Origin: Crossiella sp. SN42
Lineage (GTDB): Bacteria > Actinomycetota > Actinomycetes > Mycobacteriales > Pseudonocardiaceae
Direction: 5' to 3'
DNA length: 64,000 nt
Assembly (NCBI RefSeq): GCF_023897065.1
Contig: NZ_JAMHIV010000011.1
Location: 124,001 to 188,000, forward strand
Below are positions 1 through 64,000 of this stretch, piece after piece. A program made the translations under genes and the position numbers. The notes beneath the pieces were generated by a model. That model saw only the letters and a list, made by a program, of their open reading frames with translations. It did not search any database and was not told where the DNA came from. Numbering within the stretch: the first letter of the stretch is position 1; each line of letters starts with the position of its first letter.

Positions 1-351
1 ACCGGCGTGTCCGCGCTGTCCCCGGAGATCATGGGCCTCGGCCCGGTGCAGGCCTCCCAGCAGGCGCTCAAGCGAGCGGGCATGAGCGTGGACGACGTGG
101 ACCTGGTGGAGATCAACGAGGCCTTCGCGGCCCAGGTGATCCCGTCCTACCGCGACCTTGGTGTGCCGCTGGAGAAGGTCAACGTCAACGGCGGGGCGAT
201 CGCGGTGGGGCATCCGTTCGGGATGACCGGGGCGCGGATCACCACCACGCTGCTGAACTCGCTGTCCTGGCACGACAAGACCATCGGGCTGGAGACGATG
301 TGCGTTGGCGGCGGTCAGGGCATGGCGATGGTGATTGAACGCCTGAGCTAG
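1..351 (+). CDS. Thiolase (acetyl-CoA acetyltransferase), C-terminal part
   Basis: The gene is cut by the left edge; only about 116 C-terminal residues are present. Thiolases condense or cleave acyl-CoA and acetyl-CoA in lipid metabolism. The fragment carries the thiolase C-terminal motifs in order: [18 protein letters not shown] with the catalytic His, and CVGGGQG with the second active-site Cys. The stop TAG is at 349-351. A 180-bp structured repeat starts 3 nt after the stop and a strong terminator follows at 550-594. The frame is open to base 1, so the true start lies outside the window. Confidence 0.93.
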
Positions 352-354
352 TTA

Positions 355-534
355 CATTGGCGCGCTCCGCGCGCGGGATTTTTTCGCTCCTGAGTCGCAC
401 GTTCGTGACCCCGGCACACGCGAAGCAAGCTTCGGAGTGTCGGGGTCACGAACGCCTGACGCGAAAAAATCAACCCCACCGCGGAGTCAAGAGCCCGGCG
501 TGTCGCTGGCGCGCCACGCCTCTTTCGCAGAGGT
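355..534 (+). repeat. Dispersed ~180-bp structured repeat, copy 1
   Basis: This stretch is nearly identical to the reverse complement of 56763-56943, with only scattered substitutions and small indels. It is nested: an outer pair ATTTTTTCGC (378-387) / GCGAAAAAAT (461-470) encloses an inner imperfect hairpin at 401-453 whose arms begin GTTCGTGACCCCG and end CGGGGTCACGAAC. It starts 3 nt after the thiolase stop codon. Frames through it are open by chance of GC bias and are not credible genes. It could act as a terminator or be a small non-autonomous mobile element; the function is not shown. Confidence 0.85.
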
Positions 535-549
535 GGGACCCCTCCCCAC

Positions 550-594
550 ACAAACGAGAAGGCCCCCGGGAGTGCCGGGGGCCTTCTCGTTTGT
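550..594. terminator. Bidirectional intrinsic terminator
   Basis: Perfect 20-bp stem (arms 550-569 and 575-594) with a 5-nt loop GAGTG. The arms start ACAAACGAG and end CTCGTTTGT, giving A/T-containing stem ends on both strands. It lies between the convergent thiolase and Bax-inhibitor genes, where a shared terminator is expected. Confidence 0.85.
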
Positions 595-608
595 CTTGCG
601 GTGTTGGG

Positions 609-1406
609 TCAGTCCTGCCGGAAGTAGCTGAGCAGGCGCAGGATCTCCAGGTACAGCATCACGATGGTGGCGGTCAGGCCGAAGGCCGCGTACCAGGCCC
701 ACTTCGCGTCCATGCCGGAGCGGATCATCTCGTCGGCCTGGTCGAAGTCGAGCAGCAGCGCGAAGGCCGCCACACCGATGATGACGATGCTGAAGATGAT
801 CGCGATGGCGCCGCCGTCGCGGAGGCCGAGGCCGCCGGGGACGAAGAAGCCGGCCACGATGTTGGCCAGGATCAGCACCAGCACGCCGACCAGCGCGCCG
901 ATCACCCAGCGGGTGAGCTTCGGGGTGACCCGGATCGCACCCGTCTTGTAGACGACCAGCATGCCGGCGAACACACCGGCGGTGCCGATCAGTGCCTGCA
1001 CCACGATGCCGGGGAAGCGCAGGTCCATCAGGGCGCTGATCGCGCCCAGCGCGACACCCTGGGCCACCGCGTAGATCAGCGTCAGCGGCGCGGACGGCCG
1101 CGGACGGAAGGACAGGAACAGGCCGACCCCGAACCCGACCAGCACGGCCGGCAGGGCCAGGTAGTAGGCCTGGAAGAAGGCGGTCAGGAAGCCGGCGACC
1201 AGAGTGACACCGAACGACGTCGCGGTCTTGAGCACCACGTCGTCCACGGTCATCGGACGCTCGGAAACCCCTGGCCGCGAGTCGTACGGCTGCTGCTGGT
1301 AGCCAGCCTGGTAGCCGGGGGCCGCCTGGCCACCGGTGTTGAACGTCGCGTAACCGGAGCCCTGGGTGGGCAAGTTACGGAACGCCGGGTTACTGCTAGT
1401 GCGCAC
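609..1406 (-). CDS. Bax inhibitor-1/YccA family membrane protein
   Basis: 265 residues. Actinobacterial members of this family are integral membrane proteins related to Bax inhibitor-1 (TMBIM/YccA); their precise role in bacteria is unsettled. A polar, Gln/Tyr/Pro-rich N-terminus of about 50 residues is followed by about seven hydrophobic segments, and the family-typical start RTSSNPAFRNLP is present. A GTG start at 1406 is chosen because AGGAGG lies 6 nt upstream on the minus strand; a longer frame runs upstream without such a site. The gene is monocistronic and convergent with the thiolase. Confidence 0.85.
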   Translation of the reverse strand: MRTSSNPAFRNLPTQGSGYATFNTGGQAAPGYQAGYQQQPYDSRPGVSERPMTVDDVVLKTATSFGVTLVAGFLTAFFQAYYLALPAVLVGFGVGLFLSFRPRPSAPLTLIYAVAQGVALGAISALMDLRFPGIVVQALIGTAGVFAGMLVVYKTGAIRVTPKLTRWVIGALVGVLVLILANIVAGFFVPGGLGLRDGGAIAIIFSIVIIGVAAFALLLDFDQADEMIRSGMDAKWAWYAAFGLTATIVMLYLEILRLLSYFRQD

Positions 1407-1729
1407 CTGGTCCTCCTGGAGCGTGCTCGCGCCGTCACCCGGTACAACGTCCAAAGGCGCGGACCGGTTCCATGACAGGTAAAGCTGACTTTACTCGCAT
1501 CATCATCGTCTCACGCGCCCCCTGGTCTTCGCTCTGGGTTATCAGGACGAGTCCATTGGTGAGCGGAACGTAGTCCGAGAAGATCAGCAGATTGCGCCTA
1601 ATGGTCTAGACGTCAAGGTGAGGGACACCACAGCGTCACCTGCTTGCGTAGTTCTAAAGGCCGATTGCGGCTCGCCCGGCGACCCCGACAGCATGCGTGG
1701 CGACAGGCCGTAGCTAACAAGGAGCTTTC
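1407..1729. other. Intergenic region, divergent promoters expected
   Basis: About 320 bp between two divergent genes, so it must hold both promoters. It is less GC-rich than its surroundings. An AAGGAG ribosome site sits just before the ATG at 1730. I see no clear -35/-10 pair or operator that I would defend. Confidence 0.4.
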
Positions 1730-3154
1730 ATGCCTGGCCTTAGAAATCTGCTGGTCGGCGCGCTGAGTGTGACACTCGCCGCAGGCGGCCTCGGGCTGGC
1801 GATCCCCGGTTCGGCGCTGGCCGCCGGGGAGCGCATCGGCGAGTACACGAAACCGCAGGAGTACCAGGGCCGCCCCAAGGGAGACGACTGGATCGGCTCC
1901 TACACCTGGCGCGGCAGGCAGGTCTGGTGCGTGCGGTACGCCCTCGACGAGCCCGGCGACGGGATCGAGTACACCCCCAGCAAGGACGGGCTGACCACCA
2001 AGTGGAACACCCCGCTGACCGCCGAGACCAAGGCCAAGATCTCCTACCTGCTGCTGCGCTACCAGGACACCGCCTCGAAACCGGAGGCCGCCGCGCTGGC
2101 GCACCTGCTGCACAGCTGGACCTCGGGCACCAAGGACCCGAAGCTGCTGGCCAAGACGAACAACTCCGCCCGCATCGGCTACGACGTCGACTTCCACTTC
2201 AACGGCCTCTCGCCGGAGGCTCAACAGGCGGTCGGCAGGCTGCAGGCCGACGCGGACGCGCACTACGGCCCGTGGACCCTGACCGTGACCGCGCCCAAGG
2301 AGGGGCAGCTGATCGGCAAGCCGGGCAACTGGACCGTGGTGGTCAACTCGGCCAAGGGCCAGCCAGTCGCCGGGGTGCCGGTGAAGCTGACGGCGGTGGA
2401 CGCCGAACTGGGCGGGGAAGCCGGTGACGGCAACGTCAAGACCCCGGCCAACGGCAAGCCGCTGGTGGTCGCGGTGACCGCGAAGGGCCCCAACCCCAAG
2501 CTGGTGGCCACCGTGGAGAGCCCGAACGCCGACCCGGTGCTGCTGCTGCCGAACAAGCCCACCGCCCAGCGCGCGCTGACCACCGGCGGGCAGTCCCCGG
2601 TCTCGGCGGAGGCCACCGTGCCCGCGGTGACCCAGCCGGGCATCGTCAAGATCGGCAAAGTGGACGCGGCCAGTGGCGCGGCCATCCCCGGCGTGACGCT
2701 GCGGATCACCGCCGCGGACAAGGAAGCGCCCGCGGCGAAGCAGGACGGGTCGCCGCTGACCGGGGTGGACGGCAAGCCGCTGGTGGTCAAGACCGGCGAC
2801 GACGGCCAGGTCTCGGTGGCCGACCTGCGCACCCCGCAGGAGATCTGCCTGATCGAGCTGATCCCGGCCAAGGGCTACGAGGAGGGCTTCGACCCGAAGA
2901 AGCCGCCGACGGTCTGCGGCACGGTGGCGCCGGGCAACACCCTGGCGCTGTCGCTGACCAACAAGGCCAACGTGCCGAAGAAACCGGTGGTGCCCAGGGT
3001 GATCCCGGCCGGTGACCAGCCGGAGCTCCCGGTGGCCCAGGCCGCCACGGTGACCCAGGTGGAACCGGCGGGACTGGTCGGATTCGCCATTTTCACCCTG
3101 GTCATGGCTACGCTGGGCGTCATGGCTCTGCGTCGACGCCCGCAGCAGCGGTGA
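1730..3154 (+). CDS. Cell-surface protein with thioester-like and SpaA-like domains, sortase partner
   Basis: 474 residues. It has a signal peptide (residues 1-32), a region resembling the TQXA/thioester domain (about 40-180, with Trp-Cys at 66-67), an Ig-like linker and a SpaA/Cna-B-like domain (about 305-410). It ends in a C-terminal membrane segment followed by Arg-rich residues. In family members an internal thioester joins Cys to a Gln; here the expected Gln region reads AAALAHLLHSW, with no Gln visible, so the bond may be absent. The C-terminus lacks a canonical LPxTG; LPVAQ lies before the hydrophobic segment. The sortase gene starts 3 nt downstream, arguing strongly that this is its substrate. 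AAGGAG precedes the ATG. Confidence 0.8.
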   Translation: MPGLRNLLVGALSVTLAAGGLGLAIPGSALAAGERIGEYTKPQEYQGRPKGDDWIGSYTWRGRQVWCVRYALDEPGDGIEYTPSKDGLTTKWNTPLTAETKAKISYLLLRYQDTASKPEAAALAHLLHSWTSGTKDPKLLAKTNNSARIGYDVDFHFNGLSPEAQQAVGRLQADADAHYGPWTLTVTAPKEGQLIGKPGNWTVVVNSAKGQPVAGVPVKLTAVDAELGGEAGDGNVKTPANGKPLVVAVTAKGPNPKLVATVESPNADPVLLLPNKPTAQRALTTGGQSPVSAEATVPAVTQPGIVKIGKVDAASGAAIPGVTLRITAADKEAPAAKQDGSPLTGVDGKPLVVKTGDDGQVSVADLRTPQEICLIELIPAKGYEEGFDPKKPPTVCGTVAPGNTLALSLTNKANVPKKPVVPRVIPAGDQPELPVAQAATVTQVEPAGLVGFAIFTLVMATLGVMALRRRPQQR

Positions 3155-3157
3155 CCC

Positions 3158-3919
3158 ATGGGGAGATCGCTGTATCCCGGTGAGACCAAACGCGACAACC
3201 GCGCGCGGGTGGCCGGCCTCGGCCTGCTCGGCGTGGCTCTCGCGTGCCTGGCCGCCGGGCTCAGCGCCTCCCAGCTGACCACCACGGTCGTCGGCGAGCC
3301 GGTGGCGGTGGAGAACCCTCCGCCGTCACCGCTGCGGGCCCGCCCGCTGACCGACCTGGGCGACGCGCCGCTGATCCGCTGGGGCCAGCCCGGCGGCGGC
3401 AACCCCGCGCAGCCCACCACCACGACCACCACCCCGCCCAAACCGGGCCAGCCCAACCAGATCACCCAGCCCGCGGGCGGCCAGCGCCCCGGCACCGTCC
3501 GCCTGCCCGAGGGCGGCACAGCCACCCTGGTCCGCCGCGAGGTGGCCCCCGACGGCGTGCTCCCGGTCCCCGACGGCGTCCGCGACGCCACCTGGTGGGG
3601 CGCCGGCCTGGACGCGGCCAAGGGCGCGACCGTGCTGGCCGGGCACGTGAACTGGAAGGGCGCCACCGGCCCGTTCGCCGAGCTGTGGCGCAGTGACAAG
3701 GGCCAGCAGGTCACCGTCAAGGACGCCACCGGCAAGACCCACAACTACCGGATCACCGAGGTGCACACCGTGCACAAGGACCAGTTGCCGCAACGCGCGG
3801 AGACGCTGTTCGCCCAGACCGGCAACCACCGCCTGGTGCTGGTGACCTGTGGCGGGGAGTGGGTCGGCGGGCAGCTGGGCTACGACGACAACCGGATCGT
3901 GGTCGCCGAGCGGGCCTGA
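3158..3919 (+). CDS. Class F sortase
   Basis: 253 residues. Sortases are membrane-anchored transpeptidases that cleave surface proteins at a sorting signal and attach them to the wall. Visible are an N-terminal membrane anchor (about 20-42), a Pro/Thr-rich linker with a run of Thr (about 88-95), and the catalytic domain. The domain has the active-site His in TVLAGHV, Cys in LVLVTCGG and Arg in DDNRIVV. This compact form with LVTC is typical of class F sortases in Actinobacteria. It is coupled to the preceding surface-protein gene with a 3-nt gap. Confidence 0.9.
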   Translation: MGRSLYPGETKRDNRARVAGLGLLGVALACLAAGLSASQLTTTVVGEPVAVENPPPSPLRARPLTDLGDAPLIRWGQPGGGNPAQPTTTTTTPPKPGQPNQITQPAGGQRPGTVRLPEGGTATLVRREVAPDGVLPVPDGVRDATWWGAGLDAAKGATVLAGHVNWKGATGPFAELWRSDKGQQVTVKDATGKTHNYRITEVHTVHKDQLPQRAETLFAQTGNHRLVLVTCGGEWVGGQLGYDDNRIVVAERA

Positions 3920-3925
3920 GCCGGA

Positions 3926-5131
3926 TCACCGCGGTTCCGGCAGCCGCGCGCCGGTGAACAGGGCGGCCGCGGCGAAGTGCGTCTCGGCGAACCCGGCCGC
4001 GCCGTCGAAGCGGGTGCCGGTGAACGCGGCCGTGCCCTCGAACCTGGCCTGGTGGAACGAGACATCGCGGTGGAAGTGGACCTGCCGGATCCACGCGGCG
4101 CCGGCGAAGCGCACCTCGGCGAACCGGGTGTCACCGTGGAAACGCGCCCCGGTCAGCCGGGCGCACCGGTCGAACCGGGCGCTGGTGAACCAGGCCTGAC
4201 CGCGGAAGGCGGTGTTGGTGAACCAGGCGTCCTGCGCGAACAGCGCGTCGCGAAAACCCGTGTCGCCGTGGAACTCCGCGTTGCGGAAGGACGCCTCGCC
4301 GGCGAACCGCGCTGAGCGGAACACCGCCTTGTCCGCGAACACCGCCCTGGCGAACCGCGCGTTGCCGTTGAACGCGGCGTGGGTGAACAGGGCGCGGCCG
4401 GTGAAGCGGGTCGCGCTGAACCGGGCGTCGCCCTCGAAGGTGGTGCCGACGAACACGGCCGCGCCCACTTCACCGCCGGAGAGGTTGAACTCGACCAGCG
4501 AGGCCCCGGACAGGTCGAGCGCGATGCCCGGCCAGAAGTTGTCGTTGGTGATCTGGCCGTCGGCGTACCGGTCCGGGCGCAGGTGCGCGGCCAGGATGTG
4601 CTGCGCGGTCAGCCGGACCTGGCGTTCCTGCCCGGGATCGGAGTCCTCCACCGGCATCCGCAGGTAGGCGCAGAGCACGTTGACGATGGTCTGGCGGTGT
4701 TCGGGGGCCCCCTGGGCCAGGCGTTCCAGCGCGTGCAGCCTGGCCAGCCGGACCGGCGCCTTGTCCGAGCCGAGCTGTTCGGCCGCCTTGGTGTACAGCT
4801 CGGTGACCCGGCGTTCGGTGGCGTCGTGCCGGGTGTCGGTGGCGGCGAGGTCCTGCAGGTCCAGGGCCACCTCGGTGGTGCGCTGGCGGCGCACCGCGAG
4901 CAGCAGGGCCAGCGCGGCCGCGGTCCCGCCCGCCGCGGTCAGCGCGGTGCGGATCGCTTCCATCGCGGCCCGCTCCCGCTCGGCGTCGGTCAGGCTGGTC
5001 GCGCGCGGCCACAACGCGAAGCCGGTGGCGACACCGAGGCCGAGCACCAGCAGGACCGCGCCGCCGATCCACCACCAGCGCAACGGGCGCAGGCGGACGG
5101 CATCCCGTGCGGACCGCCGCGTGTTCGGCAT
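3926..5131 (-). CDS. Membrane-anchored pentapeptide-repeat protein
   Basis: 401 residues. Two hydrophobic segments (about 16-40 and 55-80) are followed by a helical region. From about residue 215 to the end there are continuous pentapeptide repeats of the form A-[DNRS]-F-x-x, with Phe at nearly every fifth position (e.g. ARFSATRFTGRALF). Such repeats fold into a right-handed beta-helix; the biological role of membrane-anchored actinobacterial members is not known. ATG at 5131 is chosen over an upstream in-frame start because the family starts close to the first membrane helix. It is convergent with the sortase gene, 6 bp apart. Confidence 0.85.
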   Translation of the reverse strand: MPNTRRSARDAVRLRPLRWWWIGGAVLLVLGLGVATGFALWPRATSLTDAERERAAMEAIRTALTAAGGTAAALALLLAVRRQRTTEVALDLQDLAATDTRHDATERRVTELYTKAAEQLGSDKAPVRLARLHALERLAQGAPEHRQTIVNVLCAYLRMPVEDSDPGQERQVRLTAQHILAAHLRPDRYADGQITNDNFWPGIALDLSGASLVEFNLSGGEVGAAVFVGTTFEGDARFSATRFTGRALFTHAAFNGNARFARAVFADKAVFRSARFAGEASFRNAEFHGDTGFRDALFAQDAWFTNTAFRGQAWFTSARFDRCARLTGARFHGDTRFAEVRFAGAAWIRQVHFHRDVSFHQARFEGTAAFTGTRFDGAAGFAETHFAAAALFTGARLPEPR

Positions 5132-5198
5132 GGCTCGATCATGTCGCGGCGGGGCCCGGGTCCGGAAGACCACGGGCCCCGATCGCGGTGACCGGCCG

Positions 5199-6191
5199 TC
5201 AGTTGCCGTCGGAGGTGTAGATGCCGCCCGGCGTGACGATCCACAGCGAACCGTCCGGCGCGGCCTGCGCGGCGCGGGTGCGGCCCAGGTTGGTGTAGAT
5301 CTTGCCGCCGGAGCCGCTCAGGTTGGTCTTGTACGTGCCGCCCTTGAGCGAGGCGAGGTAGAGGCTGCCCTTGTAGTGGGCCAGGCCGCTGGGGGTCGCC
5401 TGCGAGGTCGGCCAGGTCTTGACCGGGTTGGTCATGCCCGGGTTGCCGCAGGGGCCCTCGCAGGTCGACCAGCCGTAGTTCTTGCCTGCATCGATCTTGT
5501 TCAGCTCGTCCACCTTGTTCGCGCCGATGTCGGTGGCGTAGAGCTGGGAGCCGACCCAGGTCAGGCCCTGGACGTTGCGGTGCCCGTAGGAGTAGACCCG
5601 GCTGTTGAACGGGTTGCCCGGCGCGGCCGCGCCGTCCTTGGTGACGCGGAGGATCTTGCCGCCGAGGGAGTTCTTGTTCTGGCCGTTGGCGCTGTTCTGG
5701 CCGTCGCCGGTGCCCGCGTAGAGGAAACCGTCCGGTCCGAAGGCGATCCGGCCGCCGTGGTGGAACTGGGCACCGCGCGGGATCCCGGTCACGATCGGCT
5801 GCGGGGCCTGGCCCAGCTTGAGCTTGGCGATCCGGTTGTCGCTGCCGGTGGTGTAGTAGATGAAGACCAGCTGGTCCGCGGCGTAGGTCGGGGACACCGC
5901 CAGGCCGAGCAGGCCGGCCTCCTTGGTGACGCTGACCCCCGGGATGGTCTGCACGTCGGAGACCTGGCCCGCCTTGTCGATCTTGCGGATCTTCTTGCTG
6001 TCCTTCTCGGTGAACAGTGCGGTGCCATCGGGCAGCCAGTCCACGGCCCACGCCTGGTTGAGCCCGGAGGCGATCTGCTTGATCGCCATGGGCGAGGCTT
6101 CGGACGCGGTGGCCATCGGTGCGGTGAACGCGGCGGTGGCGGTCGCGGCGGCGACCACAGCTCCGATGACTGTTCTCCGTCGAGCGTGCAT
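5199..6191 (-). CDS. Secreted PQQ-dependent sugar dehydrogenase (GSDH family)
   Basis: 330 residues. It has an N-terminal signal peptide (residues 1-30, MHARRR then a hydrophobic stretch and ATASE), followed by the six-bladed beta-propeller of the soluble glucose/aldose sugar dehydrogenase family. Family motifs are present: GLLGLAV, HHGGRIAFGPDG with a likely active-site His, GDGQN, GGKILRV, GHRNVQGL and KNYGWSTCEG. Such enzymes oxidise sugars outside the membrane using PQQ. It is transcribed away from the pqq biosynthetic operon, sharing a 272-bp control region with two LacI-type operator-like sites. AGGAGG precedes the ATG. The exact substrate cannot be read from the sequence. Confidence 0.88.
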   Translation of the reverse strand: MHARRRTVIGAVVAAATATAAFTAPMATASEASPMAIKQIASGLNQAWAVDWLPDGTALFTEKDSKKIRKIDKAGQVSDVQTIPGVSVTKEAGLLGLAVSPTYAADQLVFIYYTTGSDNRIAKLKLGQAPQPIVTGIPRGAQFHHGGRIAFGPDGFLYAGTGDGQNSANGQNKNSLGGKILRVTKDGAAAPGNPFNSRVYSYGHRNVQGLTWVGSQLYATDIGANKVDELNKIDAGKNYGWSTCEGPCGNPGMTNPVKTWPTSQATPSGLAHYKGSLYLASLKGGTYKTNLSGSGGKIYTNLGRTRAAQAAPDGSLWIVTPGGIYTSDGN

Positions 6192-6260
6192 CGTGCCCCT
6201 CCTGATCATGCCGGTGGAGTGCGGGAACGGCGGCGGTGATGGCGGCGGCACCGGGTCGGA

Positions 6261-6274
6261 TGTAAGCGTTTGCA
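6261..6274. promoter_or_regulatory. LacI-family operator-like site 1
   Basis: TGTAAGCGTTTGCA fits the TGnAAnCGnTnnCA pattern bound by LacI/GalR-type regulators. It lies 70 nt upstream of the sugar dehydrogenase start on the minus strand. No LacI-type gene is in this window. Confidence 0.55.
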
Positions 6275-6294
6275 GCTTGGCCGACCCTCTTCTA

Positions 6295-6308
6295 GGCAAG
6301 CGCTTACC
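6295..6308. promoter_or_regulatory. LacI-family operator-like site 2
   Basis: GGCAAGCGCTTACC contains the perfect core AAGCGCTT and is a near-palindrome. Its centre is 34 bp from that of site 1, about three helical turns, which would suit cooperative binding. Confidence 0.5.
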
Positions 6309-6320
6309 GCTAGGCCTGTC

Positions 6321-6364
6321 AACGCCGTCTGGAAAGTTCCCTGAAAAATACGAACGGCGTCTGG
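6321..6364. promoter_or_regulatory. Direct repeats upstream of pqqA
   Basis: AACGCCGTCTGG (6321-6332) is repeated as AACGGCGTCTGG (6353-6364) with one mismatch, start-to-start 32 bp. The pair lies 100-140 nt before the pqqA ATG and could be an activator or repressor site. This is a sequence observation only. Confidence 0.35.
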
Positions 6365-6463
6365 CGGGATGCCGAAAAACGTGTCTAGCGTGGTGTCGCT
6401 CGCCATGAGCGATGGAGAGGGCGGTTCGGCGGCGGACCGCTCGTGATCCGAGGAGTGAGCGTT

Positions 6464-6553
6464 ATGGAAACTCGTGAAGTGTGGACCCGTCCGGAATTCA
6501 CCGAGTACGACACGCCCATGGAGGTCACCGCGTACGCGGCCCGCATGGACTGA
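6464..6553 (+). CDS. pqqA: PQQ precursor peptide PqqA
   Basis: A 29-residue peptide that is easy to miss. It carries the defining E-x-x-x-Y motif as EVTAY (Glu20, Tyr24); these two residues are cross-linked and excised to build PQQ. It begins METREVWTRPEF, in line with PqqA peptides that start with a short W/K-P-x-F segment. GAGGAG lies upstream of the ATG. It is the first gene of the pqqA-C-D-E-B operon, and a hairpin follows at 6564-6595 before pqqC, which may let the peptide be made in excess over the enzymes. Confidence 0.93.
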   Translation: METREVWTRPEFTEYDTPMEVTAYAARMD

Positions 6554-6563
6554 TGCTCATCCA

Positions 6564-6595
6564 GGGTGGGAGCCGCGGCCCGGTGGCTCCCACCC
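6564..6595 (+). terminator. Hairpin between pqqA and pqqC
   Basis: Perfect 11-bp stem GGGTGGGAGCC (6564-6574) / GGCTCCCACCC (6585-6595) with a 10-nt loop and no T-run. It is best read as an attenuator or RNA-stabilising stem that separates high pqqA expression from the enzyme genes. Confidence 0.55.
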
Positions 6596-6646
6596 GCCTC
6601 CGCCGCCGCCAGCACTGTCGGAGCTCCCCCGAAAGGTAGTGCGGAG

Positions 6647-7348
6647 ATGACTGCCAGCCAGGATGTGTTGTCGCGCGAGGACTTCCTCGCCGCGTTGCGG
6701 GGTCTGTCCCATCGCTACTGGGGAACCCACCCCTTCCACCAGCGAATGCACGCCGGTGAGCTGAGCGAGCACGAGCTGCGCACCTGGGCGGCCAACCGCT
6801 GGTACTACCAGTGCATGCTGCCGCAGAAGGACGCGGCGATCATCAGCAACTGCCCGCTGCCCGAGGTCCGGCGGCACTGGCTGGACCGGATCGTCTACCA
6901 CGACGGCAGGACCGAGGGCGAGGGCGGCGCGGAGAGCTGGCTGCGGCTGTGCCAGGCGGTCGGCCTCACCCGCGAGGAAGTGCTGGACCAGCGGCACGTC
7001 GCGCCGGGCACCCGGTTCGCGGTGGACGCCTACGTCACCTTCGCCCGGCAGCAGCCCTGGATCATCGGGGTGGCCTCGGGACTGACCGAGATGTTCGCCG
7101 GACACCTGATGCGCCAACGGGTTTCCGATGTGCTGGCCAACTACGCGTGGATCAGGCGGGAGGACCTCGCCTACTTCACCACCCGCATCGACAAGGTCTC
7201 CGGCGAGGGCAGGGAGACCGTGGACCTGGTGTTGGAGCACTGCGTCACCCGTGAGCTCCAGGACGCCGCGGTGGCCGCGCTGAGCTTCAAGTGCGACGTG
7301 CTGTGGTCCATGCTGGACTCGATCGAGCGTGCCGCGGCGAAGGGATAG
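6647..7348 (+). CDS. pqqC: Pyrroloquinoline-quinone synthase PqqC
   Basis: 233 residues. PqqC performs the last step of PQQ synthesis, an oxygen-dependent, cofactor-free ring closure and eight-electron oxidation. The helical TENA-like fold shows in motifs such as YWGTHPFHQRMHAGEL, TWAANRWYYQ, PQKDAAIISNCP and YVTFARQQPW. The His- and Arg-rich active-site segments (HPFHQRMH; YHDGR) are intact. The length is close to the usual 240-250. The start at 6647 follows GCGGAG; an in-frame upstream stretch is rejected because it lies in the hairpin. Confidence 0.95.
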   Translation: MTASQDVLSREDFLAALRGLSHRYWGTHPFHQRMHAGELSEHELRTWAANRWYYQCMLPQKDAAIISNCPLPEVRRHWLDRIVYHDGRTEGEGGAESWLRLCQAVGLTREEVLDQRHVAPGTRFAVDAYVTFARQQPWIIGVASGLTEMFAGHLMRQRVSDVLANYAWIRREDLAYFTTRIDKVSGEGRETVDLVLEHCVTRELQDAAVAALSFKCDVLWSMLDSIERAAAKG

Positions 7349-7352
7349 CCGG

Positions 7353-7637
7353 ATGGGCGAGATCACCGGGACCACCCGGCCGCGGCTGCGCCGGGGTGTG
7401 CGGCTGAGCTACGACAAGGTGCGCCAGACGCACGTGCTGCTCTTCCCCGAGGGCGTGCTGGTGCCCAACCCGACCGCGGCCGCGGTGCTCTCGCACTGCG
7501 ACGGGGTCAACGACGTGGACGCCGTGGTGAAGCTGCTTTCCGAGCGCTACCAAGGGGTTTCCGTCTCCGATGTGGCCGAGCTGCTGCTCGCGCTGCGGGC
7601 GCGGCGGATCGTGGAGCTGGAGGTGCCGGATGCCTGA
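7353..7637 (+). CDS. pqqD: PQQ biosynthesis peptide chaperone PqqD
   Basis: 94 residues, the usual size. PqqD is a RiPP recognition element that binds PqqA and presents it to PqqE. Typical features are the start RPRLRRGVRLSYDKVRQTHVLLFPEGVLVPNPTA, the helix-forming region around LSHCDGVNDVDAVVKLL and the tail LVALxARRIV-like ALRARRIVEL. It begins 4 nt after pqqC and overlaps pqqE by 8 nt, pointing to translational coupling. Confidence 0.93.
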   Translation: MGEITGTTRPRLRRGVRLSYDKVRQTHVLLFPEGVLVPNPTAAAVLSHCDGVNDVDAVVKLLSERYQGVSVSDVAELLLALRARRIVELEVPDA

Positions 7638-8739
7638 GGCCGAGCCGCCGCTGGGCATGCTCGCCGAGCTGACCCACCGCTGCCCGCTGCACTGCCCGTA
7701 CTGCTCCAACCCGCTGGAGCTGATCGCCAAGAACAACGAGCTGAGCACCGAGCAGTGGCGCTCGGTGCTCACCCAGGCCCGCGAGCTCGGCGTGCTCCAG
7801 GTGCACATGTCCGGCGGCGAACCCCTTGCCCGCCATGACCTCCGCGAGCTGGTCGAGCACGCCAGCGAGCTCGGCTGCTACGTGAACCTGGTGACCAGCG
7901 GGCTCGGCCTGACCGAGCCGGTGCTGCGCGACCTGGCCGACCGGGGGCTCGCGCACGTGCAACTGTCCATTCAGGACTCGGATCCGGTGCGGGGCGACCA
8001 GGTCGCGGGCGCCCGCGCGCACGACCGGAAGCTGGCCGCGGCCGAGGTGGTGCACCGGGCCGGCCTGCCGCTGACCGGGAACGTGGTGCTCACCCGGCTC
8101 AACCACGACCGGATCGGCGAGATCATCGCCATGGCCGAGACCATGGGCGTGGACCGGCTGGAGCTGGCCAACACCCAGTACTACGGCTGGGCGCTGAAGA
8201 ACCGGGCCCAGCTGATGCCGACCAGGGCGCAGCTGGCCACCGCGGAGCCGATCGTGCGCGCGGCGACCCAGCGGCTGGCCGGGCGGATGCAGGTGGTCTA
8301 CGTGGTGGCCGACTACTACGAGGACTACCCGAAACCGTGCATGCACGGCTGGGGCGCGCGCCAGCTGACCGTGGCGCCCAACGGCGATGTGCTGCCCTGC
8401 CCGGCGGCCACCGCGATCAGCACGCTGAAGCTGGAGAACGTGAAGGACCGGCCGCTGGCCGAGATCTGGTACCAGGGCGAGTCCTTCAACGCCTACCGCG
8501 GCACCGACTGGATGAGCGAGACCTGCCGGGCCTGCCCGCGCAAGGAGACCGACTTCGGCGGCTGCCGCTGCCAGGCGTTCCTGCTCACCGGCGACGCCGC
8601 GGCCACCGACCCGGTGTGCTCCCGCTCGCCGGACCGGCCGATCATCGACACCATCCTGGCCCGCCACCACGAGGCCACCGAACCGCGGGACGCGCCGCTG
8701 GCGATGCGGTGGCTCGCCACCGAACGAGGAGCGCGATGA
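7630..8739 (+). CDS. pqqE: PqqA peptide cyclase PqqE (radical SAM)
   Basis: 369 residues. PqqE uses S-adenosylmethionine and iron-sulfur clusters to form the Glu-Tyr carbon-carbon bond in PqqA. The radical SAM motif CPLHCPYC (Cys18, Cys22, Cys25) is intact, followed by HMSGGEP. A C-terminal SPASM region has CMHGWGARQLTVAPNG, LPCPAA and CRACPRKETDFGGCRCQAF, supplying Cys ligands for auxiliary clusters. The ATG at 7630 lies within the end of pqqD. The stop codon overlaps the pqqB start. Confidence 0.95.
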   Translation: MPEAEPPLGMLAELTHRCPLHCPYCSNPLELIAKNNELSTEQWRSVLTQARELGVLQVHMSGGEPLARHDLRELVEHASELGCYVNLVTSGLGLTEPVLRDLADRGLAHVQLSIQDSDPVRGDQVAGARAHDRKLAAAEVVHRAGLPLTGNVVLTRLNHDRIGEIIAMAETMGVDRLELANTQYYGWALKNRAQLMPTRAQLATAEPIVRAATQRLAGRMQVVYVVADYYEDYPKPCMHGWGARQLTVAPNGDVLPCPAATAISTLKLENVKDRPLAEIWYQGESFNAYRGTDWMSETCRACPRKETDFGGCRCQAFLLTGDAAATDPVCSRSPDRPIIDTILARHHEATEPRDAPLAMRWLATERGAR

Positions 8740-9632
8740 GGGTTCTGCTGCTGGGCACGGCGGCAGGCGGCGGTTTCCCGCAGTGGAACTGCGCCTGCCG
8801 GCTGTGCGCCGCCGGCCGGGACGGCCTGCTGACCCACCGCAGCCAGGACGGCATCGCGGTCAGCGCCACCGGCGAGCGCTGGTTCCTGGTCAACGCCAGC
8901 CCGGACATCCGGGCACAACTGTTGGCGCACAACCAGTTCCGCCCCACACCGCCGAGGGACACCCCGCTGCGCGGCGTGCTGCTCACCGACGCGGAGCTGG
9001 ACCACTCGCTGGGCCTGATGCTGCTGCGCGAGGGCGACGACCTGGACGTGTGGGCCCCTTCGGCGGTGCTGCACGGGCTGACCGAGGACTTCGGGCTGCG
9101 CGGGGTGCTCGCGCACTACCGGAGCTGGTCCTGGCACACCGTCGAGCCCGGCGCGGCCTTCACCCTCGGCGGCGAACTGGCGGTGACCGCGTTCCCGGTC
9201 AGCGGCAAGCGGCCCCGGTACGCCAAAGAGTCCACAATGGACGGACCGTGGGTGGTGGCTTACCGGATCACCGACCCGGCCACCGGCGGCTCCCTGGTCT
9301 ACGCGCCCTGCCTGCGCGAGTGGCCCGAGGGCTTCGACGAGTTCGTCGCCGACGCCGACTGCGTGATCATCGACGGCACCTTCCACTCCCCCGCCGAGAT
9401 GTCCGGGGCCACCGGGAAGAAGGCGGACGCGGACCAGAAGTCCATGGGGCACATCCCGATCGCCGGTCCGGGCGGCGGCCTGGACCAGCTGTCCCGCTTC
9501 CCCGGCAAACGCCGGATCCTGACCCACCTGAACAACACCAACCCGGTGCTGGACCCGGACTCGCCGGAACACGCCGAGGTGCTGGCCGCCGGGGTGTCCG
9601 CGCCACCGGACGGCACCGAGTTCGAGCTCTAG
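8736..9632 (+). CDS. pqqB: PQQ biosynthesis protein PqqB (metallo-beta-lactamase fold)
   Basis: 298 residues. PqqB is a metallo-beta-lactamase-fold enzyme thought to hydroxylate the cross-linked Glu-Tyr intermediate. The diagnostic N-terminus LLLGTAAGGGFPQWNCACRLC is present, as is the motif LTDAELDHSLGL that replaces the usual HxHxDH. A late motif LTHLNNTNPVLDPDSPE is also typical. The start ATGA overlaps the pqqE stop. The last base of the stop overlaps the stop of the convergent regulator gene. No pqqF protease gene is present; other proteases must release the intermediate. Confidence 0.95.
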   Translation: MRVLLLGTAAGGGFPQWNCACRLCAAGRDGLLTHRSQDGIAVSATGERWFLVNASPDIRAQLLAHNQFRPTPPRDTPLRGVLLTDAELDHSLGLMLLREGDDLDVWAPSAVLHGLTEDFGLRGVLAHYRSWSWHTVEPGAAFTLGGELAVTAFPVSGKRPRYAKESTMDGPWVVAYRITDPATGGSLVYAPCLREWPEGFDEFVADADCVIIDGTFHSPAEMSGATGKKADADQKSMGHIPIAGPGGGLDQLSRFPGKRRILTHLNNTNPVLDPDSPEHAEVLAAGVSAPPDGTEFEL

Positions 9633-10597
9633 GAAGCAGCGAGCAGCGCGTCCGCCTGGGCGCTGCGCTGGTAGAGCACGAACCGGCCGTCCCGCCGCGC
9701 GGTGACCAGGCCGGTCCGGCGCAGCGCGCCCAGGTGGTAGGACACCGTGGCCGCGGCCAGCTCGTGCCGGCCGGCCAGCTCCGCGGTGGAGCGCGGCGCG
9801 TCCAGGTCGGCCAGCAGCGCGGCCCTGGTCGCGCCGACCACCCTGGCCAGCTCGGCCGGGTCCCGCCTGCCGCGCAGGCCGATCCGGGCGGCCGGGTAGT
9901 AGAGGGCGACCTGCCGCTTGTCGTCGCACTGGAGCATGAACTTCGGCCAGCTGAGCACCGAGGGGGCCAGCACGATCGCCTGCCCGGACAGGTCGAGGTC
10001 CACCGGGTAGGGCTTGTCCACGGTCACCGCCGAGCCGGTCCAGTGGCACTTGGGGTCCAGCGTGCTCAGCAGGGCGCCGACCCCTCGGGTGGCCAGCGTC
10101 TTGGCCCGGTCGTTCAGGTCGGCCTCGGCCAGCGCCTCGATCCGGTGCCAGCCCTCGGCCAGCGCCAGCCGCCAGAAGGTCTCGATCCCCTCGGCCAGCC
10201 GCCCGGCCAGCGTGCCGGCCTCGGCCAGCCGCCGCACCCTGGTGGAGACCGGCCGGCCCCAGTGGTCCTCGGCGTAGCGCAGCTGGGTGAGCACCGCCTC
10301 GGCCGAGCTGCCCGCGAGGTCGGCCAGCTGGGCCTGGAACACCTCGGCAGGCGCGCCCGGCCGGGGCTGCGGGGTGAGCAGGTCCGGGGTGTAGTGGTTG
10401 CCCTCCGGCGCCAGCAGGTCGGTGACCAGGTCGACCGCTGCCGCGCCGAGCGCGTCCCTGGCCAGCGCGCCGGTGTCGCCGAAGACCGGGTGCCTGCCGC
10501 CCCGCGCGGCCAGGTTCAGCCACCAGACCGCTTCCATGATCGGTGAGTGCGACAGCCGGATGTTCGCCACCGTCGTGGCGTCACAGCGCAGCAGCAT
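9629..10597 (-). CDS. ArsR-type transcriptional regulator (DUF5937 + HTH)
   Basis: 322 residues. The first ~240 residues resemble the DUF5937 domain found in front of actinobacterial ArsR-like HTH domains. The last ~80 form a winged helix-turn-helix with AELAGRHELAAATVSYHLGALRRTGLVTARRDGRFVLYQRS, close to the ArsR SxHLxxLrxaGLV signature. No obvious metal-binding Cys cluster is visible. It ends within the pqqB stop codon on the opposite strand (4-nt overlap). It may regulate the neighbouring pqq genes, but that is inference from position only. ATG at 10597 fits the family start MLLRCDATT. Confidence 0.8.
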   Translation of the reverse strand: MLLRCDATTVANIRLSHSPIMEAVWWLNLAARGGRHPVFGDTGALARDALGAAAVDLVTDLLAPEGNHYTPDLLTPQPRPGAPAEVFQAQLADLAGSSAEAVLTQLRYAEDHWGRPVSTRVRRLAEAGTLAGRLAEGIETFWRLALAEGWHRIEALAEADLNDRAKTLATRGVGALLSTLDPKCHWTGSAVTVDKPYPVDLDLSGQAIVLAPSVLSWPKFMLQCDDKRQVALYYPAARIGLRGRRDPAELARVVGATRAALLADLDAPRSTAELAGRHELAAATVSYHLGALRRTGLVTARRDGRFVLYQRSAQADALLAAS

Positions 10598-10760
10598 CAC
10601 CGGCCGAACATAGCGCGGATTCGAGCGGGTTCGAATGAGTTCCGCCGACGGCTGGGACGCGCTTTGCTGGTCGTGGCCGGGGAATCCAGTTCTGGGGGAC
10701 GGGGTTCCCCGGCCACTGCGCGCCACCTGCCGTTCACCGGCCACCGCTAGCCTGCGCCGC

Positions 10761-11720
10761 ATGCGGTGGTCCCGACTGGTCATGTCCGTACTGGCCCTCA
10801 CCATCGGCCTGACCGGCCCTGCCGAGGCCGCCCCAGCCGATGTCCGGGTGCTGACCTGGAACATCTGGCGCGGCGGCCTCGGCGCGGGCGCGGACAACCT
10901 GCCCCGGCTGCTGGACCAGGTGGTGGCGACCCGCCCGGACGTGCTGCTCGCGGTGGAGACCTACGGCGCGGGCGAGCAGATCCGCCAGGCGCTGACCGAC
11001 CGGGCGGGCAAGGGCCGCTACTCCGGCACTCAGATCACGCCCAGCACCACCGGCGGCGACAACCTGTGGATCTTCACCCGCTACCCGGTGACCAGGACCT
11101 ACCCGGCCCCGGCCGGCGGCAAGGTGACCGCGTTCAACTTCGGCGGCGTCCAGGTCAGGCTGCCCGGCGGCAAGCACCTCAACCTGTTCGACACCTGGCT
11201 GCCCTACACCGACCCGTGGAACGGCTACCTGATCGACGAGAACGCCGCCGCCCGCCGCGCCGGCCTGCCACCCCGGCACACCCCGGCGGCGGTGGCCGAG
11301 GCGGAGACCGCGCAGACCACCTACCTGACCGAGATCATCACCCGCCACCTGCCGGACGGCCCTGCCGTGCTCGGCGGCGACTTCAACACCCCGGCGGCCA
11401 GCGACTGGACCGACCGCTGGCAGGGCTGCCCGAACCACTTCGGCATGACCTACCCGCTGCGCACCACCGACCTCCTGGTCGAGGCCGGCTTCACCGACAC
11501 CTTCCGCGCCGCCCACCCGGACGCCTGCACCGCCGAGGGCCGCACCTGGAGCCCGCAGCCGACCGAGCGGATGATCACTCCGCAGCGCATCGACCTGACC
11601 TTCGCCAGGGGCGCGACGGTGACCGGCAGCCAGGTGCTGGACACCCGGCTGCCCCGGCACGGGCCGGGAGTCTTCTACTCCGACCACGCGGCGCTGCTGA
11701 GCACCGTGCGGGTGCGCTGA
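10761..11720 (+). CDS. Secreted endonuclease/exonuclease/phosphatase family protein
   Basis: 319 residues. A signal peptide (1-24, ending AEAAPA) precedes an endonuclease/exonuclease/phosphatase fold. Characteristic motifs are VLTWNIWRGG (metal-binding Asn), VETYG (Glu), GDFNTP (Asp/Asn pair), RIDLTF and SDHAALL (catalytic His near the C-terminus). Family members hydrolyse DNA, sphingomyelin or phosphoinositides; the substrate cannot be told here. It is a single gene, divergent from the ArsR regulator. Confidence 0.82.
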   Translation: MRWSRLVMSVLALTIGLTGPAEAAPADVRVLTWNIWRGGLGAGADNLPRLLDQVVATRPDVLLAVETYGAGEQIRQALTDRAGKGRYSGTQITPSTTGGDNLWIFTRYPVTRTYPAPAGGKVTAFNFGGVQVRLPGGKHLNLFDTWLPYTDPWNGYLIDENAAARRAGLPPRHTPAAVAEAETAQTTYLTEIITRHLPDGPAVLGGDFNTPAASDWTDRWQGCPNHFGMTYPLRTTDLLVEAGFTDTFRAAHPDACTAEGRTWSPQPTERMITPQRIDLTFARGATVTGSQVLDTRLPRHGPGVFYSDHAALLSTVRVR

Positions 11721-11796
11721 GCACGCTCGGTGAACACTCGTGTCGCTCAGTGATATTCTCCGCCCTACTTGATTAGTTCATTTAGGTCTAGCCGGG

Positions 11797-12861
11797 GTGT
11801 ATCAACTTCGCTGGCCGGGAGAGCGAGTCGCGGTGGCGAGCAGGGGACGGCCGAGCAGGGCCAGCGTCTACCGGCGGCTCGACCATGCCCTGATTGAGCT
11901 GAACACCCGGTTCGGCGGCCTGCCCAGCCCCAAGGAAGCCCAGTCGATCTGGGACGACATCTGGCACCTGGAGGCGCACCACTCCACCGCGCTGGAGGGC
12001 AACACGCTGGTGCTGCGTGAGGTGCAGGCGTTGCTGGCGCAGGGCCGCGCGGTCGGCGCCAAGCCACTCGGGGAGTACAACGAGGTGCGCGGCTACGCCG
12101 ACGCCGCGCGCTGGGTCTACGGCCAGGCGCTGGAACCCGATGACTGGCACGACGGGCGGTTGCTGACCATCAGCGAGGTCCGCCGGGTGCACCACACCGC
12201 GATGACCCCAGTCTGGGACGTGGCCCCGCACCTGGAGGCGACCGACCGGGAAGGGCCGGGCTGCTTCCGCGAACACGACATCCAGCCCTTCGCCGGCGGC
12301 ATGACGCCGCCCGCCTGGCCGCTGGTGCCGGTCCGGATGCAGGAGTGGGTGGACGAGGTCTGCCTGACTGGCGGGCGCCTGCGCGGTGGCGAACCACCTG
12401 AGCGGCCACTGGCGGAGGAACTGGCCCGGCTGCACAACGAGTTCGAGCGGGTGCACCCGTTCCTGGACGGCAACGGTCGCACCGGACGGCTGGTGCTCAA
12501 CCTCATCCTGGTCCGGCTCGGCTATCCGCCGGTGGTCATCTTCAAGCGCCAGCGGGAGGCCTACCTCACCGCGCTGCAGCGCGCCGACTCCGGCGACTGC
12601 GGCGCGCTGGGCGAGCTGATCGCCAGGGCCATGTACGACAACCTCAACCGGTTCATCGTACCCAACGTGGCCGGGCCCGCCCGGCTGGTGCCGCTGGCCG
12701 CGCTGGTGTCCGAGGAATTCACCCTGGCCGCGCTGCGGCAGGCGGCGCGGCGCGGGCGGCTGGACGCGGTGCAGGGACCCGACGGGGTCTGGCGCAGTTC
12801 GCGCAAGGCCGTGGCGACGTATCAGGAAAACAAGCACCAGCACCGCCGTCCGGCGGGTTGA
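11797..12861 (+). CDS. Fic family protein (probable AMP-transferase)
   Basis: 354 residues. Fic enzymes transfer AMP or related groups onto hydroxyl side chains of target proteins. The full catalytic motif HPFLDGNGRTGR starts at His220. An N-terminal inhibitory-helix motif STALEGN (residues 63-69) matches (S/T)xxxE(G/N), indicating a class II Fic protein that is self-inhibited. A winged-helix-like tail follows (about 290-345). The GTG start at 11797 is preceded by a GC-rich GCCGGG. No antitoxin-like small gene is adjacent, as expected when inhibition is internal. Confidence 0.88.
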   Translation: MYQLRWPGERVAVASRGRPSRASVYRRLDHALIELNTRFGGLPSPKEAQSIWDDIWHLEAHHSTALEGNTLVLREVQALLAQGRAVGAKPLGEYNEVRGYADAARWVYGQALEPDDWHDGRLLTISEVRRVHHTAMTPVWDVAPHLEATDREGPGCFREHDIQPFAGGMTPPAWPLVPVRMQEWVDEVCLTGGRLRGGEPPERPLAEELARLHNEFERVHPFLDGNGRTGRLVLNLILVRLGYPPVVIFKRQREAYLTALQRADSGDCGALGELIARAMYDNLNRFIVPNVAGPARLVPLAALVSEEFTLAALRQAARRGRLDAVQGPDGVWRSSRKAVATYQENKHQHRRPAG

Positions 12862-13451
12862 CCGTCCACAACAGACGCACCCGGCGGCGCTGGTCAGTCC
12901 ACAAAGGCCAGTTGACCGGACATCTCCGGGCCGTTCAGCGGCCATGCGGCCTAGTCCCCAGGTCGGACCCCGTGCGGGCGCTACCTCCCCGGCGGGTGCC
13001 CAACTCGCCACCGGTAGCGGAGGTGCGCGGGCGGGGTCGGGGTGGACAGTGACGGGGCAGACCTGGCGCGTGCCTGGGAGGGCGGTCGCGGTGTCGCATC
13101 CGCCTGTGCCGGACTCCGGCGCCTACTCCGTGGAGCAGTACCGCGCGTGGCTGGCCGGCACCCCGACCTCGCGGTGAACTCCCAGGTCAGCCGGGCGGTG
13201 CTGATCGAGTTCGCCCAGCGGGCGGGAGGAGGACACGGGTGGAGGCGGCGAAGGAGGAGGGGCGGGTGCGACGGGTGCGGGCGCCGGTTGTGCGACCGCT
13301 GACCACCCCTTCGGCCACCCCGCCGTGGCAGCTGGACCCGCGCAACCCACAGAACCGGCAGAACCGGACCCCGTCCGCACCTGACCCCAGCGCGCACACC
13401 GGCGGTAGGTTGGGGGGTACTGCCCTGGTCGCGCAGTGGTTCGGAGCGCGC
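12862..13451. other. 590-bp region without a confident gene
   Basis: All frames are partly open from high GC, but none shows a recognisable protein apart from one possible short gene at 13049-13177. The histidine-kinase frame is open from 13239, so its start could lie further upstream than 13452. No hairpin or tRNA was seen. Confidence 0.4.
13049..13177 (+). CDS. Possible small hypothetical protein
   Basis: 42 residues from GTG. The tail PDSGAYSVEQYRAWLAGTP looks like normal protein sequence, with aromatic and acidic residues rather than the Arg/Pro/Gly-rich output of a GC shadow frame. I do not recognise a family. There is no strong ribosome site and the start is uncertain. Confidence 0.25.
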   Translation: MTGQTWRVPGRAVAVSHPPVPDSGAYSVEQYRAWLAGTPTSR

Positions 13452-14651
13452 ATGTCCACACCACTCGGCTGGCGTCCGCCGCGCCCGCTGCAAAACCTGA
13501 GTGCCCGCCAGGCGGATCTGCTGGTCGTCGTCCTCGTGCTGCTCGCGGTGGAGCTCCCGCTGGCCTTCGGCATCGGTGGCGTCTCGCCGTGGTGGGGCTA
13601 CCCGGTCGCGGCGCTGACCGCGCTCCCGTTGCTGCTGCGCCGCCAGGCGCCGATGCTGACCATGCTCGCGGTCAGCGTGGCCGACCTGGTCTACATCGGG
13701 CTCGACCTGCCGGACGTGTGGAGCATCTACGGCCCGCTGGTCGGCGTCTACACCGTGGCCAGGCACAGCGAACCGCTGATCCGCCGGGTCACCATGGCGC
13801 TGGCGCTGCTCGCGGTGGTGGTGCACAACATGCTCGACCCGATGCAGTTCCAGGAGTTCACCTTCCTGATCACCTGCACGGTCACCGCGTACCTGCTGGG
13901 CTGGGCGGTGCGCACCAACGCCGCCTACACCCTCGCGCTGGAGGAGCGCACGCACCGGCTGGAGCAGGAACAGCAGCTGGAGGCCGAGCGGGCCACCAGC
14001 GCCGAACGCGCCCGGATCGCCCGCGACATGCACGACATCCTCTCCCACGCGGTCGCGCTGATCGTGGTGCAGGCCGAGTCGGGGCCGCTGGTGGTGCGCA
14101 ACGACCCGGCCCGCGCCGAGGCCAGCTTCGACGCCATCGCCACCGCGGGCCGGGACGCGATGGCCCAGCTGCGCAGGCTGCTCGGCATGGTGCCCAGGGA
14201 TACCGCCGAGGTGGGCCGGGCCCCGCAGCCGACCATGGACGACGTGCCGCGCATGATCGAGACGGTCCGGGCCACCGGGCTGCGGGTGGAGCACACCGTG
14301 GACGGCACGCCCAGCCCGCTGCCGCCGGACACCGAACTGGCGGTCTACCGGCTGATCCAGGAGGCGCTGACCAACACCGTGCGGCACGCCCGCGCGGGCC
14401 GGGCCGAGGTGCGGCTGAGCTGGTCGCGGTCCGAGCTGGCGGTGCGGGTGCTCGACGACGGGATCGGCGCGGACCTCACCGAGCAGCAGGGCCGGGCCGG
14501 GCGCGGGCTGGTCGGCATCCGGGAACGGGTTGGCGCCTGTGGCGGGATGGTGCGGATCGGGCCGCGGGATGGCGGCGGGTTCGCGGTGACGGCGGAAATC
14601 CCGTTGGCGCACAAGGACTTCCCGGTGAACCGGGTGGAGAGGCGGAGTTGA
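13452..14651 (+). CDS. NarL-type two-component sensor histidine kinase
   Basis: 399 residues. About five membrane segments (roughly 20-150) are followed by a short coiled coil and an HisKA_3 dimerisation domain with ERARIARDMHDILSHAV, whose His is the phosphorylation site. The HATPase domain follows, with QEALTNTVRHARA, DDGIG and GRGLVGIRERV. The signal sensed is unknown. ATG 13452 is chosen because it lies just before the first membrane helix; the open frame extends to 13239. The response regulator gene follows 2 nt later, so the two form a pair. Confidence 0.88.
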   Translation: MSTPLGWRPPRPLQNLSARQADLLVVVLVLLAVELPLAFGIGGVSPWWGYPVAALTALPLLLRRQAPMLTMLAVSVADLVYIGLDLPDVWSIYGPLVGVYTVARHSEPLIRRVTMALALLAVVVHNMLDPMQFQEFTFLITCTVTAYLLGWAVRTNAAYTLALEERTHRLEQEQQLEAERATSAERARIARDMHDILSHAVALIVVQAESGPLVVRNDPARAEASFDAIATAGRDAMAQLRRLLGMVPRDTAEVGRAPQPTMDDVPRMIETVRATGLRVEHTVDGTPSPLPPDTELAVYRLIQEALTNTVRHARAGRAEVRLSWSRSELAVRVLDDGIGADLTEQQGRAGRGLVGIRERVGACGGMVRIGPRDGGGFAVTAEIPLAHKDFPVNRVERRS

Positions 14652-14653
14652 GC

Positions 14654-15340
14654 GTGGTGACCGAGCAGACCGTGGAGCCGATCCGGGTGGTGATCGCCGA
14701 CGACCAGGAGCTGGTGCGCGCCGGGTTCCGGCTGATCCTGGACAGCCAGCCCGACATCGAGGTGGTGGCCGAGGCCGAGGACGGCGCGAACGCGGTGTTC
14801 GCCACCCGGATGCTGCGGCCGGAGGTGGTGCTGCTGGACATCCGGATGCCCACCATGGACGGCATCGAGGCGGCCAGGGTGATCTGCGCGGAGACCGACG
14901 CCAAGGTCGTCATGCTGACCACCTACGACCTGGACGAGTACCTCTACGACGCGCTGCACGCCGGGGTCAGCGGCTTCCTGCTCAAGGACGTGCGCAGGGA
15001 CGACCTGGTGCACGCGGTGCGCGTGGTGGTCACCGGCGAGGCGATGCTGGCCCCGTCGATGACCCGCCGCCTGGTGCAGGACGTGGTCAGCCGCGCGCTA
15101 CGGCCCACGCCGGACAACCCCGACCCGCGCCTGGACACGCTGACCGCGCGCGAGGCGCAGACCCTGGAGCTGGTGGCGCGCGGGCTGTCCAACGCGGAGA
15201 TCGCCAAGGCCATGGTGCTCTCGGAGCACACGGTGAAGACGCACGTCAGCAGCCTGCTGACCAAGCTGGACCTGCGGGACCGGGTGCAGGCGGTGGTCTT
15301 CGCCTACGAGTACGGCGTGGTGGGCGGCAGCCGGGCCTGA
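14654..15340 (+). CDS. LuxR/NarL-family response regulator
   Basis: 228 residues. A receiver domain (VVIADDQELVRAGF with the acidic pair, VVLLDIRMPTMDG with the phospho-acceptor Asp, KD in FLLKDVRRDD) is joined to a LuxR-type helix-turn-helix (LTAREAQTLELVARGLSNAEIAKAM, EHTVKTHVSSLLTKL). The GTG at 14654 is chosen because GGAGAGGCGGAG ends 6 nt before it; a TTG at 14648 overlapping the kinase stop is an alternative. Partner of the preceding kinase. Confidence 0.9.
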   Translation: MVTEQTVEPIRVVIADDQELVRAGFRLILDSQPDIEVVAEAEDGANAVFATRMLRPEVVLLDIRMPTMDGIEAARVICAETDAKVVMLTTYDLDEYLYDALHAGVSGFLLKDVRRDDLVHAVRVVVTGEAMLAPSMTRRLVQDVVSRALRPTPDNPDPRLDTLTAREAQTLELVARGLSNAEIAKAMVLSEHTVKTHVSSLLTKLDLRDRVQAVVFAYEYGVVGGSRA

Positions 15341-15343
15341 CGC

Positions 15344-15994
15344 TCAGCGGGAGCGCAGCAGGCGTTCCCTGATCCGCATCCGCAGCGCCTGCCAGAGCTG
15401 TCCCGGCACCGAGGGCCGCCGCGCGGTGCACAGGGCCCGCGCGGGCACGTGCTCGCCCCGCAGCTCCCCCGCCACCTCGGCGACCACCCTCGGGTGCCCC
15501 AGCGGCACCGGTTCGCTGCCGCGGTCCAGCACCTTCACCCGCACGCCGTGCCCGGTGAGCACCTGCTCGATCGGCACGCTGCGCAGGTTGAGCAGCGCCT
15601 GGTCCAGCTGGGTCGCGCCGTGCCCGGCCGCGACCTCGCCGGAGCACGGCTCCGGGTCGACCAGCAGCACCGAGCGGACCTGCTCGGGGTGGTCGGTGGC
15701 CAGCAGCATGGCCGGTCCGGCGGCCTGTCCCTCGGCCAGCAGGTCGATGGTGCCGCCGCCGTCGGCCAGGCGCTCCAGCACGTCCCTGGCCCTGGGCATG
15801 GCGGCCTCGGCCGCGGGCAGGCGCAGCCAGGCGATGTGCGTGGAGCGGGCGAAGTCCCGCCAGGTCGCGGGCAGCTCCCCGTGCTTGCCCAGGCCCGCTG
15901 GATCAAGGACGAAGAGCACGTCGGCGCCTTCGGGTCCGTGTTCCACCAGGTCCGGGCCCGCGGCTCGGGTGACCTGTGGTTTTGGTGCGCTCAT
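15344..15994 (-). CDS. Hydrolase-like protein with degenerate nucleophile site
   Basis: 216 residues with the order of an alpha/beta hydrolase: an oxyanion-side strand VLFVLDPAGLG, a WRDFARS region and the strand-turn-helix IDLLAEGQAAGPAMLLA. This is where hydrolases have GxSxG. Here the elbow reads A-E-G-Q-A-A-G with no Ser, so it is probably not a working serine hydrolase. A following VLLVDPEPC strand also fits the fold. It is convergent with the response regulator (3 bp apart) and ends a minus-strand group with the MpaB-like gene. The assignment is fold-level only. Confidence 0.55.
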   Translation of the reverse strand: MSAPKPQVTRAAGPDLVEHGPEGADVLFVLDPAGLGKHGELPATWRDFARSTHIAWLRLPAAEAAMPRARDVLERLADGGGTIDLLAEGQAAGPAMLLATDHPEQVRSVLLVDPEPCSGEVAAGHGATQLDQALLNLRSVPIEQVLTGHGVRVKVLDRGSEPVPLGHPRVVAEVAGELRGEHVPARALCTARRPSVPGQLWQALRMRIRERLLRSR

Positions 15995-16034
15995 GGCCTG
16001 CCTTTCCGGGTGACCCCCGCGCGGGGGATACCCA

Positions 16035-16871
16035 CTAGGCGGGCCGGTCACACACCGATGCGATCCGGGCTTGCGCCGCCCGGTAGTGCGGGCCCTGGCG
16101 GAGTGAGCCGGGCAGCGCGAGCAGCACCAGCCGCAGCGAGCGGGCCAGCGCGGTCGCGGTCAGCTCGGTGCCGGGCAGGCCGGTGAGGCCGTAGGCGCGG
16201 CGGGCCCAGTCCGGCAGCAGCGAGTAGCTCAGCGCGGCCAGCGCGGCCCAGGCCGGACGGGCCGGGGTGAGCAGCCGCACCGGCGTCGGCATCGGCGGGA
16301 ACAGCAGGAAGCGGGCGGTGCGCCGGGCCGCGGCGGTGCTGCGGACCACCGGGCGCAGCCGGGCGAAGTAGTCGGCCAGCGCGTCCGCCGAGTCCGGCAC
16401 CATCGCCTCGGGCACGCCGATCAGCCGGGCCGCGCGGACCTGTTCGGCCAGGTAGGCGTCGGCCTGCGCCGGGGTGAGCCGCATGCCGCTGCGCCGGGCG
16501 GTGTCCAGGAAGGAGTCCACCTCGCAGTTGTGCACCCACAGCAGCAGCTCCGGATCGGTGACCCGGTAGGGCTGCCCGGTCTCCGGCTCCACGCCGGTGA
16601 GCCCCCGGTGCGCCCGCCGGACCACCGCGCCGGCCTGTTTGGCCTGGCTGAGCGAGCCGTAGGTGACCGTGCCGACGTACTCGGCGGTGCGCAGCAGCCT
16701 GCCCCACGGGTCGGACTCGAACTTGGAGTGCTGCGCCACGCCCGCCATCGCCAACGGGTGCAGGGCCTGCAGGAACAGCGCCCGCAGGCCGCCGAGGAAC
16801 AGCACCGGATCGGAGTGCACCCGCCAGGTGACCGAGTCCGGCCCGAAAAGTCCTGTCTCTTCCGCGCCCAT
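16035..16871 (-). CDS. MpaB/DUF2236 family oxygenase-like protein
   Basis: 278 residues. The family (DUF2236, related to MpaB and latex-clearing proteins) is thought to bind heme through conserved His and Arg. Typical features here are the SVTWRVHSDPVLFLGGLRALFLQALHPLAMAGV start, RLLRTAEYVGTVTYGS, and HNCEVDSFLDTARR. Many mycobacterial and actinomycete paralogues exist without an assigned substrate. It lies upstream of the degenerate hydrolase on the same strand. Confidence 0.85.
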   Translation of the reverse strand: MGAEETGLFGPDSVTWRVHSDPVLFLGGLRALFLQALHPLAMAGVAQHSKFESDPWGRLLRTAEYVGTVTYGSLSQAKQAGAVVRRAHRGLTGVEPETGQPYRVTDPELLLWVHNCEVDSFLDTARRSGMRLTPAQADAYLAEQVRAARLIGVPEAMVPDSADALADYFARLRPVVRSTAAARRTARFLLFPPMPTPVRLLTPARPAWAALAALSYSLLPDWARRAYGLTGLPGTELTATALARSLRLVLLALPGSLRQGPHYRAAQARIASVCDRPA

Positions 16872-16927
16872 CAGCTACCAGTGTCGCACCCCGATGACAC
16901 GATCGAGTGAACCTCTGGGCTAGCCCT

Positions 16928-17938
16928 TCAGCGCGCCAGCGGCAGCAGGATCTCGAACCGGCAGCCCGGACCGTGATTGCTGGCGCTGATCCGGCCGTGG
17001 TGGGCCTCAACCAGCCCCTTGGCTATGGCTAGGCCCAGACCGGCTCCGGCGGCCTGGTCGGGCTCAGGGGTCCGCGCCGCGCTGCCGCGGTAGGCCACGT
17101 CGAAAACCCTGGGTAGCTCGCCGGCCGGGATGCCGCCGCAGGCGTCGTCCACGGCCAGCCAGGCCTGCCCGTCCACCTCGCCCGCGGTCACCGCGACCAC
17201 GCCGCCGCGGCCGGTGTGCCGGATGGCGTTGCTGAGCAGGTTGCGCAGCACCCGGGACAGCTCGCGCGCGCTGCCGTGCACCACCGGCCAGTCGCTGGGC
17301 GCCTCCCGCAGGGTCACCCCGGCCCGCTGGGCCACCGCGGCCTGCGCGGCGACCTCCTCGCTGACCAGGTCGCGCAGCGGCAGCGCGGTCAGCTCCAGGT
17401 TCAGCGCGCCCGCGGTGATCCGGGACAGCTGGAACAGGTCCTCGACCATGCCGGAGACCCGTTCGGTCTCCCGGCCGATGCCGAGCAGGTAGCCGCGCAC
17501 CTCGGCGGGCTCGGTGACCACGCCGTCGGTGAGCGCCTCGGTCATCGCGCGCATGCCGGCCAGCGGGGTGCGCAGGTCGTGGCTGATCCAGGCGACCAGC
17601 TCGCGCCGGGCCGCCTCGGCCGCGCGCTCCCTGGCCCGCGCCTCGCGCTCCCACACGCTGCGCCGGGCGATGGCCCGGCCGAAGAGCACCGCGGCGGGCA
17701 CGGTGACCAGGGCGACCAGCACGGAGATCACCACGGTGGTGGTGAGCTGGCTGGTGAACATGAACCCGCTGACCGCGGTGACCCCGGCCAGGGTGGCCAG
17801 CAGCGGGGTGAGCACCGCGACGGTGATCGCCGCGGTGAGCGAGCGGTCCCGGCTCCAGTGCAGGAACACCGCGCCGAGCACGGCGACCGGCACGGAGAAG
17901 CTCAGCGCGTAGGCGCAGGCGTCGAGCAGCTCGCTCAT
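16928..17938 (-). CDS. Sensor histidine kinase (HisKA type)
   Basis: 336 residues. Up to four short hydrophobic segments (about 5-95) lead to a HisKA domain with [14 protein letters not shown] (phospho-His) and a HATPase domain with [22 protein letters not shown] and [19 protein letters not shown]. There is no sizeable extracellular domain, so sensing is probably at or in the membrane. The start ATG overlaps the stop of the response regulator (ATGA), showing translational coupling. Confidence 0.9.
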
Positions 17939-18654
17939 GCCGGGCCCGGGTCGTACCGGTAGCCGACGCCCCACACGGTGGCGATGCGCACCGGGTTGGC
18001 CGGGTCGGGTTCGATCTTCTCCCGCAGCCTGCGCACGTGCACGGTGACCGTGGCCGCGTCACCGAAGTCCCAGCCCCACACCAGTTCCAGCAGCTTCGCC
18101 CGGGTGTAGACCTCGCCGGGATGGCCGAGGAAGAAGGCCAGCAGGTCGAACTCGCGGGTGGTCAGCGCCAGCTCGGCGGCGCCCCTGGTGGCGCGCCGGG
18201 CCACCGGGTCCAGGCGCAGGTCGCCGTCGGCGAACTGGTCCAGCCGGGGCGGCGGCGCGGGCAGCCGCAGCCGCCGCAGCACCGAGTTGACCCGCAGCAC
18301 CAGCTCGCGCGGGCTGAACGGCTTGGTCACGTAGTCGTCCGCGCCGAGCTGGAGCCCGGCCACCCGGTCCTCCTCCTCGCCGAGCGCGGTGAGCATGACC
18401 ACCGGCACCGCGCTGTGCCTGCGCAGCCTGCGGCAGACCTCAAGGCCGTCGATGCCGGGCAGCATCAGGTCGAGCACCACCAGGTCGGCCGCGGCCTGCT
18501 CGAACAGGGCCAGCGCCTGCTCGCCGTCCCCGGCCAGCCGGACCTGGTGCCCGGCCCCCTCCAGGTAGCGGCGGACCACGTCGCGCACGGTGAGGTCGTC
18601 GTCCACGACCAGCACCCGTCCGCGCACCTCGGCCTGCCCCGGCTTGCCTTCCAC
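17935..18654 (-). CDS. OmpR-family response regulator
   Basis: 239 residues. The receiver domain carries [24 protein letters not shown] with the phospho-Asp and the switch Lys in [11 protein letters not shown]. The C-terminal winged helix has [31 protein letters not shown] and [14 protein letters not shown]...GVGYRY. The GTG at 18654 gives a short leader before the first strand. First gene of the pair with the kinase at 16928. Confidence 0.92.
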
Positions 18655-18978
18655 CCGGCCAGCCTAGGACGGCGCAAGCGCCCCGATCCGGCGACAACCA
18701 TGACGGTTCTCTTTCGGATGACCGGGTGACCATCCGTCCGATGATCAACTACTGGTGGTAATGGTTATCAGCAAAGCCGAAAGCGGCGCCGTTCGCCCAG
18801 GTGTCAGCCGAACGGAATCCCGCTGACCTGGGCGGACGACGCCGCCGATTGGTGCCCCCGGCGCGGCTCGGACAGCATCCACACGAACCCGGCCAGACTC
18901 CGAGCTGGCGATCTCCGCCAGCGTCAAGATCACCCGGCGTCGCCGTCGGCCGGGCGGGTCCTCTCGATGACCACGCGG
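18655..18978. other. Intergenic region between two minus-strand units
   Basis: 324 bp downstream of the XRE/TPR gene and upstream of the OmpR-type regulator. An imperfect inverted repeat GCCCAGGTGTCAGC (18795-18808) / GCTGACCTGGGC (18822-18833) may end the XRE/TPR transcript. A short minus-strand frame at 18745-18933 shows no family features and I do not call it. Confidence 0.35.
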
Positions 18979-20187
18979 CTACCCGGCCACGCCGCACCAG
19001 GCCGCGTAGCCGCGCACGCTCTCGGTGGTGCGCACTTCCTCGCGGGCCAGCACCCTGATGGTCTCGTGGACCATGGGGTGGTACCGGGTCTGCGTCGGCG
19101 CGATGCTCTTGGCCTGTTGCAGGGACAGGAACGCCTTCTTCCGGTTCCCGTGAATCAGGTACCCGCGAGCCAGGTCGATGTAGTGGTGACCCACGCGTTC
19201 CTTCGGCGCGGCAGCAGGCAGCTCGAATTCTTGGGACCGCTTCACCGCCTCGGTGCCATCCATCATTTCCACCGCGAGCCCGACCGACCAGATGTTGACA
19301 TTCGTCCTACCGAAGCAGAGCCGGTAGTCATCCCGATCCTCTCCGATCCGGTCTGCGGTTTCCCTGGCCTCAGCCAAATGGGTATCGGCGAGATCACGCT
19401 TCCCGGCCCGCGCGGCTGCCAATCCCGATTTGAGGTGCAGGCTCCCCCACATCGAGAGCACCGGAGCCTGCCCCTTGCCGATCTCCGCCTCTATGCGGCT
19501 CCTGCTCTTCTCCAGGAACCGCAGCGCGCCGGACCAGTCCGCCGCCCCGATCAATTCGCCCGCACGCTGGTAGTCACCCGCCAGGACCGCGAGTTCGTCA
19601 CCAGACCGCGCCGCCGCCCACTCGTAACGTTCCACGGCCAAGGATGCGAGGTCGGTGTAGCCGAGCCGGTACGCCACCTGACAGGCCGCCGCGTAGGCCT
19701 CAGCCAGCAAGCCGAAGGCGCGCTCCCGGCTCGCCCCGCTCAGGACGTGTGACGCCTGCCTGAGTTCACCGAGCAGGCCGGGGATCTCCGCACCCAGTTC
19801 GACCAGGTTCGCGGACTGACGCAACTGCGAGGCTTTGGCCACTGCCGAGACCAGCTCACCAATCGGCCGAATCGCCACAGACTCGTCCGACGGCCCCAAA
19901 TCGTATGCGGCCAGTTCACGCCGAATCGGATGAATAGAGGAATGCACCTCACGTTCGGTCCGGCTGCGCCGCCGATAGGGCTGGTCCAGCAGATCCGCCA
20001 CCCCGATGCCGAGCGCACGCGCACACGCGCCGACAAACGCGGGAGAGGCGGGAACTCGCTCCTGTTCGACCGCCCGGACGAGGCTGACCGAGACCGCCGC
20101 GCGCATGGCGAGTTTGGCCTGGGTCCAGCCGAGAAGCTTGCGCTCCTCGGCGACTCGTCGGCCCACTCCGGAAACCTGCGAATCCAT
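18979..20187 (-). CDS. XRE-family regulator with TPR-like C-terminal region
   Basis: 402 residues. The N-terminal helix-turn-helix is GRRVAEERKLLGWTQAKLAMRAAVSVSLVRAVEQER. The remaining ~320 residues are alpha-helical with TPR-like pairs (EAYAAACQVAYRLGYTDLASLAVERYEWAAARS; LAAARAGKRDLADTHLAEARETADRIGED). This form is common in actinomycetes and resembles regulators that bind peptides or small ligands. AAGGGG precedes the ATG. It diverges from a second XRE gene at 20346. Confidence 0.82.
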   Translation of the reverse strand: MDSQVSGVGRRVAEERKLLGWTQAKLAMRAAVSVSLVRAVEQERVPASPAFVGACARALGIGVADLLDQPYRRRSRTEREVHSSIHPIRRELAAYDLGPSDESVAIRPIGELVSAVAKASQLRQSANLVELGAEIPGLLGELRQASHVLSGASRERAFGLLAEAYAAACQVAYRLGYTDLASLAVERYEWAAARSGDELAVLAGDYQRAGELIGAADWSGALRFLEKSRSRIEAEIGKGQAPVLSMWGSLHLKSGLAAARAGKRDLADTHLAEARETADRIGEDRDDYRLCFGRTNVNIWSVGLAVEMMDGTEAVKRSQEFELPAAAPKERVGHHYIDLARGYLIHGNRKKAFLSLQQAKSIAPTQTRYHPMVHETIRVLAREEVRTTESVRGYAAWCGVAG

Positions 20188-20345
20188 GAACAGCCCCTTC
20201 CCGCGAGAGGGTCGTCTCCTCCACCATCCCATGCTGCACCAGCTAGCCGAAGAGTGAATCTGACTTGTCACTTCCTTGGCACTAGCCGTTTTCGATCATC
20301 CCTAATGTCCTGATCATGCATCCGCCGATAGACGGGGAGGACGGG

Positions 20346-21248
20346 ATGGCTGCGCGAACAGCACAGCCGGGTGTGGGGCTCCCCGCCCGACTACGTCACC
20401 TGTGTGCCGAACTGCGCGCCCTGCGCAAGGCACAGCGGTGGACGCTGAGCCAGGTCGCCACCGCGCTGGGGTTCTCCGTGACCAAGGTCCAGCGGATGGA
20501 AACCGGACGCCGGGGCCTGAAGCGCGACGACGTGTCCGCCCTGCTCACCCTCTACCAGGTGTCCTCAGAGCGCCGGGATCGCCTACTCGGCCTGATTGCC
20601 ACCACCGGCGAGCCCGCGTGGTGGCAGGTTCCCGGGGTGCGGCTCCCTGAAGACTGGCGGCAGCGGGTCGCCTTCGAGGACGAGGCCACCGTGATCCACG
20701 ACTACGAGGTCGGCTCCGTGCCCGCCCTGCTCCAGACCGCCGCGTACACCCGGGTCCTGCTGGCGACCTGGTACCCGCGACTCTCCGAGGCCGACCTGAC
20801 TCGCATGGTCGCGGCCAACCTCACTCGTCAGCTCGTCCTCGACCGATCGGAGCCGCCTCACCTGCACTGCCTGATCGACGAGAGCGCCTTGCTCCGACCG
20901 GTGGGCGGGGCGTCGGTGCTCGCCCAGCAGCTCCACCTGTTGCGCGAGATCGCCGCCCGGCCCGAGGTGACCCTGCGGGTGGTCCCGCTGATGGCTGGCG
21001 CGCATCCCGGCACCAGGGGATCACTGACCCTGATGGAGTTCGCCGACGGGCCAGCGGTGGCCAGGACGGCGGGCGCGGAACGACTCCTCGACGCGCGCTC
21101 CACGGTGAGCCAGGCACGGCAGGACTGGGCCGCGATGACCCACGCCGCGCTGTCGGCATCGGCGACCGCCGCGCTGCTGGATGAGCGCGCGACGGAAGCC
21201 CAGCAGAAAGCTATTGACAAACTTGATGCAGGTATGCTATCGAGGTAG
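20346..21248 (+). CDS. XRE-family regulator with DUF5753 domain
   Basis: 300 residues. HTH at about 15-70 (LRALRKAQRWTLSQVATALGFSVTKVQRMETGRRG) followed by the DUF5753 domain (EDEATVIHDYEVGSVPALLQTAAYTRVLL...). In Streptomyces and relatives this family (including BldB-associated regulators) is usually followed by a small DUF397 gene; none is present here, so the usual partner is missing. GGGGAGGACGGG precedes the ATG at 20346. Confidence 0.88.
   Translation: MAARTAQPGVGLPARLRHLCAELRALRKAQRWTLSQVATALGFSVTKVQRMETGRRGLKRDDVSALLTLYQVSSERRDRLLGLIATTGEPAWWQVPGVRLPEDWRQRVAFEDEATVIHDYEVGSVPALLQTAAYTRVLLATWYPRLSEADLTRMVAANLTRQLVLDRSEPPHLHCLIDESALLRPVGGASVLAQQLHLLREIAARPEVTLRVVPLMAGAHPGTRGSLTLMEFADGPAVARTAGAERLLDARSTVSQARQDWAAMTHAALSASATAALLDERATEAQQKAIDKLDAGMLSR
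21214..21243 (+). promoter_or_regulatory. Candidate promoter at the end of the DUF5753 gene
   Basis: TTGACA (21214-21219) and TATCGA (21238-21243) are spaced by 18 bp, in a locally AT-richer patch. It would read into the replication-relaxation gene. The small inverted repeat GGTAGC (21244-21249) / GCTACC (21256-21261) lies just downstream, near the expected transcript start. Confidence 0.45.
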
Positions 21249-21595
21249 CTGATCCGCTACCGACCCGGGTCTGCGCAGGCGGACAGTCGAGACCCGGTCG
21301 AGGATCGACAGAGCGTGTCCCGCACCAGCGACGCATCCTTGGTGTCGTCGGCGTCCTCTGACGCCGGACCAAGAGTCTCCGCGTCCACACGGATCGATCG
21401 GGACTGACCACGTCGTCGATTTCTCCTGCCCGGGTGGTGGTGATCGTGGAGCGTCCAGCAGCACATACCGGTGGCGATACCTCTCGGTGTTCCGATCGGG
21501 ATTCCGCTCAGAGCTGCCACCCCGAACTGCCTACTACAAGTCCCATCAACCCTGGTCAGAGCGCCGCTCGGTGCCTGTTCGCGGTTCCAGACTCG
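21249..21595. other. Leader region before the replication-relaxation gene
   Basis: 347 bp. Apart from the inverted repeat at 21244-21261 I see no structure. The downstream frame is open from a GTG at 21434, so part of this region may be coding if translation starts there. Confidence 0.35.
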
Positions 21596-22573
21596 ATGGT
21601 GGTCCATCAAGGTTTCACGTCCGCGCCGGCGGGGCGGCGAGTGCCGACGCCGGCTTCGCCCGCTGTCCGCGGGCAGATCACCGACCGGGATCGACGGGTG
21701 CTGGCCCTGCTGGCAGAGCACTTCACCTTCACCACCTCCCAGCTCGCCCTGCTCGCGGGCTTCGGCTCGGTGATCACCGCACAGCACCGGCTCGCGATGC
21801 TGCACAAGCGGGACGTACTGCACCGGGACCGGCCATTCCGTTCTGGAGGCGGCTCCTACGAGTGGCACTGGATGCTCGGCCCGGTCGGCGCGCGGCTCAT
21901 CGCCGAGCAGCACCGCGTCGCGCCGATCAGGCCCGCCAAGGTCTCGGCGCGCTGGCGCAAGCTGTTCCACGGCTGGCGGTGGGCGGAGCTGTCCGCGCAG
22001 CACGCCTGGTTCTGCACCCTCGTCGCCGACGGCACCGCCGGGGACCTGGTGGTGTGGCGGTCGGCGTGGCGGGTCAGCCGCACCTGGCAGGCCACCACCG
22101 ACGGCTACGGCCGCTGGCGCTACCCCGACGGCCGCGAACTGGCCTTCGCCCTGCTGCTCGACGACCCACCCCGCGTAGGAGCGCACGAGTTGTGCGCCCG
22201 GCTGGCCAAGCTCCCCGACCCGGACATGCCGTTCACCCGCCGCACGGGTCCCAGCGGGGACACCATCCCCTTGTTGTGGTGCGCCACGCCGCACCGGGAG
22301 GAGACCATCCGCCGCGCGGTGGCCAAGTTCCTCGGCGGTGAGACCGGAATGCCGCTCGGCCTGGCCTGCGCGCAGCAGGCCGACACGACGGCTGGTGGCG
22401 CGCACGGACGCGTGTGGCTGCCGCTGGGCAGCCTCCGGCACCTGCCCGGCCGCCTCACCCTCGCCGAACTGGCGGAGGCCGCGCGGAGCCATGCCAACCC
22501 GAACTCGACCTACTGGACGGAGAACGACGATGAGCTGATCCGCTACGACGACACCGAAGACTGGGTCGCCTGA
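21596..22573 (+). CDS. Replication-relaxation family protein
   Basis: 325 residues. This family (PF13814-type) is found on actinobacterial integrative plasmids and elements. It contains a winged-helix-like N-terminal part, ITDRDRRVLALLAEHFTFTTSQLALLAGFGSVITAQHRLAMLHKRDVLHR, followed by a conserved WHWMLGPVGARLIAE. The middle part resembles WRWAELSAQHAWFC. The family is thought to act in plasmid replication or relaxation, but the biochemistry is unclear. ATG 21596 is preferred because the family starts close before the HTH; GTG 21434 would add 54 low-complexity residues. It marks the mobile nature of the region. Confidence 0.78.
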   Translation: MVVHQGFTSAPAGRRVPTPASPAVRGQITDRDRRVLALLAEHFTFTTSQLALLAGFGSVITAQHRLAMLHKRDVLHRDRPFRSGGGSYEWHWMLGPVGARLIAEQHRVAPIRPAKVSARWRKLFHGWRWAELSAQHAWFCTLVADGTAGDLVVWRSAWRVSRTWQATTDGYGRWRYPDGRELAFALLLDDPPRVGAHELCARLAKLPDPDMPFTRRTGPSGDTIPLLWCATPHREETIRRAVAKFLGGETGMPLGLACAQQADTTAGGAHGRVWLPLGSLRHLPGRLTLAELAEAARSHANPNSTYWTENDDELIRYDDTEDWVA

Positions 22574-22854
22574 GCACAGGCAGCCACAGGAACCTGGACT
22601 CCACGTCGAACCGCCCACACCGGAGTCCAGTCAACCGGTGACCGCTGGCCTCGACGAGTGCCAATGTGCAGTCGGGGAGTCGAAGCACCACGGGTTGCAG
22701 CAGCCGGACCGGCCGGTCCTCCTACGCGCGATCGCCCCGCGCGGCCAGCTTTCCCTTGCCCAGCAACGGGTCGGGGCAGGCGTGGTGACTTCGACTGGCC
22801 GAGTTCGCTGATCGACGGTTGTACCCCGACCGCTGGCCAGCACCGGAGAATCCC
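22574..22854. other. Intergenic stretch inside the element
   Basis: 281 bp with no convincing gene, RNA or hairpin. The following small gene has its own GGAGA ribosome site at the right edge. Confidence 0.35.
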
Positions 22855-23154
22855 ATGCGCAGCAACGGAAAACCCGACCACGATCGTCACGCTGTGGTTG
22901 TCCCACTGCCTCGATCTTCCCTGGACAATCACCCGGAAGGTCCCCGCCAAATAGGCTCTGACCAGCCAGTATGGCGATACAATCAGGTACAGCGAAGCGG
23001 CAGGGGCCACCGCTGTTCCGGCCGGGTCCACCACCTTGGTGGTGCCGAAGCCGAACGGGTTCGCGCGGAACTCGCCGCAGTGATCAACGATCTTCTCGAC
23101 TGGGCCGTTCGGCAAGCCGACCACCGGTCCGCTGAGGATGGTGAAGCCGCATGA
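22855..23154 (+). CDS. Small hypothetical protein coupled to the recombinase
   Basis: 99 residues. GGAGA lies 4-5 nt before the ATG, and the stop overlaps the recombinase start as ATGA, so the frame is probably real and translationally coupled. The C-terminal third (ERVRAELAAVINDLLDWAVRQADHR) is predicted helical and acidic; the N-terminal part is polar. I do not recognise a family. It could be a recombination directionality factor or a helper by position, but nothing in the sequence shows this. Confidence 0.5.
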   Translation: MRSNGKPDHDRHAVVVPLPRSSLDNHPEGPRQIGSDQPVWRYNQVQRSGRGHRCSGRVHHLGGAEAERVRAELAAVINDLLDWAVRQADHRSAEDGEAA

Positions 23155-25136
23155 CCTCCGACGAGGTGACCGTCAACCCCATGGCTCCGGCCCTGGCCCG
23201 GATGACCGCGCCGGTCTCCGGGCCGTCCGGGCTGTCGGACTACGCGGTTTCGCCACTCGGCGTGCCGGTGGCGTTGCTGCGGGACGAGGTGCGGGTGGCC
23301 TTCCTCGGCCGCACGTCCACCGAGGACCAGCAGGACCCACGGCAGTCCGCGCTGCGCCAACTCGGCAACTGCAAGATCGCGATCCCCGAGTCCTGGGTGA
23401 TCGTGGCCCACTTCTACGACGTCGAGTCCGGCCGGATGGAACTCGGCCAGCGCGGCCAGGGCACCGGCTACGACCGGTTCGACATCCCGATCGCCCGGGA
23501 CGGCGGCATCGCCGATCTGCTGGACGAGGCCCAGCACCCCGGCCGCCGGTTCGACGTGGTGATCTGCGAGAGCGTGGCCCGGGTCGCCAGGCGCGCCTAC
23601 GAAGGGCTCTCGATCGAACGGGCACTGGAGCAGGCCGAGGTCCCACTGTTCGCCGCGAACGAGCCGATCACGCTCACCGGCAGCCGGGCGCAGCGGATCT
23701 TGCAGCGGCGGATCAACCAGTCGGTGGCCGAGTACGAGGTGCTCAACACCCTGGAGCAGTCCTGGGGCGGGCTCTGCACGCACGTGCGGGAGGGCTGGAA
23801 CATCGGCAAGCCGCCCTACGGCTACCGGTCCAAGACCTTCCGCCACCCCAACCCCACCAAGGCCGCCAAGGGTCTGGTCAAGACCCGGCTCGAACCCGAT
23901 GACGCGCGGGCCGAGACCGTCACCCAGATCGCGCTGTGGCGGTACCACGAGAACCTCGGCTACGGCACCATCGCCGAACGGCTCAACGCCGACCCGTCCA
24001 GGTACCCGCCGCCGGAGCCGCCCGGCAAGACGAGAGCGCGCGGGGCGTGGGGCAAGACCAGCGTGTACGAGATCCTGCGCAACCCCAAGTACACCGGCTA
24101 CCAGGTCTTCAACCGGCGGGCGACCCGGTCCCGGAGCGGGAAGGTGAACGACCCGGTCAAGTGGGTGTGGTCGACCGAGCCCGCGCACGAGCCGCTGATC
24201 CCGAAGTGGATGTACGACGAGATCAACGCCCGCAGGGCGGCCAAGCGCGGTTCCCGGGAGGGCAACAAGCCCAACACCCATCCGCAGACCCGGCGGACCT
24301 ACCTGCTGCGCGGGATGATCTTCCACGGGTGCGGGCGCCGGATGACCGGCACGCCCCGGCACGGCAGCACCTACTACCTGTGCTGGCCACGGGGCGGCAA
24401 CCTGGGCAGGCCGGACAACTACGCGGGTCATCCCGGCTCGGTGTACCTGCGGGAGGACGCGATCCTGGACGCGGTGGCCAGGTTCTACGCCGAGCGGGTG
24501 TTCGGCGAGCACCGGCGGGAGATCCTGGCGGCTGACCTCGCCGGAGTCGACGACAGCGCCAGCCGTGCGCGCCAGGCGGAGCGGGAGCGGCTGGGACGGG
24601 TCCTGGCCGACCTGGAGCGGCGGCAGGAGTCGATCCTGCGGCAGGCACAGGACGGCGACCCGGGCGATCCGTTCAGCAAGGCTCTGCGCGGCACCTACAA
24701 CGACCTGGAGGCGGAGAAGGCAGCCTTGGGGACTGCCCTCACCCGTCTGGATGCCGCTGAGACGGCTGAACCGCGCCTTCCCGGCTCCGGAGACCTGGCG
24801 ATCCTGGATTCGCTGCCCTACGTGGCTCTCAGGCTCGCCGAGGCACCTGAGTCGCTGCTACGGAGGCTGTTCGAGATCACCCAGCTCAGCGTCCGCCTGG
24901 AAGATGACGGTGACCACCTCATGATCACCGTCCGGCTCCCCGCCGACCTCGCGCCCGAGGTCGCGGGCACCGCCGCGCAGATCGGCGATGTGTCCACCAC
25001 ACGGGAAGCGCCTGCTCAGACAAGTGCTCCCGGTGTGGATGGAGTACGTGCCCCCGGACGGATTCGAACCGTCACTCGGACCCTTTTAAGGGGCCTGCCT
25101 CTACCGATTGGGCTACGGGGGCAGCGGGCAGCCTAA
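23151..25136 (+). CDS. Large serine recombinase
   Basis: 661 residues. The resolvase domain starts at about residue 48: VAFLGRTSTEDQQDPRQS carries the nucleophile Ser, and VICESVARVARR the catalytic Arg segment. The recombinase domain follows (VTQIALWRYHENLGYGTIAERLN, W-G-K-T-SVYEILRNPKYTGY), then a zinc-ribbon-like region (HGCGRRMTG...YYLCWP) that keeps few Cys, and a long coiled coil (about 470-530). Such enzymes integrate and excise mobile DNA at short att sites. The last 29 codons run antisense through a tRNA gene, so the 3' end of the gene probably lies at an attachment junction. Confidence 0.9.
   Translation: MTSDEVTVNPMAPALARMTAPVSGPSGLSDYAVSPLGVPVALLRDEVRVAFLGRTSTEDQQDPRQSALRQLGNCKIAIPESWVIVAHFYDVESGRMELGQRGQGTGYDRFDIPIARDGGIADLLDEAQHPGRRFDVVICESVARVARRAYEGLSIERALEQAEVPLFAANEPITLTGSRAQRILQRRINQSVAEYEVLNTLEQSWGGLCTHVREGWNIGKPPYGYRSKTFRHPNPTKAAKGLVKTRLEPDDARAETVTQIALWRYHENLGYGTIAERLNADPSRYPPPEPPGKTRARGAWGKTSVYEILRNPKYTGYQVFNRRATRSRSGKVNDPVKWVWSTEPAHEPLIPKWMYDEINARRAAKRGSREGNKPNTHPQTRRTYLLRGMIFHGCGRRMTGTPRHGSTYYLCWPRGGNLGRPDNYAGHPGSVYLREDAILDAVARFYAERVFGEHRREILAADLAGVDDSASRARQAERERLGRVLADLERRQESILRQAQDGDPGDPFSKALRGTYNDLEAEKAALGTALTRLDAAETAEPRLPGSGDLAILDSLPYVALRLAEAPESLLRRLFEITQLSVRLEDDGDHLMITVRLPADLAPEVAGTAAQIGDVSTTREAPAQTSAPGVDGVRAPGRIRTVTRTLLRGLPLPIGLRGQRAA
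25049..25122 (-). tRNA. tRNA with UAA anticodon (Leu-type) but short variable loop
   Basis: 74 nt cloverleaf on the minus strand. It has a perfect 7-bp acceptor stem GCCCCCG/CGGGGGC, a 3-bp D stem GCC/GGC, and an anticodon stem GGCCC/GGGTC with loop CTTAAAA (anticodon UAA). The variable loop CGAGT is only 5 nt, the T stem is GACGG/CCGTC with loop TTCGAAT, and discriminator A73 is present. No CCA is encoded. Normal bacterial tRNA-Leu has a long variable arm, so this is an unusual type I tRNA that reads the codon UUA, which is rare in GC-rich actinomycetes. It lies antisense to the 3' end of the recombinase gene. Confidence 0.82.
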
Positions 25137-25244
25137 GCCGTGAAAGGTCGCTTTCGGGTCTCAATCACGACAACTCGCCCGTGCGGCCGAACACATCTGG
25201 ACCGACCGGCCGCAGGAAAGCCCAGCTTGGAGGGCCCGTGCGGG

Positions 25245-26438
25245 CTACAGGCCGGCACGGGCGTCGAGTAGCTCTGCGAAGCGGCCCGCCACCCAGTCGT
25301 GCACCGCGTCGGAGACCTCGGTGCTGCCGGCGCGGTGTTCGAACCAGCGCCAGTCGCAGCTCACGTTGATCTCCAGGAAGACGTGTTCGCCGTCGGCCAT
25401 CAGCAGGTCGAACGCGGCGACCTGGACGTTCCAGTGCCTGGCCAGCGCGAGCAGCTTGGGGGCCAGTTCCGCGGGGATGTCGACCCTGGTCACCTTGACC
25501 GCGTCCGGGTCCACCCACAGCTGCGCCGGGTCCAGCTTCTCCACCCGGTAAGTGATCAGCTTGTCGTCGACGACGAAGACCCGCAGCTCGCCCTCGGCGT
25601 TGAGGAACTGCTGCACGATCACCGGCGCGGACTCCGGGCTGTCACTGGCCCTGCTGGTGTCCAGCGGCCGGGGGAACAGCCCGTGCAGCGCGCCGGGGCG
25701 CGGCTCCAGCAGGTGCTGGCCGGCGGTCTTGACGATGCAGCGGCCGCCGCCGGGCCTGGTGCGGCCGGGCTGGGTGGTGACCGCGGTGCGCGGCACCCGC
25801 AGCCCGAAGGCGGTGGCGTCGGAGAGCTGGGTGAGCCGGTCCAGCTGGCAGGTGGCCCGCGTCGGGTTGACGTGTTCCCAGTCGGTGCGCTGGGCCAGCC
25901 AGTTGATCACCGAGCGCCACTGGTCGGCGGCGTAGGCCCCGCTGATGGTGCGCTGGTCCACCGGCACCGCGGAGATGTCGAAGTGCCTGCGCCAGACCAG
26001 GATCGGCCGCAGCAGCCGCAGGTCCAGCTCAACCAGCGGGGCGTCGGTGTAGATGGTCAGCGGCAGGTTCAGGCAGCGGTCGGCGTCGATGCGCACCATC
26101 CGGATGCCGCGCTCGGCCAGCGCCAGGGAGAGCTCGTTCATCTCCATGTCCGCGGCCCGGGCCAGCACCAGCACGCAGGGCAGCGGGTCGCCGCCGTCCT
26201 CTTCCACCAGGCCCATCTCGTGCACGCGTTCCTGGAAGTCCAGGCAGGTGCTGGGCGAGCGGTAGTAGTAGTCCTGCCCCTGGAGCAGCAGCGGGGTCGT
26301 CCTGGACGGACTGGCCGGAGTCGGGACGGCGGCAGGCGCCACCTCGGTGGTCGTCGACCCGGGGTCGATCACCTCGGTGGCGGCAGGCGGACCAGGTGGC
26401 CCAGATCCGGCTTCCTGCCCCCGTCCGGCGGCGGTCAC
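25245..26438 (-). CDS. ATP-grasp ribosomal peptide maturase
   Basis: 397 residues. ATP-grasp ligases of this type (MvdC/MvdD/GRASP_SAV_5884-like) join carboxylates to hydroxyl or amino groups in a precursor peptide. Features include an N-terminal pre-ATP-grasp region with VLVLARAADMEMNELSLALAERGIRMVRIDAD, a central strand VWRRHFD, a nucleotide-binding segment RCIVKTAGQ (ATP-binding Lys), VIVQQFLNAEGELRVFVVDDKLITYRVE, and the metal-binding end FLEINVSCDWRWFE. The first 50 residues are Pro/Thr-rich. The GTG start is 3 nt after the stop of a 39-residue peptide gene, the likely substrate. No companion methyltransferase is present downstream. Confidence 0.85.
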   Translation of the reverse strand: MTAAGRGQEAGSGPPGPPAATEVIDPGSTTTEVAPAAVPTPASPSRTTPLLLQGQDYYYRSPSTCLDFQERVHEMGLVEEDGGDPLPCVLVLARAADMEMNELSLALAERGIRMVRIDADRCLNLPLTIYTDAPLVELDLRLLRPILVWRRHFDISAVPVDQRTISGAYAADQWRSVINWLAQRTDWEHVNPTRATCQLDRLTQLSDATAFGLRVPRTAVTTQPGRTRPGGGRCIVKTAGQHLLEPRPGALHGLFPRPLDTSRASDSPESAPVIVQQFLNAEGELRVFVVDDKLITYRVEKLDPAQLWVDPDAVKVTRVDIPAELAPKLLALARHWNVQVAAFDLLMADGEHVFLEINVSCDWRWFEHRAGSTEVSDAVHDWVAGRFAELLDARAGL

Positions 26439-26441
26439 GTG

Positions 26442-26561
26442 TCAGTCGTCCTTCTTGCGGAAGACCTTCCGCGCCTTGGCGTACTCCGCGGCGTAGTCGG
26501 CGAGCGCGCTGTCCTTGGCCTTCCCCTCGCGTACCAGGGCGGCCAGCTCCTCGATCGACAT
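26442..26561 (-). CDS. 39-residue charged peptide, candidate RiPP precursor
   Basis: The peptide reads MSIEELAALVREGKAKDSAL, then a helical, highly charged tail with ADYAAEYAKARK and ending FRKKDD. It has no Cys, only two Ser (Ser2 and Ser18), no Thr, and many Lys, Asp and Glu, so amide (lactam) links made by an ATP-grasp enzyme would be the natural possibility. It starts with GAGAGGTGA about 7 nt before the ATG and ends 3 nt before the maturase gene. It does not resemble the common GRASP target family as I know it. It could instead be a regulatory small protein; the pairing is inferred from position. Confidence 0.65.
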   Translation of the reverse strand: MSIEELAALVREGKAKDSALADYAAEYAKARKVFRKKDD

Positions 26562-26579
26562 GGCGGTCACCTCTCTTCG

Positions 26580-26595
26580 GTGTGATGCTTCACAC
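26580..26595. promoter_or_regulatory. Inverted repeat in the peptide-gene leader
   Basis: GTGTGATGCTTCACAC: arms GTGTGA / TCACAC with a 4-nt spacer, 19-34 nt upstream of the peptide ATG. This is a CRP-like palindrome with a shorter spacer than the TGTGA-N6-TCACA form. It lies between the candidate -10 and the start codon and could be an operator. Confidence 0.5.
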
Positions 26596-26617
26596 GTTCA
26601 GGTGCGGCACCGGGCGT

Positions 26618-26647
26618 AGTCTCAAGTTCCAACTCACAGAATGTCAA
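26618..26647 (-). promoter_or_regulatory. Candidate promoter of the peptide/ATP-grasp operon
   Basis: On the minus strand TTGACA (26647-26642) is a perfect -35, with an 18-bp spacer to a weak -10 GAGACT (26623-26618). The region is AT-rich compared with its surroundings. Confidence 0.4.
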
Positions 26648-26743
26648 GACAACCTCAAGTTACATTCCGTACGCCGTGGTGTCGAGGAACTCCAGATGGA
26701 GTAACCCATACGCCCGAAGTATGGAATTTTCACCCTAGGTAGC

Positions 26744-28069
26744 TCAACTCGCTGTGGCGCGGGCGAACTCGGCCTTGGGGTCGTTGATCTGACCGAGTGA
26801 CACCACCTCGCGCCGGAAGAGTAGCGCAAGGGTCCAGTCGATCAGGACCCGGAACTTCCGGTTGAAGGTGGGCATCCGGCTCACGTGGTAGGTGCGGTGC
26901 ATGAACCACGCCGGGAAGCCCTTGAGCTTGATCCCGTAGACGTCCGCGACGCCCTTGTACAGGCCCAGGCTGGCCACCGAACCGGCGTACTTGTGCCGGT
27001 AGGGCTTGAGCTCCTTGCCGCGCAGCGAGGCCAGGATGTTGCCGGCCAGGTGCACGGCCTGCCGCACCGCGTGCTGCGCCGAGGGGCTGCAGGTGGCGGT
27101 GGGGTCCTCCTCGGCGCGGGACAGGTCGGGCACGGCCGCGTTGTCCCCGGCGGCCCAGGCGTCCGGCATGCCCTCGATCTGCAGGTTGGCCGTGCAGCGC
27201 ACCCGGCCACGGGCGTCCCGCGGCAGGTCGGTCTGCTCCAGCACCGGGTTGGCCTTGACGCCGGCGGTCCACACGATGGTCTCGGCGTCGAGCTCGGTGC
27301 CGTCGCTGAGCACCACGTGACCGTCCACCATGGACTCGACCCTGGTGTCGAGGTAGCACTTGATGCCGCGCTCCTCCAGGGTCTCCACGGTGTAGACGCC
27401 CATCTTCGGGCTGACCTCGGGCATCACCCGCCCGGCCGCCTCGACCAGGACCCAGTTCATGTCCTCGGGCTTGACGTTCTTGTAGTAGCGGGTGGCGTAG
27501 CGGGCCATGTCCTCCAGCTCGGCCAGCGCCTCGATGCCGGCGTAGCCGCCGCCGATGACCACGAAGGTCAGCAGCTTGCGGCGCAGCTCGGGGTCGTCGC
27601 TGGTGGAGGCCAGGTCCATCCGGGACAGCACGTGGTTGCGCAGGTAGATCGCCTCGCCCACGGTCTTGAACGAGATGCCGCGCTCGGCAAGGCCGGGGAT
27701 CGGGAGGGTGCGGGCGACCGAGCCGAGGGCGACCACGAGCACGTCGTAGTCCACGGACTCCAGGTCGCCGGTCGGCGAGGCGACGATGGCTCGCTTGTCG
27801 GCGTGGTTGATCTCGGTCACGCGCCCGGTGAGCACGTGACAGCGTTTCAGGACCCGGCGCAGCGGCACGACGACGTGCCTGGGCTCGATGGAGCCCGCGG
27901 CGGCCTCGGGGAGGAAGGGCTGGTAGGTCATGTGCGGCTGCGGATCGACGACCGTCACGGACGCCTCACCCGCGCGCAGCTTGGCCTGCAGCTTCAGTGC
28001 GGTGTACATACCGACATAGCCCCCACCGACGACCAGGATCCGGGTCGGTTGCGACTTCACAGCAGCCAT
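26744..28069 (-). CDS. ndh: Type II NADH dehydrogenase (NDH-2)
   Basis: 441 residues. A membrane-peripheral flavoprotein that passes electrons from NADH to the quinone pool without pumping protons. There are two Rossmann motifs: RILVVGGGYVGMYTALKLQ near the start for FAD and FVVIGGGYAGIEALAEL (about 165) for NADH. Also present are WTAGVKANP, AAGDNAAVPD and a C-terminal amphipathic region (PTFNRKFRVLIDWTLALLFRREVVSLG) that binds the membrane. The length is near the usual 440-460. It follows the peptide operon on the same strand but with its own 5' region. Confidence 0.9.
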   Translation of the reverse strand: MAAVKSQPTRILVVGGGYVGMYTALKLQAKLRAGEASVTVVDPQPHMTYQPFLPEAAAGSIEPRHVVVPLRRVLKRCHVLTGRVTEINHADKRAIVASPTGDLESVDYDVLVVALGSVARTLPIPGLAERGISFKTVGEAIYLRNHVLSRMDLASTSDDPELRRKLLTFVVIGGGYAGIEALAELEDMARYATRYYKNVKPEDMNWVLVEAAGRVMPEVSPKMGVYTVETLEERGIKCYLDTRVESMVDGHVVLSDGTELDAETIVWTAGVKANPVLEQTDLPRDARGRVRCTANLQIEGMPDAWAAGDNAAVPDLSRAEEDPTATCSPSAQHAVRQAVHLAGNILASLRGKELKPYRHKYAGSVASLGLYKGVADVYGIKLKGFPAWFMHRTYHVSRMPTFNRKFRVLIDWTLALLFRREVVSLGQINDPKAEFARATAS

Positions 28070-28166
28070 ACCTGAATCGTCGCACCCACGGGGTATAGCC
28101 GCTTACCAGAACCAGCGCGTTCTGCGCCACAGTGCGGCGTTTCGCGCCGTGTTCTCCGCCACGCGG

Positions 28167-28343
28167 TCACTCCCGCTCCCCCGCGCTCGCGGTCACCTCG
28201 ATCTCGATCCGCGGGGCGGGGAAGGAGTGCACCCGCACCCGGACGTCCTTCTCGGCCGCCACCGCCCGCGCCAGCAACACCGGCACGAACACGGTCAACC
28301 AGCCCAACAGGAGAAACGCGAACAACAGCACGGTCCACGACAT
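28167..28343 (-). CDS. Small membrane protein
   Basis: 58 residues with one strong membrane helix (MSWTVLLFAFLLLGWLTVFVPVLLA) and a charged tail ending VTASAGERE. Codon use and the hydrophobic block argue for a real gene. No family is recognised. Confidence 0.55.
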   Translation of the reverse strand: MSWTVLLFAFLLLGWLTVFVPVLLARAVAAEKDVRVRVHSFPAPRIEIEVTASAGERE

Positions 28344-28438
28344 GACACGTCCTCGGCCCGCCCGGGTTACCAACGCCCCCTCGGCGCGGCGGGTCTGCGC
28401 GTGCCACCCACGCTACCGAGCGGGGCGGGCCGCGCGCA

Positions 28439-29125
28439 TCACCCGCGTGGCCGCAGTTCCGCCAGCACCGCCTCGACCTCCGCCGGGCCGGGCCGCACCA
28501 GCTCGTGTGCGGCGGTGGCCGGGCCGGCCTCCACCCGGCGGCCCTGTTCGGCCAGCAGCGCCACCCCGGACCGGAAGCTCGCCACCGGATCGGCGTCCAG
28601 GCTCCGGCGGAACCGCGCCGCCAGGTCGGCCCGTCCCGCCGCGAGATCCACCGGCGGCAGCCGCACCGCGTGCCCGATCCGCCCGAACTGCTCGGCGAAC
28701 CGGTCCGCCCAGAACCGCACCCGCCAGCCCGGCCAGCGCGCGGCCAGCTCATCCACCTCGCCCGGCAGCGTGCCGGTGGTCCACAGGCCCAGTTCCCGGC
28801 CGACCAGGTCGAGGTGCAGCCCGCTGCCGGGCAGGTACTCCCCGGTCTGAACCAGCCCCTCGGCCGGCAACAGGTCCAGCAGTCGCGGTCCCAGCCAGGC
28901 CAGCGCGTCGTCCTCGGGATCCACCGAGTACGCCAGCACCTCCGTCGCCGTCCGCACGCTCACCAGCGAGTCGAAGGCGAACTCCGGGTCCGCGCTGAGC
29001 TCCGCCGGCGGCTCGGGCGGCTGCTGCCCCGCGGACAGCCCGACCCAGCCCCGCAGCTCGGCCAGGCCGCGGTAGGCCCAGCGCACCTGCCAGCCCGGCC
29101 AGGTGCGCGCCAGCACGGCGAACAC
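28439..29125 (-). CDS. Hypothetical protein with two related halves
   Basis: 228 residues, acidic, no signal peptide or membrane helix. Two segments look alike: RTWPGWQVRWAYRGLAELRGWVG near the start and ARWPGWRVRFWADRFAEQFGRIG at about 135, suggesting an ancient internal duplication. I know of no function. The GTG start at 29125 is uncertain because the frame continues upstream as LRELPLRAA before a stop. Confidence 0.55.
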   Translation of the reverse strand: MFAVLARTWPGWQVRWAYRGLAELRGWVGLSAGQQPPEPPAELSADPEFAFDSLVSVRTATEVLAYSVDPEDDALAWLGPRLLDLLPAEGLVQTGEYLPGSGLHLDLVGRELGLWTTGTLPGEVDELAARWPGWRVRFWADRFAEQFGRIGHAVRLPPVDLAAGRADLAARFRRSLDADPVASFRSGVALLAEQGRRVEAGPATAAHELVRPGPAEVEAVLAELRPRG

Positions 29126-29248
29126 GGCCGCCCGCAGCGGCAGCTCGCGCAGGCATACCGATCAGCCTGGCACGCCGGTAGGCTGGTGGCGTTCCAGTCG
29201 TTGGTTCGGCCAAGCAGAGGGGGTCTGGCCGAACGAGAGGACGGGAAC

Positions 29249-29425
29249 ATGCTCAGTTCGTTAGAGGTGGTCCCGGTCCTGGTGATCGTGACCGCGGTGG
29301 TGACCGGTGTCTGCCGGTTGATCGCACTCGGCATCGCCCTGCGTGGCGCGGATCCGGCCGACCGGCCCGCGATCATCCGGGCGCTGGCCGACTTCTTCCG
29401 CGCGCTGCCCCGGCGGCGGCGGTGA
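29249..29425 (+). CDS. Small membrane protein
   Basis: 58 residues. One hydrophobic helix (VVPVLVIVTAVVTGVCRLIALGIAL) and a basic tail ending ALPRRRR. GAGAGGACGGG precedes the ATG. No family recognised; it is convergent with the glycosylase gene, with adjacent stops. Confidence 0.55.
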   Translation: MLSSLEVVPVLVIVTAVVTGVCRLIALGIALRGADPADRPAIIRALADFFRALPRRRR

Positions 29426-30127
29426 TCACGCCAGGCCGGCCAGCGCTTTCGCCCGGTTCAGGACCTCCTGGAGCATCGCCGGGGTCAGCCTGCCGGTGTA
29501 GGTGTTGTGCGGGGACACGTGGTAGCAGCCCAGCAGGTGCAGCACCTGGCCGTCCGCCGCCGTCAGGTCCACCCGCGTGCCGTGGCCGAACTTGGGGCGT
29601 GGCCTCGGCACCTGCCAGCCCGCCGCGGCCAGCACCGGCAGCAGGGCCTGCCAGCCGAAGCCGCCCAGGACCACCACGGCGCGCAGACCCGGGTGCAGCA
29701 GGCGTAGCTCCTGGGCGAGCCAGGGGCGGCAGTTGTCGCGTTCGGCTGGGGTTGGCTTGTTGTCCGGGGGTGCGCAGCGGACCGGGGCCATCATCCGGAC
29801 GCCGTGCAGGCGCAGGCCGTCGTCGCGGGCGACCGAGGTCGGCTGGGAGGCCAGGCCGACGGCGTGCAGGGCGGCGTAGAGGAAGTCGCCGGAGGGGTCG
29901 CCGGTGAACATCCGGCCGGTGCGGTTGCCGCCGTGCGCGGCGGGGGCCAGGCCGACGATGCCGATGGCGGCATCGGGCGGGCCGAAACCGGGGACCGGGC
30001 GGGCCCAGTAGGTCTCGGCGCGGAAGGCGGCGCGTTTGACCGTGGCCACCTCCTCCCGCCAGGCGACCAGGCGGGGGCAGCGGCGGCAGTGGGTGACGGC
30101 CTCGTCCAGGGCGGTCAGCGGGTGCAC
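29426..30127 (-). CDS. Uracil-DNA glycosylase, family 5-like
   Basis: 233 residues. It removes uracil (or related damaged bases) from DNA. It shows GLAPAAHGGNRTGRMFTGDPSG with the family motif I and GCYHVSPHNTYTGRLT as motif II. CRRCPRLVAW near the N-terminus, plus two further Cys (PVRC, DNC), suits an iron-sulfur cluster. GTG 30127 is chosen because TCAGGAGCCCCG lies just upstream; an ATG-like start 48 nt further up would overlap the neighbour's promoter. Divergent from the S10 gene. Confidence 0.85.
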   Translation of the reverse strand: MHPLTALDEAVTHCRRCPRLVAWREEVATVKRAAFRAETYWARPVPGFGPPDAAIGIVGLAPAAHGGNRTGRMFTGDPSGDFLYAALHAVGLASQPTSVARDDGLRLHGVRMMAPVRCAPPDNKPTPAERDNCRPWLAQELRLLHPGLRAVVVLGGFGWQALLPVLAAAGWQVPRPRPKFGHGTRVDLTAADGQVLHLLGCYHVSPHNTYTGRLTPAMLQEVLNRAKALAGLA

Positions 30128-30175
30128 CGGGGCTCCTGAGGTTTCGCGCGGGGCTGGCCCGTCTAGTGTGCGCAC

Positions 30176-31651
30176 ATGGCAGTCACGGACACGCCGTCAG
30201 ACGGCGAGTCGGCACGGGGGACCGAAGAGCCGGTCGACGATCTGGTCACCACCCGCCACGAGCTCCTCGCCGATGGACGCACCCTCTCCTACACGGCCAC
30301 CGCGGGCCGGATCGTGCTCCGCGAGGAGGTGCACACCGACGGGAAGTTCACCGGGCACACGGCCAAGGCCGAGGTGTTCGTGATCGCCTACACCCTCGAC
30401 GGCGCGGACCCGGCGACCCGGCCGGTCACCTTCGCCTTCAACGGCGGGCCCGGCTCCTCCAGCGTGTGGCTGCACCTGGGACTGCTGGGGCCCAGGCGGG
30501 TGCTCACCGGCGACGCCGGCGCGCTGCTGCCGCCGCCCTACCGGCTGGCCGACAACGCGGAAACCCTGCTGGCGCACAGCGACCTGGTCTTCATCGACCC
30601 GGTGTCCACCGGCTACTCCCGGGCCGCGCGCGGGGAGAAGCCCGGCGACTACCACGGCTACACCGGTGACATGGAGTCCGTCGGCGAGCTGATCCGGCTG
30701 TGGACCTCGCGCAACGGCCGCTGGGGCTCGCCGAAGTTCCTGGCCGGGGAGTCCTACGGCACGCTGCGCGCGGCGGGGCTGGCCCAGCACCTGCAGTCCA
30801 GGCACGGCATGTACCTCAACGGGCTGATGCTGATCTCCGCGGTGCTGGACATGGGCACCATCCGGTTCACCGAGGACAACGACGTCCCATACCCGCTGTT
30901 CCTGCCCACCTACGCGGCCATCGCGCACCACCACGGCAGGCACGGCGACCGCCCGCTGGCCGAGGTGCTCGCCGAGGCCGAGGCCTACGCCGCCCGGGAC
31001 TACCCCTGGGCGCTGGCCCGCGGCAACCGGCTCACCGCGGCGGAACGAGCCGAGGCGGTGGCCACGCTGGCCCGGCTGACCGGGCTGAGCGAGGACTACG
31101 TGGACCGGGTCCGGCTGCGGATCGAGCACCTGCGCTTCTTCGCCGAGCTGCTGCGGACCGAGCGCAAGGTGACCGGGCGGCTGGACGGCCGCTTCACCGG
31201 GCACGACCCGGACGCCGGCGGCGAGCACTTCGCCGAGGACCCGTCCTACTCGGCCATCCTCGGCCCGTACGCCGCCGCGCTCAACCAGTACGTGCGCGCC
31301 GAGCTGGGCTACGCCAACGACCTGCCCTACGAGATCCTCACCGGCAACGTGCATCCCTGGTCCTACAAGGAGTTCGAGGGCGCGCACGTGAACGTGGCCG
31401 GGCGGCTGGCCGAGGCCATGCGGGCCAACGGGCACCTCCGGGTGCACGTGGCCTGCGGCTACCACGACGGGGCCACGCCCTACTTCGCCTCCGAGCACGT
31501 GCTGGCGCACCTGGCCATCCCGGCCGAGCTGACCGCCAACATCGAGCTCCGCTACTACCCGGCCGGCCACATGATGTACGTGCACGAGCCGAGCCGGATC
31601 CAGCAGTCGGCCGACCTGGCCCGGTTCATCCGCGAGTCGGCGCAGGCCTGA
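30176..31651 (+). CDS. S10 family serine carboxypeptidase
   Basis: 491 residues. S10 carboxypeptidases remove C-terminal residues from peptides with a Ser-Asp-His triad. Motifs: FNGGPGSSSVWLHLGLLGP (oxyanion region), LVFIDPVSTGYS, FLAGESYGTLRA with the catalytic Ser, and RYYPAGHMMYVHEPS with the catalytic His. There is no signal peptide, so it is probably cytoplasmic, in contrast to the secreted eukaryotic enzymes. A strong terminator follows at 31654-31693. Confidence 0.9.
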   Translation: MAVTDTPSDGESARGTEEPVDDLVTTRHELLADGRTLSYTATAGRIVLREEVHTDGKFTGHTAKAEVFVIAYTLDGADPATRPVTFAFNGGPGSSSVWLHLGLLGPRRVLTGDAGALLPPPYRLADNAETLLAHSDLVFIDPVSTGYSRAARGEKPGDYHGYTGDMESVGELIRLWTSRNGRWGSPKFLAGESYGTLRAAGLAQHLQSRHGMYLNGLMLISAVLDMGTIRFTEDNDVPYPLFLPTYAAIAHHHGRHGDRPLAEVLAEAEAYAARDYPWALARGNRLTAAERAEAVATLARLTGLSEDYVDRVRLRIEHLRFFAELLRTERKVTGRLDGRFTGHDPDAGGEHFAEDPSYSAILGPYAAALNQYVRAELGYANDLPYEILTGNVHPWSYKEFEGAHVNVAGRLAEAMRANGHLRVHVACGYHDGATPYFASEHVLAHLAIPAELTANIELRYYPAGHMMYVHEPSRIQQSADLARFIRESAQA

Positions 31652-31653
31652 AA

Positions 31654-31693
31654 AACAGTGGCGGGGCCCGGAAAACCGAGCCCCGCCACTGTT
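31654..31693. terminator. Intrinsic terminator between convergent genes
   Basis: 14-bp perfect stem AACAGTGGCGGGGC (31654-31667) / GCCCCGCCACTGTT (31680-31693) with a 12-nt loop, just after the S10 gene stop and before the oppF stop on the other strand. Confidence 0.85.
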
Positions 31694-31706
31694 CACAACA
31701 GACGAA

Positions 31707-32726
31707 TCACACCACCACGTGCGGCTTCTCCTCCGCGAAGTGGCAGGCGCTCGGGTGCGCCGCGCCCGGCTCGGGCAGCCGGATCTCCAGCAGCGGCACC
31801 TCTTCGGCGCAGATGTCCTGCGCCTTCCAGCAGCGGGTGCGGAACCGGCAGCCCGAAGGCGGGTTCACCGGGCTGGGCACGTCGCCGGTGAGGCGGATGA
31901 CCTCGCGGCGGCCGCGCAGCGACGGGTCCGGCACCGGCACCGCGGACAGCAGCGCCTGGGTGTACGGGTGCGTCGGGTGCTCGTAGATCTGCTCCTCGGT
32001 GCCCAGCTCGACCATCTTGCCCAGGTACATCACGCCGACCCGGTCGGAGAGGTGCCGCACCACGGACAGGTCGTGCGCGATGAACACGTAGGAGAGCCCG
32101 AACTCCGTCTGCAGGTCACCCAGCAGGTTCATCACCTGCGCCTGGATGGAGACGTCCAGCGCGGACACCGGCTCGTCGCAGATGATCACCTCGGGGCGCA
32201 GGGCGAGCGCGCGGGCGATGCCGATGCGCTGCCGCTGGCCGCCGGAGAACTGGTGCGGGTACCGGTGGATGTGCTCGGGGTTGAGCCCGACCACGTCCAG
32301 CAGGTCCTGCACCTTCTTCCGGCGATCGCCCTTGGGGGCGACCTCGGGGTGGATCTCGAACGGCTCGCCGATGATGTCGCCGACCGTCATCCTCGGGTTC
32401 AGCGAGGTGTACGGGTCCTGCAGCACGATCTGGATGTTCCGCCGCAGCTTGCGCAGCTCCGAGCCCTGCATCTTGAAGATGTCCCGGCCGTTGAACAGCG
32501 CACTGCCGCCGGTCGGCTTCTCCAGCCGCATCAGCACCTGGGCCAGCGTGGACTTGCCACAGCCCGACTCACCCACGATGCCCAGCGTCTCGCCGCGCTT
32601 GAGCTGGAAGGAGACCCCGTCCACCGCCTTGACGTGGCCGATGGTCTTCTTGAACAGGATGCCCTGGGTGACCGGGAAGTACTTGATCAGATCCTTGACC
32701 TCGAGGACGTATTCCGTCTCAGCCAC
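31707..32726 (-). CDS. oppF: Oligopeptide ABC transporter ATP-binding protein (OppF-type)
   Basis: 339 residues. ATPase subunit of a peptide importer. Walker A is GESGCGKST, signature [17 protein letters not shown], Walker [13 protein letters not shown], and the Opp/Dpp-specific C-terminal domain carries [23 protein letters not shown] with Cys that can bind an Fe-S cluster. The GTG start lies inside the end of oppD (8-nt overlap). Last gene of the A-B-C-D-F operon. Confidence 0.9.
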
Positions 32727-33753
32727 CGCTGACCACCTCCTCCGCGAAGTGGCAGGCGCTGACCCGGCCGAGGCCGAGCGGCACCTGCGCGGGGACCGAC
32801 TGCGAACAGATGTCCTGCGCCCGCGGGCAACGCGGGTGGAACGGGCAGCCCGGCGGCACCCGCATCAGGTTCGGCGGCAGTCCCTTGATGGTGTTGAGCG
32901 CGGTGCCCTTCTGGTCCAGCCTGGGCAGCGAGTCCAGCAGGGCCAGCGTGTACGGGTGCCCCGGCTGCTTGTACAGCGAGGAGGCGTCCGCCTTCTCCAC
33001 GATCCGGCCCGCGTACATGACCGCGATCCGGTCCGCGACCTCGGCGACCACGCCCAGGTCGTGGGTGATCAGGATCATGCCCATGTTCCGCTCGCGCTGG
33101 ATCTCGTGCAGCAGGTCCATGATCTGGGCCTGCACGGTGACGTCCAGCGCGGTGGTCGGCTCGTCCGCGATCAGCACCTCGGGGTCCAGCGCCAGCGACA
33201 TCGCGATCATCGCGCGCTGCCGCATACCGCCGGAGAACTCGTGCGGGTACTGCTTGACCCGGCCCTGGGGGTTGGGGATCTTGACCAGGTCGAGCAGCTC
33301 GATCGCGCGCTTGCGGGCGTCCTTCTTGCTCATCCCGTTGCGGACCCGGAGCTGCTCCTCGATCTGGAACCCGACGGTGAACACCGGGTTCAGCGCGGAG
33401 AGCGCGTCCTGGAAGATCATCGCGATCCCGCTGCCCCTGACCTCGCGACGGCGTTCGTCGCTGGCCTTGAGCAGGTCCTCGCCGTGGAAGCGGATGGCGC
33501 CCTGGGAGATGTGGCCCGGCGGGATGTCCAGGATGCCCATGATGGTCTGGGCGGTGACGGACTTGCCGGAACCGGACTCGCCCAGCACGGCGAGGGTCTC
33601 ACCGGCGTTCAGCTGGTAGCTGACGCCGTTGAGGACCTTGGCGACGCCGTCCCTGGTGCGGAACTCCACGTGCAGGTCCTCGACCACCAGCAGGGGTTCG
33701 CCGTCGGCGCTGCCACCGGCGATCGGGTCCACAGTGGACTCGTTCTGCGACAC
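32719..33753 (-). CDS. oppD: Oligopeptide ABC transporter ATP-binding protein (OppD-type)
   Basis: 344 residues. Second ATPase subunit. Walker [10 protein letters not shown], signature [17 protein letters not shown], Walker [13 protein letters not shown], and the Opp/Dpp tail [17 protein letters not shown]. The order D before F, with overlap, is the usual one. Confidence 0.9.
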
Positions 33754-33766
33754 TGTGAACTGCCTC

Positions 33767-34723
33767 CTAACGAAGCTTGGGGTCGAGTGCTTCCCGGACC
33801 GCGTCGCCGAGCATGACGAACGCGAGCACGGTGATCACCAGGAATCCGGCGGGGAAGTACAGCAGGTGCGGCGCGATGCGGATGTAGTCGCGCGCGTCGG
33901 CGATCATCACGCCCCAGGACACCGCGGGCGCCCGCAGGCCGAGGCCGAGGAACGACAGGGTCGCCTCGGCGCCGATGAACGCGCCCAGCGCGATCGTGCC
34001 GTAGACCAGCACGGGCGCCAGGCAGTTCGGCAGCAGGTGCTTGATGATGATCCGGCTGTTGCTCGCGCCCAGGGCGCGCGCGGCCTTCACGAAGTCCTGC
34101 TGCTTCACCGTGATCGCGGCCGATCTCATGATCCGCATGGCCACCGGCCAGGACAGCAGCGCGATGGAGAACACCACCAGGCTGACGATGGTGAACGCGT
34201 CGGCCGAGACGCCGGAGAGGAACGCGGACAGGATCACGATCGCGCCCAGCACGAACGGCAGGCCGAAGAAGATGTCCGCGATCCGGGACAGCACCGCGTC
34301 CACCCAGCCGCCGAAGAAGCCGCTGAGCAGGCCCATGATGCCGCCGATGAGCACGGTGGCCAGGGTGGACATGACACCCACCAGGATCGACCACCTGGTG
34401 CCGTAGACCACGCGGGCGAAGATGTCCTTGCCCTGGGTGTCGTAGCCGAACCAGGCTTCGGCCGACGGCGCGACGCGGGAGCGCTGCAGGTCGCCGACGT
34501 CCGGGTCCACCGAGGTGAACAGCCAGGGGAAGGCGGCGACGATCAGCAGGAACAGGATCACCGCGCCGGAGATGATGAACATGGGCCTGCGGCGCAGGTC
34601 CCGCCACGCGTCGGACCAGAGACTGCGGGGCTTGTCCTGTGCGGTGGAAGCGTGCTCGGCGTCCGAGACCATCTGGTGGGCCTCGATGGTGGAGCCGGCA
34701 GCGGCAGCAGACGGGTCAGTCAT
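33767..34723 (-). CDS. oppC: Oligopeptide ABC transporter permease (OppC-type)
   Basis: 318 residues with about six membrane segments. A long cytoplasmic N-terminus (about 40 residues) precedes the first helix. The EAA loop reads FVKAARALGASNSRIIIKHLLPNCLAPV, contacting the ATPase. A conserved FGYDTQGKDIFARVVYGTRWSILVG precedes it, typical of Opp/DppC. The stop is 13 nt before oppD. Confidence 0.9.
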   Translation of the reverse strand: MTDPSAAAAGSTIEAHQMVSDAEHASTAQDKPRSLWSDAWRDLRRRPMFIISGAVILFLLIVAAFPWLFTSVDPDVGDLQRSRVAPSAEAWFGYDTQGKDIFARVVYGTRWSILVGVMSTLATVLIGGIMGLLSGFFGGWVDAVLSRIADIFFGLPFVLGAIVILSAFLSGVSADAFTIVSLVVFSIALLSWPVAMRIMRSAAITVKQQDFVKAARALGASNSRIIIKHLLPNCLAPVLVYGTIALGAFIGAEATLSFLGLGLRAPAVSWGVMIADARDYIRIAPHLLYFPAGFLVITVLAFVMLGDAVREALDPKLR

Positions 34724-35642
34724 AACGGATCCTCGGGTCGAGCACGGCGTAGAGCAGGTCGACGAACAGGTTCACGATCAAGAAGACGATCACCAGCAGG
34801 ACGACCACACCGGTGACGGTGATGCCTTCCTTCTGGAGAATCGACTCGTAGACCAGACCGCCGATCCCGCGGATGCCGAAGATGCCTTCGGTGACGATGG
34901 CCCCGCCCATCAGCGAGCCGAGGTCGGTGCCGAGGAAGGTGATCACCGGAATCACCGAGTTGCGGAGCAGGTGCACCCCGACCACCCGGCTCTGCGGCAG
35001 GCCCTTGGCCACCGCGGTCCGGACGTAGTCGGCGCGCTTGTTCTCCGCGATCGAGGTGCGGGTCAACCGGGTCACGTACGCCATGGAGAGACTGCCCAGC
35101 ACGAAGCCAGGCACCAGTAGCTCGGCGAAGGTCGGATCCTCTGACACCACGGTCGGGATGATCTCCAGCTGGAAGCCCAGCACCTGCTGCAGCACGAAGC
35201 CGGTGACGAAGGTGGGCAGGGAGATCAGGAACAGGGTGGAGACCAGGACCAGGTTGTCCAGGAAGCCACGGCCGCGCAGGCCGGTCAGCACACCGGCGAT
35301 GACGCCGATGACGGCCTCGATCAGCACCGCGACCAGCGCGAGCTTGACCGAGACGGGGTAGCGCAGCGCGATCAGCTCACCGACCGAGGTGCCGGAGAAG
35401 GTCTCGCCGAAGTCACCCTGGAACAGGCCGCCGAGGTACTTGAAGTACTGGACGACGATGTTGTCGTTGAGGTTGAACTTCTCCGTCATCTGCACGATGA
35501 AGGCGTCCGGACAACGACGATCGCCGCACATGGCGGCGAACGGGTCACCGGGCAGGGCCCAGACCAACGCGTAGATGAGGAAGGTCGTCCCGAGGAAGAC
35601 CGGGATCAGTTGAAGCAGGCGCCGAATCACATAGCGGCCCAT
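34716..35642 (-). CDS. oppB: Oligopeptide ABC transporter permease (OppB-type)
   Basis: 308 residues with six membrane segments, starting MGRYVIRRLLQLIPVFLGTTFLIYAL, the usual Opp/DppB beginning. The EAA loop is YVRTAVAKGLPQSRVVGVHLLRNSVIPV. It overlaps oppC by 8 nt. Separated from oppA by a 71-nt gap with a hairpin. Confidence 0.9.
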   Translation of the reverse strand: MGRYVIRRLLQLIPVFLGTTFLIYALVWALPGDPFAAMCGDRRCPDAFIVQMTEKFNLNDNIVVQYFKYLGGLFQGDFGETFSGTSVGELIALRYPVSVKLALVAVLIEAVIGVIAGVLTGLRGRGFLDNLVLVSTLFLISLPTFVTGFVLQQVLGFQLEIIPTVVSEDPTFAELLVPGFVLGSLSMAYVTRLTRTSIAENKRADYVRTAVAKGLPQSRVVGVHLLRNSVIPVITFLGTDLGSLMGGAIVTEGIFGIRGIGGLVYESILQKEGITVTGVVVLLVIVFLIVNLFVDLLYAVLDPRIRYD

Positions 35643-35667
35643 GAACGAGAACTCCTCTACCGCGATC

Positions 35668-35699
35668 GGGGCTGGCCCACGACATTGTGGACCAGCCCC
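35668..35699 (-). terminator. Hairpin between oppA and oppB
   Basis: 13-bp stem (arms 35668-35680 and 35687-35699) with one G-U pair and a 6-nt loop, directly after the oppA stop. Partial termination here would give more binding protein than permease, a common arrangement. No T-run follows. Confidence 0.65.
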
Positions 35700-35713
35700 G
35701 TTCTAGCTAGTGA

Positions 35714-37345
35714 TCAGGCAACCTCGACGGTCGAGAGGTCGAGTTCGCGGTAGGCGTTCATCTGCACGTTCTTCAGCTTGGTGGACCAGCCGAACTGCGA
35801 GGTGGTGTTCCACAGCGGGATGGCCGGCATGTCCTGGGCGATCAGCTTCTCCGCCTCGTGGTAGAGCTTGTAGCTCTCCGCCTCGGTCGGGGCGCGGTCG
35901 GCCTCGGCCAGCTTGGCGTCCACCGCCGGGCTGGAGTAGCCACCGTCGTTGGAGGAGCCACCGGTGCGGTACAGCGGGTTCAGGAAGCTCTCCACCGACG
36001 GGTAGTCGGCGATCCAGCCACCGCGGTAGACCTGGGTCATCTCGTGCGCGTTGATCTTCTTCCGGATCTCACCGAAGGTGGCGACCGGGGCGAAGGTGCA
36101 CTCCAGGTTCAGCGCGGACTTGATCTGGCCACAGGCGGCCTCGATCCACTCCTTGTGCCCGCCGTCGGCGTTGGAGGTGATCTCCAGCTTGCCCTTGAAG
36201 CCGCTCTTGTCGAACAGCTCCTTGGCCTTGGCCGGGTTGTGCTCGCACAGCTCGCCGCAGGCGCCCGGCTGCCAGCCGGTCGTGCCCTCGACCGCGTAAC
36301 CGCTGGTGGGCTTCCGGTTGCCTTCGAAGATCTTCTCGGTGATCTCCTTGCGGTTGATCGCCATGGAGATCGCCTGGCGGAAGTCCTTGTTCTGGTACTT
36401 CGGGTCGTACAGCGGGAAGTTCAGGATCTGGATGATCAGACCCGCCTGGGACTTGGACCGGTCCTTCAGGTCCGTCTTCCACAGGTTCCCGGCCAGGCCC
36501 GAGGGCGGGATGGTGTCGAGGAAGTCGAGCTGGTTGCCCTTGACCGCCGCGTAGGCCGCCTCGGTGCCGGTGTAGATGGCGACCTTGACCTTCTTGATCT
36601 TCGGCTTGTCGTCGCCCTTGTAGTCCTCGTAGCGCTCAAGCTTGATGTCCTGCTTGGGCGTGCGGGAGATGAACTTCCAGGGGCCGTTGCCGATCGGGGC
36701 GGCCTCGTAGCCCTTCTGGTCGGTGAAGAACTTGTCCGGCAGCGGCATGTAGGCCGAGTAGCCGAGCTTGACCTTGAAGATCACGTGCGGCTCGGTGAAG
36801 TCCACGGTGAAGGTGGTGTCGTCGACGACCTTGAGGCCGGACATCTCCTTGGCCTTGGGCTCAGGAGCCTTCTGCGGACCGTCGGTGCCGTCCGGGTCCA
36901 CGGTGTTGACGTCGCGGAAGCCCTTGATCTGCTCGAAGAAGCTGGCCGACTGCTGCCCGTTGGGCGAGTAGGCGGTGTAGTTCCAGGCCTTGACGAAGTT
37001 CTCGGCCTTGACGGGGGTGCCGTCGTGGAACTTCCAGCCCTGCTTGAGCTTGATCGTGTACTGGTCGGGCTTGGTCAGCTCGATGGACTCCGCCATCGCG
37101 TTCTTGACCTCGAAGGTGTTGGTGTACGTCACCAAGCCGGTGAAGATCGACTGAACCACCTTGCCACCACCGGTCTCGGTGGTGTTGCCCGGCACGAGCG
37201 GGTTCTCCGGCTCCGTGCCGAAGATGCTGACCTCAGTGGTCTCGTTGCTGTTGCCCGACGAGTTGCCGCCGCCGCCACAAGCCGTCAAGACCAACGACGC
37301 CGCGACCGGCACCGCGATCAAGGACAGCGCGCGTCCCTTCCGCAT
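35714..37345 (-). CDS. oppA: Oligopeptide-binding lipoprotein (SBP family 5)
   Basis: 543 residues. It captures peptides outside the membrane for the OppBCDF importer. The signal peptide ends in a lipobox LTAC, so it is a lipoprotein; a Gly/Asn/Ser-rich linker follows. Family 5 features include VQSIFTGLVTYTNTFEVKNAMAES, YTIKLKQGWKFHDGTPVKAENFVKAWNY and FRQAISMAINRKEI. ATG 37345 is preferred because GGGAGGACG precedes it; 36 further in-frame upstream codons lack a ribosome site. First gene of the opp operon. Confidence 0.92.
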   Translation of the reverse strand: MRKGRALSLIAVPVAASLVLTACGGGGNSSGNSNETTEVSIFGTEPENPLVPGNTTETGGGKVVQSIFTGLVTYTNTFEVKNAMAESIELTKPDQYTIKLKQGWKFHDGTPVKAENFVKAWNYTAYSPNGQQSASFFEQIKGFRDVNTVDPDGTDGPQKAPEPKAKEMSGLKVVDDTTFTVDFTEPHVIFKVKLGYSAYMPLPDKFFTDQKGYEAAPIGNGPWKFISRTPKQDIKLERYEDYKGDDKPKIKKVKVAIYTGTEAAYAAVKGNQLDFLDTIPPSGLAGNLWKTDLKDRSKSQAGLIIQILNFPLYDPKYQNKDFRQAISMAINRKEITEKIFEGNRKPTSGYAVEGTTGWQPGACGELCEHNPAKAKELFDKSGFKGKLEITSNADGGHKEWIEAACGQIKSALNLECTFAPVATFGEIRKKINAHEMTQVYRGGWIADYPSVESFLNPLYRTGGSSNDGGYSSPAVDAKLAEADRAPTEAESYKLYHEAEKLIAQDMPAIPLWNTTSQFGWSTKLKNVQMNAYRELDLSTVEVA

Positions 37346-37563
37346 GAACGTCCTCCCACCTACACGGCGCGCCACACGAGAACGTTCGTGAGCGCCACCC
37401 GAACGGCCGCGGGAACCCTTCCCGAACCGTGAGAGGGACCGTAATCGGCTCAACCCAACGAACTACACCTGGGGGCGGTCACAAAGCGGTCACGATCGTC
37501 AATTTTGTCAACTGAATAACAAGTTACAACTACGGAAAGTAACCGGAATCTTCACGGAAAGAT

Positions 37564-37585
37564 GTCCGTCAATCGATTGACGGAC
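37564..37585. promoter_or_regulatory. Perfect 22-bp palindrome between ppx and oppA
   Basis: A perfect palindrome with no central spacer, core CAATCGATTG and arms starting GTCCGT. It lies 6 nt after the ppx stop and about 220 nt upstream of oppA. It could be the ppx terminator (9-bp stem with a 4-nt loop) or an operator. Confidence 0.5.
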
Positions 37586-37591
37586 TGTCCC

Positions 37592-38545
37592 TCAAACGAC
37601 CGACAACGCGATGCCGTCGAGAATGTCGTGCTCACTGACGACCAGCTCGGTGATTCCAGCCCGTTCGCGCAGTTCTTCGGCGATCTTGGCGACCACTAAC
37701 GCACCGCCACCGATGACGTCGACCCGGCCCGGGTGCATGACCGGAAGGGCGGCCCGCTCCTCCCGCGAGAGGGTGAGCAGGAGTTCGATGGTCTCGTGCA
37801 GCTCGCCCATCTGGAGTCTTGACAGGTGGATGGCCGCCGAGTCGTAGCTCGGCAGGCCCTTGGCGATGCCGGACAGGGTGGTCACCGTGCCGGCCAGGCC
37901 GATCCAGGTGCGGGCGGAGCTGACGTCCACCGCGGCGAAGGCCTCGGCCAGCGCGGCGCTGATCACCCGCTCGGCCTCGGCGCGCTGGTCAGCGGTGGGC
38001 GGGTCGTCCGGCAGGCAGCGCTCGGTCAGCCGCACGCAGCCGATGTCCACCGAACGGGCCGAGGTGACCTTGGCCCGGACGCCGTCCCACTCGCCCAGCA
38101 CGATCTCGGTGGAGCCGCCGCCGAGGTCGACCACCACGAAGGGGCCTTCCTCGGGCTCCAGATCGCCCACAGCGCCGGTGAAGGACAGGGTCGCTTCCGT
38201 CTGCCCGGTGATGACCTCGGCGTCCACACCGAGCGTCTCACGGACCATCGCGAAGAAGTCCTCGCGGTTGTCCGCATCCCTCGTGGCCGAGGTGGCCACC
38301 ATGCGCACCCGTTCCACGCCCTTGCGGCGCAGGATGGCGGTGTAATCCACGAGAGCGGCTTTGGTACGCGCCAGGGCTTCCGGCGCGAGCACGCCGGTGG
38401 CGTCCACGCCCTGCCCGAGCCGCACGATGCGCATCTCCCGGTGCACGTCGCGCAGCCAGCGGCTGCCGTCCTCGCGCTCGGAGACGTCGGCCACCAGCAG
38501 CCGGATCGAGTTCGTCCCGCAGTCGATCGCACCAACCCGCGGCAT
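37592..38545 (-). CDS. ppx: Ppx/GppA family phosphatase
   Basis: 317 residues. Exopolyphosphatase / pppGpp phosphatase family, in the ASKHA fold: GAIDCGTNSIRLLVADV (phosphate-binding loop) and FVVVDLGGGSTEIVLG. The length matches short actinobacterial forms such as Rv1026 rather than the 500-residue E. coli enzymes. Next to DUF501 and eno, the usual place in Actinobacteria, although here a transglycosylase and an endonuclease-like gene have come in between. Confidence 0.9.
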   Translation of the reverse strand: MPRVGAIDCGTNSIRLLVADVSEREDGSRWLRDVHREMRIVRLGQGVDATGVLAPEALARTKAALVDYTAILRRKGVERVRMVATSATRDADNREDFFAMVRETLGVDAEVITGQTEATLSFTGAVGDLEPEEGPFVVVDLGGGSTEIVLGEWDGVRAKVTSARSVDIGCVRLTERCLPDDPPTADQRAEAERVISAALAEAFAAVDVSSARTWIGLAGTVTTLSGIAKGLPSYDSAAIHLSRLQMGELHETIELLLTLSREERAALPVMHPGRVDVIGGGALVVAKIAEELRERAGITELVVSEHDILDGIALSVV

Positions 38546-38581
38546 AGCCCACCCCTGTTTCGCGAACCTTCCGCGGCAACC

Positions 38582-39859
38582 CTACTTCGGCGGCGCGACC
38601 GCGTCCGTCTTGGCCACCGCGGGCGCCTTCTCCGGCTCGCCGGAGGCGACCGGGGTCGGCGAGACGCACGCGCCGGGCGTGGTCGTGGTGGCGGTCGAGG
38701 TGGGGGTGCCGGTCGGCGTCGTCGTGGTGGTGGTCGTGGTGCAGGTGGGCGTCTTCGACGTGGTGGTGGTCGTGGTCGTCGTCGTGGTGGTGGTCGTCGT
38801 GGTCGTAGTCGTCGTGGTGGTCGTGGTGGTGGTCGTCGTCGTGGTGGTGCCGGAGGAGGACGAGCTGGTCGTCGTCGTGGTGGTCGTGGTGCCCGGGTCC
38901 GGCGGCGGGTTGTTCGGCGGCGGGTTCACCCCGGCCTGCGGCGGCGGCTGGGTCAGGCTGGGGTCAGTGGGCACCACCGGGTCGTCCGAGGTCACGTCCA
39001 CGCCGCTGGCGTAGCGCTCCATCCAGGACAGCACCTTGGTCACGTAGGCGTTGGAGTGGTTGTAGCGGAAGACCGCGGCGGCCAGCTGGGCGGGCACGGC
39101 CAGGTCGAGGCCGCCGGAGCACAGGTAGTTGCCCGCGCCCAGGGTGGCGTCGTAGATGTTGTTCGGGTCGAACCGGCCGTCGCCGTTGCCGTCGGCGGCG
39201 TACCCGCGCCAGGTGCCCGGGATGAACTGCATCGGGCCGACCGCGCGGTCCCAGGCGGTGTCGCCGTCCAGCGCGCCGCCATCGGTGTCCCTGATCGCGG
39301 CGAAGCCGGGGCCGCCGGAGAGCTGCGGGCCCAGGATGCGCGGGATCGCGTTGCCGCTGGCGTCCAGGTGCGCGCCGAAGATCCGGGCGTGGTTGGTCTC
39401 GATCTTGCCGATGCCGGCCAGCAGCGACCAGTGCAGATGACAACCGGACTTGGTGACCGCCAGGGTCTGCGCGGCCCGCTGGTAGGCCTGCAGCACGGTG
39501 CCGGGGATGTCGTTGCCGGTGGTGGCATTGGTGCCGGGGTCGGTGAGGTCGGAGGGCAGCGGCGCGGCGGGGTCGCGCAGGGCCGCGATCAGCTCGGGGC
39601 TGACCGAGTCCGCGCTGGGCAGCGCGCCGTTGACCGCGATGTTGTCGTTGTTCTGCAGCAGCGCCAGGATGTTGCTCGCGCCGGGCGCCTGGATGCCGCT
39701 GACGTCGGCGACCGGGAGGAAGCCGAGGCCGCCGCCACCGGCCAGCAGCCCTGGGGTGACCATGGCCGCGCCGACGGTGGCCGCGGCGAGCAGTCTCCGA
39801 CCCTTGCGCCGTTTCCGTGTCGTCGCCGCCACGAAGCCAGGCCCGTTCGGAGCACCCAC
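38582..39859 (-). CDS. Lytic transglycosylase with a Thr-rich tail
   Basis: 425 residues. It cleaves peptidoglycan strands. An N-terminal membrane/signal segment (about 20-45) is followed by an SLT/MltB-like domain with GIGKIETNHARIFG (catalytic Glu), DTDGGALDGDTAWDRAVGPMQFIPGTWRGYAADGNGDG and YLCSGG. The tail (about 290-425) is Pro-rich and then dominated by Thr, with one run of more than 30 Thr encoded at about 38757-38849, probably a wall-spanning, glycosylatable stalk. GTG 39859 is chosen with GGAGAGG upstream; TTG 39865 is an alternative. Confidence 0.88.
   Translation of the reverse strand: MGAPNGPGFVAATTRKRRKGRRLLAAATVGAAMVTPGLLAGGGGLGFLPVADVSGIQAPGASNILALLQNNDNIAVNGALPSADSVSPELIAALRDPAAPLPSDLTDPGTNATTGNDIPGTVLQAYQRAAQTLAVTKSGCHLHWSLLAGIGKIETNHARIFGAHLDASGNAIPRILGPQLSGGPGFAAIRDTDGGALDGDTAWDRAVGPMQFIPGTWRGYAADGNGDGRFDPNNIYDATLGAGNYLCSGGLDLAVPAQLAAAVFRYNHSNAYVTKVLSWMERYASGVDVTSDDPVVPTDPSLTQPPPQAGVNPPPNNPPPDPGTTTTTTTTSSSSSGTTTTTTTTTTTTTTTTTTTTTTTTTTTTTTSKTPTCTTTTTTTTPTGTPTSTATTTTPGACVSPTPVASGEPEKAPAVAKTDAVAPPK
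38757..38849. repeat. Trinucleotide tract encoding poly-Thr
   Basis: On the plus strand an almost unbroken run of GTG/GTC triplets, which on the minus strand gives Thr codons (mostly ACC and ACG). The mix of synonymous codons suggests selection for Thr rather than simple slippage, although slippage may change its length. Confidence 0.75.
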
Positions 39860-40048
39860 GTACAACCTCTCCTCACATCCGCGGCCGGACGACGGCCGTG
39901 CCCCCCAGTGTTGCCGCCGCCAGCCTGCCTGATCAGCGAAGCCGTGTCACCGGCTCTCACCGTACTGAGCACAACGACGCGGTACCAGGAATGTCACGTA
40001 ACACGACCGGAACCGTCCAACTGAATACAACCGGGTCATCACCGGCAC

Positions 40049-40609
40049 TTATCGGCGGCGGAGCGAGACGAGATCCGCGGGCGACAGCGTGACGGTGAAG
40101 GGCTCGCGCAGGGTGACCGTCTCCTCGCCGCGGGCGAATGCGACCTCCGCATAGCGCCCATCCCGCAAATGCCAGCAACGCAAGACCGGTTCGTCCGGAT
40201 CGACCACCCAATAGTTCGGACATCCGGCCGCCTGCATACGCGCTCGTTTCAGTTCAAGGTCGAATCGCCTGGTGCTCGGCGAGAAAACCTCGACCGCGAG
40301 CACCGGCGGGCCGAACAGGCCGCGGTCGGTCCAGTCCTCGACCCGGGCGATCACCACGTCCGGGATGAGCACGGTGTCCTCGGCCAGCACCACGTCCACC
40401 GGCGCGGGCAGGATCTCCAGCCCGTCCGGGCAGTGCGGCTCCAGCGCCATGATCAACCGCAGGATGGCGCGCTGGTGGAGTGGGCGGGGTGACGGGCTCA
40501 CGGTGAGCACCCCGTCCACCAACTCGTAGCGGTGACCGTCATGAGGCATCGCCTCCAGGTCCAGCCGCGTCAAGGGCCTGCTGTGGGGAAGCGCGGGGAC
40601 ACTACCCAT
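40049..40609 (-). CDS. Uma2/DUF820 family endonuclease-like protein
   Basis: 186 residues. DUF820 has a PD-(D/E)XK nuclease-like fold. Motifs: DGHRYELVDGVLTVSPSP, LIPDVVIAR, PPVLAVEVFSPSTRRFDLELKRARMQAAGCPNYWVVDPDEP, carrying the D-ExF-K pattern of the fold. Many paralogues occur in actinomycetes and cyanobacteria; the function is unknown. It breaks the conserved ppx-DUF501 order. ATG 40609 is chosen as the most family-like start. Confidence 0.82.
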   Translation of the reverse strand: MGSVPALPHSRPLTRLDLEAMPHDGHRYELVDGVLTVSPSPRPLHQRAILRLIMALEPHCPDGLEILPAPVDVVLAEDTVLIPDVVIARVEDWTDRGLFGPPVLAVEVFSPSTRRFDLELKRARMQAAGCPNYWVVDPDEPVLRCWHLRDGRYAEVAFARGEETVTLREPFTVTLSPADLVSLRRR

Positions 40610-40753
40610 GGTGGCTGCCCTCCCGCTCGCGATCCACCCTCGTTGCAGGGCGGTGACCTGGTCAGACCCGCGTGCCGGGCACGGGAGTTGCGAGTGTATC
40701 GACTCGACCGGGGTAGCCGCGGGCGGCAAGTTCCCCAGAGAGCCGAGCGTGGG

Positions 40754-41278
40754 CTACACGCAGCTACCGGAGCGCCACCAGTCGCCCAGCCGATCGGCCG
40801 ATTCATCACCGAACGGGTTCACTCCCCGCCCACAGGCAAGTGCGTGTGCAACTTGTACGTGCAAGCACTTGACCCGGTCCGGCATGCCGCCCGCGGTGAC
40901 CTTCGTGCCCAGCGGCTCGATCGAGTCGCGCTCGGCGAGATAGCTCTCGTGCGCCTTCAGGTACTGGTCAGCAAGGCCCTGGTCGGCTTCGAGGCGGTCG
41001 GTCATCTCCTTCATCAGACCGGAGGCCTCCTGGGTGCCCAACATCGAGTTCACCCTGGGGCAGGTCGAGTAGTACATGGTGGGGAACGGGGTGCCGTCGT
41101 CCAACCGGGGGTTCGTCTGGAGCACCGCCGGGTTGCCACACGGACAGCGGTACGCCACCGCCCGCACACCTCGCGGCGACCGGCCCAGCTGCGCGGTCAC
41201 CGCCGCGCGGTCGGCCTCGGTCAGCTCCTCCCGCACCGGCGGCACGTCCAGCCCCAGGCGCGGTTTTTCCTCACTCAC
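40754..41278 (-). CDS. DUF501 domain protein
   Basis: 174 residues. Conserved actinobacterial protein of unknown role, equivalent by position to Rv1025. Typical motifs: AVAYRCPCGNPAVLQTNPRLDDGTPFPTMYYSTCPRVNSMLGTQEASG and VKCLHVQVAHALACGRGVNPFGDE. The conserved Cys pairs suggest metal binding. The GTG start overlaps the stop of the ftsB-like gene (GTGA), so the two are coupled. Confidence 0.9.
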   Translation of the reverse strand: MSEEKPRLGLDVPPVREELTEADRAAVTAQLGRSPRGVRAVAYRCPCGNPAVLQTNPRLDDGTPFPTMYYSTCPRVNSMLGTQEASGLMKEMTDRLEADQGLADQYLKAHESYLAERDSIEPLGTKVTAGGMPDRVKCLHVQVAHALACGRGVNPFGDESADRLGDWWRSGSCV

Positions 41279-41898
41279 GAACCACTCCCGGTGATCGATT
41301 CCCACAGCTGGTCGTACCACGGTTTGTCGCTCTTGCGCTGCTCCGACTCCTCGGGCGCGGCCGGGGTGGCCGGCTGCGGCAGCTGCACGACGTAAGGCGT
41401 CTCGCCGGGCCGCACGTAGCGCAGCCTGCGCCTGGCCTCGGCCTCGATCTGGGTCGGGTCGGAGAGCTGGGTCTTGCGCTCCTCGAGCTGCTTGGCCTGC
41501 TCGTTGAGCTGCCGGACCTTCTCGATCTCGGCCTGCATCTCCGACTTCTGGCTCCAGTAGTTGCGCAGCGGCACCGCGATGGACAGCGTCAGCGCGCAGG
41601 CGATGATCGCCAGCAGCGCCGCCCGCCGCGTGGAGGACAGCTTGAACGCGCCCCCCGGCCCCGCGGTCGGCCTGCGCGACCTGCCGCCTGGGGCGCCGCG
41701 GCGGGTGGTCTCGCTGCGCTCCCTGGCGGCCCGGTCCCGGGCCGGGCGGACCTCCTCGGTGGAGGAGGCCGCCGCGGCGCCGGTCCGGTCCTGCCGTTGC
41801 CACTTGCGGCGCGCGCGCTCCGGCCGTCGCGCCGAGGAGGCGGAGGAGTTCTCCGTCCGCCTGCGCCGCCGCTCCCTGTCGTGCTCGCGCCCCGCCAC
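41275..41898 (-). CDS. ftsB: Septum formation initiator family protein (FtsB/DivIC)
   Basis: 207 residues. Divisome protein with one membrane helix (AALLAIIACALTLSIAVPL, about 90-115), a coiled coil (EIEKVRQLNEQAKQLEERKTQL) and the family end EAEARRRLRYVRPGETPYVVQLP. The N-terminus (about 90 residues) is very Arg-rich and disordered, longer than in E. coli FtsB, as usual in Actinobacteria. Five bases from eno. Confidence 0.9.
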   Translation of the reverse strand: MAGREHDRERRRRRTENSSASSARRPERARRKWQRQDRTGAAAASSTEEVRPARDRAARERSETTRRGAPGGRSRRPTAGPGGAFKLSSTRRAALLAIIACALTLSIAVPLRNYWSQKSEMQAEIEKVRQLNEQAKQLEERKTQLSDPTQIEAEARRRLRYVRPGETPYVVQLPQPATPAAPEESEQRKSDKPWYDQLWESITGSGS

Positions 41899-41903
41899 CG
41901 GGC

Positions 41904-43211
<1,308 letters not shown>

Positions 43212-43401
43212 TCACCCAGCCTGGGACTTGACCACTGCCGAGCCTAGCCGGAGCCCGGCACCGCCCCTGCGGCCAGGATGACGGTTGTGCGGACAAAAAT
43301 CGGGATTTCGCTCTTCGGCGGCGTGGAGGGCCCGACTCGTGTGGATCACGGCCCGGATGGCGGGCGCGCGATCGAGCGAGAAGACGTACCGTGGGGTGAC
43401 T

Positions 43402-43788
43402 ATGACCGAGGGCACCTTCGAGGCTTATCGCAGGGCGGAGTCGCTCCTGGCCGCGAACCGGCCGCTGGACGCGCTGCGCCAGCTGGAGCCCGTCCTGGAG
43501 TCCGATCCGGAGCTGCCCAGTGTTCATCTGCTGGCCGCCAGGTGTTATCTGCACTCCGCGCAGCTGACCAGGGCCGAGCGGGGCTTCCGCCGGGTGCTGG
43601 AGCTGGATCCCACCGACCACTACGCCCGGTTCGCGCTGGGCCGGACCCTGCAACGGCAGAGCAGGCTGTCCGAGGCGATCACCCAGCTGCGGATGGCCGC
43701 GGCCATGCACCCGACGCCGGACTACCTGGAGGCGGTCAACGAGGTGCGGGCCCGGATCATGCTGCGGGAGAAGGACACCGGCACCTGA
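43402..43788 (+). CDS. Tetratricopeptide-repeat protein
   Basis: 128 residues, made almost entirely of three TPR units (RPLDALRQLEPVLESDPELPSVHLLAARCYL; QLTRAERGFRRVLELDPTDHYARFALGRTL; RLSEAITQLRMAAAMHP). A scaffold for protein-protein contacts; partner unknown. ATG 43402 lies just after GTGGGGTGACT; a GTG two codons earlier is possible. It is convergent with the transglycosylase at 43790. Confidence 0.85.
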   Translation: MTEGTFEAYRRAESLLAANRPLDALRQLEPVLESDPELPSVHLLAARCYLHSAQLTRAERGFRRVLELDPTDHYARFALGRTLQRQSRLSEAITQLRMAAAMHPTPDYLEAVNEVRARIMLREKDTGT

Positions 43789-43789
43789 G

Positions 43790-44635
43790 TCAGCGCTGGC
43801 CGAGGCTGCCGCGGGCGTACCGGTCGGCCAGGCCGAAGACCTTCTGGCCGTACTCCACCGAGTTGTTGTAGGTGAAGGTGGCCGCCCACCAGTCCTTGCC
43901 GGTGCCCAGGTCCCGGTTGCTCGCGCACAGGTAGCGGCCCGCGGCCACCGCGGCGTCGTCGATGTCTTGCGGGTCGGCCTTGCCGTCCCCGTCGGCGTCG
44001 GCAGCGAAGCGCTTCCAGGTGGCCGGGATGAACTGCATCGGCCCGACCGCCCGGTCCCACTGGGTGTCGCCGTCGAGCTGGCCCTTGTCGGTGTCCGGGA
44101 TGGCCTTGAAACCCGGTGAGCCGTCCAGCGGCACGCCGATGATCGGCTTGGACGGACGGCCGTCGTCCTGCAGGGTGGCGCCGCCGTAGCGGTTGTGGTT
44201 GGACTCGATCCGGCCGATCGCGGCGATGGTGGCCCAGGTGATCCGGCAGCGCGGCTTCTCCTTGCGCAGGGTCAGGTCGGCCACCGCGTAGGCCCGTAAC
44301 GCGCGGGCGGGCACCTCGATGGCCTCGCTGACCCGGCCTGCCCACTCGCCGATCGGGTCCGGGGCCTGACCGCCCTGGGCGGTCGGTGGCGGCTGGCGGT
44401 CCGGCAGCACCTCGCCGGGCACCGCGGAGCCGGGTTCCACCGGCACCGCCACGATCGGCGGCTCGACCCGGCGCGGGGTCCGGTCCGGCTCCAGGAACTG
44501 GGTCAGCGACCAGACGCCCGCACCCGCGACCCCGATCACCACACCGGCGATGACCAGCCGGATCGCCAGGCCGCCGCGGCGGGGCGGCGGCTCTGGGACG
44601 GGCGTCGGCGCGGACGGCGGAGCGGGGGTGACCAC
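43790..44635 (-). CDS. Lytic transglycosylase (LpqU-like)
   Basis: 281 residues. Membrane-anchored murein hydrolase: one helix (LAIRLVIAGVVIGVAGAGVWSL, about 23-45), a Pro-rich linker, then the catalytic domain with ITWATIAAIGRIESNHNRYGG (catalytic Glu), DTDKGQLDGDTQWDRAVGPMQFIPATWKRFAADADGDG and YLCASNRDLGT. The DADGDGKADPQD stretch could bind calcium. By gene order it is the counterpart of LpqU near eno in mycobacteria. Confidence 0.88.
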   Translation of the reverse strand: MVTPAPPSAPTPVPEPPPRRGGLAIRLVIAGVVIGVAGAGVWSLTQFLEPDRTPRRVEPPIVAVPVEPGSAVPGEVLPDRQPPPTAQGGQAPDPIGEWAGRVSEAIEVPARALRAYAVADLTLRKEKPRCRITWATIAAIGRIESNHNRYGGATLQDDGRPSKPIIGVPLDGSPGFKAIPDTDKGQLDGDTQWDRAVGPMQFIPATWKRFAADADGDGKADPQDIDDAAVAAGRYLCASNRDLGTGKDWWAATFTYNNSVEYGQKVFGLADRYARGSLGQR

Positions 44636-44704
44636 GACCCCAGGCTACGCACGTTCCGCACCGGGCCGGTAAGACCGATATCCGCGCAGGTCAGCGGGCC
44701 GCGA

Positions 44705-45511
44705 TCAGGCCTTGCGGCTGTTGCGGCCGTAGTGGTCGGCCCGGTCCAGCACGTCCTGGCCGTAGCGGCGGCTCTCGTTGTAGGTGGTCACCGCGCGCCA
44801 CCAGCCCTCCGGCGTGCCCAGGTCGCCGCCGCTGGCGCACAGGTAGCGGGCGGCGGAGAGGGCGGCGTCGTCCAGGTCGTCGGGGTCGGTGCGGCCGTCG
44901 GAGTCCGCGTCGGTCCCCCAGTCCTTCCAGGTGGTGGGGATGAACTGGAGCGGGCCCATGGCGCGGTCCCACACGGTGTCGCCGTCCAGCTGCCCGCCGT
45001 CGGTGTCCTTGATCGCCTTCACCCCTGGCCGCCCGTCCAGCGGGATGCCGCGGATGTCGGCGGTGGGGCGGGCGGAGGCGTCCAGCTTGGCGCCGTTGAA
45101 CCGGCCGTGGTTGGACTCCACCTGCCCGATGCCGGCCAGCGCGGTCCAGGTGATCCGGCAGGCGGGCTGCTCGGCGGCGGTGACGGCGGCGGCGTAGCCG
45201 TAGGCCTCCAGCGCGGCCTTGGGCACGTTGAGCTTCATCGAGTGCGCGGCGGCCCACTCGGCCAGCTGCGCCTGCGGCCGCACACCGGGCGCGGGCGCGG
45301 CCAGCGCGGGCAGCTGCACGCCGCCGTCGGGCGGGGCCAGCGCGGACGGCAGCTTGAGCTCGGCCACCGGGGGCTGCTTCGCCACCGGGCCGGCCAGCTC
45401 GCCGCGCACCGCGAGCGCGCCGAGCACGGCGAGGGCGGTGCCCGTGGCGCCGAGCAACAGGAACGCCCAGCGTCGCTCGCTACGGGTGTGGCCGTCGGGG
45501 TTCATCGCCAC
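44705..45511 (-). CDS. Lytic transglycosylase, paralogue
   Basis: 268 residues. Same architecture as the neighbour at 43790: membrane helix (FLLLGATGTALAVLGALAV), linker, catalytic ITWTALAGIGQVESNHGRFNG (Glu), DTDGGQLDGDTVWDRAMGPLQFIPTTWKDWGTDADSDG and YLCASGGDLGT. The pair looks like a tandem duplication. Start GTG 45511 or ATG 45505; no clear ribosome site decides. Confidence 0.88.
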   Translation of the reverse strand: MAMNPDGHTRSERRWAFLLLGATGTALAVLGALAVRGELAGPVAKQPPVAELKLPSALAPPDGGVQLPALAAPAPGVRPQAQLAEWAAAHSMKLNVPKAALEAYGYAAAVTAAEQPACRITWTALAGIGQVESNHGRFNGAKLDASARPTADIRGIPLDGRPGVKAIKDTDGGQLDGDTVWDRAMGPLQFIPTTWKDWGTDADSDGRTDPDDLDDAALSAARYLCASGGDLGTPEGWWRAVTTYNESRRYGQDVLDRADHYGRNSRKA

Positions 45512-45611
45512 CCAGTGTGCCTGGGAACGCGCTCAAGGTCATCGTTGGCCCCCACGGCGGGTCACGAATTAGGTTTGATTAACCCGATCAGGGGTAGTCC
45601 TTCTCGCCCGT

Positions 45612-46619
45612 TCAGCCGGTCGAGTTGTCTCCGTGTGCCTTGCCGCTGGGCTGTTCGGTGGGCCAGAACCGGTGCCAGCCCGCCGCGTCCAGGGTCGCCG
45701 GGTCCACGCCGGCGGCGCGGGCGGCGGCCTCGGCGGCGCGCAGGGTGACCGCGAAGCCGCGGGCCACCGCGCGCAGCTCGGACTCCGGGTCGGCCCCGGC
45801 CAGCTTGGCCTTGGCGGCCAGTGCGAACAGCCCGGAACCGGTGTCCGCACCGGAGGGCATCAGGTCGGCGGGAACCCGGGCCCGGCCGGCGCGCTGGGCG
45901 AGCTTGGCGGCCAGGGACACCGCGGGCTGGCCGAGGGCGACCCCGTCCACCGCGGACTGCCTGCGCTTCTCGGCCTGCTTGAGCTCCTCCCAGCGCTGCT
46001 GCTGGGTGTGGCTGTCCCGCACCGCGGGGTCGCCGTCCTCGGCGAAGACGTGCGGGTGGCGGCCGACCAGCTTGGTCACCAGCTCGGTGGCCACCTCGTC
46101 GATGGTGAACGGGTCCGCCGCGTCCTCCTCGGCCACCCTGGCGTGGAAGAGCACCTGGAGCAGCACATCACCGAGCTCCTCGCGCAGCGCCGCCCGGTCG
46201 CCGTCCTCGATCGCCTCCAGCAGCTCGTAGGTCTCCTCGAGCAGGTACTGGCGCAGCGAGTCGTGGGTCTGCTCGGCGTCCCACGGGCAGCCGCCGGGCG
46301 AGCGCAGCCGGTGCATCACCTGGGCCGCCTCGACCAGCCCGGCGCCGCGCGGCTCCGGGGTGCCGATCAGCTTGGCCCCGGCCCGCACCAGCGCGGCCGC
46401 GGCCGGGCCCTCGGCGTCCAGGGTCAGCAGCACCACCGGCCCGCGCCCGGCCTCAGCCAGCAGCTCGGCCACCGGCGGCGGGGCCGGGAAGCCCAGCTCG
46501 GCCGGGTCGGCGTAGACCTCGGCCGCGGTGCGCAGCGCGGGCACCGCGGCCAGCGGTAAGACCGCGCCGAGCCGCTCGCTGAGCAGGACGACGGCGCAGT
46601 CCTGGGCCACGGGGGTCAC
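45612..46619 (-). CDS. mazG: MazG nucleoside triphosphate pyrophosphohydrolase
   Basis: 335 residues. It hydrolyses (oxidised) dNTPs to monophosphates. An N-terminal extension of about 100 residues, common in actinobacterial MazG, precedes the MazG domain: LRSPGGCPWDAEQTHDSLRQYLLEETYELLEAIEDGD with the EExxE metal motif, LREELGDVLLQVLFHARVAEE, and FxVDEVA-like FTIDEVATELVTKLVGRHPHVF. The GTG start overlaps the stop of the SurA-like gene (GTGA). Confidence 0.92.
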   Translation of the reverse strand: MTPVAQDCAVVLLSERLGAVLPLAAVPALRTAAEVYADPAELGFPAPPPVAELLAEAGRGPVVLLTLDAEGPAAAALVRAGAKLIGTPEPRGAGLVEAAQVMHRLRSPGGCPWDAEQTHDSLRQYLLEETYELLEAIEDGDRAALREELGDVLLQVLFHARVAEEDAADPFTIDEVATELVTKLVGRHPHVFAEDGDPAVRDSHTQQQRWEELKQAEKRRQSAVDGVALGQPAVSLAAKLAQRAGRARVPADLMPSGADTGSGLFALAAKAKLAGADPESELRAVARGFAVTLRAAEAAARAAGVDPATLDAAGWHRFWPTEQPSGKAHGDNSTG

Positions 46620-47611
46620 TGCTGCGAGTCGCCCCTGCTCACGCTGAAGCTGCTGCCGGGGATGCGCGGGTCGCGGACCCGCTTGTCCACCGCGGTCTCG
46701 GTGCCCGCCCACTCGCCGTAGCGCGGGTTGAGCCGCACGCCCAGCTCGTTGGCGTAGTAGGAGACGACGATCTGGCCGACCGCCTCCAGACCGGTCAGGT
46801 TGAGCTGCTCGGCCAGGCCGCCCTGGGTGGGCGCGCCCGCGACCGGCCGGTCCGTCCTGGACTTGACCCTGGCCACCAGCCACTGGCCGTTGCCGGTCTG
46901 CTCACCGGAGTTCAGCGACAGCGCCACCGCGTCGCCCGGCTTGACCGTGAACAGCGGCAGCAGCACCGCCGGGTTCTGCTGCTGGAGGATGGTCTGGAAG
47001 GTGAACTTCTGGTTCAGCCGGACCGTCTCCGCGCTCTGCCCGGTCTGCGGGTTCGGCGGCTGGCCCGCGGTGTCCTTGCGCACCAGCGCGGCCGCGGCCT
47101 CGTCGCTGCGCGCCATCTCCTTGGCCTTGGCCTGCGCCTCGGTGTAGGTGGCGGCGTTGGTGAAGTCCAGCACCACCGCGAGGTGGTCGGCGAACTTGCG
47201 CCCGATGCCCACGCTGAGCAGCTGGGCGCGCACGGCCTGGTCGATGTTGTCCATCGTGTCCAGGCTCTTGGCCACCACCTGCTCGCGGCCGCCGGCCTGC
47301 TCGATCGCCTGTTCCTTCTGGTCCTCGGCGTAGGTCACGCCCTCCTTGGCGGCGACCTGCCTGATCAGCTCGCGGGTGATCGCGATGCTGGCCTGGCGCC
47401 TGCCGAGGGTGGCCATCTGGTTGCCCTCGCGCTGCTGCTTGGCGTCGGCCGGGTTGGCCTTGAGCCAGGCGTCGAACCGCTGCTGGACCGCCTCGACCGG
47501 GATGGTGGTGTCCCCGATGACGGCCGCGGCGCCGGCCTTCGCGGGACCGCCGCAGCCGGTCAGGAACAGGCCCGCGGTGATCGACACGGCGACCAGGCGG
47601 GTGCGAGTCAT
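46616..47611 (-). CDS. SurA N-terminal domain lipoprotein
   Basis: 331 residues. A lipoprotein signal (MTRTRLVAVSITAGLFLTGC) is followed by an all-helical SurA_N-like chaperone domain (AAVIGDTTIPVEAVQQRFDAWL... and repeats of long helices to about 200). It probably helps fold or escort exported proteins. No clear parvulin isomerase core is present. Gene order mfd - surA-like - mazG is the usual one in Pseudonocardiales and Streptomyces. ATG 47611 fits the lipoprotein signal; GTG 47623 with GGAG upstream is an alternative. Confidence 0.8.
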   Translation of the reverse strand: MTRTRLVAVSITAGLFLTGCGGPAKAGAAAVIGDTTIPVEAVQQRFDAWLKANPADAKQQREGNQMATLGRRQASIAITRELIRQVAAKEGVTYAEDQKEQAIEQAGGREQVVAKSLDTMDNIDQAVRAQLLSVGIGRKFADHLAVVLDFTNAATYTEAQAKAKEMARSDEAAAALVRKDTAGQPPNPQTGQSAETVRLNQKFTFQTILQQQNPAVLLPLFTVKPGDAVALSLNSGEQTGNGQWLVARVKSRTDRPVAGAPTQGGLAEQLNLTGLEAVGQIVVSYYANELGVRLNPRYGEWAGTETAVDKRVRDPRIPGSSFSVSRGDSQQ

Positions 47612-47676
47612 GGCCTTCGTCACAGCTCCGTACCTTCTCACGATCGGGTGGCGCAGGTTCGTACGAGTCTTGCCCA

Positions 47677-51291
<3,615 letters not shown>

Positions 51292-51373
51292 GGCGGAGTG
51301 CGGTCCCCTCGGTGTTCGAACGCGAGACAGACCTCTGCCCGGGATCAGCGCCCCCGGGGAGGGGTCTCGTTGG

Positions 51374-51583
51374 TCAGCCTACGTCGGCCGCGCGATCGTC
51401 GCCCGCGGCCCACCACTCGGCCAGGCCCGGCGCGATCCCGGCGGAGACGACCAGGCTCAGGTTGAAGCTGACCGGGATGAGCAGGTACCCGAGCAGGACC
51501 ACGCCCACCAGCACCGGGATCCGCCACCACCGACGGATGAGCGCCCGCCCCATCCGCCGCAGGTTCGCACCGATGGCCTTCAT
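51374..51583 (-). CDS. Small membrane protein coupled to a hydrolase
   Basis: 69 residues. A basic N-terminus ([21 protein letters not shown]) is followed by a membrane helix ([29 protein letters not shown]). The ATG overlaps the stop of the hydrolase gene upstream (ATGA). No family recognised. Confidence 0.6.
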
Positions 51584-52428
51584 CGCCGGGCCAGCGAGTC
51601 CAGGATGCCCGCCACCTCGTCCGGGCGGGACAGGAAACCGATGTGGCTGCCCGCGGCGGTGTGCACGTCGAAGGGGTGCTCCGGGTTGGCCGCGTCCGCG
51701 TCCGCGATGAACAGGTCCTGCCAGGCGGGCGGGTGCAGCCGGTCCTCGGCCAGCCGGACGTAGCTGCGCGGCACCCGGCCCCAGGTCGCCGGGTCCAGGC
51801 TGGTGTCGCCCTGGGTGATGTGCAGCGACTCGTCCGGGTCCAGGGTGTTCAGCGCGGCCAGGAACTCGGCCTCGGTGCCCTCGGCGAACATGGCCTCGTG
51901 CACCGCGGCCAGCGCCTCCGGATCGGCGATGCGCCAGTTCATCCGGATCACCCCGGCGGTCATCGGGTCGGCCGCGAGCACGTGGGCGCCGACCGCGGCG
52001 GCCTGGCTGTCGGCGTACTCCGGGGCGCTCAGGTAGTCGGCCACCGGCCGGGTGCAGCACCAGGCGGAGATGTAGACGATCCGGTCCAGCAGCTCGGGCA
52101 CCGCGTTGCCCACGCCGCCGAGGGTGAACCCGCCGAGGCTGTGCCCGACCAGGATCACCGGCCCGTGCTCGGCGGCCCTGCGCACCACCGCGACGGTGTG
52201 CTCGACGTAGTCCGCCAGGGTCACCGAGGTCATCGGCGAGGGCGCGGCGGCGAACGCGGCGAGGTCCTGCGGGGCCTGGTACGCCGGGAGGAACCCGGCC
52301 TGGAAGCCGTGCCCCGGCAGGTCCACGGCGAGGCAACGGTGGCCGCGCAGCGCGAGTTCCCGTTGCACGGCGGACCAGCTGAAGGAGTTGGCGTTGGAGC
52401 CGTGCACGAGCACGAACGTGGGTGTCAC
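51580..52428 (-). CDS. Alpha/beta-fold hydrolase
   Basis: 282 residues. The fold is clear: FVLVHGSNANSFSW (oxyanion His-Gly), DLPGHGF, VILVGHSLGGFTLGG with the nucleophile Ser, and TAAGSHIGFLSRPDEVAGIL with the catalytic His. It resembles esterases such as salicylate esterase and EstC-like enzymes; the substrate is unknown. No signal peptide. GTG start. Confidence 0.85.
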   Translation of the reverse strand: MTPTFVLVHGSNANSFSWSAVQRELALRGHRCLAVDLPGHGFQAGFLPAYQAPQDLAAFAAAPSPMTSVTLADYVEHTVAVVRRAAEHGPVILVGHSLGGFTLGGVGNAVPELLDRIVYISAWCCTRPVADYLSAPEYADSQAAAVGAHVLAADPMTAGVIRMNWRIADPEALAAVHEAMFAEGTEAEFLAALNTLDPDESLHITQGDTSLDPATWGRVPRSYVRLAEDRLHPPAWQDLFIADADAANPEHPFDVHTAAGSHIGFLSRPDEVAGILDSLARR

Positions 52429-52539
52429 CGGCGCAGCCTGCCACGCGCCATCCGTTGTGCCCTACCGATTTGTCGGACCCCGTCGCTAGTTTCGGGCGGT
52501 CCGGCAGAAGCCGGGGGGATCACTGGGGAAAGGGCTCAC

Positions 52540-53508
52540 ATGTCTGCCACACCATGGGGTCGGGTCGTGCTGCGCGGAGCCGGGGTGACCGTCGCGATGG
52601 CCGCCGCGGGCCTGCTGACCGCCACCGCCGCGCTCGCGGCGCCGACCAAGGCCGCCGAGCGGACGGCGGTCACCTCCTACGAGTTCGTCAGCCAGTCCGG
52701 CGACTGGGTCGGCGGCGGCCAGACCCGCTCGTACCAGGCGCCGACCGACAAGTTCCGGTTCACCGGCAACGCCGAGTACCTGACGCTGTCGGTGGACTCC
52801 GCCGACGGCCGCGAGTGGTGGTCGGTCACGCTGGCCGCGCCCAAGGGCGAGCGGCTGCGGCCGGGGATCTACCGGGACGCCGAACGCGCCCCGTTCCGCA
52901 CCGGGCGCGCGCCCGGCCTGGACGTGGGCGGCACCGGCCGCGGCTGCAACCAGGTCTGGGGCCAGTTCGCCATCGACCAGATCGAGACCGACAGCAGCGG
53001 CGCGGTCAGCGTGCTGGAGGCCAGCTTCACCCAGAACTGCGACGGCCCGAACGCACCGGCGCTCAACGGCAAGGTGAAGTACCAGGCCTTCCCGCTGGGC
53101 TACAAGTTCGCCAGCGACCCCGGTGACTACATCGGCGGCGGCGTGAGCAAGGCCTACTCCGGCTCCACCACGGTGTTCACCATGAGCGGCACCGTGGCCA
53201 ACGGCCTGAGCCTGGGCGTCTCCGGGCAGCGCGACGGCTGGCACGTGGAGCTGGCCGCCCCGCGCGGTGAGTCGCTGAAGGTGGGCAAGTACCTGGACGC
53301 GCAGCGGTCCGCCTTCCGCGAGGACGGGCACCCCGGCATCGACATCGGCGGCAACGGGCGCGGCTGCAACAAGATCAGCGGCTCGTTCGAGATCACCGAG
53401 CTGGTGACCAATCCGGACGGCACGGTGAAGGCGCTGGCCGCGACCGTGGAGCAGCACTGCGAGGGCGGCACGCCCGCGCTGCGCGCCACGATCAACTACT
53501 ACGCCTGA
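52540..53508 (+). CDS. Secreted protein with two tandem copies of one domain
   Basis: 322 residues. A signal peptide (1-34) precedes two copies of a ~130-residue domain. They start YEFVSQSGDWVGGGQTRSY (residue 47) and YKFASDPGDYIGGGVSKAY (residue 188). Both copies share WWSVTLAAPKGE/WHVELAAPRGE, GIYRDAERAPFR/GKYLDAQRSAFR and RGCNQVWG/RGCNKISG. Each copy has two Cys 31 residues apart (136/167 and 276/307), likely disulfides. The function is unknown; a carbohydrate- or lipid-binding role would be guesswork. GGAAAGGG precedes the ATG. Confidence 0.8.
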   Translation: MSATPWGRVVLRGAGVTVAMAAAGLLTATAALAAPTKAAERTAVTSYEFVSQSGDWVGGGQTRSYQAPTDKFRFTGNAEYLTLSVDSADGREWWSVTLAAPKGERLRPGIYRDAERAPFRTGRAPGLDVGGTGRGCNQVWGQFAIDQIETDSSGAVSVLEASFTQNCDGPNAPALNGKVKYQAFPLGYKFASDPGDYIGGGVSKAYSGSTTVFTMSGTVANGLSLGVSGQRDGWHVELAAPRGESLKVGKYLDAQRSAFREDGHPGIDIGGNGRGCNKISGSFEITELVTNPDGTVKALAATVEQHCEGGTPALRATINYYA

Positions 53509-53560
53509 GCCGAGCCGGCGTTCACGGCGAGACCACAGCCGATGCCGCACCCTGGGGCGC

Positions 53561-54736
53561 ATGAACTCGCGGCTCGCGGTCATCGGTGTGGCGGTCCTGC
53601 TCACGGCGGGCTGCGCGGGCGGGGTGGGCGGCACCGCGCCGTCCACCTCGCCCGCGCCGGGCCTGGCGGTGGAGGTGGTCACCGACAAGCTCACGCACGG
53701 CTGGGAGATCGGCTTCCTGCCCGGCGGCCAGGTGCTCGTCAGCCAGCGGCCGGGACGGCTCACCCTGCTGTCCGGGTCCAAGCCGGGGGCCACCGCCACC
53801 GAGGTCAGCGCCGACTTCGCCGACGTGCTGGTGCGCGGCGAGGGTGGCCTGATGGGCCTGGTGGTGCACCCGGACTTCGCCACCTCGCGCAAGTTCACCA
53901 CCTGCCAGACCCACCAGCAGGGCGACCGGGCGGTGGACGTCCGCCTGGTCACCTGGACGCTGGCCGCGGACGGCCGCAGCGCCGCCAGGAACCCCGAGCC
54001 GCTGCTCACCGGACTGCCGGTGACCGCGAGCGGGCGGCACTCCGGCTGCCGCCTCCAGCTGGCCCCCGACGGCGCGCTGCTGGTCGGCACCGGCGACGCG
54101 GCGCAGCCGGCGGCCGCGCAGGACCGGCAGGGGCTGGGCGGCAAGGTGCTGCGGATCGACCTGAACACCGGCGCGCCCGCGCCGGGCAACCCGTTCGCCG
54201 GCTCCGGCAACGCCAGGGAGCGGCTGATCTACAGCTTCGGGCACCGCAACGTGCAGGGCCTGGCGGTGCGGCCGGGCGGGGACCAGGTCTTCGCCGCCGA
54301 GCACGGGCCGGCCCGCGACGACGAGGTCAACCTGGTCAAGGCAGGCGCCAACTACGGCTGGGACCCGTCCCAGGGCGGCACGGTGACCAGCTATGACGAG
54401 AGCGTGCCGATGACCGACACGGAGCGGTTCCCGGACGCGGTGCCCTCGGTGTGGAGCTCGGGCGGGAGCACCGTGGCGGTGTGCGCGGCGGACTTCCTCA
54501 GCGGCGCGGACTGGGGCGAGCTGGACGGCGTGCTGGCCGTGACCACGCTCAAGGGCAGCAAGCTGCTGTTGCTCAGCCTGGACGAGGCGGGCGCGGTCAA
54601 GTCGGTGGCCGCGCCCAAGGAGCTGGACGACACGCACGGCCGGTTGCGCGCGGCCCGGCGCGGCCCCGACGGCGCGCTGTACGTGACCACCAGCAACGGC
54701 ACCGGGGACAAGCTGCTGCGGATCACCCGGCGCTGA
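53561..54736 (+). CDS. PQQ-dependent sugar dehydrogenase, lipoprotein
   Basis: 391 residues. The signal ends in a lipobox (LTAGC), so it is anchored outside the membrane. The GSDH-type beta-propeller shows LTHGWEIGFLPGG, GLMGLVVHPDFA, RHSGCRLQLAPDG, LGGKVLRIDLNTG, GHRNVQGLAVRPGG, AEHGPARDDEVN and ANYGWDPSQGG, the last two typical of the PQQ/calcium-binding region. With the enzyme at 5199 this is the second PQQ-type dehydrogenase in the window. It overlaps the convergent MFS gene by 14 nt. Confidence 0.87.
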   Translation: MNSRLAVIGVAVLLTAGCAGGVGGTAPSTSPAPGLAVEVVTDKLTHGWEIGFLPGGQVLVSQRPGRLTLLSGSKPGATATEVSADFADVLVRGEGGLMGLVVHPDFATSRKFTTCQTHQQGDRAVDVRLVTWTLAADGRSAARNPEPLLTGLPVTASGRHSGCRLQLAPDGALLVGTGDAAQPAAAQDRQGLGGKVLRIDLNTGAPAPGNPFAGSGNARERLIYSFGHRNVQGLAVRPGGDQVFAAEHGPARDDEVNLVKAGANYGWDPSQGGTVTSYDESVPMTDTERFPDAVPSVWSSGGSTVAVCAADFLSGADWGELDGVLAVTTLKGSKLLLLSLDEAGAVKSVAAPKELDDTHGRLRAARRGPDGALYVTTSNGTGDKLLRITRR

Positions 54737-55940
54737 GCGCGGGCGAGGTGTTGCGCAGCCCGCGCACGCTGCGGCTGCCCAGCATGAACAGCGTGGCCAG
54801 CGCGATCACCCCGGCCGCGGCGAACAGCGTCTCGGTGACCCCGAAGGCGTGCGCGGCCGGTCCGATCGCGATCTCGCCGATGGGCACCGCGAGGAAGGAG
54901 CCGATCGCGTCGTAGGAGTACACCCTGGCCAGCCGGTCGGCCGGGATGTGCTGCTGCATCGAGGTCTCCCAGGCCACCCCGAACTGCTCCAGCCCGACCC
55001 CGGCCAGGAAGGCCATGATCACCAGCGTCCAGGTCTGCGGGCTGATCGCCAGGGTCAGCGGCAGCACCACGTCCAGCAGCATGCAGGCGCAGCCGACGAA
55101 CAGCAGCCTGCGCACCCGCAACCGCATCGCGATCACCGCGCCCACCGCCATGCCCGCGGTCTGCGCGGCCAGCACCAGCCCCCAGGCCGAGCGGCCGATG
55201 GTGGCGTCGGCCACCGCGGGGCCGAGCACCTGGAGCACGCCGACCACGGCCGCGTTGAGGAACATGAACCCGACCACGACCACCCAGACCCAGCGCCGGG
55301 AGACGAACTCCCGCCAGCCCTCGGCCAGCTCCCGGACCATGCTGGTGCGCTCGGTGGCTGGCGCGGCCCTGGGCACCCGGATCAGCAGGAAGCACAGCCC
55401 GGCCAGCGCGAAGGTCAGCGCGTCCAGCGCCAGCCCCCAGCCCGGCCCGACCACCGCGACCAGCAGCCCGCCTGCCGAAGCGCCGACGATCTTGCTGCTG
55501 CTCACGCCGAGCCGGACCAGCGCGTTGGCCTGCTGCCAGGACTTGGCCGGCGCGGTCTGCGGGGTGATCGCGGCCGAGGCGGGCCAGGAGAAGGCCACCG
55601 CCACGCCGTTGATCGCGGCCAGCACCGCCACCACCGGCACCGTGGCCGACCCGGTGATCACCAGGAAGGCCAGCGCGCCCTGGCTGAGCGCGCTCACCGC
55701 GCTGCTGCCCACCAGCACCAGGTGCCGGGGCAGCCGGTCGGCGACCACGCCGCCGAAGAGCAGGGAGAGCACGGACATGAACGAGCGCAGGCCCACGACC
55801 AGCCCGAGGGAGACGACCGAGCCGGTGAGGTCGAGCACGGCGAAGGCCAGCGCGATGGTGGCCACCGAGTCACCCAGCTGAGTGATCACCCGTCCCGCGG
55901 TCAGCAGCCGGAACGCGGGGTACCGCAGGGGCGCGAACAC
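54723..55940 (-). CDS. MFS transporter, EntS-like exporter
   Basis: 405 residues with about 12 membrane segments. Typical of the MFS_3/EntS group: RYPAFRLLTAGRVITQLGDSVATIALAFAVLD and GGVVADRLPRHLVL (the loop 2-3 motif). The first half also has RLGVSSSKIVGASAGG. Substrates of the group include siderophores and drugs; nothing nearby defines the cargo. GTG start. It lies 9 nt downstream of the TetR regulator on the same strand, so the regulator may control it. Confidence 0.88.
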   Translation of the reverse strand: MFAPLRYPAFRLLTAGRVITQLGDSVATIALAFAVLDLTGSVVSLGLVVGLRSFMSVLSLLFGGVVADRLPRHLVLVGSSAVSALSQGALAFLVITGSATVPVVAVLAAINGVAVAFSWPASAAITPQTAPAKSWQQANALVRLGVSSSKIVGASAGGLLVAVVGPGWGLALDALTFALAGLCFLLIRVPRAAPATERTSMVRELAEGWREFVSRRWVWVVVVGFMFLNAAVVGVLQVLGPAVADATIGRSAWGLVLAAQTAGMAVGAVIAMRLRVRRLLFVGCACMLLDVVLPLTLAISPQTWTLVIMAFLAGVGLEQFGVAWETSMQQHIPADRLARVYSYDAIGSFLAVPIGEIAIGPAAHAFGVTETLFAAAGVIALATLFMLGSRSVRGLRNTSPALSAG

Positions 55941-55949
55941 CCGGTCAAG

Positions 55950-56618
55950 TTACCGAGAGATGGTCAGTTTCGGCGCTGGATCCAGGTGTGACAAACCCTT
56001 CCAGGACAGGTTGACCAGGTGCGCGGCCACCTCTTCCTTCTTGGGCTTGCGCACCTCCAGCCACCACTGCCCGGTGAGCGCGACCATGCCGACCAGCGCC
56101 TGGGCGTAGAGCCCGGCCAGCTTGGGGTCGTAGCCGCGCGCGGAGAAGTGCAGGCCGAGGATGTGCTCGACCTGGCTGGCGATGTCGTTGAGCAGGCTGG
56201 AGAAGCTGCCGGTCGCACTGGCCACCGGTGAGTCCCGGACCAGGATGCGGAACCCGTCGGTGGACTCCTCGATGTAGTCCAGCAACGCGGTGGCGGCGTG
56301 TTCCAGCAGCTCACGGGGGTGCGTGGCCTGGGAGAGCGCGCCGATGACGCCTTCCAGCAGGAGGTCCATCTCGCGGTCCACGACCACCGCGTAGAGCCCT
56401 TCCTTGCCCCCGAAGTGCTCGTACACCACCGGCTTGGACACCCCGGCGCGATGCGCGATCTCCTCGATGCTGGCCGCGTCATAGCCCTTTTCGGCGAACA
56501 ACGCCCGACCGACCTCGAGCAGCTGCTGCCGCCGCTCCTTGCCGGTCATACGCACGCGCGCTGGCGGGCGCGCTGCGGCGACATCCGTCTGCGCCCGCTC
56601 GCGTCGTCGTGCTGCCAT
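55950..56618 (-). CDS. TetR-family transcriptional regulator
   Basis: 222 residues. An Arg-rich lead (about 24 residues) is followed by the HTH (RRQQLLEVGRALFAEKGYDAASIEEIAHRAGVSKPVVYEHFGGKEGLYAVVV), then a helical ligand domain ending in VRKPKKEEVAAHLVNLSWKGLSHL. By position near glmU/prs and mfd it could be the counterpart of Rv1019. It may regulate itself, the MFS gene downstream or the desaturase upstream, whose promoter has twin palindromes of TetR type. GGGAG precedes the ATG. Confidence 0.88.
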   Translation of the reverse strand: MAARRRERAQTDVAAARPPARVRMTGKERRQQLLEVGRALFAEKGYDAASIEEIAHRAGVSKPVVYEHFGGKEGLYAVVVDREMDLLLEGVIGALSQATHPRELLEHAATALLDYIEESTDGFRILVRDSPVASATGSFSSLLNDIASQVEHILGLHFSARGYDPKLAGLYAQALVGMVALTGQWWLEVRKPKKEEVAAHLVNLSWKGLSHLDPAPKLTISR

Positions 56619-56656
56619 CACTCCCACCCTAGATGCTTTCCCGCCAACAAGACGTC

Positions 56657-56693
56657 GGCGGCCCAGTTCACGCCACTGGTGAACTGGGCCGCC
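56657..56693. promoter_or_regulatory. Perfect inverted repeat upstream of the TetR gene
   Basis: 15-bp perfect arms (56657-56671 and 56679-56693) around a 7-nt spacer; the left arm is GGCGGCCCAGTTCAC. It lies 39-75 nt before the TetR ATG. It could be an autoregulatory operator or, read as RNA, a terminator for transcripts coming through from the desaturase. Confidence 0.6.
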
Positions 56694-56762
56694 AACCCAA
56701 AACTGCCGGTAAGACCGCCCCCAACCAACCCCGGCCAACCCACCGCGAAGAACCCAGCAACA

Positions 56763-56943
56763 ACCTCTTGCGAAAGAGGCGTGGCGCGCCAGCGACACGC
56801 CGGGCTCTGAACTCAGCGGTGGGGTTGATTTTTTCGCGTCGCACGTTCGTGACCCCGGCACTCCGAAGCTTGCTTCGCGTGTGCCGGGGTCACGAACGTG
56901 CGACTCAGGAGCGAAAAAATCTCGCGCGCGGAGCGCGCCAATG
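56763..56943 (-). repeat. Dispersed ~180-bp structured repeat, copy 2
   Basis: Reverse complement of the repeat at 355-534, almost identical over its full length, with the same nested hairpins and AAAAAAT/ATTTTTT pair. On the minus strand it starts 2 nt after the desaturase stop codon, the same position and polarity as copy 1 after the thiolase stop. The open frames inside it are not credible genes. Confidence 0.85.
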
Positions 56944-56945
56944 TC

Positions 56946-57911
56946 TCAGTGCGCAGCTTCGGTAACCGTGATCCGCGCCAAGCGCTGCTCCGTCGGCCAC
57001 CGCACCGAGTAAGCCCACCCGAGCTTCTCGAAGATCCAAATGATCCGAGCGGAGGTGTCCAGCTGCCACTTCCGCACCCCGTGCCGGGCGCAGGTCGGGT
57101 CGGCGTGGTGCAGGTTGTGCCAGGACTCGCCGAAGCTCAGGATCGCCAGCGGCCAGAAGTTCGCCGCCTTGTCCTTGGACTTGAACGGCCGGTCGCCGAT
57201 CAGGTGGCAGATCGAGTTGGTCGACCAGGTCACGTGGTGCAGGAAGCCGACCCGGACGATGCCCGCCCAGAAAAACGCGGTCAGCGCGCCCCACCAGGAC
57301 CAGGTGATCAAGCCGCCCAGCACGCCCGGCAGCACGAAGGTGAGCAGGGTGAACAGGAAGAAGAACCGGTCGACCGAGCGGATGTCCTTGTCCGCGAGCA
57401 GGTCAGGCGCGAACCGCTCGGCGTTGGTCTTGTCCCGGTTGAGCGTCCAGCCCATGTGCGCGTGCCAGAAGCCCTTGGTCAGGCCCCACGGCGTGGTGCC
57501 GTGCAGCCACGGCGAGTGCGGGTCGCCCTCCTTGTCGGAGAAGGCGTGGTGCCGCCGGTGGTCGGCCACCCAGTGCAGGATCGAGCCCTGCACCGCCATC
57601 ATCCCGGCCACGGCCAGGCCGATCCGCAGTGGGCGCTTGGCCTTGAACGAGCCGTGCGTGAAGTGCCGATGGAAACCGATCGTCACGCCGAGGCCGGAGA
57701 GGTAGTAGAAGAACACGGCGAGGCCGATGTCCACCCAGCCCAGTCCCCACCCCCAGGCCAGCGGCACGGCCGCGATCAGCGCCAGGGTCGGCAGGATCAC
57801 GAAGGCACAGATGGTGATGTGCGCGGTGGTGGAGCGCGGCGCTCCCAGCATTGGCTTGGGGCCGCGCGTGGCGTCCTCGGTGGTGGTGGGAGTCTCGACG
57901 GTGGTCGTCAT
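56946..57911 (-). CDS. Fatty-acid (acyl-CoA) delta-9-type desaturase
   Basis: 321 residues. Membrane diiron enzyme that introduces a double bond into acyl chains. The three His boxes are intact: HRHFTH, HRRHH (DHRRHHAFSD) and HNLHH (SWHNLHHADPTCARHG). Four membrane segments lie around them. No fused cytochrome b5 or reductase domain is seen, so separate electron carriers are needed. Its promoter region holds two tandem palindromes (57965-57995), and copy 2 of the dispersed repeat follows the stop. Confidence 0.92.
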   Translation of the reverse strand: MTTTVETPTTTEDATRGPKPMLGAPRSTTAHITICAFVILPTLALIAAVPLAWGWGLGWVDIGLAVFFYYLSGLGVTIGFHRHFTHGSFKAKRPLRIGLAVAGMMAVQGSILHWVADHRRHHAFSDKEGDPHSPWLHGTTPWGLTKGFWHAHMGWTLNRDKTNAERFAPDLLADKDIRSVDRFFFLFTLLTFVLPGVLGGLITWSWWGALTAFFWAGIVRVGFLHHVTWSTNSICHLIGDRPFKSKDKAANFWPLAILSFGESWHNLHHADPTCARHGVRKWQLDTSARIIWIFEKLGWAYSVRWPTEQRLARITVTEAAH

Positions 57912-57964
57912 TCGATAGCTACCTCAGCGATGTGGGGGAAGGTCGAGGCGGTTCGGCACCCAAC

Positions 57965-57978
57965 TTACGGGACCGTAA
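57965..57978. promoter_or_regulatory. Desaturase operator, palindrome 1
   Basis: TTACGGGACCGTAA: 6-bp arms TTACGG/CCGTAA around GA. About 55 nt upstream of the desaturase ATG. Shares the TTACGnnnnCGTAA pattern with the adjacent palindrome. Confidence 0.6.
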
Positions 57979-57995
57979 CTTACGCCAGCGTAAGT
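57978..57995. promoter_or_regulatory. Desaturase operator, palindrome 2
   Basis: ACTTACGCCAGCGTAAGT: 8-bp perfect arms around CA. Its centre is 15 bp from that of the first palindrome. Length and symmetry suit a TetR-family dimer; the TetR gene at 55950 is the nearest candidate. Confidence 0.65.
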
Positions 57996-58130
57996 AAGGC
58001 CAACCCAACTCGCCAGACCACGTGTCACAGGTCTCGGTGTGTCTGGTTCCCCGGGCGTGTCGGTTCACGCGGATCTGACCCCAAGCTCACCTGAACGGCG
58101 CTAGCTCGACATGATCAGGACAATGCGCTG

Positions 58131-59324
58131 GTGGAGAACACCTCGGTCCGCCTGGACCCACCAGCCGCGCCGCCCCGGTCCCGCCGCACCGGACGGCGGA
58201 TCGTGGCGGCGGTGCTGGCCACCCTGCTGACGCTCACCCTGGGCGCGGGCGCGGTCGGCTGGTACTACAGCGGGGAGCTGCTCGTCCCCTACTCGGGTGA
58301 ACCGCAGTTCCGGGACACCGTGCTGGCCAGCACCAGCGCGACGGTGACCCTGGCGGACACCGAGAACTCCCGGCAGCCGGGCACGTTCACGCTGGTCTGG
58401 CCGGGTGGCGCGGCCAGGGTCGGGGAGATCACCCGACGTTCCGGCGAGCAGGTGGAGCGGCAGCTCACCGGCGGCGTGCCGGTGCCGGTCGGCACCAAGG
58501 TGCGCTTCGACAACGACGTGTTCAACGGCGACCCCAAGCAGGCCCTCGGACTGGACTTCAGCACCGTGTCCGTGGCCTCCGAGCTGGGCCCGATGCCGGC
58601 CTGGCTGGTGCGGCCGGAGCCCGCTAAGGACACCGGGCTGTGGGTGGTGCAGGTGCACGGGCGGGGCGCCAGCAGGGACGAGACGCTGCGCGTGGTGCCG
58701 GCACTCCGGAAACTCGGATTGGCCAGTCTTTCGGTTACTTACCGCAATGACAAAGGCGCGCCAATTTCACCCGATGGGCTGTATCACCTGGGCGACTCAG
58801 AATGGCGGGACGCGGAAGAGGCGGTGCGGTTCGCGTTGCGGAACGGGGCCCGCCGGGTGGTGCTGTTCGGTTACTCGATGGGCGGGGCCATCATCGGCCA
58901 GCTGCTGGCCCGCTCCCCGCTGGCCGGGCAGGTGGCCGCGGTCGTGCTGGACGCACCCGTGCTGAGCTGGCGGAAGACCCTGGACTGGCAGGCCGGTGAG
59001 CGGGGCCTGCCGCAGTTCCTGACCCCGATCGCGGAGGTGGTCTCCCGCTGGCGCTCCGGCATCGACTTCGACCGGCTGGAGCTGATCGAGCGCCCGCCCG
59101 CGACCAAGCCGCCCACCCTGCTCATCCACGGCGCGGCCGACGGCACGGTGCCCGTGCAGGCCAGCCGCGACCTGGCCGAACAGGCCAGGCGGCTGGGCTG
59201 GCCGCTGGAGTACCAGGAGGTCCCCGGCGCCGACCACGTGGCCGCGTGGAACCTGAATCCCGCCGCCTACGAGCAGCGGATCAGCGGTTTCCTCAGCCGG
59301 ACGCTCGCCCTGCCCCCGGCCTGA
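58131..59324 (+). CDS. Membrane-anchored alpha/beta hydrolase
   Basis: 397 residues. One N-terminal membrane anchor (IVAAVLATLLTLTLGAGAVGWYY, about 25-47), an extracytoplasmic linker domain of about 100 residues, and then a hydrolase: VVQVHGRGASRDETL, VVLFGYSMGGAIIGQL (nucleophile Ser), LLIHGAADGTVPV (Asp) and VPGADHVAAWNLNP (His). This is the prolyl-oligopeptidase/BD-FAE-like group; the substrate is unknown. GTG 58131 follows TCAGGACAATGC. Divergent from the desaturase. Confidence 0.83.
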   Translation: MENTSVRLDPPAAPPRSRRTGRRIVAAVLATLLTLTLGAGAVGWYYSGELLVPYSGEPQFRDTVLASTSATVTLADTENSRQPGTFTLVWPGGAARVGEITRRSGEQVERQLTGGVPVPVGTKVRFDNDVFNGDPKQALGLDFSTVSVASELGPMPAWLVRPEPAKDTGLWVVQVHGRGASRDETLRVVPALRKLGLASLSVTYRNDKGAPISPDGLYHLGDSEWRDAEEAVRFALRNGARRVVLFGYSMGGAIIGQLLARSPLAGQVAAVVLDAPVLSWRKTLDWQAGERGLPQFLTPIAEVVSRWRSGIDFDRLELIERPPATKPPTLLIHGAADGTVPVQASRDLAEQARRLGWPLEYQEVPGADHVAAWNLNPAAYEQRISGFLSRTLALPPA

Positions 59325-59463
59325 CCTGCGCGGCGACCGCGCAGGGGCCACGGTCCGGAACTCGCCAACCTGATGTTCATTTGTGGCAAACCCAGCCGGA
59401 TGTCACAGCGCGCGGGCCGGATATGTAACGATGTCCGGGCGGACGCGCAGCCGGTGTCCGTGA

Positions 59464-59534
59464 TCCGCCGTGGTGTAACGGCAGCACCTCGGATTTTGGT
59501 TCCGATGGTCCAGGTTCGAATCCTGGCGGCGGAG
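59464..59534 (+). tRNA. tRNA-Gln (UUG anticodon)
   Basis: 71-nt cloverleaf: acceptor TCCGCCG/CGGCGGA, anticodon stem TCGGA/TCCGA with loop TTTTGGT (anticodon UUG), T stem CCAGG/CCTGG with loop TTCGAAT, discriminator G. CCA is not encoded. Free-standing between the hydrolase and the diguanylate cyclase. Confidence 0.93.
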
Positions 59535-59568
59535 CGGTGCGGACTCGGGGGAGGGTCCAACCCGAACG

Positions 59569-61335
59569 GTGGACAACCGGCGGCTATGCGACACGTCAGT
59601 AAGGGGGTGTGCGCCACTGTCCTCGGAAACGGTCGACAGGCGGGACGGCCCCTTGCCCACGCGTTCTGAGCTCTCCGAAGCGTGGTTGGTGGGGCGTGCC
59701 CGCGAACTGTCCGCCGTCGCGCAGAACAGCGAGCTGGGCACCCAGCTCAACGCCGCCCAGGAGACCGACGAGCTGCTCACCGAGGCCCAGCGGCGCGGTG
59801 AGCCCTGGATGGTCGGCGAGATCCTGCGCTGCGCCGCCGTGGTCCGCCTGGTCACCCCCAGCATCGCCGACGACGCGGAGCCGTTGCTGGAGGAGATGAT
59901 CGCGCACACCCGCAGGCACGGGCTGCTCGTGCTGGAGGCCGACGCGCACGCGCTGTCCGGCCGCCGCGCGCTGATGGCCGACCGCGAGGACGCCGCGCTC
60001 TCCTCCATCGCCAAGGCGCTGGCCATGCTCGACGACGAACCCGCCCCCGACGCGCTGCTGCCGCGCCGCCAGTGGGACCGGCTGCTGGTCTCCGCGCTGG
60101 TCGACATCGGCCTGGTGCTCACCCAGCTCGGCGTCTACGACATGGCCGACCGGGAGCTGGCCAAGGCCAACCAGCACATCCGGCACTCCGGCGGCCCGCA
60201 CGACATCGCGGTGCACCTGATCAACCGGGTCCGGCTGCAGCTGGGCTGGGGCCTGCGGCTGGAGCGGGTGGACAAGGACGAGGACGCGGTGGACCGCTTC
60301 GCCACCGCCTCGGCCATCGCGGTCGCGGTGGAGGGGCCGTGGCGGGAGTCGCTGTTCCCGCGCCGCACCGACCTGCCCGCGGCCGCCCAGGTGCCGGTGC
60401 TCGGCGCCGCGCACGCGCTGGCCCGGCCGGGGCTCGAGCACGTGGACCGGCTCAAGGAGCTGCTCGACGTGTCCATGTACCCGCCCGAGCTGATCATGAC
60501 CTCGATCGCGCTGGCGCGCTCCCTGGCCGAGGGCGACCGGCACGAGGAGGCGCTCTCCGCGCTGACCAAGGTGCGCATGCAGCTGGAGCACGACACCTCC
60601 GAGCCCTCGCTGCGGCTGTGCCTGGTGCGCGAGTTCGCCCGGCTGTCCGGGCCGGACTCCAGGGCCACCAACACCGCGCTCTCGGAGTACGCCAACGAGC
60701 TGGAGAACGAGCTGTGGGGGCTGGCCCGCACCCGTGAGTCCACCCTGCGCACCCGGCTGGACCACGAGCGGCTGACCCGCAAGCACGGCGCGATGGCCCA
60801 GCAGGCGCTGCAGGACCCGCTCACCGGCCTGCCCAACCGGCGCGCGCTGGACGAGCGGATGGACACCCTGTTCAACGCGCCGGGCGCCTACCCGCTGTCC
60901 ATCGCGCTGATCGACCTGGACGGGTTCAAGGGCGTCAACGACCGGTACTCCCATGCCGAGGGCGACGACGTGCTGCGCGCGGTGGCCAGCACGATCAGGG
61001 ACGCGCTGCGCGGGGACGACCTGGTGGCCCGCTACGGCGGCGACGAGTTCGTGGTGCTGCTGCCGGGCGCGCCCATCTCGGCCGCCGAGGCCGCGCTGAA
61101 CCGCGCGGTGGACGCGGTCGACCGGCTGCCGGCGCACCTGTCGCGGGGGGTCACCCTCTCCATCGGCGTCGTCGCCGTGTTCCCGCAGGAAAGCCCAGGT
61201 CAAGCGTTGTCCAGGGCGGACTCGGCGATGTACTGCGCCAAGCGCGAGGGCGGCAACCGGGTCTCCGGCGGCCCGGCCGAGAGCCCGCTGGACAGCTACA
61301 GCCACCCCGGACTGCTCCCGCCGGTCGCACCATAG
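59569..61335 (+). CDS. Diguanylate cyclase with TPR-like sensor region
   Basis: 588 residues. The N-terminal ~400 residues are helical with TPR-like repeats (DIGLVLTQLGVYDMADRELAKANQHIRHS; RSLAEGDRHEEALSALTKVRMQLEHD), then a short coiled coil, then a GGDEF domain. The domain has DPLTGLPNRRALDERM, LIDLDGFKGVNDRYSHAEGDDVLRAVA and the active-site YGGDEF (residues 489-494). It should make cyclic di-GMP, which in actinomycetes controls development. No EAL domain. GTG 59569 is used; TTG 59653 would drop a poorly conserved lead. Its stop codon lies inside the palindrome that follows. Confidence 0.88.
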   Translation: MDNRRLCDTSVRGCAPLSSETVDRRDGPLPTRSELSEAWLVGRARELSAVAQNSELGTQLNAAQETDELLTEAQRRGEPWMVGEILRCAAVVRLVTPSIADDAEPLLEEMIAHTRRHGLLVLEADAHALSGRRALMADREDAALSSIAKALAMLDDEPAPDALLPRRQWDRLLVSALVDIGLVLTQLGVYDMADRELAKANQHIRHSGGPHDIAVHLINRVRLQLGWGLRLERVDKDEDAVDRFATASAIAVAVEGPWRESLFPRRTDLPAAAQVPVLGAAHALARPGLEHVDRLKELLDVSMYPPELIMTSIALARSLAEGDRHEEALSALTKVRMQLEHDTSEPSLRLCLVREFARLSGPDSRATNTALSEYANELENELWGLARTRESTLRTRLDHERLTRKHGAMAQQALQDPLTGLPNRRALDERMDTLFNAPGAYPLSIALIDLDGFKGVNDRYSHAEGDDVLRAVASTIRDALRGDDLVARYGGDEFVVLLPGAPISAAEAALNRAVDAVDRLPAHLSRGVTLSIGVVAVFPQESPGQALSRADSAMYCAKREGGNRVSGGPAESPLDSYSHPGLLPPVAP

Positions 61336-61496
61336 GGTGTGTCCGCTGGGGCGCGCACGCGATCGCCGGGCCCAAGTCGTTCCGGACGGCACCGCCGGAA
61401 CAGCCGAGTACGCCCAGTACGAGGCTGCTCCGACGGCACCGTCCGGAACGACTTGGACTCCGGCGCTCACGCACGCGCCCCAGCGGACACACCCTA
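61333..61496. repeat. 164-bp nested palindrome (REP/MITE-like or terminator)
   Basis: The outer arms are 23-bp perfect inverted repeats (61333-61355 and 61474-61496; arm TAGGGTGTGTCCGCTGG...). A middle pair has AAGTCGTTCCGGACGG against CCGTCCGGAACGACTT. An inner pair has CGGAACAGCC...GTAC against GTAC...GGCTGCTCCG. The whole can fold into one long stem. The first three bases are the stop TAG of the diguanylate cyclase gene. The layered symmetry with few mismatches suggests a mobile palindromic element or a large terminator. Confidence 0.8.
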
Positions 61497-61577
61497 GGAT
61501 CGTCGGGGCGCGGCCCCCCGTCGCGGGGTGGTCCGCACCTCGACCTCCACACGACGGCAGGCAGGGAGATCCACCCC

Positions 61578-63065
61578 ATGCTCCAGGGCGACGTCGGCCC
61601 CATCACCGCGATCGTGCTCGCCGCTGGCGAAGGCACTCGCATGCGCTCGGCCACCCCGAAGGTGCTGCACCGGCTGGCCGGTCGCACCCTCGTCGAACAC
61701 GCGGTGCGCGCCGCGGCCGAGCTGGGCCCCGACCACCTCGCGGTGGTGGTCGGGCACGGCAGGGAGGCGGTGCGGGACCACCTCGACACCGTCGGCAAGG
61801 CGCTGGACCGGGAGGTCCGGACCGCGGTGCAGGAACAGCGCAACGGCACCGGGCACGCGGTCAGCTGCGCGCTGGAGGCGCTGCCGGCCGACCTGGCCGG
61901 GGTGGTCGTGGTGACCTACGGCGACGTGCCGCTGCTGGACGCGGAGACCCTGCGCGGCCTGCTCGCCGAGCACCGGCACGCGGGCAACGCGGTCACCGTG
62001 CTCACCGCCAAGGTGGCCGACCCGACCGGTTACGGCCGGATCGTGCGGGACACCACCGGGGTGGTGACCGCGATCGTGGAGCAGAAGGACGCCGACGAGG
62101 CGCAGCGGGCCATCCAGGAGATCAACTCCGGGGTGTACGCCTTCGACGCGGACGTGCTGCGCGGCGCGATCGGCAGGCTGTCCACCGACAACGCCCAGGG
62201 CGAGCTGTACCTGACCGACGTGCTCGCCATCGCCCGCGGCGACGGGCTGCGGGTGGGCGCGCTGGTCAGCGGGGACGCCTGGCTGGTGGAGGGCGTCAAC
62301 GACCGGGTGCAGCTGGCCAGGCTGGGCGCGGAGCTGAACCGGCGGCTGCTGGAGCGCTGGATGCGCGAGGGCGTCACCGTGATCGACCCGGCCTCGGTGT
62401 GGCTGGACGCGGACGTGGTGCTGGCCCGCGACGTCACCCTGCACCCCGGCGTGCAGCTGCGCGAGGGCGTGCGGGTCGGCGAGGGCGCGGAGATCGGCCC
62501 GGACACCACGCTGGCCGACTCGGTGGTGGAGGCAGGCGCGAAGGTCATCCGCACGCACGGTTCCGGCGCGGTGATCGGGGAGAACGCCGTGGTCGGGCCG
62601 TTCGCCTACCTGCGGCCGGGCAGCAGGCTCGGGGTCAAGGGCAAGATCGGCGCCTTCGTGGAGACCAAGAACGCGACCATCGGCGAGGGCTCCAAGGTGC
62701 CGCATCTCACGTACGTGGGGGATGCCACGATCGGTGAGTTCTCCAACATCGGCGCCGCTTCAGTTTTCGTGAACTACGACGGCGTCAGCAAGCACCACAC
62801 GACGATCGGCTCGCACTGCCGCACGGGCTCGGACACCATGTTCATCGCGCCTGTGACCATTGGCGATGGGGCCTACACGGCGGCCGGGTCGGTGATCACC
62901 AACGACGTGCCGCCGGGGGCCATGGCGGTGGCAAGGGCCAAGCAGCGGAACATCACCGGATGGGTGGAGCGCAAGCGCCCCGGCACCGCCGCGGCTGATG
63001 CTGCCGCGCGAGCACTCGCTGTCACCAGCGATGATGGGGGCAAACACCAGCCAAACGGGGAGTGA
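61578..63065 (+). CDS. glmU: Bifunctional UDP-GlcNAc pyrophosphorylase / GlcN-1-P acetyltransferase
   Basis: 495 residues. It makes UDP-N-acetylglucosamine for the cell wall. The pyrophosphorylase domain has AIVLAAGEGTRMRSATPKVLH, EQRNGTGHAV, YGDVPLL and LVEGVNDRVQLA. The left-handed beta-helix acetyltransferase domain follows (hexapeptide repeats from about 270) with RPGSRLGVKGKIGAFVETKNATIGEG, VNYDG and GSDTMFIAPVTIGDGAYTAAGSVI. The C-terminal tail of about 35 residues is long and polar, as in Actinobacteria. It is followed 1 nt later by prs. Confidence 0.96.
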   Translation: MLQGDVGPITAIVLAAGEGTRMRSATPKVLHRLAGRTLVEHAVRAAAELGPDHLAVVVGHGREAVRDHLDTVGKALDREVRTAVQEQRNGTGHAVSCALEALPADLAGVVVVTYGDVPLLDAETLRGLLAEHRHAGNAVTVLTAKVADPTGYGRIVRDTTGVVTAIVEQKDADEAQRAIQEINSGVYAFDADVLRGAIGRLSTDNAQGELYLTDVLAIARGDGLRVGALVSGDAWLVEGVNDRVQLARLGAELNRRLLERWMREGVTVIDPASVWLDADVVLARDVTLHPGVQLREGVRVGEGAEIGPDTTLADSVVEAGAKVIRTHGSGAVIGENAVVGPFAYLRPGSRLGVKGKIGAFVETKNATIGEGSKVPHLTYVGDATIGEFSNIGAASVFVNYDGVSKHHTTIGSHCRTGSDTMFIAPVTIGDGAYTAAGSVITNDVPPGAMAVARAKQRNITGWVERKRPGTAAADAAARALAVTSDDGGKHQPNGE

Positions 63066-63066
63066 A

Positions 63067-64000
63067 ATGACCGTGAGCGCGATGTCGGCGACCCCCAAGA
63101 AGAGCTTGATGCTCTTCTCCGGGCGCAGCCACCCCGAGTTGGCCGACGAGGTGGCCAAGCACCTGGACGTGACGGTGACCCCGCAGGCGGCCTACGAGTT
63201 CGCCAACGGGGAGATCTTCGTCCGGTTCGAGGAGTCGGTGCGCGGGTGCGACGCGTTCGTCATCCAGAGCCACTGCGAGCCGATCAACACCTGGGTGATG
63301 GAACAGCTGATCATGGTGGACGCGCTCAAGCGCGCCAGCGCCAAGCGGATCACCGTGATCATGCCGTTCTACCCGTACGCCAGGCAGGACAAGAAGCACC
63401 GCGGCCGGGAGCCGATCTCGGCCCGGCTGATCGCCGACCTGTTCAAGGTGGCCGGGGCTGACCGGATCATGACCGTGGACCTGCACACCGCGCAGATCCA
63501 GGGCTTCTTCGACGGTCCGGTGGACCACCTGCTGGCGATGCGGCTGCTCGCCGACTACGTGGGCGAGAAGTACTCGGGGCGGGACATCACGGTCGTCTCC
63601 CCCGACTCCGGCCGCACCAAGCTCGCGGAGAAGTGGGCGGACACCCTGGGCGGCTGCCCGATCGCCTTCATCCACAAGACCCGCGACCCGCTCAAGCCGA
63701 ACGAGGTGGTGGCCAACCGGGTGGTCGGCGAGGTGCGCGGGCGGCTGTGCGTGGTGATCGACGACATGGTCGACACCGGCGGCACCATCGCCAAGGCGGC
63801 CGACCAGCTGCGGGCCGAGGGCGCGGCGGACGTGATCATCGCGGCCACCCACGGCATCCTCAGCAACAACGCGCCGAAGAAGCTCACCGAGTGCGGCGCC
63901 AGCGAGGTCATCTTCACCAACACGCTGCCCATCCCGCCGGAGAAGCAGTTCCCCGGCCTGAAGGTGCTCAGCATCGCCCCGCTGCTGGCCAAGGCCATCC
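63067..64000 (+). CDS. prs: Ribose-phosphate pyrophosphokinase, N-terminal part
   Basis: The gene runs off the right edge; 311 residues are visible of about 325. It makes PRPP from ribose-5-phosphate and ATP. Motifs: LMLFSGRSHPELADEVA, FANGEIFVRFEESVRGCDAFVIQS, MPFYPYARQDKKHRGREPISA, TVDLHTAQIQGFFDGPVDHL, SPDSGRTKLAEKWAD (flexible loop with Lys) and VIDDMVDTGGTIAKAA (PRPP-binding). Sits directly after glmU, the usual order. Confidence 0.96.
   Translation, partial: MTVSAMSATPKKSLMLFSGRSHPELADEVAKHLDVTVTPQAAYEFANGEIFVRFEESVRGCDAFVIQSHCEPINTWVMEQLIMVDALKRASAKRITVIMPFYPYARQDKKHRGREPISARLIADLFKVAGADRIMTVDLHTAQIQGFFDGPVDHLLAMRLLADYVGEKYSGRDITVVSPDSGRTKLAEKWADTLGGCPIAFIHKTRDPLKPNEVVANRVVGEVRGRLCVVIDDMVDTGGTIAKAADQLRAEGAADVIIAATHGILSNNAPKKLTECGASEVIFTNTLPIPPEKQFPGLKVLSIAPLLAKAI

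What the first reader, a model, noticed from the sequence alone, without database searches (positions are those of the whole stretch)
25245..26561. Candidate new RiPP pair: 39-residue charged peptide plus ATP-grasp maturase
A peptide gene of 39 codons ends 3 nt before an ATP-grasp enzyme of the MvdC/MvdD/GRASP type. The peptide has no Cys or Thr and only two Ser, but many Lys, Asp and Glu, so if modified it would more likely carry lactam than ester links. It does not look like the usual GRASP target peptide, and no methyltransferase, transporter or protease is adjacent. The pairing is seen in the sequence; the chemistry is inference.
Basis: partly seen in the sequence, partly recalled or inferred. 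Interest (0 to 1): 0.75.

Follow-up and report, generated by a model that had tools for sequence, protein, structure and literature searches.

The report
KKDD-tailed peptide paired with ATP-grasp ligase
A tiny conserved peptide ending in Lys-Lys-Asp-Asp is encoded just before an ATP-grasp peptide-modifying enzyme in nearly every genome found with that enzyme, and distant relatives that keep a similar tail also carry a flavin oxidase, so it is very probably an unstudied modified-peptide pathway.

Summary
In detail: a 39-codon peptide gene (26561-26442, -) ends 3 nt before an ATP-grasp gene (26438-25245, -). The pair is conserved in Pseudonocardiaceae: 108 of 109 sampled genomes with the enzyme have the peptide (the miss is a gene cut by a contig end), and none of 294 has the peptide without the enzyme. 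Most Lys positions vary; what is kept is an acidic-Tyr motif and a C-terminal [K/R]-K-D-D tail under purifying selection. A third gene, absent here and apparently lost, is a SagB-type flavin dehydrogenase, adjacent in 24 of 69 named loci. Distant three-gene relatives, in another Actinomycetota family and on a Ligilactobacillus plasmid (enzyme 24% identical), have different peptides that still end KKDN, KKDS, KKDA; one relative (L113) does not. The enzyme model matches graspetide synthetases best, RimK/ArgX-type ligases less well. Most likely it makes an amide bond at the KKDx tail (Lys-carboxylate lactam, or ligation to the C terminus). The kind is probably in print as Makarova 2022 'branch 6' predictions; identity with those clusters could not be checked. 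New variant of a known kind; chemistry untested.

The parts
26442..26561 (-). 39-aa precursor-like peptide; two predicted helices (residues 3-11, 18-31), acidic-Tyr motif A-E-Y-A-K-A, C-terminal tail K-K-D-D
   Evidence: an upstream peptide ending [K/R]KDD in 98 of 99 loci (L001-L030 and L031-L099 overlap in genomes); alignment A1; helices from the model; dN/dS
25245..26438 (-). ATP-grasp peptide ligase, 397 aa, GTG start 3 nt after the peptide stop; residues about 1-48 a variable linker, domain from P49
   Evidence: fold like PsnB/MdnC/CdnC/PruB; K237, E284, R286, D344, E356, N358 identical in all 8 rows of A5 (their catalytic role is from general knowledge)
26618..26647 (-). conserved promoter-like element: TTGACA (26647-26642), 18-nt spacer, GAGACT (26623-26618)
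   Evidence: coordinates checked; in 15 aligned upstream regions CTTGAC stands in 14 and RARACT in 14, counted by eye; not tested for function
26567..26575 (-). Shine-Dalgarno GAGAGGTGA of the peptide gene
25048..25122 (-). tRNA-Leu(UAA), constant downstream boundary of the locus, not itself part of the pathway
   Evidence: downstream in 15 of 15 representative loci
26744..28069 (-). type II NADH dehydrogenase, constant upstream neighbour, probably not part of the pathway
   Evidence: present in 16 of 16 loci compared, the window included

Best explanation
The 39-residue peptide is the ribosomally made substrate of the ATP-grasp enzyme. Its helical N-terminal part with the E-Y-x-x-A motif acts as leader; the C-terminal [K/R]-K-D-x tail is the core. 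The enzyme phosphorylates a carboxylate in that tail (Asp side chain or terminal carboxylate) and joins it to an amine, most simply a Lys side chain, giving a small lactam. In the three-gene form, which I take as ancestral, a SagB-type flavin dehydrogenase with an RRE-like N-terminal domain then oxidises the product; Crossiella, Allokutzneria, Lentzea, Kutzneria and Saccharopolyspora have lost that step. Shown: the pair, its co-inheritance, the tail, the third gene in relatives, kept active-site residues and fold. Inferred: that the peptide is the substrate, where it is modified, the bond, the direction of the SagB change. I put about 0.8 on 'substrate', 0.7 on 'modified at the tail', 0.45 on an intramolecular Lys lactam.
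For: Co-occurrence 108 of 109, and 0 of 294 genomes with the peptide alone. Peptide stop to nearest in-frame start of the enzyme -4 to +6 nt in 96 of 98 loci (L025 94 and L076 56). dN/dS median 0.27 (39-aa type, 139 pairs) and 0.165 (40-aa type, 638 pairs; pairs with dS 0.2-2 only). Among 7302 ORFs of 30-110 aa in all loci held at that call, 117 end in [K/R]KDx, and by their tails all are this peptide, overlapping loci counted more than once. Peptides ending KKDN, KKDS, KKDA precede ATP-grasp and SagB genes in L151, L150 and plasmid locus L155, whose enzymes are 23-30% identical to the window's. Best structure matches are graspetide synthetases (PsnB E 3.4e-18, then CdnC, MdnC, AMdnB, PruB), with RimK and ArgX weaker at about 4-5e-12.
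Against: L113, a relative with all three genes, has a peptide ending CKSCHGG, not KKDx, so the tail is not universal. The peptide has no proline and lacks the Phhx(1,2)h leader motif found in about half of graspetide precursors. The enzyme fails every curated graspetide-maturase cut-off. No protease or transporter is linked in the window. The co-fold is modest (pLDDT 69, pTM 0.72) and residues 34-104, tail included, are under 50; coordinates are not given, so docking could not be checked.
Confidence: 0.5

Rival explanations
1. Carrier-peptide logic: the enzyme activates the peptide's C-terminal carboxylate and ligates a free amino acid or amine to it, in the manner of RimK on S6, LysX/ArgX on LysW, or PEARLs on scaffold peptides; SagB then oxidises the added unit and a small molecule is released.
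For: Where KKD is present it sits one residue from the C terminus while the last side chain varies (D, N, S, A), which is easiest to explain if the terminal carboxylate itself matters. RimK and an ArgX-LysW structure are among the matches. SagB works here without a cyclodehydratase: of 11 genomes with the SagB gene, 4 have no YcaO match at all and in the other 7 the YcaO genes lie on other contigs or megabases away. Peptides of SagB-positive Streptoalloteichus, Longimycelium and Actinoalloteichus have no Cys/Ser/Thr in the last 12 residues, so an azoline in the tail is not its substrate.
Against: Graspetide synthetases match better than RimK/ArgX in both sequence and fold. No release protease or further tailoring gene is constant in the neighbourhood. 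A conserved Lys-Lys is not needed for this scheme.
Confidence: 0.27
2. The peptide is not the substrate but a small partner protein of the enzyme (chaperone, activator or RRE-like helper), comparable to MirC or the 'LPL' proteins, and the true substrate lies elsewhere.
For: One-to-one co-occurrence and a conserved helical body fit a partner as well. A partner-dependent graspetide synthetase exists (PMC13097080, abstract and passages); LPL proteins are from PMC8939145.
Against: Over great distance the most constant part is a short C-terminal tail, not a folded surface; the body is little alike in the plasmid homologue (26% overall). Peptide-ligase-SagB is a usual order for precursor loci (my recall).
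Confidence: 0.14
3. KKDD is kept because its codons (AAGAAGGAC) double as the Shine-Dalgarno of the enzyme gene, the small ORF being a translational coupler.
For: AAGGA inside these codons lies about 9 nt before the enzyme start in many loci.
Against: 18 of 98 loci have AAGAAAGAC or AGGAAAGAC, which spoils AAGGA but keeps basic-Lys-Asp; in the last four codons 1287 of 1343 codon differences between pairs are synonymous. The tail persists where the enzyme start is far away: 71 nt in L155, at least 84 nt in L150.
Confidence: 0.03

Closest known systems
Makarova et al. 2022 (PMC8939145) ATP-grasp 'branch 6', precursor clusters 367 and 1115
   Same: ATP-grasp plus a small predicted precursor without GG or Phhx(1,2)h motif, plus, in most such loci, a SagB-like nitroreductase; the two precursor clusters are distantly related to each other (section text). 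Very probably the same kind.
   Different: Figures and supplements were not available, so neither letters nor species could be matched. A term search of the main text found no KKDD, Lentzea or Saccharopolyspora.
Graspetide synthetases PsnB, MdnC/MdnB, CdnC, PruB (MvdC/MvdD/TgmB type)
   Same: Fold and active-site residues; small gene just upstream.
   Different: 17-22% identity in the structure matches; the precursor has no Thr/Ser-acid core as in tgmA (L160) or the L157 peptide, and the KKD stands at the very C terminus.
RimK, LysX/ArgX with LysW, PEARLs (C-terminal ligation to a protein or scaffold peptide; roles recalled, PEARLs from passages of PMC11117183)
   Same: ATP-dependent amide formation on a small protein's C-terminal tail; a possible working analogy.
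   Different: RimK and ArgX match less well in fold; PEARLs are not of this subfamily.
SagB/ThcOx/McbC thiazoline oxidases
   Same: The accessory gene passes TIGR03605 in 3 of 3 proteins tested (113-128 bits, cut-off 78.4), and the L061 model matches ThcOx, BmdC, McbC.
   Different: No YcaO near the locus in 11 genomes examined, and in some peptides no Cys/Ser/Thr near the tail.

Membership tests
Graspetides (RiPPs made by MvdC/MvdD/TgmB-type ATP-grasp ligases) | ATP-grasp ligase with graspetide-synthetase fold and active-site residues | tested here: met
   Foldseek best hits PsnB/CdnC/MdnC/PruB; phmmer PsnB (7drm) 1.1e-6; key positions identical in 8 diverse rows
Graspetides (RiPPs made by MvdC/MvdD/TgmB-type ATP-grasp ligases) | Enzyme passes a curated maturase model (TIGR04184, 04185, 04187, 04192) | tested here: not met
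   45.6, 52.3, 84.7, 21.5 bits against 475, 425, 350, 230
Graspetides (RiPPs made by MvdC/MvdD/TgmB-type ATP-grasp ligases) | Adjacent, co-inherited precursor-like gene | tested here: met
   108 of 109 genomes; 0 of 294 with peptide alone; adjacency itself read in 98 of 99 loci
Graspetides (RiPPs made by MvdC/MvdD/TgmB-type ATP-grasp ligases) | Leader motif Phhx(1,2)h (in about half of precursors) | tested here: not met
   Window peptide has no proline; Pro occurs only in part of the family (e.g. Lentzea, Saccharopolyspora) and is no conserved column in A1
Graspetides (RiPPs made by MvdC/MvdD/TgmB-type ATP-grasp ligases) | Core with conserved Ser/Thr/Lys acceptors and Asp/Glu donors | tested here: inconclusive
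   Only [K/R]KD at the tail is near-constant; L113 lacks it
Graspetides (RiPPs made by MvdC/MvdD/TgmB-type ATP-grasp ligases) | Side-chain macrolactone or macrolactam (loss of 18 Da per ring) | not testable with these tools
   needs mass spectrometry
Makarova branch 6, precursor clusters 367/1115 | SagB-like gene in most loci with these precursors | tested here: inconclusive
   Adjacent in 24 of 69 named relatives and in L113, L150, L151, L155; absent from the window locus, only a partial 37% match elsewhere in its genome
Makarova branch 6, precursor clusters 367/1115 | Same precursor sequences | not testable with these tools
   Figure 6 and supplements not readable here
TgmA/TgmB (SAV_5884 type) | tgmA-type Thr/Asp-rich precursor | tested here: not met
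   compare the L160 tgmA with the window peptide
[quoted passage not shown]
   only fold similarity, weaker than to graspetide synthetases

The most novel reading that the evidence does not exclude
A cross-phylum class of peptide-derived small molecules defined by a fixed C-terminal KKDx tail: an ATP-grasp ligase and an RRE-guided SagB flavoenzyme build a constant product on or from the tail. In Pseudonocardiaceae it is kept at one tRNA-Leu locus, with one peptide gene per genome and a near-invariant tail, as for cofactor-type RiPPs (PQQ, mycofactocin) rather than diversifying antibiotics, and it works there even after loss of the oxidase.
Probability: 0.25. Interest if true: 0.8.

Novelty: new variant of a known kind. 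Interest (0 to 1): 0.6.

Why it matters
Makarova 2022 could not find precursors for most loci of its branch 6, and none of the papers listed in my searches characterises one. A KKDD peptide with one enzyme is about the smallest RiPP-type system one can test in E. coli, and the SagB-plus and SagB-minus forms allow the two steps to be separated. A tail kept almost unchanged over a whole family hints at a physiological role and not a weapon.

Tried and rejected
Azoline (TOMM) chemistry by SagB: rejected as the main idea; of 11 genomes with the SagB gene 4 have no YcaO and in 7 it is far from the locus, and several SagB-positive peptides lack Cys/Ser/Thr in the last 12 residues. Shine-Dalgarno explanation of KKDD: largely rejected. 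NDH-2 as a pathway gene: constant neighbour, but a conserved promoter-like element lies between it and the peptide. PQQ-like genes (by eye, no HMM run) near some loci: 3-4 of 16, other strand, not pursued. SagB-only relatives (L129-L146): tblastn with the window and L113 ligases found no ATP-grasp in the 18 fetched stretches; upstream ORFs were listed for 9 of the 18 and none ends in KKDx. Viral contigs: 33 pattern hits, none a relative. Plasmids with the window enzyme: none. Plasmids with the L151 SagB: 20 records, 15 listed, 3 regions opened; the Ligilactobacillus ones carry the cassette in 3 records. KKDD together with ATP-grasp in papers: 0. Iyer 2009 not held. A Pfam nitroreductase search of 7 genomes was uninformative.

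Full report
Observation. The window holds, on the - strand, a 39-codon ORF (26561-26442) that ends 3 nt before a 397-codon ATP-grasp ORF (26438-25245), in the same frame. The enzyme's best curated match is TIGR04187 at 84.7 bits (cut-off 350), then MvdC and MvdD models, all below cut-off; Pfam RimK 16.1 bits (cut-off 21). It has one match in its own genome of 9.72 Mb in 82 contigs. The genome is close to Crossiella: a Crossiella contig (L031) carries the enzyme at 94% identity.

Distribution. Of 297 genomes sampled from the family, 120 have some match at E<=1e-10; 109 of these are orthologues by my reading of the rows (62% identity or more, G061 and G011 partial; handles counted). The peptide profile A1 (31 distinct peptides) hits 107 of 294 genomes, all among the 109. 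Of the two left, G295 was read directly and has the peptide; G011 is a gene cut by a contig start. Two weak extra hits (E 0.005, 0.009) lie in genomes that already have the pair. I checked adjacency in 99 loci, not in every one of the 107 genomes: 98 have an upstream peptide ending [K/R]KDD and the miss, L099, lacks its upstream part; these are 30 loci and 69 named loci, which overlap in genomes. In a class-wide sample of 296 genomes only the window's own genome and one chance match (E 0.0028, inside a 629-codon frame) appear. The 69 named loci are from Pseudonocardiaceae, apart from one record labelled Nocardia (L096) that falls within Lentzea in the tree.

Selection and layout. The nearest in-frame enzyme start lies -4 to +6 nt from the peptide stop in 96 of 98 loci. 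dN/dS medians are 0.27 and 0.165 for the two length types, over pairs with dS 0.2-2. In 32 aligned peptides M1, L6, A7, R11, G13, L20, A21, Y27 and the last D never change; positions 5, 17 and 26 vary only between D and E; K14, K16, K29 are not kept. The tail codons vary mostly synonymously. A promoter-like TTGACA-18-GAGACT stands before the peptide (each box in 14 of 15 aligned loci, by eye). NDH-2 and ATP-grasp are kept in 16 of 16 compared loci, and tRNA-Leu(UAA) follows in 15 of 15 representatives.

The third gene. In 8 of 16 compared loci, and in 24 of 69 named loci, a SagB-family gene begins at the end of the ATP-grasp gene and precedes the tRNA. Three such proteins pass TIGR03605 and the L061 model resembles ThcOx, BmdC and McbC. 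Its first 83 residues are predicted as four strands, three helices and a strand, which I read as RRE/PqqD-like; that label is my recall, no search named it, and the model is modest (pLDDT 69). In the other 45 named loci the gene is not within the fetched flank: Crossiella, Allokutzneria, Lentzea, Kutzneria, Saccharopolyspora and YIM PH 21723. The tree needs 4 changes; loss is my reading, because the distant relatives have the gene. The window's genome has only a partial 37% match elsewhere. A YcaO search of 11 genomes with the gene found none in 4, and in 7 only copies on other contigs or megabases away.

Distant relatives. L113 (genome G191, same family): peptide MSIQELA...NDYAQALMICKSCHGG, ATP-grasp 37-40%, SagB 39-40%. 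A phylum-wide sample with the L113 enzyme finds 3 of 346 genomes: the window's own and two of another family, L150 and L151, peptides ending INKKDS and VLKKDN, each with ATP-grasp and SagB (the peptide starts there are my choice inside longer frames). In that family 2 of 39 genomes have the gene. On Ligilactobacillus salivarius plasmid pLS_3 (NZ_CP017110.1): a 41-aa hypothetical protein ending NFINKKDA, an unnamed ATP-grasp (24% to the window, E 1e-26 as a pair comparison; 29% to L151), SagB and a 92-aa protein; 3 plasmid records of 72,556 match at 99% or more. In all loci held at that time 7302 ORFs of 30-110 aa were scanned; 117 end in [K/R]KDx, and their tails show only this peptide, overlapping loci counted more than once. 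So the tail survives where the enzymes are about 25% identical. L113 is the exception and is told as such. Other ATP-grasp relatives opened on plasmids and a phage record (L157-L161) have different or no recognisable peptides.

Structure. The read-through chain (peptide plus enzyme) folded with pLDDT 69, pTM 0.72; the five models range from 69 down to 51. The peptide forms two helices (residues 3-11, 18-31; block means about 70-83), while tail and linker (34-104) are under 50. Foldseek ranks PsnB, CdnC, MdnC, AMdnB and PruB first, RimK and ArgX-LysW later. No coordinates are returned, so I cannot say whether the peptide docks.

How it works. The precursor-ligase reading rests on gene order, strict pairing, the enzyme's relatives and the tail. 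That the KKD stands one residue from the C terminus with a free choice of last residue leaves two chemistries open: Lys-to-carboxylate lactam, or ligation at the C-terminal carboxylate. SagB without a cyclodehydratase, and with no Cys/Ser/Thr near several tails, speaks against azoline oxidation.

In print. Makarova et al. 2022 (PMC8939145; abstract, passages, and section 6 parts 2-3 read) describe branch 6 ATP-grasps with precursor clusters 367 and 1115 and SagB-like enzymes. I think this is the same kind; figures and supplements were not readable. The listings showed me no paper characterising it. PMC13097080 (abstract, passages), PMC11117183, PMC12710340 and PMC13060819 (passages) were used for context only.

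Noticed in passing
window 18862-25047: About 6.2 kb absent from the Crossiella locus L031, whose sequence is continuous there with a 10-bp overlap at the tRNA-Leu end; it carries a large serine recombinase (23151-25136), a Replic_Relax protein (21434-22573) and HTH/DUF5753 regulators: an integrative element in tRNA-Leu.
   Followed up: partly
L129-L141 (e.g. L137 4879-5964, L138): SagB relatives (36-46%) with no ATP-grasp in the fetched stretch. In the 4 loci whose ORFs were listed a 970-1129 codon ORF that looks like an AfsR/SARP-type regulator is near, in two also MFS-like genes; small upstream ORFs carry an acidic-Tyr motif, e.g. MNTSAIDTVVTELSEEYQAAEVLNAWAERPADDD: a possible separate SagB-only peptide class; gene labels by eye.
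   Followed up: partly
L155 2732-5373 (Ligilactobacillus salivarius plasmid pLS_3): Three-gene KKDx cassette on a 27-kb mobilizable plasmid of a gut commensal, in 3 records from chicken and human sources; peptide and ATP-grasp are annotated hypothetical.
   Followed up: partly
L113 3542-5984: Three-gene relative whose peptide ends CKSCHGG in place of KKDx: either a switched core or a different product.
   Followed up: no
L154 4995-6104 (Priestia plasmid pA): SagB 43% identical to the L151 one, next to an MFS transporter gene and with no ATP-grasp annotated beside it.
   Followed up: no
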